A stretch of 64,000 nucleotides of DNA from Methanosarcina sp. KYL-1 (lineage in GTDB: Archaea; Halobacteriota; Methanosarcinia; Methanosarcinales; Methanosarcinaceae), in the NCBI RefSeq assembly GCF_024372725.1, contig NZ_VOUA01000018.1, positions 1 through 64,000 of the forward strand. The letters are read 5' to 3'. The translations under genes were made by a program, and so were the position numbers. The number at the start of each line of letters is the position of its first letter. Positions within the stretch are counted from its first letter, which is position 1. Below are positions 1-64,000 of the stretch, one piece after another. Below the pieces are notes generated by a model. That model was not told the DNA's origin and made no database searches. It saw only the letters and a program-made list of their open reading frames with translations.

Positions 1-377
1 TTTGAGCCTTTGCAGGATAGATTCTATACCGAAGCACTTTCAACAATCAGTTCACCTTTTAGGTATCAACCTTTTAGGTATCAATATACTATCCAATAAT
101 CTTTCTCTGGCATATTATTTTATGTAGTTAGTTACTATACATATGTTAATAAAGTTGCGTTGTTGGAGTTGACGGGCTGTATCCCGCCTTTGAAAAAGCG
201 GGGATTAGCCCTTAATGCTCCTAAATTCTTATAAACCTTTATATTATTTAATAATTTCAAAGTCGGGGAAAAAAGACAGAAAAAATTTATTTTTTGGAGA
301 ACATGTTTTTGATTAGCCGGAAAAACAGGGAAAAAACAGGGAAAATTCCTTAAAATCCCAATGTTTCCCTGAGCCCT
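1..377. other. Intergenic stretch at window edge
   Basis: No gene can be supported here. The 15-base word CCTTTTAGGTATCAA occurs twice in tandem near position 55-85. A possible hairpin, CCCGC and GCGGG arms around 183-203, lies next to the word GTTGACGGGCTG, which also occurs near 11370. The remainder is AT-rich and contains the 3' flank of the minus-strand transporter gene that begins at 1253. Confidence 0.4.
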
Positions 378-1253
378 TTACTGCTTTTCCTGAATCATCA
401 GGACAGCCAGGAGGACGAGTAAAATCCCTGCGAACTGCCAGCCGGAAAGCACCTCCCCAAAAAGGAAAAAACCCACAAGAGTCCCGACAACAGGTTCAAC
501 GGTGGCCACTATGGAAGCACGGCTGGACTCGACTTCCTCCAGCCCTCTGGTATAGAAAAGATAGGCAAGCACCGTGGGGAAAAGCCCGAGCCCTGCAAGG
601 TAGAGCCAGAAACTCCCTGTGGAAAAGGCAGCTGTCATATTTCCAAAGCCGCTCACAGGAAGGAGGGCGAGGCTTGCAAAGACAAAGGTGTAGGTTGCAA
701 TCGTCATGCTATGGTACTTTTCAAGGGCAGCTTTCCCGAAGATACTGTAGAGTGCATACCCGAAACCCGACCCGATCCCGGCAAGGAGCCCTAATCTTGA
801 AATGGAAAGAGAGCCTCCGAAAAAAGGGAGATACCCGGTAACGAAGGCGCAGCCTGCAAAGGTCAGCCCCAGGGAAAGGAGCTTTTTTGTCCCCAGGTGC
901 TCTTTGAAAAAAACTCTTGAGAGGACCGCAACGAAAGCCGGGGAGGTATAGAGGAGAATAACGGCAACAGCAATCGAAGTCTCCTTCATGGTCGTGAAAT
1001 AGCACAGGTTAAAAAAAGCAAGGCTGAAGATGCCGGTTCCCACAAAGTAGAAGGAATCCCGGAGCCTGATTTTCAGTAGTTCCCGCCTGGTGAAAAAAAG
1101 ATATAAGAGCATAATCACGGCAGCGGCAAAGACCCGGAGGGACACCACCTGCAGGGGCCCGAAGCCGAAACCGTAGAGCCCCCGGACAAAGACCCCTATG
1201 GTCCCCCAGAGAATCGCACCTGCCGTAATTAGAAAATAAGCCTGTTTTTGCAT
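378..1253 (-). CDS. EamA/DMT family transporter
   Basis: A 291-residue integral membrane protein of the drug/metabolite transporter superfamily. The sequence shows about ten hydrophobic segments in two halves that resemble each other, the usual EamA duplication. The first half starts with the typical AGAILWGTIGVFVRG stretch and the second carries the GLFPTVLAYLFYTRGLE and VEPVVGTLVGFFLFGE motifs that define the family. The length is normal. The family exports or imports small metabolites such as amino acids; the substrate cannot be told from sequence. It stands alone, with no partner gene within 300 bases on its strand. Confidence 0.9.
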   Translation of the reverse strand: MQKQAYFLITAGAILWGTIGVFVRGLYGFGFGPLQVVSLRVFAAAVIMLLYLFFTRRELLKIRLRDSFYFVGTGIFSLAFFNLCYFTTMKETSIAVAVILLYTSPAFVAVLSRVFFKEHLGTKKLLSLGLTFAGCAFVTGYLPFFGGSLSISRLGLLAGIGSGFGYALYSIFGKAALEKYHSMTIATYTFVFASLALLPVSGFGNMTAAFSTGSFWLYLAGLGLFPTVLAYLFYTRGLEEVESSRASIVATVEPVVGTLVGFFLFGEVLSGWQFAGILLVLLAVLMIQEKQ

Positions 1254-1559
1254 CGCTTGATCCGCCTGTCAGGAGATTGAAAAGGTTGAAGATAAAGGAA
1301 AAAGCAGTCGCCCAGAAAAAACCTGAAAAAATATCCGATAAAACCGGAAAAATTTTCTGCTGATACGTGCACTGAACAACTCTGCTACTGCACGCAAACA
1401 AGGTACATAAGGGTTTCCCGGAAATAAGCCTGAGCCTGCCGAAGAAGTACATCCGAAAACACCGGGAAAAAGGAATAAAAACTGTAAGAAGAGTCGGCAG
1501 GATTTTCAGAAGGACGGGGTGAATAGTGTTTTTATTAGGATTTGGCCTGAGTGTCCTGC

Positions 1560-1781
1560 TCAGAGGAACTCAAGGCATAAAGATACGTAATACTCTCTTG
1601 CAATTCGCTTGAGCCACTCAGGCACCAGACAATACCTGTCTACAACAATTTCATTCAGATAGTAAAGGGCTTCCTCGGTCCTGCAGTCGCAAAGCCGCTT
1701 TATTGCAGTCCTCCTGCCCCAGGCAGGACTCTCATTATCAAGGGCTTCAAGATAGAGTTCGTATTCCCTGTTGTTGTCCAT
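1560..1781 (-). CDS. Small HEAT-like helical protein
   Basis: A 73-residue acidic, helical protein. The central part (AIKRLCDCRTEEALYYLNEI) looks like one HEAT or Armadillo-type helix pair, where the phrase on the ratio of rows and the paired leucines is typical of single repeats. It starts with ATG and ends with TGA. No signal peptide or membrane segment is visible. Small proteins of this kind are common in Methanosarcina, but I cannot name a function. The codon use looks like that of neighbouring genes, which supports it as real. Confidence 0.6.
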   Translation of the reverse strand: MDNNREYELYLEALDNESPAWGRRTAIKRLCDCRTEEALYYLNEIVVDRYCLVPEWLKRIAREYYVSLCLEFL

Positions 1782-2848
1782 TACATTAAAAATATCTACG
1801 AAGGAATATAAATATTTGGATCGGATGCAGGAATGAAAATATTTTCGGCCCCTTTATGCCCAACCCGGCCTCCGGAAGTTTTCCGAAACCCGGAAAAAAC
1901 TGAAAAAATGACCTGGATTAAAAAGCGCCGGTCTAAATGAGAAAAATCGGGAAAGGACTCGAAAACAAGAAAAACAAGAGGAGAAAAAACAGAAGATAGA
2001 AATTAAAAGAGAATTCCCATACAGAGATCAGCTGCTGGGAATCCCCCACTCAAATGGTCTGTGCCTTCTTTGCTATGCGACAAAGAAGCATGTTAACAAA
2101 TAACACGAGTGATATTTATATTTTCCGAAATTCTTTTAAAAAAGTATAAAAATTTGTTAATGACGCTCTAAACCTTTCGAATTCCACAGCTAAACGGGAA
2201 GAAACAGAATAACACAGGAAAAGCTTCAGGGATGAAAAGATCAAAAACGGAAGAAAATGGCCTTAAAATACTTAAGAAAGAGAAGATGGAAACAGCAAAA
2301 GAAAGCAATAAAAGAAAGCAATAAAAGAAAGCAATAAAAGAAATGAAAATAAAAAAGTATCTGATTGTTAACGAAAAAAAATATAAAATTGAATTCTCAT
2401 TCAACGGCCAATTGATGAGAATTCCTGCACAAGGTCTTTTTTGTTCGCTATGCTATAGGAAGTATGTAAACATTCATCAGAAAACAATATATAACTACCG
2501 GGATTGAAATTTTAACCGTAAAATCATATTTGCCCCTTTTGAACATTTTGATGCAACCAATAATTTTAAGGAGTTTTTAATTTTTATCGTCACCCAACAG
2601 AAATTCACCAAATATTAAAAAATTAAAACAAAAAAAGAAAAAGATTTGAAAATTTAACATAAAATAGAGATATTGAGCATAACTAAAAAATATTTTTGCA
2701 TCGGCGAATTTAAAAATAAATGAATCTTTTTAGATAATGAAGAGCGCCAATATTTTGTAAGAGAAGAAAAAAATCTGCAAGCAGGTATTTTTCCGAATAC
2801 TTCCCAAAAATAATAACATTTATTTTATCCTAAAGCGAATATAGAGAT
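1782..2848. other. Long AT-rich intergenic region
   Basis: More than 1 kb without a convincing gene. A weak hydrophobic minus-strand reading frame at 2168-2404 is the shadow of purine-rich DNA. Visible items are an inverted repeat TTCTTTG/CAAAGAA (2066-2072 with 2081-2087), three copies of a 13-base unit AAAGAAAGCAATA around 2295-2340, and a second, looser copy of the hairpin neighbourhood near 2430-2490 (TTTTGTTCGCTATGC). The strongly AT-rich end (2560-2848) is the probable promoter region of the STAND ATPase gene. Confidence 0.5.
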
Positions 2849-5104
2849 ATGTTCCATAGAAAAAATTTAGGGATACTGGGGGCCGGGACCTCTGAAAAAG
2901 CCAGGGCTCTTGTGGACAGGATAAGTCCCGGGACAAACTCTTCCCTTGTAAAAGCACTCAAAAAAGTATCAGGAAACTCCGAAAACTTCAAAATAAAAGA
3001 GGAGCTGCCGGAAATAGAGGAATTCCGGGAAGAAAATAAAAAAGAAAAACCTGAAGGAAATACGGAAGATAGAACGGAAGAAAATAAGAAAGAAAAAACG
3101 GAAGAAAACTCAAAACCTGGAAGTAAAATAGGACCGGAAACAGACTTCAAAACAGGAAAACTGAACAAGCTTGCCGCGGGAAGCTACACCTCTTTTTTCA
3201 ACATGGAAACCCCGTCAGGCGATGAATTTATCAGGTTAATCGATTGGCTGGACCGAAAAAGGGAAGAAAAGGGAGCCAGCGATGTCACGGACATCCGTAA
3301 CCTTTCAACCCTTCCCAGCTACCAGGCCGAGCTGAAAAAAATCGTTACCGAAAACCGGGCCTATGAGCTGAGAAAAGCCCTGGAATACATCGAGTACCGC
3401 AAAGTCTTACTGATTACCGGCATCGGCGGTATGGGGAAGTCCACCCTTGCAAGAGCCCTTACAGACTTCAGGCCTGTTGGCGTCCCCGAACCTTTCTACT
3501 TTGACTTCAGCCGGAACCGGGACGCAAAACTGGGGGATGTCCTGGAAAAACTTGCCTCCTGCCTGGGTGCCCCGGAAATTGCGGATTTTCGAAAAGAAAG
3601 GAGAGCCGCCGGAGAAGTTGATGTTGGCAAACTAATTGCCGAACTGAAAAAAAGAAGCCAGTCCTGGCTCCTCTTCGATGGGCTTGAATTCATGCTTGAG
3701 GACAGGCGCTTTCTGGAAGAGGGGATGGAAATGTTTTTCTCTGCCCTCAGTTGCAGCACCCACAACGCAAAGATCCTCATAACAAGCCGGGTCCGGCCTG
3801 TCCTCAAAAACGGAGAAAGCCTGGATGAAGCCGGGGAAGCCGGAGAAAACCTGCGCCTTTTCGGCCTGAGGACCGGGTTTGCGGTTAAGTACCTCACCGG
3901 AAAAGGGCTTTCCTGCACGGAACCCGACATACTTGAAGAACTGGCGGCAGGTGTGGACGGACACCCCCTGGCCCTTAAGCTTCTCGCAGAATTTGTGAAG
4001 AAATCCGGGGACATAGAGGCGCGTGAAGCCCTGAGCATATGCAGGGAACGCGAGGAAGATGCTGCCAAAAAGGCAAAAAAACTGTTCGACGGGCTGGCAG
4101 GGGATGAAAAAGAACTCCTTGGGCGAATCTCGGTATATCGCAAGCCTGCGGACATAAAGGCCCTCAAGATGATGTTTACCGAAAAGACCCCTGCAAATGC
4201 CGTAACGAGACTGCTTGAGAGGTCCCTGCTTGAAACCGACAGCTGCGGAAACTACTGGATTCAGCCTCTGATCATGGAATTTGCATCCCGGGGCCTGGAA
4301 AATAAAGAAGAAGCGCATATGCTTGCCTGCAAGTATTACCTCTCCACAGACCTCCCCGAAAACCCCGGGAAAAAAGAAGAGCTGAGTTTGGCAATCGAAG
4401 CCCACCACCATGCCTGCGAAGCCGGGGCATACGACCTTGGAGCCTGGGTCATCTACCGTTCAAACCTCTATTTGCTCCTGGACCTCTGGGGGGACTCCGG
4501 GACCCTTGCAGAACTATACGGGCGTTTACTCCCGGAAGACCCGTTTAAGGGTGAGGTTTTACTGAGAAAAGAAATCAAGGGTTTTGTTTTCGGGAACTCA
4601 GGACTGACCTGCAGCCGTCTGGGATACCTGAAAAAGGCAGTCGAGTATTATGAGCAGGCACTAAAAATTGCAAGAGAAACGGAGGATTGGCGAGGAGAAG
4701 GAAACCGCCTTGGGAATTTAGGAAACGCATACCTCCAGCTTGGAGATCCCGAAAAAGCAATCCAGTACTATGAACAGATACTCGAAATTCACAGAAAAAT
4801 TGATGACCGGAACAGAGAAAGTGCGGACCTTGGAAACCTGGGGCTTGCATACTCCCGGCTCAAAGAGCCGGAAAAAGCAATTAAATATTTTGAACAGGCG
4901 CTCAACATTGCCAGAGAAACCGGAGACCGGCGCGGGGAAGGAAAACGCCTCGGAAACCTGGGCAAGGCTTACATCCAGCTGGAAGACCCCGGAAAAGCAA
5001 TCGATTTTTTCAAAAAATCCCTTACTATAGGAAAAGAGCTTAACGATCCCGGGATAATCCGGTTCTGCGAACAGGAACTGAAATGGCTTGAGGCAGGGAG
5101 TTGA
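2849..5104 (+). CDS. STAND (NB-ARC-like) ATPase with C-terminal TPRs
   Basis: A 751-residue signalling ATPase. Residues 1-110 are a charged, probably disordered stretch rich in Glu and Lys. Residues 115-185 are helical. The nucleotide-binding domain has Walker A GIGGMGKST (191-199), Walker B LLFDGLE (274-280), a sensor ILITSRV (309-315) and the GHPLALKLL motif (371-379) that marks NB-ARC/AP-ATPase proteins. A winged-helix-like part follows, and the last 170 residues hold about four TPRs of the Asn-Leu-Gly type. In this family, ligand sensing by the repeats triggers oligomerisation. No enzymatic effector domain is recognisable, so its output (regulation or defence) is unknown. It stands alone between AT-rich DNA and a convergent gene. 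Confidence 0.85.
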   Translation: MFHRKNLGILGAGTSEKARALVDRISPGTNSSLVKALKKVSGNSENFKIKEELPEIEEFREENKKEKPEGNTEDRTEENKKEKTEENSKPGSKIGPETDFKTGKLNKLAAGSYTSFFNMETPSGDEFIRLIDWLDRKREEKGASDVTDIRNLSTLPSYQAELKKIVTENRAYELRKALEYIEYRKVLLITGIGGMGKSTLARALTDFRPVGVPEPFYFDFSRNRDAKLGDVLEKLASCLGAPEIADFRKERRAAGEVDVGKLIAELKKRSQSWLLFDGLEFMLEDRRFLEEGMEMFFSALSCSTHNAKILITSRVRPVLKNGESLDEAGEAGENLRLFGLRTGFAVKYLTGKGLSCTEPDILEELAAGVDGHPLALKLLAEFVKKSGDIEAREALSICREREEDAAKKAKKLFDGLAGDEKELLGRISVYRKPADIKALKMMFTEKTPANAVTRLLERSLLETDSCGNYWIQPLIMEFASRGLENKEEAHMLACKYYLSTDLPENPGKKEELSLAIEAHHHACEAGAYDLGAWVIYRSNLYLLLDLWGDSGTLAELYGRLLPEDPFKGEVLLRKEIKGFVFGNSGLTCSRLGYLKKAVEYYEQALKIARETEDWRGEGNRLGNLGNAYLQLGDPEKAIQYYEQILEIHRKIDDRNRESADLGNLGLAYSRLKEPEKAIKYFEQALNIARETGDRRGEGKRLGNLGKAYIQLEDPGKAIDFFKKSLTIGKELNDPGIIRFCEQELKWLEAGS

Positions 5105-5230
5105 ACAACCGAATTCGGAACTATCCATACGGGATTCGGAAAAATACCATACTAAATCCGGAAAAAAGCAATCCCAAATCAGAAAAATCCATACCGAACT
5201 CGGAAATACCCATGCAGAATCAGGAAGTAT

Positions 5231-6406
5231 TCACCTGGAACTGATCGCCTTCACAGGGTCAAGTTTCGCTGCCTGCTGCGCCGGATAGATACCAGCAATA
5301 AGGTTCAGCAGGAAGACTGCAGCAATTATGATGATTATGTCCTGGGGCCTGACAACTACGGGGATGGAAGAGATCCCGCCGAACTGCTCGGCAAACTCCA
5401 CGCCTTCGGGATATTCGTATTCCCCTATCCATAGGGCGATGATAACGCCTGTGAGAGTGCCGGCAAGGGCGCCCAGGAGGCCGAGGATTCCGCTCTGAAG
5501 GAGAAAGATCGTGCGGATGCTTGAGACTGAAGCCCCCATTGCCCGGAGCATGCCGATCTGGCGGGTTGCCCCGATTACCGAGAGGTTCAGGGTGCTAACC
5601 ACGCCAAAGGAAGCAATTACGACGATCAGGCCCAGGGTGATGTTGTTCGAGGTGGTTTCTATGGCTATGGTGCGCAGGATTTCAGGGTTGGACTCGGTCC
5701 AGCCTTTTGCTTTGTATCCGGTCTTTTCGATTTCGGCTGCGACCTCCCTGTCCCTGTTAAAGTCATCGAGCCTTACGGAAATTCCGTTTATGACGTCAGA
5801 GACGTCATAGAAGTTCTGGGCAGTGTCAAGAGAAGTGTAAGTCAGGGACTCGTCAAGGGGAGAGCCTGTGTGGAAGATCCCTACCACCCTCAGGGGTAGG
5901 GGGTTGGCGTTCGGGAAGGAAACATCCACAAAATCGCCCTGTTTGACCTCGAGTTTTTCGGCCAGTTTCGAGCCGAGTACCACGGTATTCCGCGAATACT
6001 CAAGCTCCCGGAAGCTGCCCTCCACCATGTCAGCTTCAATCCCGCTAATCTCATTTTCCCTGGAAGGAATAACGCCTTTCAACTCGGCATTTCTGGAATT
6101 GGCCTTGAACTTAAAAGAAGCCTTCCCGGTCAGGTAGGGAGAGGCTGAATCAACACCTTCTATTGAATTGATATCCTCAATCAGGGTCCTGTAGAGGTAA
6201 ATGTAGTCCTCGTCTTCTTGCGGGGACACCGAGACATGGGGGAGTTTGTTTACAGTTGTATCGTAAAGCTCCCCGGTAAAACCGACCATCAGAGCCTGGG
6301 AAACCGTAAGCACCATTACGGCGAGAGCGATGGCTCCCACGGAAAGCAGCGTCTGAAACTTTCGGGCCCTTATCTGCCGCAGGGCAATATAGAGTTCATA
6401 GCGCAT
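5231..6406 (-). CDS. ABC transporter permease, MacB/FtsX type
   Basis: A 391-residue membrane protein. It has one N-terminal membrane segment (near residues 17-40), a large extracytoplasmic domain of about 220 residues, and three C-terminal membrane segments with the typical GATRQIGMLRAMGAS and GIYPAQQAAKLDPVKAISS motifs of FtsX-like permeases. This topology is that of MacB/LolC-type permeases, which work with a separate ATPase on lipids, peptides or envelope proteins. The gene is 74 bases downstream of a gene for a secreted protein on the same strand. No ATPase gene is next to it; the following gene is on the other strand. Confidence 0.88.
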   Translation of the reverse strand: MRYELYIALRQIRARKFQTLLSVGAIALAVMVLTVSQALMVGFTGELYDTTVNKLPHVSVSPQEDEDYIYLYRTLIEDINSIEGVDSASPYLTGKASFKFKANSRNAELKGVIPSRENEISGIEADMVEGSFRELEYSRNTVVLGSKLAEKLEVKQGDFVDVSFPNANPLPLRVVGIFHTGSPLDESLTYTSLDTAQNFYDVSDVINGISVRLDDFNRDREVAAEIEKTGYKAKGWTESNPEILRTIAIETTSNNITLGLIVVIASFGVVSTLNLSVIGATRQIGMLRAMGASVSSIRTIFLLQSGILGLLGALAGTLTGVIIALWIGEYEYPEGVEFAEQFGGISSIPVVVRPQDIIIIIAAVFLLNLIAGIYPAQQAAKLDPVKAISSR

Positions 6407-6480
6407 GGGAATTCACGGTATTTTCTTTGATTCTTTGAAATCGATCTCAACTTCGCTTCCCAATAAACTTCGTTTCCCAA

Positions 6481-7644
6481 TCAACTTCGTTTCCCTAAAA
6501 AAACAGAAACTGCAGCAAGCCCTGCCAGCCCCGCACCAATGGAAAAGCCCGGGATTCCTCCTCCGTTTTCCCCTCCAGGGGATTGGGACTCGTTTGCTGC
6601 ACCCTGGGCTTCCCCGTTTACATAGGAATCTGAAGAAAGGTCGGACTCGATGATCGTCTCACGGCGTTCGATAACGTCCCCGTCGTTGCCGAAGAGCTCG
6701 ATTTCAAGCCTGTAGACTCCTTTGGGGAGCCTCTGGTTCCAGGCAACTTCCACGGTTTCGTCGTCATCGTTCAGCAGCACGGGGACTCTTTCCCGGATAG
6801 ACTCCACGGGTCCGGAGGTTTCCTCCCCGCCGCCGTTCTTCAGTTCGTAGACCGTAAAAACCAGGCTCCCTTCGAAAGGCACCTGGGACCTACCAAACAC
6901 GGTCGCACTTGCTCCGGTCTCGTCTTCGAAGATGTCCGTAATCTCCGCATCATCCCTGGCAGTGAAGGGCTCGGTGGAAGCGATAAACTCCCTCTTCGGG
7001 GAATATACCTGGATCTTCACCCTCCCCAGGTACTCCCTGTTGTTCTCAAGCAGGGTTCCCCAGGCTGCGGAAAAGGTTTCGGGGGTGCTTGTGAGGCTCA
7101 CTTTTTCGGTTTTTGCCGTGTACACCACATCAGAGCCGTCCACAAGCATGTACTCGATATCGAAAAGCACGGCTTCGACAGGGGAGAGTGCGACACTTAT
7201 CCCTTCGGAGTTGGGGATAAGGTCATTGACCCGAAGCCTGGAAACGGAACGGGTCCCGTAGGCAAACCCGTATTCGGATTCGGAAAGCAGTTTCCCTTCC
7301 CCGGACAGGCTGGCCCTGAGGTAGTAAGACCCGCGTTCTGCATTTCCGATGTCCCAGAACCCGACCTTGATGACCCTGGTATTTGCAGGAAGGCTGTCAA
7401 CGGAAAATACCTGCCTGTCAAGGACTTCCTCACCCTTTCCTTCGGGCCTGACCAGAACTACCTCAAGGGTCAGGGCTTCCTCCGGCTCTTCGGAGTAGAG
7501 AGTCACGTCAAATGACTCGATGTCACTGTAAAGTTCGGCTATGCGGGCTTTGCCCGCTTCCCCTGCCGGCGGGTTTTCAGCTGCAAAAGCCGGGAGAGCC
7601 GGGATAAGAATCATCAGGATAATTAAGAAAAGCGCGGATTTCAT
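6481..7644 (-). CDS. Secreted, C-terminally anchored protein linked to ABC permease
   Basis: A 387-residue exported protein. Residues 1-21 are a signal peptide ending in PAFAAE. The body is beta-rich and looks like two or three immunoglobulin-like or S-layer-associated domains with many charged residues. The last 20 residues form a short glycine-rich membrane anchor followed by Lys-Arg (GAGLAGLAAVSVFLGKRS). The start ATG is preceded by a GGGAAAAAAG purine stretch. The gene probably forms an operon with the permease 74 bases downstream; in Methanosarcina such surface proteins commonly sit beside MacB-like permeases. The exact role is unknown. Confidence 0.8.
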   Translation of the reverse strand: MKSALFLIILMILIPALPAFAAENPPAGEAGKARIAELYSDIESFDVTLYSEEPEEALTLEVVLVRPEGKGEEVLDRQVFSVDSLPANTRVIKVGFWDIGNAERGSYYLRASLSGEGKLLSESEYGFAYGTRSVSRLRVNDLIPNSEGISVALSPVEAVLFDIEYMLVDGSDVVYTAKTEKVSLTSTPETFSAAWGTLLENNREYLGRVKIQVYSPKREFIASTEPFTARDDAEITDIFEDETGASATVFGRSQVPFEGSLVFTVYELKNGGGEETSGPVESIRERVPVLLNDDDETVEVAWNQRLPKGVYRLEIELFGNDGDVIERRETIIESDLSSDSYVNGEAQGAANESQSPGGENGGGIPGFSIGAGLAGLAAVSVFLGKRS

Positions 7645-8206
7645 GGTCTTTTTTCCCAGATTCGATATGAAAAAGATTGCCTTGATCTTATTTAAAAGAA
7701 ATGTAGCCGGATAGAAGCACGATTCTCTTAAAGGGAATACGGGAAAACAAAAACAGGAAAGAAGTCAGGAAAACAAAAAAGAGCAAAGATTGGAAAAAAA
7801 GGAGAAGGAAACAAAAACAAAAAAAGAGCAAAGATCGGAAAAGAAAAAGGAAACGAAAACAACAAAAAAAATAGGAACAAAGATTGGAAAAAAGGGAAAA
7901 GAAAACAAAAAACAGTAACAAAGACAGGAAAAAACAGGAGAAAGAAAGAGCAAAGAAGGGAACAAGAAAACAAAGGTTGAGAAAGAAAAAAGCCAGAAAA
8001 ACCCCGGTTTTTTTGGGGCAAGTAAACAAAACCTGCAGGGAATCCGAAAGTATTTATTCTTTAGCCGAAGTATAAGAAGGTAATTATTAAAATTAAACAA
8101 GTTTACTTGAGTTATTTCCACGTGAATAAAATATGGCAATTATTATATTCATAATGAATTCACAAATTTAATTCACAAACTGTTCGAGCAGAAGGATATG
8201 GTAAAA
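7645..8206. repeat. Divergent intergenic region with purine-rich repeat tract
   Basis: Between about 7735 and 7990 the plus strand is nearly all purine, with an imperfectly repeated unit built on AGAGCAAAGATTGGAAAA. The apparent reading frames on either strand are low-complexity products of this tract. From 8085 to 8190 the DNA is AT-rich and should hold the cobQ promoter; it includes the palindrome CAAGTTTACTTG (near 8098) and a TTCATAATGAA word. Confidence 0.6.
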
Positions 8207-9664
8207 ATGGAGAAGAAAAGCGTCTTGGTCCTGGGAACCGCCTCCCACGTTGGAAAAAGTTCAGTCGTGACTGCCATATGCAGGATCCTGTCCAGAAACT
8301 ACAGGGTTGCCCCCTTCAAGGCTCAGAACATGAGCCTGAACTCCTGGATCACAAAGGACGGGAAGGAAATCGGGATTGCCCAGGCTATCCAGGCAAAGGC
8401 TGCCGGAACCGAACCCACAGCCGATATGAACCCGGTCCTCCTGAAACCCAAAGGAGACTGCGTCTCCCAGGTAATCCTGCTCGGGGAGCCTTATGCGGAT
8501 AAGAGCGCAGGGCAGTACTACGACTCCATAGATGAGATGAACGCTGTCCTGGAAGGAGCCCTGGAAAGGCTCTGGAACGAGCATGACTTTATCGTCATGG
8601 AAGGTGCAGGCGGGGCTGCCGAAATCAATCTCTACGAAAGGGACATCGTAAACGTCGGGACAGCCAGGCTCACGCAGGCTCCGATCATCCTTGTCGGGGA
8701 CATCGAAAGGGGAGGGGTCTTTGCAAGCCTCTATGGCACCATTGCCCTTCTGCCCGATGATGTGCGGAAAAACGTTAAAGGGTTTATCATCAACAAGTTC
8801 AGGGGCGACCTGGAAATCCTGAAGCCAGGCTTAAAACAGCTTGAGGAAAAGACCGGAATCCCGGTACTTGGTGTCCTCCCCTATTTCAAGCTCCATATCC
8901 CCTCCGAAGACTCGGTCTCCCTTGGGGACAAGGAAGGAAAAGAGACGGGGAAAGAAATCGAAATTGCGGTCATCCGCCTGCCCAGGATCTCTAACTTCAC
9001 GGACTTCGAGCCCCTGGAAGGGTTTGCGAAAATCCGCTACGTGGACCTTGACGAAGACCTCGGAAACCCGGACGCGATCATGATCCCCGGAACAAAGAAT
9101 ACGGTCAACGACCTGCTCGACCTGAGGGCAAGCGGCATGGACAAAAAGATCCGGGCATTTAAGGGAAAAATCCCGATCTTCGGCATCTGCGGCGGTTACC
9201 AGATGCTGGGCAAAACAATCTTTGACTCGGGCGTGGAAAACGGGGTCGAAGCGGAATTCGAAGGCCTCGGGCTCCTGGACATCGGGACGAAGTTTGGCGC
9301 CTACAAGAAGAAAACGATCCAGGTCACGAAAAAGGTCAACGCCTACGGCCCGATCCTGGCCCCCCTCGACGGGGAAGAGATAAAGGGATACGAAATCCAC
9401 ATGGGCATAACCGACTCCGGCCGCCCGGTTTTCGGGGACGACGGAGCCATTGACGAAGCCGGCCTTGTAATCGGCACGTACCTGCACGGGCTTTTCGATA
9501 ACAGGAATATCCGCAACGCCCTGATAAAGTACCTCTCCGAGAAAAAAGGGCTCGAATACAGGCCTGAAGAGGCAATGACCGAAGACGAAGCCTACGAAGA
9601 GCTTGCCAGAGTTGTGGAAAGGAACCTCGACATGGAAAAACTCTACGAAATCGTAGGGGCTTAA
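8207..9664 (+). CDS. cobQ: Cobyric acid synthase (glutamine-hydrolysing)
   Basis: A 485-residue cytoplasmic enzyme that amidates four carboxylates of adenosylcobyrinic acid a,c-diamide in corrinoid synthesis. The N-terminal half is a dethiobiotin synthetase-like ATP-binding domain (GTASHVGKSSVVTAICRIL, then MEGAGGAAEINLYERDIVNV). The C-terminal half is a triad-type glutamine amidotransferase with the Cys nucleophile in IFGICGGYQMLG and the His of YEIHMG and GTYLHGLFD. An upstream in-frame ATG at 8198 is only one base after the AAGGA ribosome binding site, whereas the ATG at 8207 is ten bases away, so I chose 8207. Corrinoids are needed for the methyltransferases of methanogenesis. Confidence 0.95.
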   Translation: MEKKSVLVLGTASHVGKSSVVTAICRILSRNYRVAPFKAQNMSLNSWITKDGKEIGIAQAIQAKAAGTEPTADMNPVLLKPKGDCVSQVILLGEPYADKSAGQYYDSIDEMNAVLEGALERLWNEHDFIVMEGAGGAAEINLYERDIVNVGTARLTQAPIILVGDIERGGVFASLYGTIALLPDDVRKNVKGFIINKFRGDLEILKPGLKQLEEKTGIPVLGVLPYFKLHIPSEDSVSLGDKEGKETGKEIEIAVIRLPRISNFTDFEPLEGFAKIRYVDLDEDLGNPDAIMIPGTKNTVNDLLDLRASGMDKKIRAFKGKIPIFGICGGYQMLGKTIFDSGVENGVEAEFEGLGLLDIGTKFGAYKKKTIQVTKKVNAYGPILAPLDGEEIKGYEIHMGITDSGRPVFGDDGAIDEAGLVIGTYLHGLFDNRNIRNALIKYLSEKKGLEYRPEEAMTEDEAYEELARVVERNLDMEKLYEIVGA

Positions 9665-9740
9665 ACGGTTGGCTTAAATAGCCCGCAATGCCAGGAAAAA
9701 AGAAACAGAAAGCAAATAATTAACCCAGACAATGAGGAAA

Positions 9741-9761
9741 GGTACTGTACTCCACAGTACC
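9741..9761. terminator. Perfect hairpin downstream of cobQ
   Basis: GGTACTGT and ACAGTACC form a perfect 8-bp stem with a 5-base loop. It lies 77 bases past the cobQ stop codon and is not followed by a T-run on the plus strand, so it is either a processing or stability element of the cobQ transcript or a regulatory site. The arm shares GGTACTG with the loop region of the small RNA candidates that follow. Confidence 0.45.
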
Positions 9762-9810
9762 CAAAAACTCCTTAAAACTGAAATATCCTCAAAATCTAAA
9801 CTTGTTTTTT

Positions 9811-9943
9811 AAAAAAGAGGGTATTGAGCGGTTTTTGGGGAGAATATGGGGAGTATTTTGGAATGAACAATTTTCAGTACCATTGGGGCCAGGTACACTT
9901 TTTGGGGGGTATTGTAAATCTCCAAAAGAGTTTGCCGCTCAAC
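9811..9943 (-). ncRNA. Predicted structured small RNA, copy A
   Basis: Read on the minus strand, a TATA box (AATATATAC, 9965-9973) is centred 27 bases before the TTGAGCGG that begins the element (9942-9935). That arm pairs with CCGCTCAA (9831-9824). Inside it TCTCCAAAA (9919-9927) can pair with TTTTGGGGAGA (9833-9843) with a GG bulge, and GTACC/GGTAC (9877-9881 with 9892-9896) form an apical hairpin. Directly after the closing arm comes CCCTCTTTTTT, a typical archaeal oligo-U terminator. This gives a transcript of about 130 nt. Function unknown; a trans-acting regulatory RNA is the natural guess. Confidence 0.6.
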
Positions 9944-9964
9944 ATTTAACAGTTTTGTGTCAAA

Positions 9965-9973
9965 GTATATATT
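9965..9973 (-). promoter_or_regulatory. TATA box of small RNA copy A
   Basis: On the minus strand this reads AATATATAC, 27 bases upstream of the predicted first base of the RNA. Upstream of it an inverted repeat ACTGAA/TTCAGT is present, which could be an operator; the same place in copy B is degenerate. Confidence 0.55.
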
Positions 9974-10101
9974 CATTATGAATTTATTCTACTGAATTTA
10001 GTTCAGTGACAAAGGTTCAAAAAAGCTCTGAATGCCCCACCAAAAAAATAAAGTTTAGTTAGAAGAGTACAAATTTCTCAAAATCCTAAACTTGTTTTTT
10101 T

Positions 10102-10235
10102 AAAAAAGAGGGTATTGAGCGGTTTTGGGGGGAGAATATGGGGAGTATTTTGGAATGAACAATTTTCTGTACCATTGGGGCTAGGTACACTTTTTGGGGG
10201 GTATAGTAAGTCTCCAAAAGAGTTTACCGCTCAAC
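10102..10235 (-). ncRNA. Predicted structured small RNA, copy B
   Basis: The second copy of the element. The outer arms TTGAGCGG/CCGCTCAA (10234-10227 with 10122-10115), the middle TCTCCAAAA/TTTTGGGGGGAGA stem, the apical GTACC/GGTAC hairpin (10169-10173 with 10184-10188) and the oligo-U tract (10107-10102) are all kept. Base differences from copy A fall mainly in loops or turn a Watson-Crick pair into a wobble pair (CCA to CTA opposite TGG). The TATA box sits at the same 27-base spacing. The two RNAs would be near-identical products of separate promoters. Confidence 0.6.
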
Positions 10236-10255
10236 ATTTAACAGTTTTGTTTCAA

Positions 10256-10264
10256 GGTATATAT
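10256..10264 (-). promoter_or_regulatory. TATA box of small RNA copy B
   Basis: On the minus strand this reads as CATATATACC, centred about 27 bases before the predicted start of RNA copy B, as in copy A. The flanking TTCATAATG word is also common to both copies. Confidence 0.55.
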
Positions 10265-10424
10265 GCATTATGAATTTTTTCTACTTAACTTAGATCAGTA
10301 ACTAACGTTCGGAAAAAAGACTCTGAATACTCTACCAAAAAAAATCAAATCATCGAGATGAATATAAAACAAAATAAAAAATGAAGAAATATTTAAAAAA
10401 GATTAAATAGAGGAAAGTTGCGGG

Positions 10425-10631
10425 TCAATCAAAATCCGAATCCTCAAAAAGGAATAACTCATCGATTGTCGTGTCCAGACATCTGGATATCCGGTAAGCA
10501 AGTTTAAGAGAGGGGTTATATTTACCCTTTTCAAGAAAAACTATGGTTTCCCTCCTAACCCCCACCTGCTTTGCGAGGGCTTCCTGGGTAAGGTCATGCC
10601 GGGCTCGGAACTCCTTGATCCTTGTTTTCAC
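10425..10631 (-). CDS. Xre family helix-turn-helix regulator
   Basis: A 68-residue DNA-binding protein made of a single Cro/C1-type helix-turn-helix. Residues 4-60 contain the pattern of the family ([21 protein letters not shown], then [21 protein letters not shown]). It has no ligand domain. It follows a membrane protein gene on the same strand with a gap of 20 bases, so the two form an operon. This small-regulator plus DUF2178-type membrane protein pair is widespread in bacteria and archaea; the target is probably its own promoter. Confidence 0.9.
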
Positions 10632-10651
10632 AGTGCGCCCTCCGAAAGTCC

Positions 10652-11068
10652 TTACTCTACATCACCTTTTTGCATGAAATACCACCTGAATACGTTTGCT
10701 GAAATGATCATAAAGAAAAGCAGGATACCAAGCACCGCCTCCGCCGTAAGCCGGGCAAGGTCGAAGTACTCCACCCAGTAAAGGATCGTAATCAGCACAA
10801 GCGTCAGGAGCCAGGAGTAGGTAATCCCGTAAGCTGCAAGTTTTTTTGTCCTCTCGTCCCTGTCGGGAAGCTCACCCTGCCTGAAAAGTCTGAAGGCCGT
10901 AACAAGAAAGATTATCAGACCCGCATTGATCAGACCAATAGCCAGAGTATCGACTTCAAGAAAAGCTGCCGAAAGCATCCCGGCAACCATCAGGGCTATT
11001 CCGAGAAACAATGTGTACCTGTACTTTCGTCCCATATTTTTCATTTTCGCCCACCAGTAAGAATTCAT
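10652..11068 (-). CDS. DUF2178-like membrane protein
   Basis: A 138-residue protein with four predicted membrane segments (about residues 18-38, 42-62, 83-103, 110-130). The loop between the second and third has [16 protein letters not shown], typical of DUF2178 proteins that accompany small Xre regulators. The start may instead be one of the Met codons at residues 9 or 12. No enzymatic motif is seen. It is the first gene of a two-gene operon with the regulator downstream and may signal to it or be its target. Confidence 0.75.
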
Positions 11069-11575
11069 TAATTTGGAAGTTTGTTGAATATTACGAAGTA
11101 TTTGTTCATTATTTGCAACATTTTGTGTGATAATAATAACTTTGAGTTAGATATAGATAACAAACAATAATATTTAAAAGTATTGCACAATAGAAGGATT
11201 CCAGTTAAAAATACATAACATATTGTGAGCAATATCAAACAAAAAGTAGGATATAGATAACAGATTTACAGGAATGGCCCTTTGGAATGTACAATTCAAA
11301 ATTTCCGATTGGCCCGAGAAGTACTTCCCTTTACCCCGGAAACCGCTTTTCAGCCGGAGCAAGCGGCGTTGACGGGCTGGAGACATTAAGGCCAGGATAA
11401 AGAAGTTGATACGGATTTCCGGGCATGCAGCTACCTCAAATAAACTTGCAGTGATCTCTCGCTCAAAAGTACCTTCCCGGATGAGCTATAACCTGAAAAT
11501 AGATGGAAATGCCGAATGTGAAAACAGATCCGGCAGTAAAATATCAGTAAGGAAAAAAAGTACCCGAAAAAGTTT
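11069..11575. other. Intergenic stretch, possible gene relic
   Basis: AT-rich first half with the word GATATAGATAACA twice (near 11148 and 11250). From about 11260 to 11391 the plus strand is more GC-rich and stays open in one frame up to a TAA, but has no start codon. It shares the word GTTGACGGGCTG with the start of the window (near 170). This could be a decayed gene or a transposon end; I cannot identify it. Confidence 0.35.
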
Positions 11576-12556
11576 TCAGAACATCCTGACTTCCCTGCCA
11601 AGCCCTTCCTTGACAGCCCTTTCATACACCATGTGCGCAGTTGCGACGTCCTGGATGGCCAGACCCGTGGAGTCGAAAATCGTGATCTCATCTTCCGAGG
11701 TCCGCCCTGGCTTCTTGCCTGCGATCACTTCTCCGAGCTGGGCATGGATGTCGTTTTCCGAGATGTAGTGCTTGGAAAGCGGGACGTTCACCTCCCCCGA
11801 ATGAAGCGCTTGCACCATATCGTCCACGATTATCTTGGAGCGGATCAGGAGTTCGGGGTCCAGCTCCTCTTTTCCGACGGCGTCTGCCCCTATCGCATTT
11901 ATGTGAGTGCCCGCTTTGATCCAGTCGGCTTTTACAATTGGTTTTCTGGTGGGGGTGGTGGTGACCAGGATATCGCAGTCACATACCTTCTGGACACTAT
12001 CTTCGTAGCGGATCTCACAGGGAGACAGGTCTTTCATTTCTTCAATAAACTTCTCACAGCTTTCCCTGGTCCTGGAGGTGATTCTGACAAGCTCGGGCTC
12101 AAACACTTCGAGGAGGGCTTCAAGCTGGGTCCTTGCCTGGTTCCCTGCCCCAACCAGGCCGATGACCTTTGAGTCTTTCCGGGCAAGGTACTTTGCGGCA
12201 GTCCCGCCTGCTGCCCCGGTCCGGATGTCGGTCAGGTAGGTCCCGTCCATGATCGCAACTGGAGCCCCGGTTTCCGGGGAGATAAGGATAATGAGTGCCA
12301 TCACCGTAGGAAGCCCACGCATGGGATTTCCCGGATGGACGTTTACTATCTTTACGCCTGTGATGTCCTCCTCCTCGAGGTAGGCAGGCATGGTCCGCAG
12401 GTCCCCGTTATAAGCGGTATAGTAGAGATAGGACTTGGGCGGCATCTGGACCTTGCCCAGTCCGTGCTGCCGAAAAGCGCTTTCCACCACTACCATATCA
12501 GAATGCATATCCACGACACTTTTTACTTCTTCCTGATCCAGCCACAACACTTCCAT
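11576..12556 (-). CDS. Alanine dehydrogenase / ornithine cyclodeaminase family protein
   Basis: A 326-residue cytoplasmic NAD-dependent enzyme of the ornithine cyclodeaminase/mu-crystallin family. The Rossmann fold motif is VIGLVGAGNQARTQLEALL (about residues 131-149), preceded by the substrate-site stretch MDGTYLTDIRTGAAGG and the active-site Lys in ITGVKIVNVHPGNP. Length and motifs fit the archaeal alanine dehydrogenase of the Archaeoglobus type, which interconverts alanine with pyruvate and ammonia. Related family members act on ornithine, proline or other imino acids, so the substrate is inferred. It stands alone, with an AT-rich divergent promoter region shared with the DUF434 gene. Confidence 0.88.
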   Translation of the reverse strand: MEVLWLDQEEVKSVVDMHSDMVVVESAFRQHGLGKVQMPPKSYLYYTAYNGDLRTMPAYLEEEDITGVKIVNVHPGNPMRGLPTVMALIILISPETGAPVAIMDGTYLTDIRTGAAGGTAAKYLARKDSKVIGLVGAGNQARTQLEALLEVFEPELVRITSRTRESCEKFIEEMKDLSPCEIRYEDSVQKVCDCDILVTTTPTRKPIVKADWIKAGTHINAIGADAVGKEELDPELLIRSKIIVDDMVQALHSGEVNVPLSKHYISENDIHAQLGEVIAGKKPGRTSEDEITIFDSTGLAIQDVATAHMVYERAVKEGLGREVRMF

Positions 12557-12757
12557 AGCACAACCCCTCCAGCCTGAGTCCTGAACGGCCTACCCCGCAA
12601 AACCAGGCCAGATTCAAATGAAACGGGGGATAAATCGGCAGGCATACATGCGTATAGACCAATTAAGCAGCATAAATTATCATAGTTAATGGTGTAAATA
12701 TCTATATAAAATATATCTCAACTCATTTAAAGAACTTCCTTAAGGACAGGGATAAAC

Positions 12758-13495
12758 ATGGATAAAAAATCTGACAGTTCCCCTCCGATTCCTCTTTCGA
12801 CTTTCCCTCCAATTTCCCCTCCGGATGCTCTCCTGGATAAATTGCTGAAACCTGCCAGGGACATCCGGAGCATCCTCCGCTGGGGCTACCCTAAATTTGC
12901 AACCATCCGCTTCGTGGCCGACCATTCCCGGCTGAACGCCGAAGAGCGGTATATCCTTACAAGGGTCATCCTGCCCCCGGACAGGATCGTTTCCAGGGTC
13001 AACAAAAAGGTTAACTGCAGCGACGTAAAGGGCCGGGACCTCCTCCTCGACGGGTACAACGTCCTCCTGACCGCAGACAGCCTCCTTAAAAAAGAAACCA
13101 TGTGGTTCTGTGACGACAGCTTCATCCGGGACACCCGTTTCTACTTCAGCAAGTCGACCCAGGTTGAAAACATAGAGGAGGCCCTGGACGCTGTCCTCGC
13201 CTTCCTCTCCGAAAACGCCCCAAAGTCCGCAACCTTCCTTCTGGACGCCCAGATCAGCCGGAGCGGGGAACTTGCAGGTTTCATCCGACGCAAACTGGAA
13301 GAAAACGGGATTCAGGGCGATGCCAGGACCTCAAAAACCGTGGACTTCGAACTGAAAAAAGAGGGGGGAAACCCGGAAAGCAGTGTGGTTGTGGCAACAT
13401 CCGACGGGATCGTGATCGATGCAGTCCGGCAGGTGCTCGATCTCCCGGCCTGCCTCATGGAAAAAAGAGGGATTGAACCGGTAAGGCTTTATTGA
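12758..13495 (+). CDS. DUF434 domain protein
   Basis: A 245-residue cytoplasmic protein. Residues 1-25 are Pro/Ser-rich. Residues 27-85 match the DUF434 pattern (LRWGYPKFATIRFVADHSRL, followed by NAEERYILTR). The rest contains LLLDGYNVLLTADSLL and conserved Asp residues that suggest a nuclease-like alpha/beta fold resembling PIN or toprim domains (DDSFIRDTRFYF, LLDAQISRSG, VVATSDGIVIDAVRQ). Archaeal members are conserved but not characterised, so any nuclease activity is inference. It is convergent with the TPR gene that follows. Confidence 0.8.
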   Translation: MDKKSDSSPPIPLSTFPPISPPDALLDKLLKPARDIRSILRWGYPKFATIRFVADHSRLNAEERYILTRVILPPDRIVSRVNKKVNCSDVKGRDLLLDGYNVLLTADSLLKKETMWFCDDSFIRDTRFYFSKSTQVENIEEALDAVLAFLSENAPKSATFLLDAQISRSGELAGFIRRKLEENGIQGDARTSKTVDFELKKEGGNPESSVVVATSDGIVIDAVRQVLDLPACLMEKRGIEPVRLY

Positions 13496-13604
13496 CCCCC
13501 TGGATTTGCAGAGCCTGAAAGTGGAATTGCCTGTCCGGAGAGAAATTGGTATCCAGATGAAGAATTATCTGTCCTGGAAGGGAATTATCTGTCCTGAAAT
13601 GGAA

Positions 13605-14657
13605 TTACCTGTAATTCCTCTGAAAAACGTGGGCCTGCCGGTACATTTCTTCGGCTTCCGCGTACTGGCCTTTCTCTTTTAACAGGTCACCGTACCCGCA
13701 GAGGGTCCCCAGGTGTCGGGGGTCCAGTTTAAGGGCTCTTTTGTACTGGACTTCGGCTTCGTGCCTGTGCCCGAACCTAGCAAGCAGCCGGGCATACTCA
13801 CAGCGGGCCTCAACATCCCTCGGATTTAATTTAAAATTATAGCGGAAGTGTGCCTGAGCCCCGTGGACGATCCCGTTTTCGGCAAGGAGGCGGGCGTAGT
13901 AGAGGTGAAGCTTCGGATTTTCAGGGTCAGCCTTGAGGGCTTCTATATAATAGGTCTCAGCTTCCAGGGGTTCCCCGTTTGCTTCCAGGAGCCGGGCGTA
14001 GTGGAAATTAGATTCCACATGCTTCGGGTCCAGTTCGAGGGCCCTTATGAAATGGTAATTCGCCTCGACTTTTTGCCCGCGTTTGAAAAGCAGGATCCCG
14101 TACCTGCAGTGGGCATTCACGTGCCGTGAGTCAAGGACCAGGGCTTTCCTGTACGCTTCTTCGGACTCGTCCGTTTTTTTGAGCCGTTGAAGCAGGCAGC
14201 CGTAATTGCAAAGCGTGTCCGGATGGAAGGGGTTAAGCTCAAGGGCCCTTTCATACTGTATCCTTGCAGCCTCCAGTTTCCCGAATTCGGAAAGGACAGC
14301 CCCGTAGCCGCAGAGCGCCTCAATATGTTCCGGGTTTGCCTCAAGCACCTCTTCGAATTCCCTGGCTGCAAGTTCTCCAAGCCTCAGGTCAGAGGCGGTT
14401 TTCCCTGCCAGGAGAAAAGCATCTTCCCGCAGATTCCCAAAAGCCAGCAGGGCACAGGCCCTGGAAAACACATATTTTTCCTTATACATTTTTTTAGTGT
14501 CAAAGATTGAGGCAAGTTTCAGCAGGGTCCCCGGGTAAACCGAATTATCTCCGGAAAAAGCAATAACAAACTCCACTGCGTCATCGAGGTCATCTTCATC
14601 CGATTCAACCTGTTCGATTATGTGAAACACAAGCTCATCGACAGCATCTATCTCCAT
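13605..14657 (-). CDS. TPR protein, family with conserved N-terminal domain (copy 1)
   Basis: A 350-residue protein. Residues 1-75 form an acidic helical domain beginning MEIDAVDELVFHIIEQVESD that is shared with the paralogs at 16518-17705 and 18234-19394. The rest is seven or eight regular 34-residue TPRs with the pattern AEaxYrrALeLdPxxxxaxxxYgxLL. TPRs bind partner proteins and often peptides. There is no signal peptide. The conserved stretch GNLREDAFLLAGKTAS is important because its paralog carries a TAG codon in place of the Asn. Function unknown. Confidence 0.88.
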   Translation of the reverse strand: MEIDAVDELVFHIIEQVESDEDDLDDAVEFVIAFSGDNSVYPGTLLKLASIFDTKKMYKEKYVFSRACALLAFGNLREDAFLLAGKTASDLRLGELAAREFEEVLEANPEHIEALCGYGAVLSEFGKLEAARIQYERALELNPFHPDTLCNYGCLLQRLKKTDESEEAYRKALVLDSRHVNAHCRYGILLFKRGQKVEANYHFIRALELDPKHVESNFHYARLLEANGEPLEAETYYIEALKADPENPKLHLYYARLLAENGIVHGAQAHFRYNFKLNPRDVEARCEYARLLARFGHRHEAEVQYKRALKLDPRHLGTLCGYGDLLKEKGQYAEAEEMYRQAHVFQRNYR

Positions 14658-14812
14658 GCCGAAAAACCTCCGAAAATTTCCCTCTAAAGTAAATGTATCC
14701 GGCTCGATATAAATAATTAGCTATTTTTATTTTTACGGGACGAAACGAAGAAACACAAAAGATTAAAATGAAATTTCACATGCCAGGGGCAATATCAATC
14801 CTTTGGGTAATT

Positions 14813-15202
14813 TCAATCCTTCTTTACACGCAAACTGTACCTAGTCTCGACGTCGTACATGCCTTCAAGCTCTTCCTCGGCCAGGATCCCCCTCTCAAGC
14901 AGGTCGCTAAGCGCTTTCCTGTCAACCGATTCCACCATGTCCCAGAGTTCCCGTTCCATAAGATAGGGTTTCAACCTGTTAAGGTGCCAGAGTTTCCATT
15001 CCGCCTTCTGCCTCCTGAGCTCAACGTTCCCTATCCTCAGCACGTCGATGTCTTTTTCCCTGCAGATATCCAGGATATGCTTCCTGAGTTCCTCCCTCCG
15101 CTTCTCCATCAGAGTTATCGCAGAGACCAGCTCCTCATACTCAAGCACCACATCGGCAAGGTCCATTTCTTCCGGGTTCTTCTCATTGATTTCAATTTCC
15201 AT
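14813..15202 (-). CDS. Small coiled-coil protein of unknown function
   Basis: A 129-residue acidic protein. Residues 10-50 form a heptad-rich helix (LEYEELVSAITLMEKRREEL) and the second half has a Trp-rich helical stretch (AEWKLWHLNRLKPYLMEREL). No metal site or membrane segment is seen. The start ATG has a GGAGGGTGGGTG stretch just upstream, a strong ribosome binding site. It lies between a TPR gene and a phosphatase gene and may belong to the same process, but I do not recognise the family. Confidence 0.7.
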   Translation of the reverse strand: MEIEINEKNPEEMDLADVVLEYEELVSAITLMEKRREELRKHILDICREKDIDVLRIGNVELRRQKAEWKLWHLNRLKPYLMERELWDMVESVDRKALSDLLERGILAEEELEGMYDVETRYSLRVKKD

Positions 15203-15454
15203 TCACCCACCCTCCTGAAAATTTTGGAATTTACTTTATAAATTAGAGTTAAAAGTAGCATTTATCCCTATGCAAAACACCTTTCAACCCCATGAAAAAT
15301 GCCATTCATGCCCTTATAAAAAATACCATCAACGCCTTTTTTTCTGCAAGCATATATGCGGGAATCCGGTTTAAACTTCTCCTTATGCCCGGAAATCAGA
15401 AACGTTTATCGATTTAAAGCTCAAATTACTGTTTAAAAACAGGTTTTCCCCGAG

Positions 15455-16267
15455 GTGGTCCAGATCTCAGAAGAATTTCCAGACAAAACCGCAGCAAAAG
15501 AGGCGCTTAGCTCCCTCCTGCCGGAAATTGACTCCGTCTTTGACTCCGAGCCTGCCGTGCTCCGCATCGATAAGGAACCTGTCATGCTTGTAGGAGACAT
15601 CCACGGCAACCTGGAAGCCCTTGAATTCATACTTAAAATGAGAGACGAAACGGGCTGTAAAACCCTGCTATTTTTAGGAGACTATGTGGACCGGGGACCC
15701 AAGGGCACCGAAGTCCTGGTAAGACTTTTTCAGTTGAAACTCAAAGACCCGGGGAATATATTCCTGCTGCGGGGCAACCACGAAACAATTGAGATGAACC
15801 TCTACTACGGTTTTTTTGAGGAAATAGGCTCCAACCCCGGTTTTCTGCTGAGGGTCAGCCGCACGTACGAAAAAATGCCTGTTGCAGCCGTCCTTTCCGG
15901 CCACACTTTCTGCGTGCATGGGGGGGTAAACGGTGTTGAAAGTATTGAAAATATCACAAAAGAAGGAGCCTTTCCCTACCTCTGGAACGACCCCTCGGAA
16001 AAACCCGGGATGAGCACTTCGACAAGAGGCGACACGGTAAAAGAATTCGGGCCCGACGTTGTGGACGGCTTTTTAGAGGCAAACGGCCTTAAAAGAATCG
16101 TAAGAGCCCACACCGCGCTCGGGAACGGGTACAGGTGGTGGTTCGAAGGAAAACTGCTCTCCCTCTTCTCCTGCCCTGACTACGTTGGGCTAGGAAATGC
16201 AGGGGCATTTGCCCTCTTCGAGAAAGAGGAACTTAAGCTCTTTTTCTTCGGGAGCCAGCAGGATTAA
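15455..16267 (+). CDS. PPP-family serine/threonine protein phosphatase
   Basis: A 270-residue metal-dependent phosphatase. It has all three phosphoesterase motifs of the PPP family: GDIHGN (47-52), GDYVDRG (75-81) and RGNHE (107-111), followed by the His of SGHTFCVHGG and the His of RAHTALGNG. This is the metal-binding set of protein phosphatases of the PP1/PP2A/PP5 type, and the length fits archaeal members. The start is a GTG; no better in-frame ATG lies near. It is flanked on both sides by TPR-protein genes, which recalls the TPR-PPP fusion PP5; that functional link is an inference from context. Confidence 0.9.
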   Translation: MVQISEEFPDKTAAKEALSSLLPEIDSVFDSEPAVLRIDKEPVMLVGDIHGNLEALEFILKMRDETGCKTLLFLGDYVDRGPKGTEVLVRLFQLKLKDPGNIFLLRGNHETIEMNLYYGFFEEIGSNPGFLLRVSRTYEKMPVAAVLSGHTFCVHGGVNGVESIENITKEGAFPYLWNDPSEKPGMSTSTRGDTVKEFGPDVVDGFLEANGLKRIVRAHTALGNGYRWWFEGKLLSLFSCPDYVGLGNAGAFALFEKEELKLFFFGSQQD

Positions 16268-16289
16268 AGGAATTAACTAGATTGCGCAC

Positions 16290-16480
16290 TAAGGTTGTAC
16301 AGTAACGGGATTGTACACTAAAGGGATTGTACACTAAAGGGATTGTACACTACTTCTCCCCGGGAAAACCTGAAAAGTCCCGGTTTCCCCTGATATAACG
16401 GGATTGTGCACTAACGGGATTGAACACTACTTTTCCCCGGGAAAAACTGGAAAGCCCCGGTTTTCCCTGATAGAACCTGT
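16290..16480. repeat. Intergenic direct repeats with hairpins
   Basis: The unit GGGATTGTACACTAAA repeats about three times (16314-16350). It is followed by two copies of an about 50-base block (16351-16400 and 16426-16475), each with an inverted repeat of GGGAAAACC and GGTTTTCCC type. These stem-loops lie between the convergent phosphatase and TPR genes and may end both transcripts. Confidence 0.6.
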
Positions 16481-16517
16481 TTTGCCGGATAATGCCAAAA
16501 TGTTTACCTTAGCTTCC

Positions 16518-17705
16518 TCAGTCAAGGATAATCCAGGTTTCAGTCATTTTGTTCTTTATATCAGGGTCCAGCTTCATAGCCTTCATGTACTGCTTCTTGG
16601 ACTCCTCAAACCGCCTCATTTTCCTGAGAAGTAGGCCGTAGCTGTAATGGAGAGGGGGATAATAAGGGTTAAGTTCCAGGGCCTTCCGGTATTCGTCTTC
16701 GGCTTCTAAAAAGCGCCCGATTTCCACAAGAAGGTTGCCGTAGCTGTAATGCCCCTCGGGACTTTCCGGGTCCAGGCTGAGGGCCTTTTTGTATTCAAGT
16801 TCAGCTTCATGCCTCCGTCCGAAACGGGCAAGGAGGTTTGCGTAGTTGCAATGGGTCTTTGCATCGTTTTCGTCCAGGGCAAGGGCTTCCATATACTGCT
16901 CTTCGGCTTCCGAGGCCCTGCCTTCCCTGGCAAGGAGATTCCCGTAGTTGAACCGGGTCCGCCTGTGTTTCGGGTTCAGGGAAAGAGCTTTTCTATATTC
17001 GCCCTCCGCTGCTGAAGCGCGCCCCAGGAAAGAAAGCAAGACGCCATAGTTGTGGTGAAGGACGGGGTCCTCGGGGTCCAGCTCAAGTGCAAGGCTGTAT
17101 TCTTTCTCTGCATCCCGAAGCCTTCCGAGCTCAAAGAGCAGGTTTGCATACCCGCCTCTGGCAGGGACATACTCGGGATTGGCGGCAAGGACCCTGGAAT
17201 AAAGCTCTTCGGCTTCCCTTATGCGCCCGAACTCGACTAAAAGGCATGCATACCCGGAATTCGCCCTTAAATGCCCGGATTCGGAATCAAGCACCGCCTG
17301 ATACTCCCTTTCAGCTTCATGGATTTTTCCAAGTTCCATAAGGAGATCGGCATAGGAGCAGCGGGCATCTGCATTTTTCGGGTTTTTGGTTAGAACCTCC
17401 GTGTAGCTTGCCTCGGCTTCAAGGGGAAAACCCATTATGTGAGCAGCGGTGCCCACTGCAAACTGGGCACTTTCCCTGAGCTAGCCTGAAGCAAGCCGGG
17501 TGCAGGCTTTTGCAAACACGTACTCTTCCAGGGGCATTTTCTGTTTTCTACAGGCATCTGCAAGGTCAAGCAAAAGTTTGGGGGGGATAGATCGTTCTTC
17601 TGACAGTTCAAGAGTAAAATTAACTGCAAAACAAAGGTTTCTCTGGTCGGGGTCGATTTTTTCAATAACGGTAGATACAAATTCATCAATCATGTCGAAA
17701 TCCAT
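16518..17705 (-). CDS. TPR protein with in-frame amber (TAG) codon, copy 2
   Basis: One continuous frame of 396 codons with a single TAG at 17481-17483 (codon 75). Before it lies the N-terminal domain (MDFDMIDEFVSTVIEKIDPD..., 74 residues), after it the segment LRESAQFAVGTAA and about nine TPRs. The paralogs run straight through this place: copy 1 has GNLRE and copy 3 has GEQQVE where this gene has G-TAG-LRE, without gap. In Methanosarcina TAG can be decoded as pyrrolysine, so a 395-residue product is likely; termination would give only a 74-residue domain. A restart at the internal ATG (17456) is a third option. A recent nonsense mutation cannot be excluded. Confidence 0.75.
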
Positions 17706-18233
17706 GTATCCGGCACCTCATCAAGGGTTTTGGGGGGGTAGAGGTTTAAGGTGTCAGTACAACACTTGCAAAATGTTTAATTGAGCTCTAAATATGCTTA
17801 GGTATTATCAAAATATATTTGAGCCTGCCCTAAATATATTAGTGCTGGAATAGTTTGCACAGTAGTCGATATAAGATTAGAATCATCGTATAACATCCTT
17901 TCCCTTTGCACCCCAAAGTGAAACAGTTGGCTGAATTTGAGAGCAGTGACCCCCACATTTTGAAGTTCCTGACTGAGAATCGAATCTTGTTTACCGCCGG
18001 GACAACCTGGCATGAGGAATAAAGCCAGTGTCCGGGGAATTAACCGGGAAAGCAGGCTACATGAAAATCAAGGGATAATACAGGAAAAATCAAAGGATAA
18101 TAAGGAAAAAAAAATCAAGGGATAATATGGAAAAAATACCCGGCAAAAAGGGAATTAAAAAAAGGACACCATGCAAAACGAAATCGAACAAAAAAGAAAA
18201 GTTGAAAGAAGTTTGGGAGTTGGAAGTTGGGGG
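17706..18233. other. Intergenic region with possible gene relic
   Basis: No complete gene. On the plus strand, 17894-18022 is open in one frame without a start and ends in TAA (last residues FTAGTTWHEE), with normal codon composition, and could be the tail of a decayed gene. The 18030-18140 part has the phrase AAAATCAAGGGATAATA repeated about three times with small changes. Confidence 0.35.
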
Positions 18234-19394
18234 TTAAAAGAGAACAGGCGAAGAATCCGAGGATATGGCCTTAATATAGTGCTTCTTTGCCTCATCAAAG
18301 CGCTCGAGCTTGAAAAGGAGCAGGCTGTAGTTGTAGCGGGTATTAACGTCTTCGGGGTCCTGTTCAAGGGCTTCCCGGTACATGGCTTCGGCCTGCCGGA
18401 ACATCCCGAGCCGTTTCAACAGGTTGCCGTAGTTGCAGAGCGTAGGGACATGGCAGGGGTCCATTTCCAGGTTCTCTTTGTACTGAATTTCTGCTTCGTG
18501 ATAACGCCCGACATCAAAAAGGAGCTGCCCGTAGTTGGCCCTGGCATCCGCATCATCGGGTTTCAGCCTTAGAATAAGCCTGTACTGCATTTCCGCCTCT
18601 TCGGTCCGGCCGGATTCCGAGAGCAGGTTGCCATAGTTGCAGAGGGCACTTATATGGCCCGGGCTTACCTCCAGAACCTCTTTATAATGCATTTCGGCTT
18701 CCTCAAACCTTCCTTCCTGCTTGAGGAAATTGGCATAATTATAGTTGGCTGCCACATGCTCCGGAACCTGTTCTAGTGCCTTTCCGAACTGCTCTTCAGC
18801 CTCCTCTCTCCTGTCAAGTTCCACCAGGAGGTTTGCATAGTTGCAGCGGGTGTTTGCGTTCCCGGGGTCCAGCTCGAGCACGGTCTCAAACTCACGTTCC
18901 GCGTCCTGCAGTTTCCCTAGCTCGAAAAAGAGGTTGCCGTAGTTGCAGTGGGTACTGACATTCTCCGGCTCAAGTTCAAGTGCCCGCCTGTACTGCTCCT
19001 CGGCTTCAAGTTTCCGCCCCAGCTCTGCAAGGACTATCCCCTGGTTGCAGAGGGAATTGACGTGCCCGGGGTCAAGGTTCAGGGCTTCATCAAATTCCTG
19101 AAGAGCTGTTTCCTTCATCCCCATGAAATAAGCAATCACTCCAGAAAGGAAATAAGCTTCAACCTGCTGCTCCCCTTCGCCCATGAGGGCGCAGGCCTTA
19201 ATGAACACGTACTCTTCCCTGAACATCCCCTTTGAGTCGCATATCTTTGCGATGTTCAGGAGATAATCGGGAGAAATCCCGTTTTTCCTTGAAAACTGGA
19301 CTGCAAACTCAAGCCCGGCACCGGGTTCTTCCTCATTTTTCCTGACCGATTCCACAACATCAAAAACGAGTTTATTGATCATGTCCAGGTCCAT
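18234..19394 (-). CDS. TPR protein, copy 3
   Basis: A 386-residue paralog of the two preceding TPR proteins. The N-terminal domain begins MDLDMINKLVFDVVESVRKN and is followed by about nine 34-residue TPRs (for example AEEQYRRALELEPENVSTHC). I start at this Met because the paralogs begin at the same point with MEIDAVDEL and MDFDMIDEF; a Met six codons upstream (19412) is possible. It continues through the region where copy 2 has a TAG. No membrane segment. Together with copies 1 and 2 it points to local duplication of a protein-binding scaffold family. Confidence 0.88.
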   Translation of the reverse strand: MDLDMINKLVFDVVESVRKNEEEPGAGLEFAVQFSRKNGISPDYLLNIAKICDSKGMFREEYVFIKACALMGEGEQQVEAYFLSGVIAYFMGMKETALQEFDEALNLDPGHVNSLCNQGIVLAELGRKLEAEEQYRRALELEPENVSTHCNYGNLFFELGKLQDAEREFETVLELDPGNANTRCNYANLLVELDRREEAEEQFGKALEQVPEHVAANYNYANFLKQEGRFEEAEMHYKEVLEVSPGHISALCNYGNLLSESGRTEEAEMQYRLILRLKPDDADARANYGQLLFDVGRYHEAEIQYKENLEMDPCHVPTLCNYGNLLKRLGMFRQAEAMYREALEQDPEDVNTRYNYSLLLFKLERFDEAKKHYIKAISSDSSPVLF

Positions 19395-19558
19395 AAAAAT
19401 CAATTCTCCCAAAAATAATTCCCTGGGAAAAAGCTTCAGCTTCCTCCTTATTTATTCACTGTTTTCAGCCAATAAATACTTTATTATATAATTCGGATTC
19501 AGGGAAAGGGTTTTCAAAAAAGTTGTCCTGAAAACGGCTCATTCAGAAAATATCCTCA

Positions 19559-19621
19559 AGAACAGAAAAGTCAGAACAGAAAAGTCAGAACAGAAAAGTC
19601 AGAACAGAAAAGTCAGAACAG
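19559..19621. repeat. 14-bp tandem repeat
   Basis: AGAACAGAAAAGTC repeats four times in tandem with almost no change, directly downstream of the glycine-rich protein gene that ends at 19632 on the minus strand. Confidence 0.8.
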
Positions 19622-19631
19622 CGGGAGGAGT

Positions 19632-19862
19632 TCATTTCTGCTTACCTTCAGGCCCCGGATTCTGCCTGGAGCCCAGTGCCAATCCCATAACCAGCCCTAC
19701 ACCTGCACCCATTGACATGCCGAGAACCACCCCGGTTGTCTGGGAGCCTGCAGCTGGGCCGAGAATGAAACTTCCCAAAAGGATCCCCAGCGTAGCTCCA
19801 ATTCCGATTCCCGGAGCCATCCATCTTCCAGGGGACTGCTGTTCTTTTTTGTCTGTGTTCAT
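19632..19862 (-). CDS. Small glycine-zipper membrane protein
   Basis: A 76-residue protein with two hydrophobic, glycine-rich segments (about residues 16-36 and 43-64; for example GIGIGATLGILLGSFILG and GMSMGAGVGLVMGLALG). Such glycine-zipper hairpins pack tightly in membranes. The N-terminus is polar (MNTDKKEQQSPGRW) and the C-terminus is a short charged tail. It is a single gene, in an AT-rich setting. Function unknown. Confidence 0.7.
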   Translation of the reverse strand: MNTDKKEQQSPGRWMAPGIGIGATLGILLGSFILGPAAGSQTTGVVLGMSMGAGVGLVMGLALGSRQNPGPEGKQK

Positions 19863-20019
19863 AACATTTACACCACTCGTTTTTCATTTAGTGGATTTTT
19901 GCGTATTCTTTGCATCTTTTGATTTTTCATCGAGTTTTCATTGAGTTCCCTTAAGTTAATTTCTTCTATTTGTTTAATTTTCGGTTTTTAGTTTTCTGAG
20001 GAAAACCGAAAAAAGGCGA

Positions 20020-20712
20020 TCATTTAAGGGCGAATTCCACAGCTGCAAGCGCATGAAGCTTTGTCGTATCAAAAAGAGGAACTTTCGCATCTTCCTGCCC
20101 GACCAGAAGCGGGATTTCGGTGCAGCCCAGGACGATGCCTTCGGCACCCCCGGAAACCAGATTTCCGATTATTTCCCTGAACCTCGCCCTGGAAGCTTCG
20201 TTTTTTACGCCCAGGCAGAGCTCATTGAAAATCACGCTGTTTATGAAGTCCCTGTCTCCTGCCCCGGGGATGAGCACCTCGATCCCGAACCTTTCTTCAA
20301 GCCGCTTCCTGTAAAAGGCTTCTTCCATTGTGAACTTCGTCCCCAGCAGCCCGACCTTTTTGAGCCCTGCTGCCCGAATTTCAGCCGCTGCCGCATCCGC
20401 AATGTGCAGCAACGGGATGCCGGCTCTTTCCTCCACCTTTTCCGCAAGCTTATGCATGGTGTTCGTGCAGATGAGCAGGAAATCCGCTCCCGAGCCCTTC
20501 AGGGAAAGCCCGGCCTCGCCCAGGCAGGCTTCCAGCCCTGCCCAGTCCCCGCCGGCCAGCATTTTCTCGATATCCCCGAAATCGACCGAATAGAGGACGC
20601 ACTTTGCGGAGTGCAGCCCGCCAAGCCTTTCTTTTACCGCTTCATTGATGAGCCTGTAATATTCGAGGGAAGATTCCCAGCTCATCCCGCCGATAAGTCC
20701 TATCATTTTCAT
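20020..20712 (-). CDS. Aspartate/glutamate racemase family protein
   Basis: A 230-residue cytoplasmic enzyme of the Asp/Glu racemase family. It opens with the signature MIGLIGGMSWESSLEYYRLIN. The two catalytic cysteines sit in LICTNTMHKLA (about residue 82) and VLGCTEIPLL (about residue 196), as in cofactor-independent aspartate racemases. The length is typical. The start may be the second Met (20706). It is divergent from the TauE/SafE gene. The likely reaction is interconversion of L- and D-aspartate, but other amino acids are possible. Confidence 0.88.
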   Translation of the reverse strand: MKMIGLIGGMSWESSLEYYRLINEAVKERLGGLHSAKCVLYSVDFGDIEKMLAGGDWAGLEACLGEAGLSLKGSGADFLLICTNTMHKLAEKVEERAGIPLLHIADAAAAEIRAAGLKKVGLLGTKFTMEEAFYRKRLEERFGIEVLIPGAGDRDFINSVIFNELCLGVKNEASRARFREIIGNLVSGGAEGIVLGCTEIPLLVGQEDAKVPLFDTTKLHALAAVEFALK

Positions 20713-20772
20713 TTAGAGAACTCCTTGATAGCTAAAGGATAGTTACCAGAATGACCATAAAAGGTATTGGAA

Positions 20773-20787
20773 TGACTGAAACAGTCA
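20773..20787. promoter_or_regulatory. Palindrome between divergent genes
   Basis: TGACTGAAACAGTCA is a perfect inverted repeat with a 3-base centre. It lies 61 bases upstream of the racemase start and 129 bases upstream of the TauE/SafE start, so it could be an operator for either gene. Confidence 0.35.
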
Positions 20788-20915
20788 CATGTGGGAATAT
20801 CTGAAAGTTATCGGAATGTACTTAGGCAGCAGTCAGAGAATACCTGACGATAAACACTTCTAATTGTTTAAGGAAATTATATAAAGGATTCCAGCGCAGG
20901 AAAAAGAAGATTCCC

Positions 20916-21719
20916 ATGCCTGACTGCCTGACCTATTTCTTTCTCTTTCCCGTAGCTGTCATTATTGCCATCCTTGCGATGTCCGCAGGCATCTCAGGCA
21001 CGAATTTCTGGATCCCGGTCTATATTATATGGCTTGGCATTGATACCAAAACAGCTTTCTGGCTCGGGCTTTTAACCATGATCTTCGGATTCGGTTCTGG
21101 GACGCTCAGGAACCTGAAACAGAAAACCATCAACTGGCCCATAGTGAAAGAATACCTGAAAATTACAATTCCTGCAGCTGTATTCGGGGCCCTGCTGGTC
21201 CCCTTTGCCCCGGAAGGGATACTTTTACTCCTGTTTGCAAGTTTTATCCTCATATACGGAAGCTACCTCGTATACCGTTACTGGCTTTACCGCAGGGGAA
21301 AATTCCAGGAAAAACTCGCAACCCGCGACCACATCTGCTGGAAACGCGCTGCCGTTGCCGGCTTCCTGAAAGGGCTCATCGCAACCGGGCTGGGCAAACT
21401 GATAACGCCCTGCATCATGGAACATAAAGAAATAAAGTCTCCTGCGGAAGCCGTGGGCTCCACGGTCCCCATAATCTTTATTGTTAACTTTATTGCCCTC
21501 CTCTTCCGCCTGACCCCGGACTTCATTTCAGTCCTTGCCGACCAAAAAGAAATGATCTTTGACGTAATGCTCTGGGTTGCCCCCGGAGTTATCCTGGGCG
21601 GGCAGATAGGGCCGGCGGTTGCAAGAAAACTGTCGGTACAGGGCATGAAACTGTATACTGGAAGCCTGCTTATAGGTGTCAGCCTGTTGATATATATAAG
21701 GGCCTTTACCCTTTTTTAA
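20916..21719 (+). CDS. TauE/SafE family membrane protein
   Basis: A 267-residue membrane protein with about eight hydrophobic segments. It has the family features: a first segment with small residues (VAVIIAILAMSAGISGTNFW), a duplicated 4-segment plan, and the glycine-rich GFLKGLIATGLGKLITP in the second half. Members export sulfite, sulfoacetate, taurine-derived or other anions. The substrate is not evident. In a coenzyme M-making methanogen, sulfonate or sulfite export is thinkable, but it is not linked to the coenzyme M genes here. Confidence 0.85.
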   Translation: MPDCLTYFFLFPVAVIIAILAMSAGISGTNFWIPVYIIWLGIDTKTAFWLGLLTMIFGFGSGTLRNLKQKTINWPIVKEYLKITIPAAVFGALLVPFAPEGILLLLFASFILIYGSYLVYRYWLYRRGKFQEKLATRDHICWKRAAVAGFLKGLIATGLGKLITPCIMEHKEIKSPAEAVGSTVPIIFIVNFIALLFRLTPDFISVLADQKEMIFDVMLWVAPGVILGGQIGPAVARKLSVQGMKLYTGSLLIGVSLLIYIRAFTLF

Positions 21720-21930
21720 CGGAAAAACTCCAAAAAGCCAATATAGAAGGACAGGACAATAACTCAATAGCAGTCAAAATTTTAAAGAGACTGCTTGAAA
21801 CCACTTGAAACTTCATAATGCTCTTAAGACTGATTATGACTGTTTAAAACTGTTTAAAACTGCTTAAGACCACTTAAGAATGCTTAAAAACCCCTTGAAA
21901 CAAACAAAGAACCCAAAAAACTGACCACCC

Positions 21931-22335
21931 ATGTTTATTCAACTCTTTTCTCTGTTCCTGATTATCCCCCTTGTGGAACTCTACCTCCTCATCAAGATCG
22001 GGGGCATAATCGGTGCCTTCAATACCGTGCTTGTAATCTTCATAACCGCAAGCCTCGGCGCTTACCTTGCAAAAAGCCAGGGCTTCCTCGTACTCCGCAA
22101 AATCCAGGAAGCAACGAACCAGGGCTACATGCCCGGAAACGAACTCCTTCACGGCCTCTTCGTACTGATCGGCGGCTTTGCCCTCCTTACCCCCGGCTTC
22201 CTGACCGACGCCATCGGGCTTTCCATGCTCATCCCCCAGGTCCGGGAAATCTACGTGGGCCTTGCAAAAGAAATGCTCCGGAAAAAGATTGAGAGGGGAG
22301 ATATGCAGATGCGGATGTACACGAATTTCAGGTGA
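21931..22335 (+). CDS. fxsA: FxsA family membrane protein
   Basis: A 134-residue protein with three or four membrane segments. It matches FxsA: FSLFLIIPLVELYLLIKIGG at the start, GAYLAKSQGFLVLRKIQEA in the middle and GLFVLIGGFALLTPGFLTD, then a cytoplasmic charged tail. E. coli FxsA affects phage T7 exclusion by the F plasmid; its normal role is unknown. The upstream 200 bases have drifting copies of AAACTGTTTAAAACTGC-type words and no gene. Confidence 0.88.
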   Translation: MFIQLFSLFLIIPLVELYLLIKIGGIIGAFNTVLVIFITASLGAYLAKSQGFLVLRKIQEATNQGYMPGNELLHGLFVLIGGFALLTPGFLTDAIGLSMLIPQVREIYVGLAKEMLRKKIERGDMQMRMYTNFR

Positions 22336-23208
22336 AGCCTGTAAAGGGAGACACCTTTACTTTTTTGCTTTTTACATTTTACTTTTCTTTTTTCCCTGCC
22401 CTGTAAACCCGTATTTCTCCAGGCCGCCTGATCTGACCTGGCCGTATGGGAAGTAGTCAGTGCGTTCGACCTCAAAACCGTTTAAGTTTGCAGGAAAGAA
22501 AGGGTTTTAACAGGAGGGGACTGTCGCTTCGCAAAACCCCGGACTCTCACCGGGCGCGAGCGCAGCGAAGCGGCCGGCTTTTTCATAAAAATATATAAGT
22601 AAAGACTTAAAATAAGACCGGTCTGGCTTGTGTTCTGGTGCGTGGATTCCAAATTAAAGCCAAATATTTTTTACTGAACACTTCAGTTCAGCCAGCCGTC
22701 TTTTCTTTTTGCCATGAATAGTAGTATTAAACAGTTATTAGGGTATACTTTTAAGTCATCAGGATGCCCTTATACAGTCTTTTGGATATACATTATAATC
22801 ATGCAAATGATCTTTAGAGGCCATTGTGAGACACCTTAAACTGCGCAAATTAAAATTAAAGGTCCCTGGAACATATTTTTTAGTTTGCAAATACACTTTC
22901 TGGAAAAGGCCGGCCTCCTTCGTCGGCCGGTGAGAGCGCCGGTACTCTATAAAAAGTAAGACTTGGAAATGTGGTTTTAGTCCGCTTGAGCGAGCAACGC
23001 GAGCGAAACGGACCCCGTGCTCCCGAAGCGGAACTCGGGCGAGCGAAACGGACCCCGTGCTCCCGAAGCGGAACTCGGGCGAGCGAAACGGACCCCGTGC
23101 TCCCGAAGCGGAACTCGGGCGAGCGAAACGGACACCGTGCTGTTGCGATTGCATCGCAACTCCCAGAAAATCTCCAATTTTCTGTGATCCCGAAGCGAAA
23201 TTCGGGCT
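22336..23208. other. Long intergenic region with palindromes and a minisatellite
   Basis: No gene can be supported. It holds a GC-rich inverted element around 22545-22580 (GCGAGCGCAGCGAAGCGGCCGG followed by CTTTTTC, in two short pieces), another at 22915-22945 (CGTCGGCCGGTGAGAGCGCCGG), and the 40-bp tandem repeat at 23001-23140. All the apparent reading frames in 22759-23261 come from this repeat, which is open in several frames because its length is not a multiple of three. Confidence 0.6.
23001..23140. repeat. 40-bp GC-rich minisatellite, 3.5 copies
   Basis: A 40-base unit beginning GAGCGAAACGGACCCCGTGC occurs at 23001, 23041, 23081 and, partly, 23121. The first three copies are identical. 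Each contains a CCCGAAGCGGAACTCGGG near-palindrome. It lies 68 bases downstream of the lrgB stop codon and contrasts with AT-rich surroundings. Confidence 0.9.
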
Positions 23209-23985
23209 TCAGAAAAGAAGCCCGAATATGTAAATCAGAAGCGGTGCCAGGAAAACCGTAATAAGCCCTGCGATCCCGATTGCAAGGCCGCTCATTGCCC
23301 CTTCGGTTTCCCCGAGTTCTATGGCTTTGGTGGTCCCGAGGGCGTGGGAAGCGGTTCCGATGGCAACGCCGACTGCAACTTTGTCTTTTATATGGAAGCA
23401 GCGGCAGATGAAGGGGCCGAGGACAGCTCCGATTATTCCCGTGATCACGATTGCTGCCACGGTTACTGCGGGCATGCCGCCGAGCTGCCTTGAGATTTCC
23501 ATGCCTATGGGGGTTGTGACGGACTTGGGGACAAGGGAGATGCTCAGGGCTTCATCGAGCCCGAAGAGGCTTGAGAGGGCAAGGATGCTTGCCATGCCTG
23601 CGGTGCTGCCTGCGACTATGCCGGCAAGGATCGGGAGGGCGTCGCTTTTCAGGAGCTGGATTTTCTTGTAGAGGGGGACGGCAAGGACGACGGTTGCAGG
23701 CCCGAGGAAAAAGGAGATGTAGTCCCCGCCGCGGTTGTAGGTCTCAAAATCGATCCCGACGTACAGCAGGAAGAGAATTACAAGCACGCAACCCACAAGC
23801 AGGGGGTTTAAGGCTGAGACCCGGGTCTTCCTGTACAGGATGGTGCCTATCTGGAACGCGATCAGGGAAACCAGAATCCCGAAGAGGGGGGTTGAAATGA
23901 ATTCATTAAGGAAATTATTAAGGAAATTATTAAGAAAACCATCAAGGAAAACATCAAGGAAAACATCAAGGAAATTTACCTGCAT
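23209..23985 (-). CDS. lrgB: LrgB-family membrane protein
   Basis: A 258-residue membrane protein of the LrgB/CidB/YohK family with about seven or eight hydrophobic segments. Typical motifs are FFLGPATVVLAVPLYKK, LVPKSVTTPIGMEIS and GTASHALGTTKAIELGE. The family works with LrgA in membrane permeability, holin-like control or export of small organic acids such as pyruvate or glycolate. The N-terminus is unusual: residues 4-28 repeat FLDV/FLNN four-residue units, coded by 12-base tandem repeats. The start ATG follows the lrgA stop by one base, so translation is coupled. Confidence 0.9.
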   Translation of the reverse strand: MQVNFLDVFLDVFLDGFLNNFLNNFLNEFISTPLFGILVSLIAFQIGTILYRKTRVSALNPLLVGCVLVILFLLYVGIDFETYNRGGDYISFFLGPATVVLAVPLYKKIQLLKSDALPILAGIVAGSTAGMASILALSSLFGLDEALSISLVPKSVTTPIGMEISRQLGGMPAVTVAAIVITGIIGAVLGPFICRCFHIKDKVAVGVAIGTASHALGTTKAIELGETEGAMSGLAIGIAGLITVFLAPLLIYIFGLLF

Positions 23986-23986
23986 C

Positions 23987-24439
23987 TCAGTTCACCTGCT
24001 CAACCTTAAGCTCAGATGCCTGCGTTTTTATCGAGCTGATAGTGCCCGGGACAACCTTGCTTTCACTTTCCTCGCGGGATTCAGCACCCTCTGTCTTCCT
24101 CCCGAGGAACTTCTTTACAAGCTGCACGGTGAGCCCGGTTACAGCCAGGATAATCACTGTTGAAAGCACGGAAATTTCGAGAATTTCAGTCCACTTCCCT
24201 TCAAGCAGGGCAAAACAGGTAATCAGGCTGACCCCCGCTGGAAGGAAGAAAAAAGCCAGGTTATCAAGCAAAAAATCGCTGACTTTCCCTATCATCTCGA
24301 GTTTGATTATGCCTGCATACAGGCCGAAGAAAAGAAGCAGCATCCCTATGACGTTGCCAGGGACTGGCAGGCTGAAGGTTTTCTGTAACAGTTCACCCAG
24401 GAAATATATACTCAGTATGATTGAAAATTCTTTTAGCAA
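23987..24439 (-). CDS. lrgA: LrgA/CidA-family membrane protein
   Basis: A 150-residue membrane protein with four hydrophobic segments and a polar tail of about 35 residues. Motifs FSLPVPGNVIGMLLLFFGL and LAFFFLPAGVSLI mark the LrgA/CidA family of holin-like proteins. The start appears to be a TTG (LLKEFSIILSIYFLGELL region) with AGGAAG about ten bases upstream. It is the first gene of a two-gene operon with lrgB. In archaea the pair is thought to handle small organic acids or envelope stress; there is no direct evidence here. Confidence 0.88.
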   Translation of the reverse strand: MLKEFSIILSIYFLGELLQKTFSLPVPGNVIGMLLLFFGLYAGIIKLEMIGKVSDFLLDNLAFFFLPAGVSLITCFALLEGKWTEILEISVLSTVIILAVTGLTVQLVKKFLGRKTEGAESREESESKVVPGTISSIKTQASELKVEQVN

Positions 24440-24691
24440 AACTTATTCTTCCTATGCTTGGCTGGAGGTTGACTAGCAGAATTGGGGTATATATACTTAT
24501 CCGGAAGTTTGAAAATTTAGTATAAAGTAAGCGAGAACCGATACAGAGGCTGGAGAAGAAGCTAGATATAACGGTAGAGACGGGGGCTAGAGATGATACA
24601 GAGGCTGGAGAGACGATACGGGAGGCTGACCGATACAGGATAAAACAATACATTCATATCGCGCAAACTCCTATTTTTCATGGGGGTTTTG

Positions 24692-25876
24692 ATGGGAGAG
24701 AAGCGATTCGTTTACATGGACCATGCAGCCACCACCTTCACAAAACCTGAAGTGGCTGAAGCTATGATGCCTTTTTTGAAAGAACATTTCGGGAACCCTT
24801 CGTCCCTGTACTCCATAGGAAGGGAAGCTAAGGAAGCCGTGGAAAGTGCAAGGGAACAGCTTGCAAAGGCGCTGGGTGCAAAACCCGAGGAGGTCTACTT
24901 TACCTCGGGGGGAACGGAGTCCGACAACTGGGCGGTAAAAGGGACAGCCCTTGCCAGGCAGGAGCGGGGAAATCATATTATCACAACGCCGATAGAGCAC
25001 CACGCCGTGCTCTACCCCTGTGAGTACCTGGAAACGAAGGGCTTTGAGGTGACCTACCTGCTGGTGGACAGGTACGGGCTTGTTGACCCTGCGGACGTGG
25101 AAGCCGCAATCAGGGAAGATACCACCCTGATCTCGGTCATGTACGCCAACAACGAGATAGGGACCCTTGAGCCTGTCCCGGAGATAGGGAAAATTGCGAA
25201 GGAGCACGGGGTCCCCTTCCACACCGATGCCGTGCAGGTGATAGGGAAAATCCCCCTGGACATGCAGGGAAAGCACAAAGACATTGACATGCTCTCCTTA
25301 TCCTCGCACAAGTTCTACGGGCCAAAAGGGGTGGGAGCCCTCTACATCCGGGAAGGGACGGAAATTGACAATTACATGCATGGGGGCGGGCAGGAGAGGG
25401 GACGGCGCGCCGGGACCGAAAACGTTGCAGGCATCGTGGGGATGGGAAAGGCAATCGAGCTTGCAACTGCAAATATCGAGGCACACAATGAAAAGATCAG
25501 GAAGATGCGGGACCGCCTGAAGGACGGGGTCCTGGAAATCCCGCACTGCAGGCTGAACGGGCACCCGGAAAAGCGCCTGCCCGGAAACCTGAACTTCAGC
25601 TTCGAGTACATCGAAGGGGAATCTTTGCTGCTCATGCTCGACCAGCTGGGAGTCTGCTGCTCCACTGGCAGTGCCTGTTCTTCGGGCTCTTCCGAACCCT
25701 CGCACGTCCTCCGGGCAATAGGGCTGCCCCCGAAAATCGCCCAGGGGTCCCTCCGCCTGACCCTGGGGGACGCAGATTCCGAAGAGGATGTCGATTATGT
25801 GCTTGAGGTGCTGCCGGGAATCGTTGAAAAGCTGCGGGCAATGTCCCCGTTCTACAAACCGGCAGCCGGAACGTAA
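24692..25876 (+). CDS. Cysteine desulfurase, NifS/IscS type
   Basis: A 394-residue pyridoxal phosphate enzyme that takes sulfur from cysteine for iron-sulfur clusters. It starts MGEKRFVYMDHAATT. The PLP-binding Lys is in SLSSHKFYGPKGVGALY and the sulfur-carrying Cys is in CSTGSACSSGSSEPSHVL near residue 330. I chose the ATG at 24692, four bases after GGGGGT, over one four codons upstream (24680), which lacks a binding site. The gene is followed 49 bases later by its scaffold partner iscU, so this is an ISC-type assembly operon. The leader (24440-24691) has GATACAGAGGCTGGAGA twice. Confidence 0.93.
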   Translation: MGEKRFVYMDHAATTFTKPEVAEAMMPFLKEHFGNPSSLYSIGREAKEAVESAREQLAKALGAKPEEVYFTSGGTESDNWAVKGTALARQERGNHIITTPIEHHAVLYPCEYLETKGFEVTYLLVDRYGLVDPADVEAAIREDTTLISVMYANNEIGTLEPVPEIGKIAKEHGVPFHTDAVQVIGKIPLDMQGKHKDIDMLSLSSHKFYGPKGVGALYIREGTEIDNYMHGGGQERGRRAGTENVAGIVGMGKAIELATANIEAHNEKIRKMRDRLKDGVLEIPHCRLNGHPEKRLPGNLNFSFEYIEGESLLLMLDQLGVCCSTGSACSSGSSEPSHVLRAIGLPPKIAQGSLRLTLGDADSEEDVDYVLEVLPGIVEKLRAMSPFYKPAAGT

Positions 25877-25925
25877 TACATGGCCTGATGTATGCAGGCC
25901 TGAATGGGATACAGGGGGAAATTTC

Positions 25926-26324
25926 GTGTACAACAAGACAGTGATGGACCATTTCATGAACCCGCGAAACGTGGGAGAGATAGAAGACGCCGACGGCGTG
26001 GGAGAAGCCGGAAACCCCCACGGGGATTTCATGAAGATCTTCCTTAAAATAAAGGACAACAGGATCGAGGACGTAAGGTTCAAGACCTTCGGCTGTGCAG
26101 CTGCAATCGCGTCCAGCAGCATGGCAACGGAACTGATCAAAGGCATGACCCTGGAGGAAGCCTGGGACCTGACGAATGAGGCTGTGGGCGAAGCCCTGGG
26201 AGGCCTGCCACCGGGAAAGCTGGAGTGTTCGGTGGTATCCAGGGAAGCAATCCACATGGCAATCAACGAATACCGCAAAAAGCAGGGGCTTGAGCCGCTG
26301 GAGGAGAAACTACCCAATCCGTAA
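25926..26324 (+). CDS. IscU/NifU-like scaffold protein with an altered first Cys site
   Basis: A 132-residue iron-sulfur scaffold. The start is the GTG at 25926 because the protein then begins MYNKTVMDHFMNPRNVGE like other IscU proteins, with AGGGGGA upstream; an ATG further upstream would overlap nifS in a nonsense extension. Two ligand cysteines are present (FKTFGCAAAIASSS and GKLECSVVS). The first one, normally in GxPxCGD, is missing: here the sequence is GNPHGDFMK, one residue shorter with His. This suggests a variant with different cluster ligation or only sulfur relay. It is in an operon with the cysteine desulfurase. Confidence 0.88.
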   Translation: MYNKTVMDHFMNPRNVGEIEDADGVGEAGNPHGDFMKIFLKIKDNRIEDVRFKTFGCAAAIASSSMATELIKGMTLEEAWDLTNEAVGEALGGLPPGKLECSVVSREAIHMAINEYRKKQGLEPLEEKLPNP

Positions 26325-26902
26325 AGAAAGAAGGAAGGAGAGAGAAACAGAGAAAGAAACAGAGAGAGAAACAGAGAGAGAAACAGAGAGAGAAACAGAG
26401 AGAGAAACAGAGAAAGAAACAGAGAAAGAAACAGAGAGAGAAACAGAGAAAGAAACAGAGAAAGAAACAGAGAAAGAAACAGAGAGAGAAAGGAGCAGGA
26501 GAAGACCCTGAAAACTGAGTCCGGCCCAAAAACCCGAAAAGCCGCACAGAGAGAGTTTTTAAGGAATATTAAGTTAAGAGCTGTCAAAAACTGTTTTTAA
26601 GCAAAGGTTGATGAAACTGGGAAATCTGGAAAGAACGGTACCAAAGTCAACCCTTGCTTTTCTGGAGGAAAATGTTCAAACTCACATATCCGGTGGGTTT
26701 ACTTCTGCTCCTCATGGCTATGCACACAGGTAGAATATCATCAGGCAACATAAAGGGTTTTATTCGGCTAACGAATTTTGTTCTAAAAGCTAAGAGAAGG
26801 GCAATAGAACGGGACCAAAAGAACTCAAAAAGCCCGCTTGAGACCTAAAAACCTGCAGAAGCTTATCGTTAACTTAATCAGGAAAATACCAGATCATACC
26901 CT
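26325..26902. repeat. 12-bp tandem repeat and intergenic region
   Basis: From 26335 to about 26503, a 12-base unit alternating AGAGAGAAACAG and AGAAAGAAACAG repeats about 13 times, starting 11 bases after the iscU stop. Because 12 is a multiple of three it keeps open a frame (Thr-Glu-Arg/Lys-Glu), but there is no sign that it is translated. The rest up to 26902 has no gene I can support; a 64-codon frame at 26654 lacks a ribosome binding site and looks spurious. Confidence 0.8.
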
Positions 26903-27919
26903 ATGAAAAAAATAGGGATCATAATTACAGACCCGGAAGACTGGACAGCCCGGGCACTAATTGCTGCGGCGAAGGAAAAAGGCTTTTCCCCTCTTGTTCT
27001 CGACCTCAGGGCCGCAGAGGTCACCATAAACACGGAAACTGCCGGCCCGGTGGTTGCTAGCTCAATATCTTCCGGCTCTATAAATGCCGGCTCAAAAATT
27101 GCTTTTAAAACAGGGGACACCTGTCTCTCCGACCTTGACGCCGTGATCGTGCGAGACGTGGGAGCCGGGACCCTGGAAGGGGTTTCTTTCAGGTTCGACA
27201 TCCTGCGGGAGCTGGAAGCCGAAGGAGTCCTCGTCGTCAACTCCCCTGAAGCCATCCAGAGCGCTGCAAACAAGTACCACGCCTCCTACCTTGTGGCAAA
27301 AGCCGGGCTTCCCATGCCAGAAACCATCGCCGTGCAGAGTGCAGAGGCGGCCATGAAGGTAATTTCACGGTTCGGAGACGCCGTAATAAAACCGGTCTTC
27401 GGGTACAAGGGAAAAGACATCGTGAGGGTAAAAGCCGGAGAAGTCCTGTTTTCGGATAGGAAAAGCGAACCTGCATCCGTTGAAGAGACGCTGGAAAAGC
27501 TGCTCGAAGAAAGGGGGATGCTTTACATCCAGGAGTTTATCAAGAACCCTGGCCGGGATATAAGGGCCTTTGTCGTGGGCGGGACTGCCGTAGGAGCCAT
27601 TTACAGGAAAGCTGCTCCGGGCTCCTGGGTAAACAACCTGAGCCAGGGCGGAAGCGCAGACCGCTGCGTGCTGACAGAAGAGCAGAAAGCCATTGCAGAA
27701 AAGGCGGCCCTGGCCATCGGAGCGGTGTTTGCAGGCGTTGATATTATAGAAAGTTCTGCCGGAAATTCAGGAGAAAAAAGCGAGAAGGTAGCCAGCAGCA
27801 TAAACCCGGGCCCTAAAATCCTCGAGGTCAACGGGACCCCCTCAGGAAAAGGGATTTTCGATGCATGGGGAATAAATCCGGCCGAACACATCATTGATTA
27901 CATAAAAAATATTTTATGA
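26903..27919 (+). CDS. mptN: Tetrahydromethanopterin:alpha-L-glutamate ligase, RimK/MptN-type ATP-grasp
   Basis: A 338-residue ATP-grasp enzyme. The N-terminal domain (1-110) is Rossmann-like ([18 protein letters not shown]). The ATP-grasp core has [54 protein letters not shown] and the metal-binding end [12 protein letters not shown]. These are the motifs of RimK-like ligases. In Methanosarcinales MptN adds glutamate to tetrahydromethanopterin to form tetrahydrosarcinapterin, the C1 carrier of methanogenesis. The paralog CofF (coenzyme F420 ligase) is the main alternative. A 30-residue insertion near 285 is Ser/Gly-rich. Confidence 0.82.
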
Positions 27920-28033
27920 AACGCCTATAAAGGATGCCGGACATACATATCACAAATATGTCATAAGAACCTCAAAAACATTACAGAAAACATTTAAGAT
28001 ATAGGTTGACCTTGAATAGGCCCGAGGCAAAGG

Positions 28034-28381
28034 ATGAGTGAATATAAACAGTGCATAGTTAGCAGGGATGACCTGAAACTTTCAAAAGGCAAATTTGCGG
28101 TACAGGTGGCCCATGCTGCGGTTTCTGCGGCGGAGTGGGCAAGCAAGAGCGACCTTGAAAAGTGGAAGGAAGGCGGGCAGAAAAAAGTTGTCCTTAAAGT
28201 TCCCACCCTGCAGGACCTTTACGCGCTTAAAGAAAAAGCAAGACGGGAAGGGCTCCCTACAGCCCTGATCCAGGACGCGGGGCTTACGGAAATCCCCCCC
28301 GGGACCGTTACCGTACTTGGGATCGGGCCGGCAAAGGAAGAGCTTATTGATAAGATTACGCGGGACCTGAAACTTCTTTAA
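28034..28381 (+). CDS. pth2: Peptidyl-tRNA hydrolase, archaeal type Pth2
   Basis: A 115-residue enzyme that releases peptides from stalled peptidyl-tRNA. It shows the whole Pth2 signature: [33 protein letters not shown], then [15 protein letters not shown], and [21 protein letters not shown] with the C-terminal [10 protein letters not shown]. Length and motif spacing are exact for the family. It stands alone 115 bases after mptN, with its own TATA-like region, so it is probably transcribed separately. Confidence 0.96.
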
Positions 28382-28708
28382 GAGCCGGAAGGCTGGAAAT
28401 CCGGTTGAAAGGAGCCGGAGCCGGAAGAAGCCGGAAGAAGCCGGAACCGGAAGGGACCGGCACCAGTGAAAATCAGACTGAAGCAGACCAGTGAAATTGG
28501 ACTAAAGCCGATAAGAGGAGAGAATCAGGTTTTCCGACTCCTATCGGTTAGCTACCTATCGGCTTAGCCATCTATCCTGGCAATCAAGCTTAGCGATTCA
28601 ACTTGTCCGGCAAGCTTATCAGTCCCGGTTTATCAGTCACTTATCAGTCCCGGCTTATTCGCCGGCATGGCAAAGGTTCCGAATTATCCTATTTTCAGGA
28701 GGGCACCC
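28382..28708. other. Intergenic region with GGAAGAAGCC repeats
   Basis: The first part (28382-28460) is a run of CCGGAAGAAGCCGGA-type words. From 28515 to 28650 the words CTATCGG and TTATCAGTCCCGG recur. No reading frame has support. The AGGAGGG at 28697-28703 is the ribosome binding site of the next gene. Confidence 0.5.
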
Positions 28709-29962
28709 ATGAAAGACATCAGGATATCAGGCAAAACCGCAGCCTCGATTGTTGCTGTTTTATGTATATGTGCCGTGCTGGCTACGGCAGGAGTGTTGTT
28801 TTCGGACTCGATCTCGGAGTTTGGGGACGGGATAAAAGGTGGGATCAAGGGGTTCCTCGGCTCAAAACTGGAAGCCGAAAGTCCCGAACCGGTTTTTACT
28901 CCTGACCCGGCTTCTTTTACCGCCCCGGCTGTCCCGGCATATTCCCCTCTGGAAAATGAGGACACCCCGGTCCTGAGGACCCCACGCAACCCCGGCTTTT
29001 CCCTGAGCAGCAAATACCAGACTGCGGAATTTTTCCAGGGAGGAGTGAGTTACGTGAAAGTCACCATAAAAAACGAAGGCAATAACCCCATATTCATTGA
29101 CAGGTTCGGGCTTTCGGTCAACGCCTCGGAAAACCTGATATATTCCGAAGACTGTGGAGCCCTGCTTGCCCCGGGAGAAGAACAGTGCCTTGGAGTGGTC
29201 ACAGCCCAGATGCCCGAAGGGGAAGAAACCGCAAAGCTCAGCATTGTACTCTGGATGCTTGCCAGCACTTCGGAAGGGAAATGGCATGAATACGAGCCCC
29301 AGTTCATGGAAGAATTCACTGCGGACCTCAAGCCCATGCCCGAAAAGACATCTTCCCCCTACAGGTACAATCCCTCTTATTTCTTTGAGACCTTAAACCG
29401 GTTAGTAGAACCCTCCGAACCCACAGTAAGGGAAAAGGCAGCCGAAGTGGCCCGGACCCACCCCGGGGCCTACAACATCTACCAGGTCTGCGCTCTCTTT
29501 GATAAGGTCAGCAAGGAAATCGAGTACATAAACGACCCCAGAGGCAGTGACGTCTGGGAGCCTGCAAATGCCACCCTGAAAATAGGAGCCGGAGACTGTG
29601 AAGACCAGGCAATCCTGCTCTCCTCTCTGCTTGAAGCCGTAGGGGGCACGACCCGGATCTACCTTACCGATACCCACGCCTTTGCCGCAGTGTATATAGG
29701 CAACGGGACCGCGGCAACTGAAGCTGCAATAGAAGGAGTCAGGGCCTACTACGGCAATGTGGACGTGTATTACCTCACTGACGAATACGGTTCCTGGCTG
29801 ATGCTCGACCCGACCTCCAGCTTCTATGCAGGAGGTCTCCCCGGAACAACGGCCCCGACGAAAGTCCAGGCTGAAGGGAACAGCGAAACATACAGGAGCT
29901 GGACCTTCGTGAATACAAGCGAAGTAAAAGTAATTGACATCAGCGCAGGGGCAGCTTTGTAA
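28709..29962 (+). CDS. Transglutaminase-like protease-fold protein, membrane anchored
   Basis: A 417-residue exported protein. The start is the ATG at 28709 because AGGAGGG stands six bases upstream; an earlier in-frame ATG lacks one. Residues 6-30 are a membrane anchor (SIVAVLCICAVLATAGVLF). An immunoglobulin-like domain follows (about 90-200), then a transglutaminase-like domain with the Cys in AGDCEDQAILLSSLLEAVG, the His in TDTHAFAAVYIG and the Asp in WLMLDPTSS. These are the triad positions of archaeal transglutaminase-like proteases. It probably acts on proteins or peptides outside the cell. It is not in a visible operon. Confidence 0.85.
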   Translation: MKDIRISGKTAASIVAVLCICAVLATAGVLFSDSISEFGDGIKGGIKGFLGSKLEAESPEPVFTPDPASFTAPAVPAYSPLENEDTPVLRTPRNPGFSLSSKYQTAEFFQGGVSYVKVTIKNEGNNPIFIDRFGLSVNASENLIYSEDCGALLAPGEEQCLGVVTAQMPEGEETAKLSIVLWMLASTSEGKWHEYEPQFMEEFTADLKPMPEKTSSPYRYNPSYFFETLNRLVEPSEPTVREKAAEVARTHPGAYNIYQVCALFDKVSKEIEYINDPRGSDVWEPANATLKIGAGDCEDQAILLSSLLEAVGGTTRIYLTDTHAFAAVYIGNGTAATEAAIEGVRAYYGNVDVYYLTDEYGSWLMLDPTSSFYAGGLPGTTAPTKVQAEGNSETYRSWTFVNTSEVKVIDISAGAAL

Positions 29963-30064
29963 ATCCCCGAAAGAAAAAGCCCTGAAAAAAACCTGAAAGA
30001 AAAAAGGAAATTAAAACCTGAAAAAAAAGGAAATTAAAACCTTACAAAGGAGTGCTTGTAGCTA

Positions 30065-31381
30065 ATGGAAGTTCCTGAGATTGAAAAACAGATAGGAATC
30101 AGCCTTTACTCCACGGATACCGAAGGCCTTGGCGGGCAGCTCCGCCAGGAAGTGGAGGATTTCATCGTAAAAGAAATCACGAACAGAGAGGAAGGAAAGG
30201 AAGGAAAGTACCTTATCCTCGAAATCACCAAGCGGGACTGGGACACCCACCATTTCACCCGCTCCCTTGCCAAAATCCTGCAGATCAGCCAGAAGCGGAT
30301 CGGAGTTGCAGGCACAAAGGACAAGCGGGCCCTTACCACCCAGAAAATCAGCATCTTCGACCTGGATGCCTCCGAAATCGAAAGGGTCCGCTTAAAGGAC
30401 ATCGAACTGAAAGTCCTGGGCCGCTCCAAAAAATCCGTGGAACTCGGAGACCTTACAGGAAACGAATTCATAATCACTATCCGAAACATCGATACCCCTG
30501 TGCCCGAGACAAAAGCCCTCCTCGCAAAAGCCACGGAAGAGATCCTGACAGCCGGCGGGGTCCCCAACTTCTTCGGGGTCCAGCGCTTCGGAGCAGTCAG
30601 GCCTGTTACCCACCTTGTAGGAAAAGCCATCGTAGAAGGCAGCTTTGAAAAAGCTTCTATGATGTACATCGCCGAACCATTCCCTGAAGAGCCCGAGGAA
30701 ACAAAGAAAGCCCGCCAGTTCGTAAAAGAGACCCGCGACTTCAAGGAAGGCCTCAAGACCTACCCCCTCCGCCTGGGCCACGAACGGGCAATGATGAACC
30801 ACCTGATAGCAAACCCGGATGACTTTGCAGGCTCATTCCTGGTCCTCCCGAAAAACCTCTACAGGATGTTCGTACACGCCTACCAGTCCTACATCTATAA
30901 CATAATCCTCTGCCGCCGGATCGAACGCGGCCTCCCCTTAAACCAGGCAGTGGACGGAGACGTGGTATGTTTCAGGAACGAAGCCGGCCTCCCGGATTCC
31001 TCAAAAACCGAAAAGGTTACCTCCGAAACCGTAAGCGCCATGAACCGCCTTATAAAGCGCGGACGGGCCTTCATAACCGCCCCCCTCCCGGGCTTCAAAA
31101 CCGAATTTGCATCCGGCATCCCCGGAGAAATCGAGCAGGAAGTCCTCGAAGAATTCAAAGTCCCCCTCGAAGGCTTCAACATCGAAGAAATCCCGGAAAT
31201 GAGCTCGAAAGGCACCCGCAGGGAAATCCTCCTGCAGGTGGAGCCGAAGTTTGAGGTCTCGGAAGATGAACTGAACCCCGGAAAATCAAAGGCTGTGCTT
31301 GAGTTCATGCTGCCCAAGGGGAGTTATGCTACAACGGTGCTTAGGGAATACATGAAAGTGGATCCGCTGCAGATGAGCTAA
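30065..31381 (+). CDS. truD: tRNA pseudouridine(13) synthase TruD
   Basis: A 438-residue enzyme that isomerises uridine 13 in tRNAs. The catalytic Asp lies in the signature GVAGTKDKRALTTQ (about residue 82). Further family motifs are VPNFFGVQRFGAVRPVTH and the FVHAYQSYIYN stretch. The length is normal for archaeal TruD, whose insertion domain is the central 150 residues. There is a long purine stretch with GGAG about 14 bases before the ATG. It is a single gene, 102 bases after the transglutaminase-like gene. Confidence 0.95.
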   Translation: MEVPEIEKQIGISLYSTDTEGLGGQLRQEVEDFIVKEITNREEGKEGKYLILEITKRDWDTHHFTRSLAKILQISQKRIGVAGTKDKRALTTQKISIFDLDASEIERVRLKDIELKVLGRSKKSVELGDLTGNEFIITIRNIDTPVPETKALLAKATEEILTAGGVPNFFGVQRFGAVRPVTHLVGKAIVEGSFEKASMMYIAEPFPEEPEETKKARQFVKETRDFKEGLKTYPLRLGHERAMMNHLIANPDDFAGSFLVLPKNLYRMFVHAYQSYIYNIILCRRIERGLPLNQAVDGDVVCFRNEAGLPDSSKTEKVTSETVSAMNRLIKRGRAFITAPLPGFKTEFASGIPGEIEQEVLEEFKVPLEGFNIEEIPEMSSKGTRREILLQVEPKFEVSEDELNPGKSKAVLEFMLPKGSYATTVLREYMKVDPLQMS

Positions 31382-31458
31382 AATGAGCTGAATTTACAAA
31401 GCACTCCTTTCCCGGAGTTCTCTTTTTTTAATTTTACCCCGGGAAGCCGACGACTTCC

Positions 31459-31503
31459 CGGACCCGGGCTCACCAACGCTCGACGCAGGTGAGCGGCTTT
31501 TCA
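31459..31503. terminator. Inverted element after truD
   Basis: GCTCACC and GGTGAGC form arms around a loop with AACGCTCGACGCA, followed by GGCTTTTC on the plus strand. It fits the palindrome family with trailing GGCTTTTC seen elsewhere in this window (22575, 38316, 52153) and could terminate truD. Confidence 0.5.
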
Positions 31504-31551
31504 TCACAGAAAAATTATTTTTTCATATCTCTATATTATTCCGTTTCTCCT

Positions 31552-33450
31552 TCATTTCCCACTCTTCCGGATCCCAGAAACAAGAAATGCAATGCCAAAC
31601 AAAAAGATTACAAGCAGGAACCCGAATACCAGATGAGCCGGTATCCCAAACACTTCTCCCCCTCTAAAATACGGGTCAACGGCTCTAAGAGAAAGCAAAA
31701 GAACTCCCACCAAAGCTAGCAGCCAGGAGCCAGAGACAAGGGCTTTGTTATTGCTTTTTCTCAGGAGTACTGCCAGCAGAATGAGCATTGCAGCGATGGC
31801 AATCGGAGGGAAATAAAAAGTAGCAGAGTTTTCGAGACCCTTTGTAAAGAAAATACCTTCCTCCCCGTGCTCAAAAGCATACAGCGTTCCCTCACTTGAA
31901 ATCAGATACAATTTGTCTTTGTAAAGTGCTGGATGCGATACCTCGTATCCTTTTATTCTGCTGCTGCTCCATACAGTTTCCCCTGTAGTGGAATCAAAAA
32001 CCTGTATTTTGTTCAGATCCGTAGAATATACGAATTTATCGGTAATCATAGATGAGGAAAAACTCACAGTGGAATCAGGATACTCTTTTAAAATTTCTCC
32101 TGATTTAGCATCTAATATGACAGGCCTATCGGAATTAACAAATATTTTATCATGTTTTAATTCGACGATGTTCGCCCAGCTACCTACATTTGTTTTCCAG
32201 ACTTCCTCTCCCGACTCAAGGGACAATGCGATAATGTCCCCCTCGCCTACATAGATACAGACCAGGTCTTTGCAAAGGAAAGGGTAAAATGGGGAATACT
32301 CTTCTGATTGCGTGTATTCCCATACCTCTTTTCCTGTTTTTGTATCGAGTGCAATTAAACCCTTCATTACTACAGGCTCTTCCAGTTCAGGCTCCGGCTC
32401 ACCGGATTCTCTCGTGATGGGGTCGGTATAGATGGTATGCAAAGCATGGTATCCGAATACCACGACGTTTCCATTCACAACGGGATCTCCCAGATAATAA
32501 TCGCTCCTTCCTTCAGTTTCAAAGTCTGTTCTGTTAAATTCATAGTCCCATCTCAAAGCCCCGTTTTCAGTATCAATGGCAGCTACATACCTGTCGTAAG
32601 GCGTGCTGACAAACAATGTATTTCCAAAAATAATAGGAGTACTCCACCCGACATCCCGATATTTTTTACTCCATAACAATTCACCGGTTTTTGCATCCAG
32701 TGCATCAATATTTGGATAGTGCACGGCAAACAAAACCCCATCCTTATACCCGAGGTCAGCGCTCCATTCCTTACTCCAGAGTGGTTCACCCGTTTCCGCA
32801 TCCATGGCTATAATCCCATTCTCTCCGAAGGCCCCTTCACTAAGGTAAAGGACACCGTCCGCAACAAGGTTTACCCAGGACTGCATACCGGACCTAAGCT
32901 TCCAGGGCAATTCATAGGTCCAGGCAACTTTTAAAGGTGGATCCAGGGTTACGGGTTCGATTTCGCTCAGGTGGAGCGTGAGGTTGTAAAACTCAAAGTC
33001 GTCGTAATTGCTGCCGTCCGAATCATTCCCGGCAATGATTTTTATGGTGTTGTTCCCGGGATTGAAAAAAGTAGGATGAAACGGAATTAAAATGTCCACT
33101 GCAGCAGAATCAGAAGTATTTTCAGGGATGTAGGCATTAAGATTCCCGATTTTTATCTCGTTGAGGTACACTTTATCTAAAAATTCGTCTCTCGGCTCCG
33201 GAACAACGCTTTTGACTGTCACCGTGAATTCAGCGTATCTTATGTCTGCCAGAGGGTCCAGGTTGAAAGTTGTCATATAAACCAGACCTTCCGGATCATG
33301 AGGGGTCAATTCTTCTTTAAAATCATCCCCAGGATGGTGGTGTTCAGCGTCAAGAACTATTTCAGACGCTGAAACTCCTGAAATGGAAGCAAATAAAAAA
33401 GCAAATAAGAGAAGCGCAGGACAGAGTAAATTTTTCACCATATGATTCAT
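31552..33450 (-). CDS. PQQ/quinoprotein-like beta-propeller protein, membrane anchored
   Basis: A 632-residue exported protein. It has a signal peptide (residues 5-28, LLCPALLLFAFLFASISGVSAS), an N-terminal beta domain of about 130 residues, and then a beta-propeller with about seven repeats of the form ALDAKTGELLWSKKY, IDTENGALRWDYEF, LDTKTGKEVWEY. These match the BamB-like PQQ propeller fold, here as a protein-binding scaffold; no cofactor site can be claimed. Three C-terminal membrane segments follow (about 548-568, 578-592 and 606-626). The Met at residue 4 is an alternative start. The gene is single; function unknown. Confidence 0.85.
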   Translation of the reverse strand: MNHMVKNLLCPALLLFAFLFASISGVSASEIVLDAEHHHPGDDFKEELTPHDPEGLVYMTTFNLDPLADIRYAEFTVTVKSVVPEPRDEFLDKVYLNEIKIGNLNAYIPENTSDSAAVDILIPFHPTFFNPGNNTIKIIAGNDSDGSNYDDFEFYNLTLHLSEIEPVTLDPPLKVAWTYELPWKLRSGMQSWVNLVADGVLYLSEGAFGENGIIAMDAETGEPLWSKEWSADLGYKDGVLFAVHYPNIDALDAKTGELLWSKKYRDVGWSTPIIFGNTLFVSTPYDRYVAAIDTENGALRWDYEFNRTDFETEGRSDYYLGDPVVNGNVVVFGYHALHTIYTDPITRESGEPEPELEEPVVMKGLIALDTKTGKEVWEYTQSEEYSPFYPFLCKDLVCIYVGEGDIIALSLESGEEVWKTNVGSWANIVELKHDKIFVNSDRPVILDAKSGEILKEYPDSTVSFSSSMITDKFVYSTDLNKIQVFDSTTGETVWSSSRIKGYEVSHPALYKDKLYLISSEGTLYAFEHGEEGIFFTKGLENSATFYFPPIAIAAMLILLAVLLRKSNNKALVSGSWLLALVGVLLLSLRAVDPYFRGGEVFGIPAHLVFGFLLVIFLFGIAFLVSGIRKSGK

Positions 33451-33729
33451 CGAAAGACTTCAAGACTTTTAAATGTTAGGAATTTAACTCAACAGGTTTT
33501 GAGTAAAATCAGCCAGGATTTGAATAGTCACGAAGGCATCTTACATTCCATTCTTCTACACATAATTCAGAATTTTATTAAGGAAGAAGCCGGTTGTGCA
33601 GGCACAAACGGTAAGAAAGAGAGGTTAGATATAGATATCGAAAGCAGATAAACGTAAAACAGAAAATCCAGCCTGAACTTCCGCCGAAAAGGGAAAAACA
33701 AGACCGTATTACTCTTCTCTCCTCTCTCT

Positions 33730-34188
33730 TTAAAAGAACACGAGTTTTCTTACTTCCTGCGTGGGGATAAGGTAGCCGTTGACCTCGTCAAGTTTGGGGT
33801 TTGCCGGGTCCACCCCGTATTTTTCAATATAGGCTTCCCTTGCCTCCTCCATTATTCTGGACATTTCCGGCTCGCTCATTACAACGTCATAATCCACGCC
33901 TTCTTTCGAACCCTCCGGAGGCTCGCCTGTCTCGGTGACCAGGACGCTCAGGTTACCATGAAAAACGGTGCCTTCCAGATAATGAGGAAGTTCACCCCTG
34001 GCAAATTTGAGGTCATTTTCCGTAATATCGTATTTTTCATACAGCTCCTGCAGTTCGGCATCCGTATAACTCACATCCGTACTATGGGGAATGTCGCCTG
34101 CCATTTCTTCCGGGCTTGTGTAATTTAATCCGAGAATTCCGATAATACACACAAAAACTGCGATTGCTGCTACCCATATTTTATTCAT
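33730..34188 (-). CDS. Exported protein of unknown function
   Basis: A 152-residue protein. Residues 3-24 are a membrane anchor or signal (IWVAAIAVFVCIIGILGLNY). The rest is acidic with helical and beta parts (DAELQELYEKYDITENDLKF; then EEAREAYIEKYGVDPANPKL), and it ends in a hydrophobic VFF. The gene starts with ATG in an AT-rich setting and is followed, on the other strand, by a similar small exported protein gene. I do not recognise the family; the anchored position suggests the cell envelope. Confidence 0.65.
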   Translation of the reverse strand: MNKIWVAAIAVFVCIIGILGLNYTSPEEMAGDIPHSTDVSYTDAELQELYEKYDITENDLKFARGELPHYLEGTVFHGNLSVLVTETGEPPEGSKEGVDYDVVMSEPEMSRIMEEAREAYIEKYGVDPANPKLDEVNGYLIPTQEVRKLVFF

Positions 34189-34486
34189 GTTAGGCCTCCA
34201 CAGGTATCAAGATTGCATATAAGAAATCAGTTGCAGGAAATCGGCTGCATTACAAAGTAAGAAAGAAAGTTTAGACCATATAAATCTTCTGTGAAAAATC
34301 AAACATTAAGTTTTAAGGAAAAGAATTAAGGAACAAAACTCAAAGTTCCCCTCTAAATAGGGGGATCTGGACAGAAAAAGACAAATAGATCCTATATTTA
34401 AAAATTAATGGAGTTGGGCTAAAACCTGTAAAGTAGACAATGAAAGCCGGAAGATGAATTACGGGTGGGATGAGGTGAAAATAAAT
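34189..34486. other. Divergent promoter region
   Basis: AT-rich intergenic DNA between two small envelope-protein genes. The word AACTCAAAGTTCCCCTCTAAATAGGGG contains the inverted CCCCTCTAAATAGGGG (near 34348). GAGGTGA at 34471-34477 is the ribosome binding site of the plus-strand gene. No further gene is seen. Confidence 0.4.
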
Positions 34487-34972
34487 ATGAAATTTGGAAT
34501 GGCTGCGCTGCTTATATCAGTGCTGCTGGCGATCGTCTTCTTTGCACCGGCTGAGGACACACAAAAAGCCGCAGATAAAGGAGAAGAGGAAGAAGAGCAA
34601 GAAAAGGAAGGGGAAAAAGAGGGGGAAGAAGTAACTGCAGCTGCACCCTGGTTTAATGAAGGCGACCCCTGGTTTGTTGAGGGTGATGAATTAAACCGGC
34701 TCAGCCATGATGAACTCACAGCTCTTGCCGAACAGAACGAAACGGTAAGAAAACTACTCGAAGAAGACCAAAAGCTTGAGCCTGTTCAGATTGAAAGCCT
34801 TGAGGATATTGAACACCTTCCGGAAAACTATCCTGAAGAATTAAAAAAACTGATGATCGAAGATTATCTCGCAAGGCAAAATCTTTCGGAACAGCAAAAT
34901 AACAATTCTGAAGATGGCCCCAAACCACCAATGGACGAAGTAAACGAATCAACAACAAGTTGTGCGAACTAA
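34487..34972 (+). CDS. Exported acidic protein of unknown function
   Basis: A 161-residue protein with a short N-terminal membrane anchor (GMAALLISVLLAIVFFA) and a very acidic stretch of Glu/Lys runs (about residues 26-48), then a motif NEGDPWFVEGDELNRLSHDEL and an acidic helical tail. The ATG at 34487 has GAGGTGA nine bases upstream; an ATG eleven codons earlier is possible but weaker. It is probably on the outer face of the membrane. It is divergent from the exported protein at 33730-34188 and the two share general build only. Function unknown. Confidence 0.65.
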   Translation: MKFGMAALLISVLLAIVFFAPAEDTQKAADKGEEEEEQEKEGEKEGEEVTAAAPWFNEGDPWFVEGDELNRLSHDELTALAEQNETVRKLLEEDQKLEPVQIESLEDIEHLPENYPEELKKLMIEDYLARQNLSEQQNNNSEDGPKPPMDEVNESTTSCAN

Positions 34973-35104
34973 TCAACAATAAATTAAGATAGCATACAAG
35001 CAGCTACAGATTAGGAACAAAGAGAACAGTTTAGCTTTCCTTAAGGGATGAAGACAAGTTCGACCAAACTTGATCAAGGTTCTACAAAAGGGAGAAAGGC
35101 GAAA

Positions 35105-35326
35105 ATGTTACAAAAAATATCCATCCGGTCTTTAGCAACGATCTCTTTAGGAACCTTAATACTTGTTACAATTTTGTATTACATTGAAGAGTCATTTTTT
35201 CCGGGGCATGGTTCTTCTTTTATGCTCTTTAGCCAGTTCGTGGGTGGAGTGTTTTTTGCACTGATGATAGTGGCTGCAGGTGCTCTAAGCATTTCAGCCT
35301 TCAAACTCGTTTTCAGGAAAGATTAA
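35105..35326 (+). CDS. Small two-segment membrane protein
   Basis: A 73-residue protein with two hydrophobic segments (about residues 9-27 and 42-64), separated by an acidic and aromatic loop EESFFPGHGSSF. I start at the ATG at 35105 because GGGAGAAAGG is just upstream; an in-frame ATG at 35048 is directly against its own purine run and would add 19 polar residues. No function is visible. Confidence 0.6.
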   Translation: MLQKISIRSLATISLGTLILVTILYYIEESFFPGHGSSFMLFSQFVGGVFFALMIVAAGALSISAFKLVFRKD

Positions 35327-35527
35327 AAAGAAATAAAGAAGAAACGGAAACCAGTGATGTAAGAACAGGATTCGGATAGGTACACATAAAGCCCGGCTGG
35401 AAACTACAAAACAAATCATAGCAATCGGTAAAGTAAACAAAAAGCAAAAAATCCGGTTCAGCCAGAAAATCCGGCCTGAACCAGCATGAAACAAAGATCC
35501 GGATCGAATTCAAACTTTTCAAGAGCT

Positions 35528-36112
35528 TTACAGGTAAGGACCTGCCCTCCGTTCCACAAACCTGCCGTAGAAATTTGCAAGGAAGATGGAGCTTGTGAAG
35601 TACATGGCGGGTATGCCCACAAGGACGATGATAAGCACTATAAATACAAGGACAAGGGCATACTGCTTCAGTATCGCAATAATGTAGTCGCCGAGGTTGT
35701 CCTTGACAGCATTCAGGATCCCGAACTCGAAGAAGGAAGCTACGGTCTGTTTCCTGAAGAAGTTGACCGCAAGGATCGGGATCACGAAAAAGCTGAGCAG
35801 CAGGTTCAGGAGGTTGCCTGCGGTTTCGCTGACGGAAATTGCGGCGAACAACACAATGAAATAAGCTATGTAGAACGGGAGCGACTTAAGGGTAATAATG
35901 AACCCCAGCTTCAGGTCGTCCATGAAACGGAATTTGGGGAGCCCTTCGTACCTGCCCTCAATGAACTCATTAACTAACCTGACAATGTAACCGGTAAGGG
36001 CAAACCAGCCGAGGATAGGAATGATTAACCAGAGTATATAAAGGAGCCTCGTTGGCGTTTTAAAAGGATACTTAAAAGCGTCTGAAAAACTTATACTTTC
36101 TATAATAACCAC
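35528..36112 (-). CDS. DUF4013-like membrane protein
   Basis: A 194-residue membrane protein with five or six hydrophobic segments. The start (ISFSDAFKYPFKTPTRLLYI) and the stretch GYIVRLVNEFIEGRYEGLP, a conserved amphipathic motif in archaeal DUF4013 proteins, support the assignment. The start is a GTG. No transport or enzyme motif is seen, and there is no operon partner. Proteins of this group are frequent in methanogens, without known role. Confidence 0.8.
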   Translation of the reverse strand: MVIIESISFSDAFKYPFKTPTRLLYILWLIIPILGWFALTGYIVRLVNEFIEGRYEGLPKFRFMDDLKLGFIITLKSLPFYIAYFIVLFAAISVSETAGNLLNLLLSFFVIPILAVNFFRKQTVASFFEFGILNAVKDNLGDYIIAILKQYALVLVFIVLIIVLVGIPAMYFTSSIFLANFYGRFVERRAGPYL

Positions 36113-36491
36113 CGTACATACTCTTCTTTAGAGGCATATAAAACTTAGTACAAATAAATAAAGAGATCCGTAGAGAGTATATAAAAAATCAGTTCAGTGA
36201 ATCATGGAAAAAAAATCAGAAAGCAGAAAGAAAAACCAGAAAGAAAAAACCAGAAAAGGCAACCGGAAAAGGCAACCGGAAAGAAAAGCACCCGAAAGCT
36301 TCAAACAAAATTAAAAAATTAAAAGGTTAAAGAGTAAGTGTAATGTGTAATGGAAGGAATGCCCTTCACAGAATCTGTATTTGAACAGCCTTGCAATTTA
36401 TACTTTTTAAATGAAAAGTTTTAGACCAGGGTTTTTTTTCTAACCCCTCCGAGCTTCTCATGAATTTATGGAATGGGAAAAATCATCCAGA
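36113..36491. other. Intergenic region
   Basis: The section 36215-36300 has AGAAAGAAAAACCAGAAA-type repeats and GGCAACCGGAAAA twice. The section 36365-36430 resembles 37562-37625 (for example TTTTTAAATRAAAAG), that is, the 3' flanks of the first and third tiny lysine-rich protein genes are alike. No other gene is seen. Confidence 0.5.
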
Positions 36492-36635
36492 TTATTTTTT
36501 CTTTGTTCCCTTTTCCAGTTGCTTCTTTGCTTCCTTATCGCCGGAAGAAGCTTTTTTCTGCAGTTTTTCCATGTCTTTGCGAGCTTTAGAGCTGCTCTGT
36601 TCTTTCTGTTCAGTACCCTTCTTAGATGCTGCCAT
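36492..36635 (-). CDS. Tiny lysine-rich protein, copy 1 of 3
   Basis: A 47-residue basic protein, beginning MAASKKGTEQKEQ and ending KQLEKGTKKK. It has the same plan as two tandem paralogs at 37032 and 37687: a MAxSKK start, a charged helix (KARKDMEKLQKKASSGDKEA) with an SGD/GSKD turn, and a run of lysines at the end. The ATG has GAAGG ten bases upstream. A conserved TATA box lies about 110 bases before the start, so the leader is about 85 bases. Roles such as nucleic acid or ribosome binding are only guesses from charge. Confidence 0.75.
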   Translation of the reverse strand: MAASKKGTEQKEQSSSKARKDMEKLQKKASSGDKEAKKQLEKGTKKK

Positions 36636-37031
36636 ACAATTTTACCTTCAGCGAGATCGCTTATGCAACCTCTTCATGGTTCTGCCGCAGCGCATTTTTT
36701 TATAGGCGCTACTGCGAGCTGCTATCTTCAGTTTTAAAAGTATTTATAAGTTCCCGTCGAGAGGAAAACTTTTTGAGAGGAAAGAAGGCTGGAAAAGGAG
36801 AGTATTTGATGAAAAGATAATGATGAGAAGATAAACCTTGAAAACAAACTTCCGGCAAAAAGAATCAGAACAATAGAACATTAATTGAGAAAGAAAATCA
36901 GAACAATAGAACATTAATTGAGAAAGAAAATCAGAACAATAGAACATTAATTGAGAAAGAAATATCCGGGGCTGTATATTACACCCCCGGTCTCTCTCAT
37001 GAACTGTATAGAAAATGAACTAAGTATCGGA
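36636..37031. other. Leader and tandem repeat between tiny protein genes
   Basis: Next to the leader and promoter of copy 1 (36636-36750) lies a 33-base unit beginning ATCAGAACAATAGAACATTA, repeated exactly three times at 36864-36962. It separates copies 1 and 2 of the tiny protein genes. A 67-codon frame over the repeat only reflects its 33-base period. Confidence 0.7.
36739..36748 (-). promoter_or_regulatory. TATA box of tiny protein gene copy 1
   Basis: On the minus strand the sequence is TATAAATACT followed by TTTAAAAC. The same TATAAATACT or GATAAATACT word with a GGAAAC-like stretch upstream precedes each of the three paralogs, so it is a conserved archaeal promoter. Confidence 0.65.
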
Positions 37032-37166
37032 TTATTTTTTCTTCTTTTCCTTTGTAAGCTTCTTCTTTGCGTCCTTGCTGCCTGCTGCGGCTTTTTGTTC
37101 CAGCTGTTCGACCTTTTCTTTCTGTGCACTCTTCTTCTTATCAAGATCTTTCTTAGACATTGCCAT
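37032..37166 (-). CDS. Tiny lysine-rich protein, copy 2 of 3
   Basis: A 44-residue basic protein, MAMSKKDLDKKKSAQ at the start and KKKLTKEKKKK at the end, with KVEQLEQKAAAGSKDA between. It is nearly the same as copy 3. The ATG has GAAGGTA ten bases upstream, and the TATA box (37301-37310) is about 135 bases before the start, leaving an about 115-base leader. Longer frames extending upstream to 37271 are not supported since the paralogs start at this Met. Function unknown. Confidence 0.78.
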   Translation of the reverse strand: MAMSKKDLDKKKSAQKEKVEQLEQKAAAGSKDAKKKLTKEKKKK

Positions 37167-37686
37167 AGTACAATACCTTCGTAAATATTGCCATGATGGG
37201 TATCTGTATAGATTTTCGATGTTGTTAGATGCTGTTAAGATGTTGCTGTTACGCCAGATTTTACCTGGCATTACTGCAAGCTTTGATCTTCAGTCTTAAA
37301 AGTATTTATCGGTTTCCATTGAGAGAAAAAAAATTCATCCAGACTTCAAGTTTTTGTGAAAAATTCAATCAGACTGAAAGCTTTTGTGAAAAAAACCAAT
37401 CGTCAAATGTTAAAAAAATCGTCAACTGTTGAAAAAGAGCTCATGAAATCCATTCTGAAAAGCTATTACAAGCAACCCTGAAAGATCCAGGATAAAAATA
37501 AAAAATTGGGACGAGAGTGAAAGGCCGAAAAATAAACGTAGTGTAAAAAGGAGAAATAATCTCAAAGGAACTGATTTTCAAACAGCTCTGCAGGTTATGC
37601 TGTTTTTAAATAAAAAGCCCTCAGGATTATTTACCTTCCAGTCCCCAACCTTTCATAGTATATGGTAAGGGAACGACTCATCAGGA
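37167..37686. promoter_or_regulatory. Leader and promoter of tiny protein gene copy 2, and 3' flank of copy 3
   Basis: GATAAATACT on the minus strand (37301-37310) is the TATA box. Near the predicted transcript start the word TTGCAGTAATGCC resembles TCGCAGTAGCGCC of copy 1 and CTGCAGTAGCATC of copy 3, so the leaders share a 5' motif. The section 37330-37430 contains diverged repeats of TTTTTGTGAAAAATTCAATCAGAC. No gene is seen. Confidence 0.5.
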
Positions 37687-37821
37687 TTATTTCTTCTTCT
37701 TTTCCTTTGCCAGTTTCTTCTTAGCATCCTTGCTTCCTGATGCAGCCATTTTTTCCAGCTGTTCCATCTTTTCTTTCTTAGCGCCCTTCCTCTTATCCAT
37801 ATCTTTCTTAGACATTGCCAT
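37687..37821 (-). CDS. Tiny lysine-rich protein, copy 3 of 3
   Basis: A 44-residue basic protein, MAMSKKDMDKRKGAK at the start, then KEKMEQLEKMAASGSKDA, and KKLAKEKKKK at the end. It is about 75 percent identical to copy 2. GAAGGTA is nine bases before the ATG, and a TATA box (37928-37937) gives an about 85-base leader. The repeated arrangement of promoter, leader, gene and 3' flank shows that a complete transcription unit was duplicated twice. Its size is below the usual gene-finder limit. Confidence 0.78.
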   Translation of the reverse strand: MAMSKKDMDKRKGAKKEKMEQLEKMAASGSKDAKKKLAKEKKKK

Positions 37822-38298
37822 AGTTTATACCTTCATAGAAATTAATGTAGTACAATACCCTCAGAGATGCTACTGCAGAGCAGTCCAAAAGAGATATTGC
37901 TGAAAATCAATCCTTTTTTGTTTTAAGAGTATTTATCAGTTTCCGGCGAAGGGAAAAACAGTAAGAAGTTAGAAGGAAAGCGAGAAAGGATCAAGAAATA
38001 TTCAAAAACTCCAAGCTAAGGAATTGGGAAGCCATTTCCGAACCGTAATTTGGCTTATTTTCGCTTCAATTGTTTCCCCCGACCCGAACCCCTGATACTG
38101 CCCCGTACTAACAACCGTGCAAAAACTCCTGCTGCCAATAACACTATAAAAACCCTTTACTTAGATAAAAAGAAAATCGCTATCCAGGGCAGCGTCTATT
38201 TCAACAACCGGGAAAGAACAATAAAAAGGGCCTGGAAAAGCAGATAAAGAAATCGAGAACCGCAGTAAGAAAAATAGATGTATTAAACGTGTTTTGTT

Positions 38299-38316
38299 CC
38301 GCTCGCTTGCGAGCGG
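38299..38316. repeat. Palindromic element (REP-like)
   Basis: CCGCTCGC TT GCGAGCGG, a perfect 8-bp stem, is followed by CTTTTCC. On the other strand it begins GGAAAAGCCGC, as in the related elements at 38733 and 58680. Confidence 0.7.
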
Positions 38317-38577
38317 CTTTTCCAGAAAATACAAAAAGAAGAAGAAGAAGAAGAAGAAAAAGAAGAAGAAGAAGAAAAAGAAAAAGAAGAAAATAAAGTC
38401 GTGTAATTTTTATTGTCCAACATACCCTGAGTAAGCGGTTCTCTTGCTCTTCAGGCCGACAACTGATTTTCCAATTATAATTCACAGCCGAACACTGATT
38501 TATCTTTTACAATTCAGGCCGAACACTGATTTTCCCTTTATAATTCAAGTTTCAGGATACATTCTTTTTAAGATTTT

Positions 38578-38691
38578 AGGACTTACGCACTTGAGAAGTA
38601 AAATCGAGAACATGCAGCCTCTTCAAAATTATTGAAAATCTACAGTTAAATGTTTCATGCTTCTGGTTTTCAGTTCAACTGCGTAAGTCCT
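38578..38691. mobile_element. MITE-like element with terminal inverted repeats
   Basis: A 114-bp element bounded by AGGACTTACGCA and TGCGTAAGTCCT, with the match continuing partly inward (CTTGA versus GTTGA). It codes for nothing. AGATTT stands on both sides (38571-38576 and 38692-38697; one extra T at the left junction), a likely target-site duplication. Ends of the AGGACTTACGCA type occur in bacterial and archaeal DDE insertion sequences, so this is probably a non-autonomous derivative. Confidence 0.65.
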
Positions 38692-38732
38692 AGATTTAAT
38701 ATTCAGGTTACATTTTCACTTAAGGGAAAACG

Positions 38733-38751
38733 CCGTTCACTTCGTGAACGG
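38733..38751. repeat. Palindromic element (REP-like)
   Basis: CCGTTCAC TTC GTGAACGG, a perfect 8-bp stem with TTC loop, preceded by GGGAAAACG. The element at 58680-58698 is the same in reverse with two compensated base-pair changes. Confidence 0.75.
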
Positions 38752-38943
38752 GACTTCTGCCCCGGGTAAGAACCGCCCGCCTGAAACCTATCCCTACCCG
38801 GAAATCCAGGCTTTGAAAGTTAGCCGGGGTTCAAAATCATCAAGAAAAAAATCCAAAAAATAGACCCTGTTCAAAAAAGAAGTGTATTGAAATCGCCCGA
38901 AAAAAATATGAAAGAACACTGACAAAAATCAAGAGAGAACTAA

Positions 38944-39088
38944 GAAGGAACTGAGAAGGAACTAAGAAGGAACTGAGAAGGAACTAAGAAGGAACTGAGA
39001 AGGAACTAAGAAGGAACTGAGAAGGAACTAAGAAGGAACTGAGAAGGAACTAAGAAGGAACTGAGAAGGAACTAAGAAGGAACTAAGA
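38944..39088. repeat. 22-bp tandem repeat downstream of pyrG
   Basis: The unit AAGGAACTGAGAAGGAACTA plus AG repeats nearly perfectly about six and a half times; it is itself made of two 11-base halves that differ at one or two bases. It lies about 100 bases past the pyrG stop and is followed by GACGAAAAAA three times. Confidence 0.88.
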
Positions 39089-39183
39089 AAGACGAAAAAA
39101 GACGAAAAAAGACGAAAAAAATTTAAAACAAACCAAAAACGAACTAAAAACAAAAAATAGAAAAATAAGGCCAAATGGCCTTT

Positions 39184-40791
39184 TTACTGTCTTTCCTTTT
39201 CCTTCCTGTACTTGCACATGGCTTTGACAAGACCTTTAAACGGTGGGGAGGGCCTTCCAGGCCTTGACCTGAACTCGGGGTGGAACTGGGAAGCGAAGAA
39301 GAAGCGCTTATCAGGGATTTCGGCGATCTCCATTCTGTTTTTGTTTTTGCCGGAGAATACCATGCCAAAGGATTCCAGCCTGTCCACGAATTCGGGGTTT
39401 ACCTCGTACCTGTGGCGGTGGCGCTCGACGATGTAGCTGGTGCCGTAGATATCTGCGGCAATTGAGCCTTCTTTAAGGATGGCTTCGTAGTCACCGAGAC
39501 GCATGGTACCGCCCATGTCAGCAACGCCGCTCTGTTCGGGGAGGATGTCAATGACAGGGTAGGGGGTATCCTCGTCAAATTCGGTGCTGTTTGCGCCGTC
39601 CAGTTTTACCACGTCGCGGGCAAACTCGATTACTGCAAGCTGCATGCCCAGGCAGATCCCGAGGAAGGGGAGGTTATTTTCCCGGGCGCATTTGATTGCG
39701 AGCATCTTGCCTTCGGTCCCACGGCCACCGAAACCGCCTGGGATCAGGACACCGTCGTACTGGAGGAGGAGTTTGTCAACACCTGCCGGGTCGTTTTCCA
39801 GGACTTCGGCTTCGATCATGTTGATGTTGACCCTGCATGCGTTTTCTATGCCGCCGTGCTTTACGGCTTCCAGGATGCTCAGGTAGGAATCTTCAAGGTT
39901 GGTGTATTTCCCGACGATTGCAAGGTCTACTTCTTCCTTGACTTCTTTCATCCTGACAACCATGTTCTTCCAGCCCTCGTCTTCTACTTCGGAGTTGAGC
40001 TGCAACCTCTGCATTAGTTTTGTCGTTAGGCCCTGCTTTTCAATTTCCAGGGGCACCTCGTAAATGTCATCGGCATCGTGGGCACTTATGACCAGTTCCT
40101 GGGAAACGTCACAGAAAAGGGCGATCTTTTCCTTTGCGCTCTCCTGCAGGGGGGTCCTTGACCGGGTAACGATTACATCAGGGCTCAGGCCAAGTGCCCT
40201 GAGCTCTTTTACGGAGTGCTGGGAGGGCTTGGTCTTCTGCTCACCCTGAAGGTCTTCCATGACCAGGGTCACGTGGATAAACACGATATTTTCAGGAGGC
40301 TCTTCCCTATGCATCTGGCGGACGGCTTCCAGGAAAGGCATACTTTCGATGTCTCCCACAGTTCCCCCGATTTCCACCAGGCAGATGTCAGCCCCGCTCC
40401 GGGCTGCAACTTTCCTGATCTTGTTCTTGATCTCGTTTGTGATGTGGGGGATGATCTGGACGGTCTTTCCCAGGTAATCGCCTCTCCTCTCCTTTGCGAT
40501 CACTTCCTGGTAGACCTTGCCAGTGGTGAGATTGTGGTCCCTGGTAAGTTCCGTGTCCAGGAACCGCTCGTAGTTCCCGAGGTCCAGGTCAACTTCGCCG
40601 CCGTCTTTAAGCACGAAAACTTCCCCGTGCTGGTAGGGGCTCATGGTGCCTGCGTCAATGTTGATGTAAGGGTCGATCTTGATAGACGTAACTTTGTATC
40701 CTTTATTTTTCAGGTTCCTGCCGATGGACGCGATGGTGATGCCTTTTCCAAGCCCGCTCATCACTCCACCGGTAACTACGATATACTTCAT
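39184..40791 (-). CDS. pyrG: CTP synthase
   Basis: A 535-residue enzyme that makes CTP from UTP, ATP and glutamine. The N-terminal amidoligase domain has the signature [20 protein letters not shown] with its P-loop and the [20 protein letters not shown] stretch. The C-terminal glutamine amidotransferase domain has [15 protein letters not shown], the Cys nucleophile in [15 protein letters not shown] and the His-x-Glu in FHPEFRSRP. The length is normal. It is the only pyrimidine gene here and stands alone, between a promoter region with imperfect GAATTCA repeats and a 22-bp array downstream. Confidence 0.97.
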
Positions 40792-41195
40792 GGGTCAGCT
40801 TCCTCAACAATTATATTCAGTAGCGGTTTATTGCTCAGTGGGATAATCACCCAAAACATTTGCAAAAAATTCCATTAAATGCCTGCTTACGAACACAATA
40901 CCAATAGTTTCATGATATAAAAAGAATGGTATCAGGACCTGCTGCACCCCTGTGGAAAAAACCAAAGAAACAGCACCCTACCAGGGCAACAGGGACAAAA
41001 AGAAAATATGGGAATCTTGCCCTCCCTTCCACAGAGGGATTCAAACCATGGAGGAATTCAACCCATTGAGAAATTCAGTCCATGAAGGATCAATCCATAG
41101 AGGAATTCAACCAATTAAGGAATTCAGACCATGGAGAAATTCAAACAATGGAGGAATTCAGTCCACAAGGGCCTCAGCGTTTTACCGTGCAGAGT
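40792..41195. repeat. Intergenic region with imperfect GAATTCA repeats
   Basis: Between about 41039 and 41165 an about 16-base phrase of the type CCATGGAGGAATTCAAC is repeated some eight times with many changes (ACCATTGAGAAATTCAGTC and so on). The rest contains the pyrG promoter region. No gene is seen. Confidence 0.6.
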
Positions 41196-41936
41196 TCAGC
41201 CTTCGTCCATAATTCTCAGCAGAATATAGGTAATGCAGGTAATGAACAGAATGGAAAATAACAGAGCCTGGGTAAAACTGATGCTGTATTCGGAACTTCC
41301 CGGAATAAAGAGATAAAGGAAGAAAAGAAAAACAAGAACCAGAAAGCCTCCCATTGCCATGGTCAGAGAAAACTTTTCATCTTTTTCTACGTTTCTTCGG
41401 GGATTTTTATGGGCATGTGAGGTTGAAGGGTTCCCTGTCAGTTTCTTCAGGATTGAGACCAGAAGCCCGTTTTCTCCCGGCTGACGCGGAGCTTTCTTTG
41501 CAGGTTTCTCCGCAGAGGGCCTGTAGGGTCGCATCTCATCGTTTTCCTCCCATATCTGGATTTCGTCATCAGGGGACTCTTTAGGCTTTTCGACTCTCCC
41601 CAGTTGCACGGGAAACCCTTTCTTTTTCGAGCCGTAACCTGCAGTAATGAAGATCTGCCCTTTCGTAAGGACCCGGCCGTCATGCGGAATTCTTGCAACG
41701 GCTGAAACATACTCCTTCTGGAGGACATACGGGTTGTCCCGCAAAAACGTAATCTGGCCTTTGAGCTCATCACTCACGGAAAGGTGAATGTGGGTAGGAG
41801 AACCGTGGTTGCTTATCAGGATTTCAAAGGTCTGGTCTTCCCCTGGGGAAAGAGGAATCTCGATGCCTTCTTTTTCAAACTCTATTGAGTTCAATTCCTG
41901 CCGGTTGATTATAACATTCTGGAATATCTGCTGCAA
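41196..41936 (-). CDS. DUF7524-like membrane protein
   Basis: A 246-residue protein. Residues 1-125 form a beta-rich domain (IEIPLSPGEDQTFEILISNHG; GQIFITAGYGSKKKGFPVQL), like an Ig-type fold. A polar linker rich in Pro and Lys follows, and two membrane segments lie at about 192-212 and 222-241. The plan fits archaeal DUF7524 proteins. The next gene downstream in transcription is on the other side of the repeat region; upstream, 16 bases away, is the Trm112-like gene, which is likely in the same operon. Role unknown. Confidence 0.75.
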   Translation of the reverse strand: MQQIFQNVIINRQELNSIEFEKEGIEIPLSPGEDQTFEILISNHGSPTHIHLSVSDELKGQITFLRDNPYVLQKEYVSAVARIPHDGRVLTKGQIFITAGYGSKKKGFPVQLGRVEKPKESPDDEIQIWEENDEMRPYRPSAEKPAKKAPRQPGENGLLVSILKKLTGNPSTSHAHKNPRRNVEKDEKFSLTMAMGGFLVLVFLFFLYLFIPGSSEYSISFTQALLFSILFITCITYILLRIMDEG

Positions 41937-41951
41937 GCTTAACCCCTCACA

Positions 41952-42134
41952 TCAGTTCCTCATATCGGGAGGAAGCAAATTCGGGATCCCTTCATCTATC
42001 GGATAATGCTCTTTGCAGACAGGGCAGTAGAGGGTCCCGGATATGACCTCCTCTTCGTTTTCTTCAACAACGTTCAAAACCAGATCGCCTTTGCAGATAG
42101 GGCAGGCCAGAATATCCATAAGATCCTTTTTCAC
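41952..42134 (-). CDS. Trm112-family zinc-binding protein
   Basis: A 60-residue protein with a zinc ribbon: CPICKG near the start and CPVCKEHYPIDEGIPNLLP near the end, the signature of the Trm112/YcaR family. Such proteins activate several tRNA and protein methyltransferases in archaea. I start at the GTG at 42134, giving MKKDLMDILACPICKGDLVL as in relatives, with GGTGA eight bases upstream. An upstream ATG at 42185 would add an unrelated 17 residues. It is followed by the DUF7524-like gene on the same strand. Confidence 0.85.
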   Translation of the reverse strand: MKKDLMDILACPICKGDLVLNVVEENEEEVISGTLYCPVCKEHYPIDEGIPNLLPPDMRN

Positions 42135-42712
42135 TCTGTAGTCACCGTCAAAGCCACTTGTAAGATAGGGGAAGGGGAATTCCATTTTGCGGGATTATTT
42201 AATGTAACTGAATTAATTCTCTATAGCTGAAAAATTCTTTGTAGCTGAATTATGTAGTAGGACTATCTTCCGTATTTACTTTACGTAAATTTCCGTATTT
42301 TACTTTAGGTAAATCATCTTTTGTATTTTAATGTCACCTGTATAATTACAAATTATTTACGATTTGGGTTTTTCTCTCCTTAAAAATTAGTTACAACTTC
42401 GCTCTTTTGCATTTCACTGAATGTAACAACTTCAAAAATATATTAGCATATTGGCAATTTTCACAAAGTTTATAAGACAGTAACATTTGATAAAATATGT
42501 ATTTTGCCTCATTAGAGGGAATAAAAATAATGTAGCAAGTCCAAAATAAGAGGAGCTGTAAATATATTTTGCAAGATCTAATTTTGGATGTGCGCTGGTC
42601 AATAATTTTGGATGAAACCTGGTTTCACATAATTTTCCCTCTACGGTTGGGAAACCGGGACAGAAAAACCTCGAACTTTTAAAAAAGACAATTAGAACAG
42701 TGTGGAGTGAAA
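42135..42712. promoter_or_regulatory. Leader and promoter region of the CO dehydrogenase operon
   Basis: AT-rich intergenic DNA of 578 bases. TTTCCGTATTTTACTTTAGG-type phrases occur twice (42264-42312). A possible TATA box is in GTAAATATATTTTGC (42557-42571). AATTTTGGATG occurs twice (near 42580 and 42604), and the palindrome TGAAACCTGGTTTCA is at 42613-42627. A second TATA-like word is TTTTAAAAAAG near 42677. The GGAG at 42704 is the ribosome binding site of cooS. Confidence 0.5.
42613..42627 (+). promoter_or_regulatory. Perfect palindrome upstream of cooS
   Basis: TGAAACC T GGTTTCA, 7-bp arms with a single central base, 85 bases before the cooS start codon and about 45 bases downstream of a TATA-like word. 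It could be an operator or a small leader hairpin. A weaker GGTTGGGAAACC inverted word lies 20 bases further on. Confidence 0.5.
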
Positions 42713-44590
42713 ATGAAGCCGAAAGCATACGAGAGAAGCATAGACCCTGCCACCCGGGCCATGCTCCTGAAAGCCGAAAAGGAAGGAATAGAGACCGCCT
42801 GGGACCGCTATGAGAAGCAGCTGCCCCAGTGCAGCTTCGGGCAGCTGGGAGTCTGCTGCCGGAACTGTAACATGGGCCCCTGCAGGATAGACCCCTTCGG
42901 GGAAGGGGCGGATAAAGGGGTCTGCGGGGCCACTGCAGACATCATAGTTGCAAGAAACCTCCTCAGGATGATTGCCGCAGGCGCGGCTGCCCATTCCGAC
43001 CATGCCAGGGACGCCGTGCTGACTTTCAAGAAGATGAGCGGAGGAGAAGCCGGAAGCTACGGCATAAAAGACGAAGCCAAACTCTTTTCCCTGGCTGCCG
43101 AATATGGGATTTCTGCCGAAGACAGGAGCAAAGAAGAAATCACAGCCGAACTTGCCAGCGCCCTGCTTGCTGAATTCGGAAAGCAGGAAGGGCCCATACA
43201 GTATACCCGCCGGGCTCCCGAAACAAGGCTCAGGCTCTGGGCAGAACTCGGGATCGAACCTAGGGGAATTGACCGGGAAATCGTGGAATGCATGCACAGG
43301 ACCCACATGGGAGTGGACAACGATGCAACCCACATCCTCCTGCACGGGCTCAGGACCAGCCTCTCGGACGGCTGGGGCGGTTCCATGATCGCAACGGAGG
43401 TACAGGACGTGCTTTTCGGGACTCCCGAACCCAGGAAAGCTACCGTAAACCTCGGGGTGCTTTCCGAAGATAAGGTAAACGTGATCATACACGGGCACGA
43501 ACCCATCCTCTCCGAAATGATTGTGGAAGCTGCCGAAGACCCCACACTCCTTAAACTTGCAAAAGAGAAGGGAGCAAAGGGGATTAACGTTGCAGGGATC
43601 TGCTGCACTGGAAACGAAACCCTGATGCGACACGGGACTCCTATTGCCGGGACATTTCTCCAGCAGGAGCTGGCAGTGATTACAGGAGCCGTAGAAGCTA
43701 TGGTTGTGGACGTGCAGTGCGTAATGCCTGCCCTGGGAAGCCTTACGGGCTGCTACCACACAAAGTTCATTTCAACCTCCCCGAAAGCCGACTTCCCGGG
43801 GACAAACCGGATCGAGTTCCACGAGGAGAAGGCCTATGAAACCGCAAAGGAGATCGTAAGGACGGCGGTCGAAAACTTCCCTAACCGCAGCCCGGAAAAG
43901 GTCAGCATCCCGGACGAGAAACAGGAATGCATGGTCGGCTTCAGTGCAGAAGCCATCCTTAAAGCCCTTGGAGGGACCCCGACCCCCCTCATAGACGCAA
44001 TCGCCGGCGGTTCGGTAAAGGGGATAGGGGCAGTTGTAGGCTGCAACAATGTCAAGGTCCAGCACAACTACGGGCACGTTAACCTGGTAAAGGAACTGAT
44101 CAAAAACAATGTCCTGGTGGTAACCACCGGCTGCAATGCAATAGCCTGTGCCGAAGCCGGGCTCCTGGTACCCGAAGCCGCTTCCATGGCAGGAGAAGGC
44201 TTAAAAGGAGTGTGCGAAGCCCTGGGCATCCCCCCGGTCCTGCACATGGGTTCCTGTGTGGACATCAGCAGGATCCTGGTGCTCGCCTCAGCCATTGCAA
44301 AAGCCCTCGGGGTGGACATAAGCGACCTGCCGGCTGCAGGTGCGGCCCCGGAATGGATGAGTGAAAAAGCCGTGAGCATAGGGGCGTACGTGGTCTCCTC
44401 CGGGGTCTACACCGTACTCGGGACAGTCCCGCCTGTCCTCGGAAGCGCAGCAGTTGCCGATCTCCTGACCAGGGGGCTGGACGGGGTTGTAGGAGCCAGC
44501 TTTGCCGTTGAGCCCGACCCCTTCAAAGCCGCCAGCCTGATGCTTGCAAGGATCGAGGAAAAGCGAAAAGCCCTCGGGCTTAAGGCCTGA
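42713..44590 (+). CDS. cooS: Ni-Fe carbon monoxide dehydrogenase catalytic subunit
   Basis: A 625-residue homodimeric enzyme that oxidises CO to CO2 at a Ni-4Fe-4S cluster. The B/D-cluster cysteines lie in LGVCCRNCNMGPCRIDPFG plus GVCGA. All six C-cluster ligand sites can be seen: His of IHGHEP and Cys in GICCTGNE, DVQCVMP, VVGCNNVKV, TTGCNAIACAEAG and HMGSCVDISR. It is the monofunctional CooS type, not the acetyl-CoA synthase-linked Cdh subunit. I start at the ATG 42713, five bases after GGAG, rather than a GTG two codons earlier. It is the first gene of an operon that continues with four redox genes. Confidence 0.96.
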   Translation: MKPKAYERSIDPATRAMLLKAEKEGIETAWDRYEKQLPQCSFGQLGVCCRNCNMGPCRIDPFGEGADKGVCGATADIIVARNLLRMIAAGAAAHSDHARDAVLTFKKMSGGEAGSYGIKDEAKLFSLAAEYGISAEDRSKEEITAELASALLAEFGKQEGPIQYTRRAPETRLRLWAELGIEPRGIDREIVECMHRTHMGVDNDATHILLHGLRTSLSDGWGGSMIATEVQDVLFGTPEPRKATVNLGVLSEDKVNVIIHGHEPILSEMIVEAAEDPTLLKLAKEKGAKGINVAGICCTGNETLMRHGTPIAGTFLQQELAVITGAVEAMVVDVQCVMPALGSLTGCYHTKFISTSPKADFPGTNRIEFHEEKAYETAKEIVRTAVENFPNRSPEKVSIPDEKQECMVGFSAEAILKALGGTPTPLIDAIAGGSVKGIGAVVGCNNVKVQHNYGHVNLVKELIKNNVLVVTTGCNAIACAEAGLLVPEAASMAGEGLKGVCEALGIPPVLHMGSCVDISRILVLASAIAKALGVDISDLPAAGAAPEWMSEKAVSIGAYVVSSGVYTVLGTVPPVLGSAAVADLLTRGLDGVVGASFAVEPDPFKAASLMLARIEEKRKALGLKA

Positions 44591-44605
44591 GCCGGAGGTG
44601 AGCGG

Positions 44606-45121
44606 ATGAAAGAAGTTATGGTCCGCCCGGAACGCTGCATGGGCTGCAGGTCCTGTGAAATTGCCTGCGCCGTTGAGCATTCCGAAAGCAAGAGCCTCTT
44701 TGCAGCCGTAGGGGAAAGCCCCAGCCCGAGGAAAAGGATCTATATAGAGTACATCCCCGAACACGCCGCTTCCGTCCCGGTGACCTGCCGGCACTGCGAG
44801 GACGCTCCCTGCACAACAGTCTGCCCCACAGGTGCCCTTTCCAGGGAAGAGATCAGCAGGAAAGTCGTCCATTCCCCCGAACTCTGCATCGGCTGCTGGA
44901 CCTGTTCCATGGTCTGCAACTATGGGGTAATCGGGAGGCAAAAGGAAGCCAGGGTTGCAGTAAAATGCGACCTCTGCCCGGGAAGGGAAGTCCCTGCCTG
45001 CGTGGAAGCCTGCCCAACAAACGCCCTGGTCTATGCGGAGGTTAAAGACTTTTCCGGGATCAAACGCGCGGAAGCTGCCCTGAAGCTGGCCAGGGGAATG
45101 AAACCCGGAAGCGCCCTCTGA
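44606..45121 (+). CDS. cooF: CooF-like ferredoxin with four 4Fe-4S clusters
   Basis: A 171-residue iron-sulfur protein of the CooF/HycB type. Four cysteine motifs are visible: CMGCRSCEIAC at 11-21, CRHCEDAPCTTVC at 61-73, CIGCWTCSMVC near 93-103, and CDLCPGREVPACVEAC near 120-135. Their linkage pattern (each pair supports two cubanes) is that of electron-transfer subunits of CO dehydrogenases, formate dehydrogenases and hydrogenases. It starts 15 bases after cooS with GGAGGTGAG upstream, so it is in the same operon. It likely carries electrons from cooS to another partner, here probably the next gene product. Confidence 0.93.
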   Translation: MKEVMVRPERCMGCRSCEIACAVEHSESKSLFAAVGESPSPRKRIYIEYIPEHAASVPVTCRHCEDAPCTTVCPTGALSREEISRKVVHSPELCIGCWTCSMVCNYGVIGRQKEARVAVKCDLCPGREVPACVEACPTNALVYAEVKDFSGIKRAEAALKLARGMKPGSAL

Positions 45122-45151
45122 TGAGCCGCCTCCGAAATATGGGAAATTGAG

Positions 45152-47200
45152 GTGAAAACCACGGAAAAAAGAACCCTGCACCCGACAATCTGCCCTTACT
45201 GCAGCCTAGGCTGCGGATTTTTCCTGGAGCTTGAAGAAGGAAAAGCTGTCGGTATCCGGTATATGCCCGAACATCCGGTAAACGAGGGAAGCCTCTGCCC
45301 GAAAGGGAACGCTGCCCCGGACATCCTGAACCACCCTGACAGGCTGAAATACCCCCTGCTGAAGACAGAAAACGGATGGAAACAGCTTGAATGGGAGGAA
45401 GCCCTGTCCCTGGCAGCAGAAAAGCTCGGGACTGCAAGAAAAGAAAACGGGCCAAACTCCCTGGCCTTCCTGGGCTCGGCCAAGTGCAGCAACGAGGAAA
45501 ATTACCTATTCCAGAAAATTGCCCGCCTCCTGGGCACAAGCAACGTGGACAACTGCGCAAGGCTCTGCCACGCCTCGACCCTTATAGGGCTTGGAAAGAC
45601 CCTGGGGGCCGGGGCTATGACCAACCCCCTGGCAGACCTCTCCAATTCGGACTGCGTCTTCGTTATCGGGTCCAACTTTGCAGAAAACCACCCGGCTGTC
45701 GCCCGCCAGGTCCTCAGGGCAAAAGATAAAGGGGCTTTCGTAATCGTCGCCGATCCCCGCCTGACCCCGACAAGCTGGCTTGCGGATTTGACGCTCAGGC
45801 TGAAGCCGGGAACGGACGTTGCCCTGCTGAACGGGATGATGCATGTGATCGTAAACGAGGGGCTCCTGGACAGGAACTTTGTAAGGGAAAAGACGGAAGG
45901 CTTTCCCGGACTTGAGCAGGCCCTGCAGCGCTGCTGCCCTGAAACCGCCTCCCGCATTACCGGCATCCCCCCTTCGGAGATAATAAAAGCTGCCCGGGCT
46001 TATGCGAGAGCAGGGGCGGCTTCTATCGTCTATTCCATGGGGATAACCCAGCACATTTCAGGTACGGACAACGTAACCGCCTGTGCAGACCTTGCCCTGC
46101 TCTGCGGCCAGGTAGGAAGGAAAGGGGCCGGAGTCCTTCCCTTAAGAGGGCAGAACAACGTGCAGGGAGCCTGCGATATGGGAGCCCTTGCCGAGTTTTT
46201 CCCGGGTTACGGGAAAGTGGGAGACGCAGAAGCAGCAGGCAGGTTAAAAACCCTGTGGAAAACGGACAAACTTCCAGAAAAACCGGGCCTTACGGCAACG
46301 GAAATAGCTGAGGCTGCAGGGAAAGGAAAGTTAAAAGCGCTGTACGTGATGGGAGAAGACCTGGTAAATTCACACGCTGATTCCTCAAGGGTCAGGGAAG
46401 CCCTGGAGAGCCTGGACTTCCTTGTGGTGCAGGACATCTTCATGACCGACACGGCCGAATACGCCGACCTTGTCCTCCCCGCAGCCGCCTGGGCGGAAAA
46501 GGAAGGGAGTTTCACCTCGACGGAAAGAAGGGTTCAGTGGACCGACCGGGCCCTTTCCCCTCCGGGAGAGGCAAAACCCGACATTGAAATCCTGCTCCTG
46601 CTCGCCGAAAAGCTCGGGCTGGGCCTTCCATACAGGACTGCAGGAGATGTGCTTGCCGAGATCTCGGGTGCGGTCCCCTCTTACGGGGGAATGACAAAAG
46701 AAAGGCTGAAAAAAGGTTTCGGGCTTATCTGGCCCTGCCCGGACTCCTCCCACCCCGGGACTCCGGTCCTGCATGTGGGAAGGTTCAAAACCCCTGACGG
46801 GAAGGCACGGCTAATTCCGGTAGAATACCAGAGCCCGGCCGAAATCCCGGACCCGGATTATCCTTTCCTGCTTACCACAGGAAGGGTGGTGCTCCACTAC
46901 AATGCAGGTTCCATGAGCCGGCGGAGCAAAGCCCTGCTCGAAAAGGAACCCGGACTCTTTGTTGAGATCCACCCTTCGGATGCAAAGGCAATGGAAATCG
47001 GTGAAGGGAACAGGCTGGTGCTTGAAACCCGGAGAGGGAAAACGGAAGCTACGGCCAGGCTGACCGGAAAGATAGGCCCCGGGGTCCTTTTCATGCCATT
47101 CCACTTTCCGGGGACGAACGTGCTCACCGGAGACGCCCTGGACAGGGAAGCGAAGATCCCGGAATTCAAAGTCTCAGCCTGCCGGATCAGGAGGGAATGA
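45152..47200 (+). CDS. Formate dehydrogenase-like molybdopterin oxidoreductase
   Basis: A 682-residue enzyme of the molybdenum/tungsten bis-pyranopterin family, closest to the catalytic subunit FdhF/FdhA. The 4Fe-4S site is C14, C17, C21 and C49 (CPYCSLGC, then LCPKG with the conserved Lys). The metal ligand is C139 followed by H140 (CARLCH), and R332 lies in LRGQNNVQG. In E. coli FdhF the same positions are Sec140, His141 and Arg333, an offset of one. GITQHISGTDN and YADLVLPAAAWAEKEG are further formate dehydrogenase marks. The start is a GTG 30 bases after cooF. Likely reaction: reversible CO2/formate conversion. Formylmethanofuran dehydrogenase is less likely. Confidence 0.88.
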   Translation: MKTTEKRTLHPTICPYCSLGCGFFLELEEGKAVGIRYMPEHPVNEGSLCPKGNAAPDILNHPDRLKYPLLKTENGWKQLEWEEALSLAAEKLGTARKENGPNSLAFLGSAKCSNEENYLFQKIARLLGTSNVDNCARLCHASTLIGLGKTLGAGAMTNPLADLSNSDCVFVIGSNFAENHPAVARQVLRAKDKGAFVIVADPRLTPTSWLADLTLRLKPGTDVALLNGMMHVIVNEGLLDRNFVREKTEGFPGLEQALQRCCPETASRITGIPPSEIIKAARAYARAGAASIVYSMGITQHISGTDNVTACADLALLCGQVGRKGAGVLPLRGQNNVQGACDMGALAEFFPGYGKVGDAEAAGRLKTLWKTDKLPEKPGLTATEIAEAAGKGKLKALYVMGEDLVNSHADSSRVREALESLDFLVVQDIFMTDTAEYADLVLPAAAWAEKEGSFTSTERRVQWTDRALSPPGEAKPDIEILLLLAEKLGLGLPYRTAGDVLAEISGAVPSYGGMTKERLKKGFGLIWPCPDSSHPGTPVLHVGRFKTPDGKARLIPVEYQSPAEIPDPDYPFLLTTGRVVLHYNAGSMSRRSKALLEKEPGLFVEIHPSDAKAMEIGEGNRLVLETRRGKTEATARLTGKIGPGVLFMPFHFPGTNVLTGDALDREAKIPEFKVSACRIRRE

Positions 47201-47203
47201 AAA

Positions 47204-47677
47204 ATGCCGGAAGCCGTGTACGCTGACCTTTCCCGCTGCATAGGATGCAGGGCCTGCGAACTTGCCTGCGAGCGGGAAAACAAAAGTTCAAGAATTTCCG
47301 TAAAAGTACTGAGCGGACTTGCCGCTGCCCCTGTTTCCTGCCGCCAGTGCGAAATCCCCCTCTGCACCGCCCCCTGCCCGAAAGGAGCCCTTAGCTGCGA
47401 AAACGGAAAGCTCGAATACGAGGCAGAGAACTGCACAGGCTGCGGGCTCTGCACCCTTGCCTGCCCCTTCGGGACTGCCGTGCTGAGGGCAGGGATAATC
47501 GAGCGCTGCAACCTCTGCCCCGGGATGGAAACTCCGGCCTGTGTAGCAACCTGCCCTGCAGGAGCCCTGATTTATACAGAACCCGGGAGCCTGGGAGAAA
47601 ACATCAGGCAAAGAAGGGCGAAAAGGATGAATAGGGCCCTTGAACCCCCTGCGCCTGCAGGCAGGAGGGCAGAATGA
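47204..47677 (+). CDS. Second CooF/HycB-like ferredoxin
   Basis: A 157-residue iron-sulfur protein with four cubane motifs: CIGCRACELAC, CRQCEIPLCTAPC, CTGCGLCTLAC and CNLCPGMETPACVATC. It is a paralog of the CooF-like protein at 44606 (same cluster layout) and like the small subunit of formate dehydrogenase H/hydrogenase complexes. It starts three bases after the catalytic subunit gene stop, and its stop overlaps the start of the next gene, so translation is coupled. The presence of two HycB-like subunits resembles the hydrogen-dependent CO2 reductase of acetogens, where they link formate dehydrogenase to a hydrogenase. Confidence 0.9.
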   Translation: MPEAVYADLSRCIGCRACELACERENKSSRISVKVLSGLAAAPVSCRQCEIPLCTAPCPKGALSCENGKLEYEAENCTGCGLCTLACPFGTAVLRAGIIERCNLCPGMETPACVATCPAGALIYTEPGSLGENIRQRRAKRMNRALEPPAPAGRRAE

Positions 47678-48336
47678 TGAAGGAAATGAAGGAGGAAATG
47701 CAGGAGGGAATGAAGGAGGAAATGCAGGAGGGAATGAAGAAGGAAATGCAGGAGGGAATGAAGGAGGAAATGCAGGAGGGAATGAAGGAGGAAATGCAGG
47801 AGGGAATGAAGGAGGAAATGCAGGAGGGAATGAAGGAGGAAATGATAAGAGGGGATACGAAAGGGGATACGAGCGGAGAGAACTGCAATAAAAAAAAGGT
47901 GCTTGCAATCGATGCAGAAAAATGCATTGGGTGCAGGGCCTGCAGTTCTGCCTGTCCTGAAGGGCTGATAGGCCTTTCGGAAGAAGGCGGTAGACGAAAC
48001 CTTAAATTCCCTGAAAGCTGCAGCCTGGACTGTGAACGCTGTGCCCTTACATGTCCGGAAGAAGCAATAACTTTCGTCTCCGAAGAAGGCAGAAGTCCGG
48101 CTTTTTCGGGAAGCAGGACCCTTGCCCTCGGACTCATGGCCTGCAGGAAATGCAGCGCCTCCTTTGCAACCGAAAGGGAGCTTGAGAGAGTCCGGCAGGC
48201 CGTTTCCCTGAAGGTCCCGCTCCGGCCCGGAGGGGATTTCTGGATGGAACTCTGTCCTGCGTGCAGGCAAGAGTCCTTCCGGGAAAAAGAAGCAGGGGCC
48301 ATTCTAAGGGAAAGGAAAATAAAAGGCAACCTGTAA
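47674..48336 (+). CDS. Iron-sulfur protein with repetitive N-terminus and zinc-ribbon-like tail
   Basis: A protein of up to 220 residues. Residues about 5-57 consist of an eight-residue repeat MKEEMQEG in six and a half copies. Two 4Fe-4S motifs follow (CIGCRACSSACPE and CSLDCERCALTCPE), and the C-terminus has CRKCSAS and CPACRQE, possibly a zinc site. The first ATG overlaps the stop of the previous gene. Every repeat also codes a strong ribosome binding site followed by an ATG in frame, so several shorter forms could be made. It is the last gene of the cooS operon and probably completes the redox complex. The repeat may be a coiled helix. Confidence 0.85.
   Translation: MMKEMKEEMQEGMKEEMQEGMKKEMQEGMKEEMQEGMKEEMQEGMKEEMQEGMKEEMIRGDTKGDTSGENCNKKKVLAIDAEKCIGCRACSSACPEGLIGLSEEGGRRNLKFPESCSLDCERCALTCPEEAITFVSEEGRSPAFSGSRTLALGLMACRKCSASFATERELERVRQAVSLKVPLRPGGDFWMELCPACRQESFREKEAGAILRERKIKGNL
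47686..47844 (+). repeat. 24-bp tandem repeat inside the last operon gene
   Basis: Six full copies, and a partial seventh, of a 24-base unit: ATGAAGGAGGAAATGCAGGA plus GGGA, at 47686, 47710, 47734, 47758, 47782 and 47806. One copy has GAAGAAGGAA. Each copy includes AAGGAGG and AGGAGGG ahead of in-frame ATG codons. Confidence 0.92.
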
Positions 48337-48770
48337 CGGAGATAATGAGCAGCCTGTAAGGAAGATTGCAAGGCAGCCGTAAGAAACGGAAGGGAACCTG
48401 AGGAAGCCTAGCAGGCAAAAGATACCTGGAACTTTGGCCCCTGCCACCGATCTCCCCCAATTTTTTATTTTTTCCGGACTCCTTCCATCCCCTTTCAGGC
48501 TCCTCCAGGGACTTCGTAGATCCGCGTTTAACTGTTTCTATTTAAGAAGAGAAGGGTCTATAAAGGATTGTTATACATATAAATATAGAGTAATGTATAT
48601 TAAATTAATAGAGATTATTTTTACACTGGCATACACTGCCTGAATGTATCTTCAAAAACGGACGTTCTTCAAAAACGGACGTTTCTGGCCATGGAATTTC
48701 TGGTTAGAAAGCATGGGGTGGGAACGTAAGGGAATGAAACGATAAGGGATAGGAAACCGGGGAGTTTGGT
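48337..48770. other. Intergenic region before a universal stress protein gene
   Basis: No gene. The section 48575-48625 is AT-rich with TATAAATATAGAG near 48577, a probable TATA box. CTTCAAAAACGGACGTT occurs twice in tandem at 48651-48686. The 3' end has a purine stretch before the next ATG. Confidence 0.5.
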
Positions 48771-49229
48771 ATGGAAAGTGGAACTTATAAAAAAATAATG
48801 ATCGCAACCGACAACTCTGCACTTGGCAGAAAAGCGATTGAAACCGGAATTGTGATGGCAAAACTTAGCGGGGCCAGGGTCTACGCTGTGTATGTGGTAG
48901 CCTCGAAAGGTTTTTCCGGAAAGCACCCAAAGGACGTAGGCTGGGAAAAAGCGATGAAGGAGCACCTTCAGGCCGAAGGGAAGGATGCCACGGCCTTTGT
49001 GGCAGAAGCCGGGAAAAAGGAAGGGGTAGAAGTTGAACCCGTGATTCTTGAAGGGGACCCCGGAGATGCGATCGTCGAATTTGCAGGAAAGAACGACATC
49101 GACCTGATCGTTATCGGGACACAGGGGAAAACAGGGGTCCAGAGATTCCTCCTGGGCAGCGTGGCCGAAAACGTGGTAAGGCATTCAAAGAAAGCTGTGC
49201 TGGTAGTAAGGGGCGAAAAAGCTGAATAA
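48771..49229 (+). CDS. Universal stress protein (UspA family), copy 1
   Basis: A 152-residue cytoplasmic protein with the UspA alpha/beta fold. It starts MESGTYKKIMIATDNSALGRKA and ends with the ATP-binding signature GTQGKTGVQRFLLGSVAENV and VLVVRG (G-2x-G-9x-G-S). That pattern suggests an ATP-binding dimer. It is more than half identical to the protein at 50993-51430. The two flank a membrane protein gene. Members help in starvation or redox stress; the precise target is unknown. Confidence 0.93.
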   Translation: MESGTYKKIMIATDNSALGRKAIETGIVMAKLSGARVYAVYVVASKGFSGKHPKDVGWEKAMKEHLQAEGKDATAFVAEAGKKEGVEVEPVILEGDPGDAIVEFAGKNDIDLIVIGTQGKTGVQRFLLGSVAENVVRHSKKAVLVVRGEKAE

Positions 49230-49289
49230 AATAAAGTAGGGGCTTTTTCGGGATAGATTGATGTACCTGTCAGGCACTAATAAATTCCG

Positions 49290-50228
49290 ATGACAGGACT
49301 TTTCTTCCAGGTGCTGGACTTTGCCCTCCCAATACTTTTTATGATTTTTTTGGGGCTTGTAGGGACTTCCGTGCTTGTGGAACTGGGCCTCATGCAGAAG
49401 TTCTCCAGGCTTGCAAGCCCGATTTTTGCCCATACGAACCTGCCAGAGAGCTGCGCTTCGGCTTTTCTGGTATCCATAGGGTCTACTGTGGCCGCAAACA
49501 GCATGCTCCTCCAGGAAAAAAACGAGGGCTGCCTGGATGACAGGGAAGTTTTGCTCTGCGCCATCATGAACAGCACTCCTGCCTACGTCAGGGAACTTTT
49601 CACCTACCAGATCCCGATCGTGCTCCCGGCCCTCGGGCTTGTCGTGGGTGGATTTTATGCCTTTGTCTTCATAGCAACTGCCATCTTAAAAATCCTGGCA
49701 GTTGTCCTTGCAAGCAAACTGTTTCTCAAGGGCAATTCCTGCAGGGTGCCCGAAACCCGGATAAACGGGAAAGTCCCCCTGAAAACCGCAGTCAAAAGGG
49801 CTTTTCAGAAAGAGTTCAGGATCTTCCTGAAGATCGCTGCGGTCTACCTGATTGCCACCACCATAGTGTTCTTTCTCAGGGACCGGGGGGCTTTTGAGGT
49901 TTTCACAGTACTCCCCCTTGCCGAACTCTTCAAAATCCCTCCCGAGTCCATCGTCCCCCTGACAAGCTATGTAGCAAGCCCGATCCTGGGAATTTCCCTC
50001 CTCGGCCCCATGATCCACTCAGGAGGGATAACCTACCTGCAGGCAATGATCGTGCTCATGCTGGGCAGCATGTTCATGCTTCCTATTTTTGCCCTGCGCA
50101 GCCAGCTCCCTAAAAAAGTGGCTATATTCGGGCCGCGCCTGGGCTTCCAGATAGTTGCGTACTCCACAGGGATGAGCGTGCTGGTAAGGCTGCTCATCCT
50201 GATAGCACTGCTTAGCCTTGCCTCCTGA
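49290..50228 (+). CDS. Membrane protein with nucleoside recognition (Gate) domain
   Basis: A 312-residue membrane protein with about eight hydrophobic segments. It resembles the SpmA/YjiH group of Gate-domain proteins: LPILFMIFLGLVGTSVLVE, then MNSTPAYVRELFTYQIPIV and PLTSYVASPILGISLLGPM in the second half. These are transport-like proteins without assigned substrate. It begins 60 bases after the stress protein gene and may be cotranscribed with it. A 12-bp repeat follows its stop. Confidence 0.82.
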   Translation: MTGLFFQVLDFALPILFMIFLGLVGTSVLVELGLMQKFSRLASPIFAHTNLPESCASAFLVSIGSTVAANSMLLQEKNEGCLDDREVLLCAIMNSTPAYVRELFTYQIPIVLPALGLVVGGFYAFVFIATAILKILAVVLASKLFLKGNSCRVPETRINGKVPLKTAVKRAFQKEFRIFLKIAAVYLIATTIVFFLRDRGAFEVFTVLPLAELFKIPPESIVPLTSYVASPILGISLLGPMIHSGGITYLQAMIVLMLGSMFMLPIFALRSQLPKKVAIFGPRLGFQIVAYSTGMSVLVRLLILIALLSLAS

Positions 50229-50992
50229 GAAAAGAAACCGGGAGTAAAACCAAAAATAAAACCGAAAATAAAACCGAAAATAAAACCAAAAATAAAACCA
50301 AAAATAAAACCAAAAATAAAACATGGAATAGGACCGGAAAAAGGAAACCGGCGAGAGAAAAAATGAAGCAAAAGAAAGGAAAAGTAGAGAAGACCAAACT
50401 AAATATTACTTGTATCTACTAAAAAACAATATTAAAAACAAATCAGTGAACGGGGTTTTTTGAAGGAGGTTAAAATATGTTGGATTTGTTTTTTATCAAA
50501 TGAATTTGATTTTGAGCGGAACCCGTTCACCAGTTCACAGTGACGATTAAAACCATATATAATCTTTTTGGTATGCACAAAATTGACATCCTTTTTGTGT
50601 CAAAAAGGACAGATTTTTCCTACATATTCAGTACTTTTTTTCCACTGAAAACTAATCGAAATTTTACTTATCACCAGAGGGAAAATCCCGGGAATCCTGC
50701 AAGAAATATTTTGCCGGAAAAAGAGAAGTAAACCAAAAAGAGGGTTAGGAAGACTCTGGATAAGTATCAATGAATTTTTAGAATTCGAGCTAAATATTAG
50801 AAGGAATTCTACAAAGCCATATATATAATAATTAATATAGTATAATCTGGAGCAAGTATGTGCTATGTAGAGCAAGTCTGCATTTGCCTGCATGCATGCA
50901 CCGATAAAAAGGGCGGGCCTGTGCCGGGGAATGTTTCGGAAAGCTGAAACAGAACACAGGGCCGGTAAGAAAATTAAATTGAGGGATTTGAT
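50229..50992. repeat. 12-bp tandem repeat and long leader region
   Basis: From about 50242 to 50321 AAAACCAAAAAT and AAAACCGAAAAT units of 12 bases repeat about seven times, starting just after the membrane protein stop. The rest up to 50992 is AT-rich. TTCACCAGTTCACAGTGACG is at 50527; a TATA-like word ATATATATAATAATTAATA is near 50821 and probably serves the next gene. No further gene is seen. Confidence 0.65.
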
Positions 50993-51430
50993 ATGAGAGA
51001 GGGAACTTATAAAAAAATAATGGTTGCAACTGACGGTTCGGAACTCTGCAAAAAAGCGGTTGAGGCTGGAGTTGAAATATCCAGACTGAGCGGAGCAAAA
51101 CTCTACGCCGTATATGTAATTGTACCCACGACCCATTCCGCCAGGGACTTCGGCTGGGAAAAGGCTGCCATGGAACACTTCAGGAACGAAGGAGAAAAAG
51201 CCACAGGTTTCGTGGAAGATGCTGCCAAAGCTGCCGGAGTAGAGGTGGAATCCGTACTCATTGAAGGACAACCTGCAGAAAAAATTGTAGAATTTGCGGA
51301 ACAGAACGACATAGAAATGATCGTTATGGGGTCACTCGGGAAAACCGGACTCGACAGGTTCCTGCTTGGAAGCGTGGCCGAAAACGTGGTAAGGCATGCA
51401 AAGACGCCGGTGCTTGTGGTGAGAGGTTAA
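50993..51430 (+). CDS. Universal stress protein (UspA family), copy 2
   Basis: A 145-residue UspA-type protein. It begins MREGTYKKIMVATDGSELCKKA and has the ATP-binding motif GSLGKTGLDRFLLGSVAENV followed by VLVVRG. It differs from copy 1 mainly in the middle helices (TTHSARDFGWEKAAMEHFRN). The long AT-rich leader and the absence of a close neighbour show that it has its own promoter. A duplication of an ancestral gene around the Gate-domain gene is likely. Confidence 0.93.
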   Translation: MREGTYKKIMVATDGSELCKKAVEAGVEISRLSGAKLYAVYVIVPTTHSARDFGWEKAAMEHFRNEGEKATGFVEDAAKAAGVEVESVLIEGQPAEKIVEFAEQNDIEMIVMGSLGKTGLDRFLLGSVAENVVRHAKTPVLVVRG

Positions 51431-52472
51431 AACCCCCTAAAACTAAAGCTGAAAACAAGAGAAAAGTTGAATACGGTAAACGGTTCTGTAGAAATCCTCC
51501 AAAAAATGGCACCCCTAAATTGAATTGGTACCCGGAAACCAGAATTCAATCATAAGATCCGGACCGGATAAGGTTCGAATACACAGGATTTCTACAAAAC
51601 CCCGGCAACTTAACCTGAAAACAAAAAAAGATAATTCAGGACCCTGTACCAGGACTTTTCCAGCATTGATACCCGCCCTACCAGATGATTATCCGGGCAG
51701 AGCACCCTGGATAGCACTTTTCCATCCGGGTCCCGGATTTTGCTCCCATAATTTTTCTATTTTTATATTTATTTTGAAAAAATCAGGTAGTCCACTGCTT
51801 TTTCTATTTGCTTTTCAGGTACCTGCACTCTCACTGGATGCCATAGGCATCCGGCCTTTTCCTAAGTACAATGCAGTGACTAAAAAGTACATCCAGGTGA
51901 CTGAAAGTGTAGTGAAATAACTAAAAATTAATTTATAGAACTTTAAAATTATACTATAATACTAAAAAGGTAAACTTAGTGACTTAATAACTAATAAGGA
52001 CAAAAAAATAGAAGTCAGATCACCAGAATGAAGAGTTTAGAAAAAAATAAGGATTCAATTTGAAATAGTGAACTAGCCGTCACAACCTGAAAAACATATT
52101 TATCTTTATTATTTTCATTTATTTTGGAGAGGCGCCGCCAGGCAAGCTGGCGGGGTTTTCCGACATAAATTGGATTAAAAACGGTTTCCATGATAAAGAG
52201 AAGTATTTCTCAGACCAAGAGAAGTATTTCTCAGACCAGGTGGAGCGTTTTTCCATGTAAAAGAATACGAAAGGTACCATCTTTGGATATTCCGGAATAA
52301 TTATTCTGGAATAATACAACCAATTAATCAGGACCACAAACAAAAATACTCGCAGGAAATTTAGATCGGATTTCCGGAAAAAAGGGGAGGGAGCCTTAGT
52401 AGCTCACACTCCTGGCAGATTGATTATTAACCGATCAAACTCTAACCGATCAAACTCTAATTGACCAAAATA
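51431..52472. other. Long intergenic region
   Basis: About 1 kb with no gene I can support. A 131-codon frame at 51525-51920 lacks a ribosome binding site, has odd composition and no recognisable similarity. Visible elements are a hairpin at 52135-52153 followed by GGTTTTCC and a direct repeat of GAGAAGTATTTCTCAGACCA at 52197-52239, each copy being itself a palindrome (GAGAA/TTCTC). CGATCAAACTCTAA is repeated near 52432-52460. Confidence 0.5.
52135..52153. repeat. Palindromic element (REP-like)
   Basis: CCGCCAG GCAAG CTGGCGG, a perfect 7-bp stem, followed by GGTTTTCC. The stem plus trailing TTTTCC resembles the elements at 38299 and 58680. Confidence 0.6.
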
Positions 52473-53783
52473 TTAACCTATAACGCTCATGTCCGAGACC
52501 CGGATCGAAGGCGTGATGATTCCTCCCACTTTCCGGACATCAAAGCCTGCGCCTGTGATGTTCTTGAGGAGATCGAAGGCATTGCCCGAGATCATGAGGG
52601 ACTTGATGGGCTTGTCGAGGGCTCCGTTCTTGATGGTAAAGGCGTTTCTGGCTTCCACGGAGAAGTCCCCTGAGATTGAGTTTGCGGTGTGGGCGCCGAT
52701 TACCGTGTTTACGAAAACTCCGGAATCCGTGCCTGCAATTACGTCAGTTTGCGGGTAATCGAGGATGAAATTCCGAAGCCCCACACCCGGCGGGGCCGTG
52801 TAAGATGCCCTTGAGCCGTTGCCCGTGCTCTTTAACCCTTCTTTTCCTGCGGTGTAGCTGTCGTAGAGATAGGTTTTCAGCACACCTTTCTCGACCACAG
52901 TTGTGCGCTGGGAGGGGATACCTTCGTCGTCCGAAGCAGAGGTTTCCATGCCTGCGTCAATAAGACCGTCATCGTAGATCGAAAGTTCGGGGGCTGTAAG
53001 TTCTTCCCCGAGTTTTCCTATAAGGCCTGACCTCCCTTTCTGGACATTGTCAGCATCCAGGGAGGGGGCAAAAGCGTCTTCGATAAGGTCGGCGAAAGCG
53101 AAGGGGTGGAAGACAACATCGGTTCTCATGGGCTCGATTTTGATTCCGCCCCTGGACCGGAGGGCAAGTTCGGAAGCCCTTTTCCCGAGAGCTAAAAAGT
53201 CAATGTCAAGGGAACGGGAAACGGCAAAGTCGTAAGCTGTGGAGGTCTCCCCGTTTACGGTGATAACGTCCACGAAACCGGACATTCCCGTGGATTCCTC
53301 TTCAATTTCGATCCCGTTCGTGTTCAGGATCAGCTGCCTGCTCTTTGCGCGGGTAAAGCCGCCGGAGGTTGGGAGGGTGCCGGGAACTTCCTTTGTGCCT
53401 TCAACAAGTTCCAGGGCATAGCCGATGCACTCTTCGAGTTCCATGGCTTCGATCCTTTTATCGAAGATGCCCGATACCTCAGGGTATTTCCCATTAGAGG
53501 GAAGGCCCACCCAATCGGGGTCGCTTTCCCGGACCCGGGCTTCTGCAACCGCAATCCTGACAGTGTTTTCAACTTCCTCTGCCGAATTCGTGCTGGCAAA
53601 ACCAACGGCTCCGTTCACGATGGCGCGGACCCCTATCCCTTCGGATAAGCGGTCCTTTGCACTTTCCAGGGCATCTTTTTTGAAGTTTACCCCGGTAGAA
53701 TGATTTGAAACATAATAGACTTCGGCTTCTTCAGCCCCTGCTTTTTCAGCAAGGTCCAGGGCCTTTTTTGCAAGCTCGTACAT
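52473..53783 (-). CDS. tldE: TldE/PmbA-type metalloprotease-related subunit
   Basis: A 436-residue protein of the TldD/PmbA family. It starts MYELAKKALDLAEKAGAEEA and has the family regions FKKDALESAKDRLSEGIGVR, FHPFAFADLIEDAFAPS and TGAGFDVRKVGGIITPS. TldE lacks the HExxxH motif and is the partner of TldD; the TldD-TldE heterodimer degrades unfolded linear peptides. I start at this Met because a longer frame would put 29 residues, rich in Cys and Arg, over the end of tldD. The ATG follows the TldD stop by two bases, so translation is coupled. Confidence 0.93.
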   Translation of the reverse strand: MYELAKKALDLAEKAGAEEAEVYYVSNHSTGVNFKKDALESAKDRLSEGIGVRAIVNGAVGFASTNSAEEVENTVRIAVAEARVRESDPDWVGLPSNGKYPEVSGIFDKRIEAMELEECIGYALELVEGTKEVPGTLPTSGGFTRAKSRQLILNTNGIEIEEESTGMSGFVDVITVNGETSTAYDFAVSRSLDIDFLALGKRASELALRSRGGIKIEPMRTDVVFHPFAFADLIEDAFAPSLDADNVQKGRSGLIGKLGEELTAPELSIYDDGLIDAGMETSASDDEGIPSQRTTVVEKGVLKTYLYDSYTAGKEGLKSTGNGSRASYTAPPGVGLRNFILDYPQTDVIAGTDSGVFVNTVIGAHTANSISGDFSVEARNAFTIKNGALDKPIKSLMISGNAFDLLKNITGAGFDVRKVGGIITPSIRVSDMSVIG

Positions 53784-53785
53784 CC

Positions 53786-55126
53786 TCAGGCACCTCCCAC
53801 AAGGGCACTGGAAATGGCAAGATGGGGCGAGCCGTCCGACACGGGCACAAGCTGCCCTCCTTTCCCGCACCTGCCTGCAGTCATTTTCAGGTCGTTGCCC
53901 ACCAGGGCCACGTGGTTCAGGATCTCAAGGGTCTTGCCCGAGAGGGAGACGTCCCTTACGAGCCCGGCAAGTTCGCCGTTCTTGATCAGGTAGCCTTTTT
54001 CGGCATTGAACTGGAAAATCCCTTCCCCGGTATTCACCTGGCCGCCCCGGGAGCCTATAAGGTACATCCCGTCCCGGACTTCTTCGAGCATTTCCTCAAA
54101 CTTTGCGTCTCCGTTATCAATGAAGGTGTTGCTCATCCGGACTATGGGCATGGAATATCCCTGGGCCCTGCAGTTTCCGGGGGTGCCGCCGAGTTTGCCT
54201 GCGGTTTCCCTGGAATGGAGGAAGGAGTTAAGGACGCCTTCTTTGATGATCTCGGTCCGGCTGGACTGGACCCCTTCGGCGTCAAAAGGATAGTACCCGA
54301 ACTCGTGCAGGGTCGGGTCGTCAATGATCGTAACGAGGGGAGATGCGATAAGATCCCCTATCCTGTTTGCAAGAATAGAATCGCCTTCAAGCACCAGGTC
54401 GGCCTCCGAGGCATGCCCCACAGCTTCGTGGGCAAAGACCCCTGCAAGTTCCTGGTCAAGCAGCACGGGCATTGTCCCCCCCTTGGGAGTTTTAGCCTTC
54501 AGGAGTTCAACTGCGGAACTGCCTGCCTTTTTGGCAAGTTCCAGGACGTTTTCCTTTTCAAAGACCTCATACCCGTATCCAAAGCGACTTTCCCGGCCCG
54601 CCTGGTACCCACCGTTTTCGGCGGCCACAGCCGAGACTGCAAAACCGGTATTTAGAAGTTCATAGGCAGATTCCACACCTTCGGAACTCCGGTACTCGAT
54701 TTTGAATTCGGACTCCATGTACATAACTTTCGTACTGTGGACTCCCTCAACCCGGGCATGGGCTTCAATGCTCTTCAAAAGTTCGACCTTGTCCTCAATA
54801 GGAACGTCCCTCGGGTCGATTTTGATCTCCGGGAGCTTGCCCAGCACAGGAGAGTTTACGGCTGCAAGTTCGACCTCTTCTTTCGGGGTGTTCGAGTTCA
54901 TAGAAAAAGCAAGTTTTGAGGCAGCTGAAACCCCCTTCTTAAGGTCAATTTCCCCCTCAACAGCCGTATAGCCCCAGGAACCCCCGCAGAGGGCCCTTAT
55001 GCCGGCCCCCCTTGTGAAGTTTCTGGAAATTTCTTCAATCTTTCCGTTGTCCAGGACGATTGAGGTGGAACTGCCCTCAATCACCCTGCAGTCATAAAAT
55101 TTAATGTCCTGCATAATGTCCTTCAT
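53786..55126 (-). CDS. tldD: TldD zinc metalloprotease subunit
   Basis: A 446-residue protease subunit. The metal site is FAHEAVGHASEADLVLEG (HExxxH), and VTIIDDPTLHEFGYYPFDAEG and GVLNSFLHSRETAGKLGGTP are family motifs. It works with TldE on peptides, in archaea likely as part of general peptide turnover. I start at the ATG at 55126, four bases after the lonB stop, with AGGA upstream; a GTG at 55141 that overlaps lonB is less likely. Order lonB-tldD-tldE on one strand with tiny gaps is clearly an operon and suggests that LonB products go to TldDE. Confidence 0.95.
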   Translation of the reverse strand: MKDIMQDIKFYDCRVIEGSSTSIVLDNGKIEEISRNFTRGAGIRALCGGSWGYTAVEGEIDLKKGVSAASKLAFSMNSNTPKEEVELAAVNSPVLGKLPEIKIDPRDVPIEDKVELLKSIEAHARVEGVHSTKVMYMESEFKIEYRSSEGVESAYELLNTGFAVSAVAAENGGYQAGRESRFGYGYEVFEKENVLELAKKAGSSAVELLKAKTPKGGTMPVLLDQELAGVFAHEAVGHASEADLVLEGDSILANRIGDLIASPLVTIIDDPTLHEFGYYPFDAEGVQSSRTEIIKEGVLNSFLHSRETAGKLGGTPGNCRAQGYSMPIVRMSNTFIDNGDAKFEEMLEEVRDGMYLIGSRGGQVNTGEGIFQFNAEKGYLIKNGELAGLVRDVSLSGKTLEILNHVALVGNDLKMTAGRCGKGGQLVPVSDGSPHLAISSALVGGA

Positions 55127-55128
55127 GT

Positions 55129-57246
55129 TCAGTTCCTGCACCCGAAAAGGTTCATGGCCTGTACGGAAGCGGGCGTTACTTCCGGAATATCAAAACTGAG
55201 TTTTGTAATGTTCTTAAGTTTTTCAATGATTGTGTTCTTCCTCGGGCCTATAAGGCTGTGTTCCAGGACTTCCGCAATCGAGGAGACGGGGATGATCTGG
55301 ATTTTATCCCTGTATCTCTTTTCAATCAGGACATCCGCCTCATTGGCTTTGGGGATGATGACTTTCTTCATGCCGGCCTGGGCTGCAGCCTCAATCTTGT
55401 AGGTGACCCCGCCCACAGGCAGGACATCGCCCCTGACCGAAAGAGATCCGGTCATTGCAACTGTCTGGTCCACGGGAATCTTCTCGAATGCCGAGATGAC
55501 TGCCGTGGCAATGGAAACCGAGGCACTGTCCCCTTCAACACCTTCATACGTCCCCACGAACTGGATGTGGACGTCATGGTTTGTAATGTCGGCACCTGTC
55601 ATGTTCTTGATGACGGCGGACACGTTCTGGACAGCTTCCTTTGCAATGGCCTTGAGCCTACCCGTGGCAACTATGCGCCCTTCGCCCCCTGACATTGCAG
55701 GGGTTACTTCGGATACTATTGGAAGTACGATCCCGGAGTCTCCACCCATAACAGCAAGCCCGTTGACCCTGCCAACGGCTGCGCCGCTTCTCAGGAAAGA
55801 CGAGTAGTCCCGCTTCTGTTCAAGGTAGCGGTCTGCAAGCTGCTGTTCGATGGACCTGGCTATCCGCTTTGCGGCAAGCACGTGTTCGGTTTTCGTGAGG
55901 GGAGCGCCCTCGGAGTGGGCAATGTCTCCTGCCACGCGGACAAGCCCGCCCAGGTCACGGAGTTTCAGGGTAAGGTGGCCTTTCCGGCCTGCACGCCTTC
56001 TGGCTTCCCGGATGACTTCTTCTACCGCACCTTCGTCAAAGTGAGGGATGTGCCCGTCCCGGAGGACTTCCTGGGCCACGAAACGGACCAGTTTATTCCG
56101 GTTTTCGGGGGTGTCTTCCATGGAATCCCTCATGTAGACCTCATACCCGTAACCCTTGATCCTGGACCTCAGGGCAGGGTGCATCTTCTGCACCGCATCC
56201 AGGTTTCCTGCGGAAACCATAATGAAGTCACAGGGGACAGGCTCGGTTTTCACAAGAGCCCCGGAACTCCTCTCGGACTGCCCGGTAATCGGGTACTCCT
56301 TTTCCTGGAGCGCAGTCAGGAGGCTCTGCTGGGATTCAAGCCTGAGGGTGTTGATTTCGTCGATGAACAGCACACCCTTGTGGGCCTTGTGGATGTCGCC
56401 GGCTTCCACCCTGTCGTGGGCAGGGGTCTCAAGCCCTCCGGACTGGAAGGGGTCGTGCCTGACGTCTCCAAGCAGGGCTCCTGCGTGGGCTCCGGTTGCA
56501 TCGATGTAGGGTGCGTGTTCCTTGTCAAAATTAGAAACAGCCAGTTTCGGGATCATCATCTCCTCTTTCGGAAGGAACTGGCGGGTAAGCATGAGAATCA
56601 TGATACCTGCGATGATGCCCCAGAGGAGCTGGCCTACAAAGTAAGAATAAATGATGATGCCTACAACAAAGAGCATCATGAGCATGTTCCGGGCCTGGGC
56701 TTTCTTTCTTGCTTCCATCTTGTGAGCCATGACGATTTCTCTGCCCTTCCCGGCCGGGACTTCCCGTATCTTGGGGTTGTTTGCGTCCTCCATGTTCGGA
56801 TATACAAGGATATCCTTGAGCTCTTCCTTGGGGAGAAGTTCTGCCATAGCCTTTGCGAGCAGGGACTTTCCCGTACCCGGGGTCCCGATCATCATGATGT
56901 GGCGCCGCTGGCTGGCCGCCTTCTTGACGACTTCAACCGCATGCTCCTGCCCCAGCACCTGGTCGATCAGGAGTTTCGGGACCTCTATGTTAGAGGTATT
57001 CTCGAACTTTTCGAGGTTGATTTCTTCGTCCATTTCAGACTCTTCCAGACTCTGATCAGGCTCAGACCCGGCAGTAACCCCATGGGACTCCGGGCTGGAC
57101 TCCTGGCCGGATTCCTGACCGGACTTATCCATCTCCTGGTCGGCCGCAGACTCGCCTGTGTTCTGATTGGCCCCGTCGATAATATGGACTGGCTCATCAA
57201 TCTTTCCGGCAGACTCGTCTATGATCTGATTAGTATTATACTCCAT
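55129..57246 (-). CDS. lonB: Archaeal membrane-bound Lon protease, LonB
   Basis: A 705-residue ATP-dependent protease. A polar, acidic region (1-85) precedes the AAA+ domain with Walker A GTPGTGKS (121-128) and Walker B GVLFIDE (291-297). A hairpin of two membrane segments (about 187-220) is inserted between them, as in archaeal LonB. The protease domain has the Ser-Lys dyad S574 (GDSAS) and K617 (VTYKIEA), 43 residues apart as in other archaeal LonB proteins. The acidic extension is longer than in many relatives. The enzyme degrades misfolded and regulatory proteins at the membrane. It begins the operon with tldD and tldE. Confidence 0.97.
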   Translation of the reverse strand: MEYNTNQIIDESAGKIDEPVHIIDGANQNTGESAADQEMDKSGQESGQESSPESHGVTAGSEPDQSLEESEMDEEINLEKFENTSNIEVPKLLIDQVLGQEHAVEVVKKAASQRRHIMMIGTPGTGKSLLAKAMAELLPKEELKDILVYPNMEDANNPKIREVPAGKGREIVMAHKMEARKKAQARNMLMMLFVVGIIIYSYFVGQLLWGIIAGIMILMLTRQFLPKEEMMIPKLAVSNFDKEHAPYIDATGAHAGALLGDVRHDPFQSGGLETPAHDRVEAGDIHKAHKGVLFIDEINTLRLESQQSLLTALQEKEYPITGQSERSSGALVKTEPVPCDFIMVSAGNLDAVQKMHPALRSRIKGYGYEVYMRDSMEDTPENRNKLVRFVAQEVLRDGHIPHFDEGAVEEVIREARRRAGRKGHLTLKLRDLGGLVRVAGDIAHSEGAPLTKTEHVLAAKRIARSIEQQLADRYLEQKRDYSSFLRSGAAVGRVNGLAVMGGDSGIVLPIVSEVTPAMSGGEGRIVATGRLKAIAKEAVQNVSAVIKNMTGADITNHDVHIQFVGTYEGVEGDSASVSIATAVISAFEKIPVDQTVAMTGSLSVRGDVLPVGGVTYKIEAAAQAGMKKVIIPKANEADVLIEKRYRDKIQIIPVSSIAEVLEHSLIGPRKNTIIEKLKNITKLSFDIPEVTPASVQAMNLFGCRN

Positions 57247-57730
57247 GGTTAGCTCACATATTCTAACGTTATTGGATAGACGTTATCTGTTTGATATATA
57301 CCTGACGCTTTCTAAAAAATAAAGAACTCAATGAGAAAATGATCGCAAAAGGCTGGATGTTACAGTAACCTCACTTTAATCTCACATAAATGTTACTGCA
57401 ACCTCAATTATATCTGCGGCTACTTATATAAACATGCAGTATATATAATTAACCTGCCTCCGTATTTATAATATATACGTTTCTTTTGTTATATACGGTT
57501 TACTGGTTGTATTTTTTATAAGGAAAATCACTAAAAAAATAAAACCCTGAAATGAAATAGTAAAAAGTTATCCAACCCAAAATGTCAACTGAATCCTCAA
57601 CTTAAATCCCCGACTCCACAAATCATCCCTACTCTGCAAATCATCCCTACTCTGCAAATCAACAAAATTGACCTTACTCCACAAATAGAGATCGACAGCT
57701 ATTTAAAAAAATAAAGGGGATTTTTCTCTT
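57247..57730. other. Divergent promoter region between lonB and TPR gene
   Basis: AT-rich, no gene. GTTACTGCAACCTCAATTATATC resembles GTTACAGTAACCTCACTTTAATC 30-50 bases earlier (57360-57420). TATATAATTAACC (near 57440) and TATAATATATACG (near 57466) are TATA-like. CAAATCATCCCTACTCTG occurs twice (57617-57655). Confidence 0.45.
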
Positions 57731-58504
57731 ATGTCCAGAAACAAGGTAAAAAATCTCCTTCTCCTCAAGCAGATCCATAACGCTGTGGCCCAGATCAAGA
57801 AAGGGAAACTGGATAAAGCCCTTGAGACCCTTGACAAAGCCGAGAAGTCCGCAAGGACAGCAAAGTCCACTGATGCCCTCTACTACATTCTTTTCACCCG
57901 GGGCGGCATCCTCTACACCGCAAAAGAGTATGACAGCGCCCTGGAAACCTATGGAAAAGCTCTAGAAGTGGGCTCCGAACTCCTCAAAGCCGACCCCGAA
58001 AACGCCGACTACCAGCACTACATGGGCACAACCCTCAGCAACATCGGAAACCTCCTCAAAAAGAAAGGCGAAACCCAGGCCGCCGCCGAGTCCTATTCCC
58101 ACGCCCGGGAGATCTACACCGCCCTCCTTACCCGGGACCCCGAAAACGCCGTCTACCACTCCTACGCCGGCGAAAACCTTAACAATTACGGCGCCCTCCT
58201 CACCGAGACCGGCTCCCTCGACACCCTCAACACCGCCTGCGAAGTCCTCTCCGAAGCCGCCGGAATCTACGAAAAACTCCTCTCCGAAAAACCCGACAAC
58301 CTCGGCTACCAGGCCGAACTTTCCGTCGCCCTCAGCCAGCTCGGCCACTGCATGAAGCAAATAGGCGGAGACAAAACCGAAGAAGCAAAAAAAGCCCTGG
58401 AAAAAGCCCTGGAAATGCAGGAAACCCTGCTCACCCAGCAGCCCGAAAACGAAAAAATCAAAGAAGCCATCAATCTAACCCGGGAACGCCTGGAAGGCCT
58501 TTAA
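57731..58504 (+). CDS. TPR protein of the MSR family, copy 1
   Basis: A 257-residue cytoplasmic protein with six or seven TPR-like helix pairs. It begins MSRNKVKNLLLLKQIHNAVA, and the repeats look like YDSALETYGKALEVGSELLK and NLLKKKGETQAAAESYSHAREIY. It is a paralog of the protein at 60301-61086 (MSRPNRQKVDL). From about 57970 to 58400 the codon choice is unusual, with C in nearly every third position, unlike its neighbours, which may reflect recent transfer or high expression. Role unknown; it most likely binds a partner protein. Confidence 0.85.
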   Translation: MSRNKVKNLLLLKQIHNAVAQIKKGKLDKALETLDKAEKSARTAKSTDALYYILFTRGGILYTAKEYDSALETYGKALEVGSELLKADPENADYQHYMGTTLSNIGNLLKKKGETQAAAESYSHAREIYTALLTRDPENAVYHSYAGENLNNYGALLTETGSLDTLNTACEVLSEAAGIYEKLLSEKPDNLGYQAELSVALSQLGHCMKQIGGDKTEEAKKALEKALEMQETLLTQQPENEKIKEAINLTRERLEGL

Positions 58505-59030
58505 CTTCCGGGCTCGACTCTCTTTTTTCTGATCTCGTACAATCTTTTCCATTAATCTTTTCCATTTTCACCCCCCTCTTTTTGAGCTTAAAATCAATTC
58601 CCTGCAACCTTAATTCATTGAGTTTACTCTGACCGAAACCTGTCTGTTATCTACCCATAAACTGGACCCCACGCACTCACCGTTTGCGAAGCAAACGGCG
58701 TTTTCCCAAAAATTAAAAAAAGAACAGAATACACACCAAACGACCCAGTGACAGCAGCGACTCAACAGCAACTCAACAACGACTCAACAGCGACTCAAAG
58801 ACCAGAAGCAGAACCAGAAATGAAACCTGAAATAGATATAAAACGAACCCAAAAAGGCCCGAAAAGTGAAAATAGATCTGACAGGTTCAACCACCCCGGG
58901 TCATTCAGCTTCCAGCGACTGAAAAACCGTCCCCCGGAATCCGGAGCCCGGCAAAACCGCTTTTTCTGATTTTGTTCCTTTCCGGCCTCCGGAAAGGAAT
59001 GTCGGCATCTCAAACTCGCCACCAGTGCTA
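58505..59030. other. Intergenic region with hairpin and short repeats
   Basis: Contains the palindrome at 58680-58698 and repeated CAGCGACTCAACAGCAACTC-type words (58749-58798), four times about 12 bases. A GGAATCCGGAGCCCGG and CCGGCCTCCGG pair of GC-rich words lies near 58935-58995, a possible terminator for the minus-strand gene. No gene is seen. Confidence 0.5.
58680..58698. repeat. Palindromic element (REP-like)
   Basis: CCGTTTGC GAA GCAAACGG followed by CGTTTTCCC. On the other strand it reads GGGAAAACGCCGTTTGC, with TTC loop, so it is the same type as the element at 38733, with two base pairs of the stem changed on both sides. Confidence 0.75.
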
Positions 59031-59474
59031 TTACAGGTTATCTCCAGAAAAGAGCAACATGTGCATGTAGAGCAGGATCATCAGCCCGGCCACGATCCCC
59101 CATATGAACTGCAAAGTAAAGTAAGAGTAAATGACCAGCCCGAGCACGAAGAGAGTGACCAGGATATTTGCCAGCCTGACCTTCCGCTTCATCCGGGGGT
59201 CATGCGGGGTCCCCGCGTCCTCTTCGTTCCGGTCGCACTCCAGGAAATAGCGCTGTTCCTGCCTCATAAGGAAAAGCAGCCTCAGGACAAGAATATCAAT
59301 AACAATGCCCCAGAGGAGCTGTCCGATGTAGAAAGTGTAGAGAAGGACGGCTGCAAGGAAGATAGCCACGAGTATCCAGTAGGTTTTTTCGTATCTGCTT
59401 TTCCCGGAAGGCACGATTCTGCCCCTCGCCGGGATTTCTTCCCTGCCTCTTTCCATCTCTGCCCCCCTGCCCAT
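59031..59474 (-). CDS. Membrane protein made of two LonB-type membrane hairpins
   Basis: A 147-residue membrane protein with four hydrophobic segments. Its second half (ANILVTLFVLGLVIYSYF, QFIWGIVAGLMILL) closely matches the membrane hairpin of LonB (RNMLMMLFVVGIIIYSYF, QLLWGIIAGIMILM), and its first half (ILVAIFLAAVLLYTFYIGQL, LWGIVIDILVL) is a second copy. The DNA is similar as well: ATGCCCCAGAGGAGCTG is found at both loci on the plus strand. It has no AAA+ or protease part. It sits 1.8 kb from lonB on the same strand but separated by a TPR gene on the other. It may pair with the LonB anchor. Confidence 0.85.
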   Translation of the reverse strand: MGRGAEMERGREEIPARGRIVPSGKSRYEKTYWILVAIFLAAVLLYTFYIGQLLWGIVIDILVLRLLFLMRQEQRYFLECDRNEEDAGTPHDPRMKRKVRLANILVTLFVLGLVIYSYFTLQFIWGIVAGLMILLYMHMLLFSGDNL

Positions 59475-59854
59475 GCTGAATATTCATCTCTTTGAATAAC
59501 TGTTGACATGGATGAAAATTCGAGAAACTGGAACTAAAGAAAGATATGGAACTCTGAGAATCTATAATTAACCCTCAAATAATATGGAATGAGGGGGAAG
59601 AAGGGATGTGGTGTGAGAATAACTAAGGAAATGTGAGAATAACTAAGGAAAGTACTTTATCCATTATAGCAAAAAAGAGTGAAATGCTGCTTCTTTTATT
59701 CCATTTTCATGCTCAGGCCGCTCTCCTTCGTCGAGCGTGAAAAATCTCCGCCTGATACACCTATTTCCCCAGCCCCGGCTGACCGCCTTCAGACAGGTTC
59801 AAAAAAAGAGATACGGGAAGTTTTGCTGAAACTCACGCCACGGCTGTTCCGGCC
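59475..59854. other. Intergenic region
   Basis: No gene. GAATAACTAAGGAAATGTGA-type words occur twice in tandem (59616-59650). GCTCTCCTTCGTCGAGCGTG (59720-59739) is part of a weak inverted element related to the GC-rich palindromes. The 3' end contains the flank of the zinc ribbon gene. Confidence 0.45.
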
Positions 59855-60064
59855 TTATGTGAAGAGGTCGAAGATGTTGCCGAGCATGCTGGTGTCGCCT
59901 TTGTAGAATTCGGTGTATTTGCAGCGTTTGCAGGTGACATAGGCGAATTTCTTGTTCTGGACATCGAGGACTTTGCTGATGAAGCCGCCTGTGGCCTGGA
60001 TCTGGCCGGTTTCGTAGGTGGCGTTTCCGCATTTGGGGCAGGTGAAATTGATATTTGCGCTCAT
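59855..60064 (-). CDS. Small zinc ribbon protein
   Basis: A 69-residue protein with a zinc ribbon: CPKCGN near residue 9 and CKRCKY near residue 46, the pattern of the YpzJ-like/COG3478 nucleic-acid-binding group. It begins MSANINFTCPKCGNATYETG and has QIQATGGFISKVLDVQN between the knuckles. The upstream 27 codons of the longer frame are unlike the family, so the start is the ATG at 60064. It is divergent from the second MSR-type TPR gene. Function unknown. Confidence 0.85.
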   Translation of the reverse strand: MSANINFTCPKCGNATYETGQIQATGGFISKVLDVQNKKFAYVTCKRCKYTEFYKGDTSMLGNIFDLFT

Positions 60065-60300
60065 TTTTTGGCCTCTGTAAGGGTTTTTTGAAATTTTGAG
60101 ACGGTATGAAGAATGAAATAGCTTCACTCTGGCGCTATTTAACATTTTTGCAAAAATTGGGGAAAGGAAAGGGAAACAGAGGGGATGCGGAGGAGATGCG
60201 GAGGAGATGCGGAGGGGAAGGAGAGAAAAAGGGAGTCAGGTGGGAATCAGTGCCGGAAAAACCAAAACATATATAAAAAAATAAAATGGACATTTAATAT
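60065..60300. other. Divergent promoter region
   Basis: GATGCGGAGGA repeats three times with small changes (60183-60215). A TATA-like region TATATAAAAAAATAAAATGG (60270-60290) precedes the TPR gene. A loose inverted CACTCTGGCGCTATTT word is near 60124. No gene is seen. Confidence 0.45.
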
Positions 60301-61086
60301 ATGTCCAGACCGAACAGACAGAAGGTCGACCTTACCGCACGGAAGATCGACAGGGCTTTTGCTTTTATTAAAGATATGAAATACAACGAGGCGCTGAAAC
60401 TGCTCTCCGAAGCTGAGGAAGCTGCGGAAGAGTCAGGGGACCCGGGCTCTATGTACGATGCTTTTTTTACGAAAGGGAGTTTCCTGCAGGCTTTAAGGTT
60501 TTATTCTGAGGCGCTTCCCTATTATGAGAAGGCGGCAGGAGTGGGTGAGGAGATGCTCAAGAACAGCCCGGAAAACCTCGATTCCTGGGTCCGGGCCGTA
60601 GCCGTCAACACCAACCTGGGAGCCCTGCAAAGGCAGATGGGGCAGCAGGAAAAGGCAAGGGAGCCTTTCGAGCGGGCTCTTGAGCTGATGCAACATATCC
60701 TCGAAAAAGAGCCTGAAAACCCCGGATACCGGAAACAGTACGGCATGATCCTGAACAACCTGGGGAACCTGTATACGAGTTTCGAGGAATACGAAAAAGC
60801 CGAGGAGAGTTTCGGAAGAGCCCTGGAAACCTACGGGAAACTGTTCATAAAAGAGCCGGAGAACAGCAGCTACCTCTATTACTTAGGGACCGCGTACATG
60901 AACCTTGGCGTCATGCTGGAAAAAACCGGAAGAAGGGAGGAAGCCGGAGTAAACATGGAAAAAGCCCTGGAAATCCGGGAGAAGCTTCACGAGATCGAAC
61001 CTGAAAACCCCGAATATGCGAAAGACCTCGAAGTAACCAGGGAGAAACTGAACAAACTTAAAGAAAAAGGGGTTCAGGAAGAATAA
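60301..61086 (+). CDS. TPR protein of the MSR family, copy 2
   Basis: A 261-residue protein with about six TPRs. It begins MSRPNRQKVDLTARKIDRAF; examples of repeats are LRFYSEALPYYEKAAGVGEE, NLGNLYTSFEEYEKAEESFG and NLGVMLEKTGRREEAGVNME. It is a paralog of the protein at 57731-58504 with similar length and start but different codon use. No signal peptide or extra domain. It is likely a partner-binding scaffold. It follows a divergent zinc ribbon gene. Confidence 0.85.
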   Translation: MSRPNRQKVDLTARKIDRAFAFIKDMKYNEALKLLSEAEEAAEESGDPGSMYDAFFTKGSFLQALRFYSEALPYYEKAAGVGEEMLKNSPENLDSWVRAVAVNTNLGALQRQMGQQEKAREPFERALELMQHILEKEPENPGYRKQYGMILNNLGNLYTSFEEYEKAEESFGRALETYGKLFIKEPENSSYLYYLGTAYMNLGVMLEKTGRREEAGVNMEKALEIREKLHEIEPENPEYAKDLEVTREKLNKLKEKGVQEE

Positions 61087-61333
61087 GAAGGGAAGCGAAT
61101 AATAAAAATAAATAATAAATGAATAAAAATAAAAAACGGAAAAGTAATAAGTGGGAGAGTAGAGGGAAAGAGGGAGAGAGCAGGGAATTTTGGGTCAGGA
61201 GCCAGCAGGAGAAGCAGCTCCCGAAGTCAGAGAGGATGCAGCAGGCGGGAGTGGAGAAAGAAATATAAAGCCGTGGGGGGTTTCCTTCGCAGGAAAGAAA
61301 TATTAGAATAGAAGTTAATTACTGCCTAGAGCC

Positions 61334-61798
61334 ATGAAAATAAAAGCTGTAATTACAATTGCAATTATCATCTCAGCGTCCCTGATGGCGGCCAGGTTCA
61401 CTCCGGGGATCGACATGGAGCAGTTCAGGGAGGGAAAATACATCCACCTTGACCAGGTGGTGATAGAGTTTGACAGGAGCGACGCCGAGATCAACATACA
61501 TTACCACCTGAGCCCCTTTGCCCAGGTCTACATGTTCCTGTTCGGGAGCAGGCACATGGAACCTAAAATAGAGGAGATATTCTTTGACTTCAAGGAAGTC
61601 GACATCCAGAAGATAGGAAGGACCAATGCCAGGATCCAGGTGAAAGGCGTATCAAGACAGAACGATGATTACTACCTCCACGACTCAAGGGAATTCGGGA
61701 TGCGGCCGGACACCCTTACCCTTGTGTACCCGGACGGGACCATAAGGAACATAGAAAAAGCCAGAGCTACCCCGGACACGTTTTATGCATATACGTGA
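61334..61798 (+). CDS. Exported protein of unknown function
   Basis: A 154-residue protein. Residues 4-20 are a hydrophobic signal or anchor (KAVITIAIIISASLMAARF). The rest is beta-rich with a conserved look: HLDQVVIEFDRSDAEINIHY, IEEIFFDFKEVDIQKIGRTN, then DTLTLVYPDGTIRNIEKA. I do not recognise the family; in Methanosarcina it may be lineage-specific. It stands alone, after a 250-base purine-rich stretch, and precedes the cysteate synthase gene by 281 bases. Confidence 0.7.
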   Translation: MKIKAVITIAIIISASLMAARFTPGIDMEQFREGKYIHLDQVVIEFDRSDAEINIHYHLSPFAQVYMFLFGSRHMEPKIEEIFFDFKEVDIQKIGRTNARIQVKGVSRQNDDYYLHDSREFGMRPDTLTLVYPDGTIRNIEKARATPDTFYAYT

Positions 61799-62079
61799 GC
61801 TTTCCCTGCCTGCAGCCCGGAAGCTCTCCTTCACATTTTCATATTTCCTTTCGTACGGCCTGGAAGCTCCCTTCAACCTTCCGTCCAGAAAATTTCCTTC
61901 CTTATCCCTTGCTTAAAACTCAATTTTTTAATTCCCTTCTTCTTGAGTTCCGTTTTCCCATTCGGGGCAGACAGTTTCCTTAATTTGCCATGGGTCCCTG
62001 AATATGACACAAAACGGATATTTTTGAGACATTTCAGGAACGTATTTAACAGGAAAAGCCCAATTTTTCCCTGATATCG

Positions 62080-63330
62080 ATGGGAAGATTCACGCTGAAA
62101 TGTCTGAAATGCGGAAGCGAATATGGACAGCAGTACAGGCTCACCTGTGACAATGACGACTCCCTTTTGCGGGCGGACTACCATGAAAAGAAACTGGAGC
62201 TAAGAGCCCAGCCGGGCATAGGGAGGTTCCACTCCTGGCTCCCGATCCAGGAAGAGCTCACCACCGAAGCCGGGCCTATAACCTACAAAAGTGAAGCCCT
62301 TGCCAGGGAACTCGGGCTTGCGAACCTCTACATTGGCTTTAGCGGGTACTGGCCCGAAAAAGGCGCCTTTATAAAGACCTGCAGTTTTAAGGAACTTGAA
62401 GCCCACCCTACCATGCAGCTCTTAAAAGAGACAGGGGGAAAAGCCATTGTACTTGCCTCCGCCGGAAACACGGGGAGGGCTTTTGCCCACGTCTCAGCCC
62501 TGACAGGGATAGATGCCTATATCGTGGTCCCTGAATCCGGGATCCGGAAGCTGTGGCTCCCCGAAGAGCCGACAGACTCCATCCACCTTATAAAGATGGC
62601 TCCGGGAAATGACTATACCGACGCTATAAACCTCGCAGGCAGGCTTGCAAAACTCCCGGGCATGGTCCCCGAGGGGGGAGCCAGAAACGTCGCCCGCAGG
62701 GAAGGAATGGGCACTGTGATGCTTGATGCAGCCGTGACCATAGGGAAGATGCCCGAACACTACTTCCAGGCTGTGGGGAGCGGCACCGGGGGAATTGCAG
62801 CCTGGGAAGCTGCACTCCGCCTCAGGGCTGACGGGCGCTTCGGGGACAGGCTGCCGAAACTCCAGCTTACCCAGAACCTGCCTTTTGTACCCATGTACAG
62901 GGCCTGGCAGGCAGGGAGAAGGGAAATCATTCCCGAGCTTGACATGAAAGATGCAAAGCGCCAGATCGAGGAGACCTACGCTTCCGTCCTTACCAACAGG
63001 GCTCCACCCTACGCCGTCACAGGCGGGCTATACGATGCCCTGGTCGATACCGACGGGACCATGTACGCGGTAACAAAAGAAGAAGCCCTTGAGGCAAAAG
63101 CCTTCTTCGAGTCCCTGGAAGGAATCGATATCCTGCCCCCCTCAGCTGTTGCGGCAGCCGCCCTCCTGAAAGCCGTGGAAGCCGGAAATGTCGGAAAAGA
63201 TGATGTCATCCTCCTGAATATCGCAGGAGGAGGATTTGAACGGCTTAAAGAAGACCTCACACCTTTCCCGATCAAGCCTGTTGCCACAGCCGAAAACCCG
63301 GATGTGCCCCTTGAGGAGCTTGTCATCTGA
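62080..63330 (+). CDS. Cysteate synthase
   Basis: A 416-residue pyridoxal phosphate enzyme that makes L-cysteate from phosphoserine and sulfite, the first step of the coenzyme M route of Methanosarcinales. It resembles threonine synthase. The N-terminus has a CLKCGSEYGQQYRLTC zinc-ribbon-like stretch. The PLP Lys is in GAFIKTCSFKE and the phosphate/PLP loop is VLASAGNTGRAFAHVSA. GSGTGGIAAWEA is a family loop. The start ATG gives MGRFTLKCLKCGS as in relatives. A comDE gene follows 171 bases later, so both belong to coenzyme M synthesis. This pair is a marker of the order. Confidence 0.95.
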   Translation: MGRFTLKCLKCGSEYGQQYRLTCDNDDSLLRADYHEKKLELRAQPGIGRFHSWLPIQEELTTEAGPITYKSEALARELGLANLYIGFSGYWPEKGAFIKTCSFKELEAHPTMQLLKETGGKAIVLASAGNTGRAFAHVSALTGIDAYIVVPESGIRKLWLPEEPTDSIHLIKMAPGNDYTDAINLAGRLAKLPGMVPEGGARNVARREGMGTVMLDAAVTIGKMPEHYFQAVGSGTGGIAAWEAALRLRADGRFGDRLPKLQLTQNLPFVPMYRAWQAGRREIIPELDMKDAKRQIEETYASVLTNRAPPYAVTGGLYDALVDTDGTMYAVTKEEALEAKAFFESLEGIDILPPSAVAAAALLKAVEAGNVGKDDVILLNIAGGGFERLKEDLTPFPIKPVATAENPDVPLEELVI

Positions 63331-63381
63331 AACTGCCATTGCCATCTGAAACTGCCATTGCCATCTGAAACTGCCATATAG
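63324..63381 (+). repeat. 19-bp tandem repeat at the end of the cysteate synthase gene
   Basis: CATCTGAAACTGCCATTGC repeats nearly three times (63325, 63344, 63363). The first copy contains the stop codon of the gene, so slippage here adds or removes sequence behind the stop. Confidence 0.85.
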
Positions 63382-63501
63382 CTATGGAAACGATTGAGAA
63401 GAAATAAGGAAAAGGCAGATAAAAAGAAGCAAGCTGAAAAGACCGATAAGAAGAAGCAAGCTGAAAACGAAGAAAAAGAAACGAGCTGAAAAGGTGTGTG
63501 C

Positions 63502-64000
63502 ATGACAAACCCGGAAGAAGAAGTAATATCAATCATGAGAAAAGCAGGAATAGACCTTGCCGCAACCCTACCCTGCGACCGCATTAAGAACCTGCTCCCC
63601 CTGGTTTCTGAAAACTTCCCCGAGGTAAAGCTGACCAGGGAAGAAAACGGGGTAGGGATCTGTGCCGGAGCCTACCTGGCAGGGGCAAAACCCATGATGT
63701 TGATCCAGAGCACGGGGCTCGGAAACATGATCAATGCCCTTGAGTCCCTGAACGTCATCTGCAAAATCCCCCTGCCTGTCCTGACAAGCTGGAGAGGGGT
63801 CTACAAAGAAGCCATCGAAGCCCAGGTCCCCTTAGGGGCGCACCTTCCCGGGATCCTGGAAGGGGCAGGAATAGCATATACAATCATAGACAGTCCGGAA
63901 AAAATAGGGCTCCTTGAGAATGTCATCCGGGATGCATACGAAAACCTGCGGCCTCACATCGCCCTGGTATCCCCGAAAGCCTGGGAAGTGTCGACCTGTT
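63502..64000 (+). CDS. comDE: Sulfopyruvate decarboxylase ComDE, partial
   Basis: The first 166 codons, open to the end of the window. The ATG at 63502 gives MTNPEEEVISIMRKAGIDLA, followed by TLPCDRIKNLLPLVSENF and GVGICAGAYLAGAKPMMLIQ, where the conserved Glu before (TREENG) contacts thiamine diphosphate. This is the ComD (alpha) half; in Methanosarcina it is fused to ComE in one polypeptide, which cannot be checked here. The enzyme converts sulfopyruvate to sulfoacetaldehyde, the third step after cysteate synthase and an aminotransferase. The upstream 170 bases are purine-rich with AGCTGAAAA repeats. Confidence 0.93.
   Translation, partial: MTNPEEEVISIMRKAGIDLAATLPCDRIKNLLPLVSENFPEVKLTREENGVGICAGAYLAGAKPMMLIQSTGLGNMINALESLNVICKIPLPVLTSWRGVYKEAIEAQVPLGAHLPGILEGAGIAYTIIDSPEKIGLLENVIRDAYENLRPHIALVSPKAWEVSTC

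Follow-up and report, generated by a model that had tools for sequence, protein, structure and literature searches.

On the minus strand of the 64,000-nt stretch of Methanosarcina sp. KYL-1 DNA analysed here (the window), a unit of about 290 bp that takes in a promoter region as well as a putative small RNA (sRNA) gene is present twice, head to tail, at 9781-10345. In a repeat search of positions 9000-11000 the longest direct repeat (D1) spans 193 nt, its two copies being 90% identical without gaps and spaced 292 apart, with further repeats flanking it, and the aligned RNA parts of the two copies are 94.9% identical. The D1 repeat bears out the duplication claimed in the original prediction, while the exact spacing given there, 290 bp, has to be widened to 290-292.

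The sRNA gene of copy 1 occupies 9811-9942 (about 130 nt; 5' end near 9942, U-run at 9816-9811) and that of copy 2 occupies 10102-10234 (about 131 nt; 5' end near 10234, U-run at 10107-10102), both on the minus strand. Each is preceded on that strand by a core promoter composed of AAATTCATAATG and a TATA element, AATATATA in copy 1 (9966-9985, with the TATA element at 9973-9966) and CATATATA in copy 2 (10258-10277, with the TATA element at 10265-10258), and in both copies the TATA element has its centre about 27 nt before TTGAGCGG, as had been read. TTGAGCGG is the 5' arm of a closing stem, P1 (9935-9942 in copy 1, 10227-10234 in copy 2), whose 3' arm, CCGCTCAA, follows some 110 nt on (9824-9831 and 10115-10122); 3' of this arm stands CTCTTTTTT, which contains the U-run end (9819-9811 and 10110-10102), so that the predicted order of arm, partner and oligo-U agrees in position in both copies.

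The minimum-energy fold has P1 closing around two adjacent hairpins, P2 and P3; compared with dinucleotide shuffles its energy is lower, z being -2.6 in copy 1 and between -3.6 and -3.8 in copy 2. P3 is a C-loop hairpin, GTACC(TGGCCCCAAT)GGTAC at 9877-9896 in copy 1 and GTACC(TAGCCCCAAT)GGTAC at 10169-10188 in copy 2, and the predicted P2 (9900-9927 and 10192-10219), which reads CTTTTGG...CCAAAAAG in the window copies, carries a C-rich loop between TTTTGG and CCAAAA. A middle stem and an apical hairpin had been described as nested: both do lie inside the closing stem, but TTTTGG/CCAAAA and GTACC/GGTAC stand side by side and not one within the other. The rule that the copies differ outside the stems or by a wobble pair is broken once, at closing-stem pair 9, where copy 1 has C/A in place of the U-A of copy 2. 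The single-stranded segment ACTCCCCATATTCT (9841-9854 in copy 1, 10133-10146 in copy 2), near-invariant among the homologues of type A defined below, is a candidate pairing region. The conserved unpaired parts are C-rich, comprising the CCCCAA loop of P3 and ACUCCCCAUAUUCUC before the 3' arm, and such motifs occur two or three times per molecule inside the closed architecture.

Distribution, covariation and promoter of the family

A comparison with Rfam (4227 models) gave no match at the gathering score, nor any up to an E-value of 5, in agreement with the earlier statement that no described RNA matched this sequence. Of 60 relatives, 9 yielded related sequence in a plain DNA search, and every one of the 9 belongs to the same genus; the covariance-model search of Methanosarcina genomes proposed with the original prediction, run with a first model that drew on ten such sequences, placed members in most of the genus (about 23 of 31 genomes). 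Individual loci fall into two classes, type A, at 114-152 bits and with the two window copies among its members, and type B, which is divergent and scores 23-47 bits; inside one genome A and B are 46-55% identical, and they form separate groups in the tree. When P1 and P3 were supplied as structure, the resulting second model extended the family to four genomes of a sister genus (E 1e-7 to 1e-12), where the loci show the promoter and the stem.

Several further matches were set apart from the family. A third copy in the window's own genome (C4:119367) was rejected since it looks like coding sequence, and ten equal-scoring 117-nt matches of the second model in G017 (E 0.011; on C3, C16, C40, C45, C63, C88, C112, C121, C137 and C179) appear to be a repeat or mobile-element end and not family members. 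A short C-rich RNA-like gene at G002:C1:3570080-3570168 (L066 5081-5169, plus strand), in which GTGAGCGGG and CCCGCTCAC form a closing stem, CCCCCCACTCCCC motifs recur and an A/T-rich promoter-like stretch lies upstream, is possibly a remote relative or an analogue.

Among the homologues, the comparison on which the original prediction had staked its fold, the stems are kept and show compensatory changes. Across 29 sequences P1 is 99% and P3 85% paired; with these sequences fitted to the structure, 94% of the cells of P1 and P3 pair, 7 of 13 pairs are changed on both sides, and the double-changed cells number 37 against a shuffled mean of 10.7, slid structures giving 2-6 such cells and 30-41% pairing. 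All five homologous pairs of P3 have changed on both sides among relatives. Covariation was also sought for P2 in the relatives and lent it no support, unlike P1 and P3. Because a fitted alignment is biased towards its structure, an independent MAFFT alignment of type B matters here: with P1 extended to 17 pairs it is 90% paired and holds 14 double changes (5.7 when shuffled, 1-5 when slid), with arms such as TTGAATGG/CCATTCAA in the M. mazei-like genome G026 and TTGAGTGG/CCACTCAA in G004. An alternative type B helix, GGAGG with a nearby CCUCC, is 79% paired with no double change, so the P1 extension is the better supported of the two.

The promoter element AAATTCAyAATGmATAAATA keeps a constant spacing to the RNA in almost all copies, whether of type A, of type B or from the sister genus, copy B of G030 being the exception, and it is kept while the surrounding sequence diverges. 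In a search for a regulon sharing this promoter, the pattern at 3 mismatches matched mostly the sRNA family, the rest remaining near control frequency. Immediately 5' of the element, type A copies and the B copies of genomes carrying both classes have a dyad (TGATCTTAGATCA, TTAATCTAATTAA; TGAACTAAATTCA in copy 1), a possible regulator site that in the window corresponds to CTGAACTAAATTCAGTAG at 9989-10006 and, in degenerate form, to CTGATCTAAGTTAAGTAG at 10281-10298 (both minus strand); the dyad suggests a dimeric regulator. Comparison at the sequence level thus supports, beyond a single genome, the original reading of two paralogous structured RNAs of about 130 nt, each apparently with its own promoter and terminator, with homologues whose stems are kept by compensatory changes.

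A weak match of the first covariance model (E 0.34) at 50430-50530, minus strand, belongs to a separate RNA with a TATA element, a GTGAACGGG...CCCGTTCAC closing stem and a U-rich end. Related sequence is present in 27 of the 31 genus genomes, the RNA itself being covered in about two dozen. Nine loci were aligned, and in all nine genomes read the segment CAAATCCAACATATTTTAACCTCC (50465-50488) is a perfect 24-nt complement of GGAGGTTAAAATATGTTGGATTTG, the Shine-Dalgarno sequence and start codon of mtaC, which encodes the methanol corrinoid protein (NCBIfam equivalog; site near G000:C4 211305-211328). Both in the window's genome and in G026, the same region pairs with the ribosome-binding site and start of ramA (site near G000:C32 8103-8135), the gene for the methylamine corrinoid protein reductive activase, and in G026 it also pairs with the ribosome-binding site of a second mtaC-like gene. 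A limited literature search found no published description of this pairing, which likely reflects sRNA control of methylotrophic methanogenesis and is a stronger regulatory hypothesis than any offered by the tandem pair.

Candidate modes of action

For the tandem pair, the gene structure, its conservation, the covarying stems, the conserved promoter, the lack of conserved coding and the recurrent duplication are observed, and what we infer beyond them concerns transcription, trans-action, the pairing mode, the targets and the inducing condition. On balance, we consider it probable that the two are sibling sRNAs acting in trans, their exposed C-rich stretches pairing with the ribosome-binding regions of several mRNAs. 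Each copy would be transcribed from its own TATA promoter and ended at its U-run terminator; the long-range 5'/3' stem would hold the RNA closed and display the CCCCAA loop of P3 and ACUCCCCAUAUUCUC; short seeds in these stretches could pair with G-rich ribosome-binding regions of several mRNAs and adjust their translation; and duplication would give dosage and allow target specificity to diverge. Trans-action by way of short seeds is judged the likeliest mode because masking of ribosome-binding sites is known for Methanosarcina sRNAs, having been reported for sRNA154 and sRNA41 (PMC5867862) and for sRNA162 (PMC3600222; PMC3510493).

Target searches covered several scales. Against 1,374 predicted start regions of G026 (1.6 Mb, 39% of the genome; start codons called by a simple script, some of them wrong), neither the A nor the B RNA pairs better than its own shuffles, and in the same scan the RNA at 50430-50530, as a positive control, has mtaC as its top hit (z = -12), followed by ramA. 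Long antisense matches to the conserved 14-mer were limited to scattered, non-orthologous sites, whole-genome blastn in 9 and 8 genomes returned no long conserved target of the most conserved stretches, and the P3 loop has 21 matching sites in its own genome, mostly with two mismatches. A 15-nt type B match that recurs among genomes was rejected as a target, since, judging from the translation, it presumably sits in the C-terminal coding region of histidyl-tRNA synthetase and coding conservation accounts for its recurrence. The lack of a target in a scan that works points to short multi-target seeds, to targets in the other 61% of the genome, or to protein binding.

A possibility compatible with trans-action, which we entertain tentatively, is that the pair is orthologous to an RNA already in the M. 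mazei transcriptome list, such as sRNA41 or an unnamed entry. For M. mazei 208 sRNAs are reported (PMC3600222), the M. mazei-like G026 has both A and B copies, sRNA41 has an anti-ribosome-binding-site action (PMC5867862), and the P3 loop of G026 finds a good partner in the cdhB ribosome-binding site (1.5 percentile). That pairing, however, is not kept in the M. acetivorans-like G015 and is weaker in the window's genome, the ACDS operon overall is not enriched for pairing, and sRNA154 and sRNA162/171 mismatch in place, length or coding content.

Less likely is an RNA that binds or sequesters protein, either as a sponge for an Lsm, TRAM or other RNA-binding protein or as a polymerase-binding RNA, with the C-rich stretches as protein sites. 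Such a role would accord with the failure to find an mRNA target in a scan that does recover a likely sRNA-mRNA pair, and with a closed architecture whose interior unpaired C-rich motifs are repeated two or three times, but no k-turn or 6S-like bubble was recognised, Rfam gave no match, and the strong divergence of the A and B interiors within one genome (46-55% identity) is unusual for a common protein ligand.

A further, doubtful reading returns to pairing and sees a family that keeps duplicating in tandem and diverging, in which P1 and the C-loop hairpin stay constant and the segments that pair acquire new specificities. In type B, the GGAG could pair either with the 3' CUCC, as in the P1 extension, or with the nearby CCUCC, so that the RNA would have two states, each displaying a different anti-Shine-Dalgarno element.

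Genomic setting and duplication history

At most loci the RNA gene points towards the 3' end of a convergent cbiP gene, with cbiP on one side and an archaeal alanine dehydrogenase gene on the other; in the window, this conserved convergent neighbour (cbiP/cobQ, cobyric acid synthase, NCBIfam equivalog) occupies 8198-9664 on the plus strand. That most Methanosarcina and also the sister genus retain this adjacency lends some footing to the idea that the RNA acts on cbiP, through read-through or a long cbiP 3'UTR forming a duplex that affects the cbiP mRNA or titrates the sRNA. We regard such action as improbable, because about 150 nt separate the sRNA end from the cbiP stop in the window, the RNA genes of G003 and G005 sit away from cbiP, copy A lies 5-8 kb off in G009 and G030, and several genomes have cbiP with no recognisable RNA beside it. 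The Xre gene (10425), singled out earlier as the neighbouring regulator, does adjoin the pair upstream, but Xre and membrane-protein genes adjoin RNA genes only in the window and the sister genus and at none of the remaining Methanosarcina loci inspected, and for this reason Xre is probably not part of the sRNA system.

An open frame common to family members was not found across types A and B. A small mRNA, whether its product is a peptide of some 23 aa read from ATGGTA... in the 3' half or a leaderless one that begins at a 5' TTG/ATG, is very improbable: copy 1 can be read as 24 codons and copy A of G026 as 23, with SKI(L/T)PIFSP common to both, and of the 314 small ORFs newly found in M. mazei 64 are located on sRNAs already reported (PMC11456600), but some type A members lack the start codon (G006 and G005 have TTG, G003 an immediate stop), frames shift among members and even between the two window copies, nothing similar occurs in type B, no Shine-Dalgarno sequence precedes the start, and it is helices, not codons, that track conservation.

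In the tree, the two window copies group together, as do the two copies of G076 (91.9% identical, spacing 319); with the A and B groups, these pairs point to tandem duplication or homogenisation of tandem copies on at least three occasions. Between the second RNA copy and cbiP, G076 also carries a 14-bp tandem array (TTTTTGTTTGAATA; L155 5218-5398). In G003 (L045 4851-5291), the A and B copies lie together, away from cbiP and close to a 146-aa frame that looks like an IS200-type transposase, which suggests that the pair moved as a unit.

Significance and relation to known small RNAs

To our knowledge, few archaeal sRNAs have been defined through covariation, and the present family supplies a model, a syntenic anchor (cbiP) and a conserved promoter. 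Its natural one-copy, two-copy and A/B states allow sRNA duplication and divergence to be compared in the genetically tractable Methanosarcina, where the occurrence of the A/B pair in M. mazei-like and M. acetivorans-like genomes makes deletion tests practical. The search has additionally revealed, in the same window, a second RNA that is predicted to pair strongly with genes for the use of methanol and methylamine.

Bacterial sibling sRNAs are multi-copy and direct unpaired C-rich seeds against Shine-Dalgarno sequences; the likeness of the window RNAs to them is one of description, and the window RNAs differ in their archaeal promoters and long-range closing stem. Within the genus, sRNA154 of M. 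mazei is likewise intergenic, conserved in Methanosarcina and furnished with exposed anti-ribosome-binding-site loops, whereas its place (MM3337-MM3338), its NrpR operator (GGTA-N6-TACC) and its leaderless 20-aa ORF (nt 4-66) have no counterpart found in the window RNAs (PMC3177094; PMC5867862; PMC11456600). Identity with sRNA154 was rejected on inspection, in view of the missing leaderless 20-aa ORF and of upstream dyads that are TGATCTTAGATCA- or TTAATCTAATTAA-like and not an NrpR operator. With sRNA41 of M. mazei, the window RNAs share the proposed mechanism of ribosome-binding-site masking; their complementarity to its ACDS targets is neither convincing nor conserved, cdhB alone giving one good site, strongest in G026, and the ACDS/sRNA41 hypothesis is therefore disfavoured.

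The likeness is greatest to sRNA162/171 of M. mazei, which are genus-restricted, intergenic and duplicated siblings, each with its own promoter, with compensatory changes between them, several stem loops and a variable unpaired region (PMC3510493). They are 191 nt long and lie in the MM2441-2442 and MM2448-2449 intergenic regions, in a neighbourhood with the ArsR gene MM2441 and its homologue MM2446, whereas the window RNAs measure about 130 nt and lie beside cbiP; and their copies have transposase genes in between and are antisense to a neighbouring leader, in contrast to the head-to-tail window copies (PMC3510493). Identity was rejected on the grounds of length and the ArsR neighbourhood, and sRNA162/171 is the closest precedent in the genus for sibling sRNAs.
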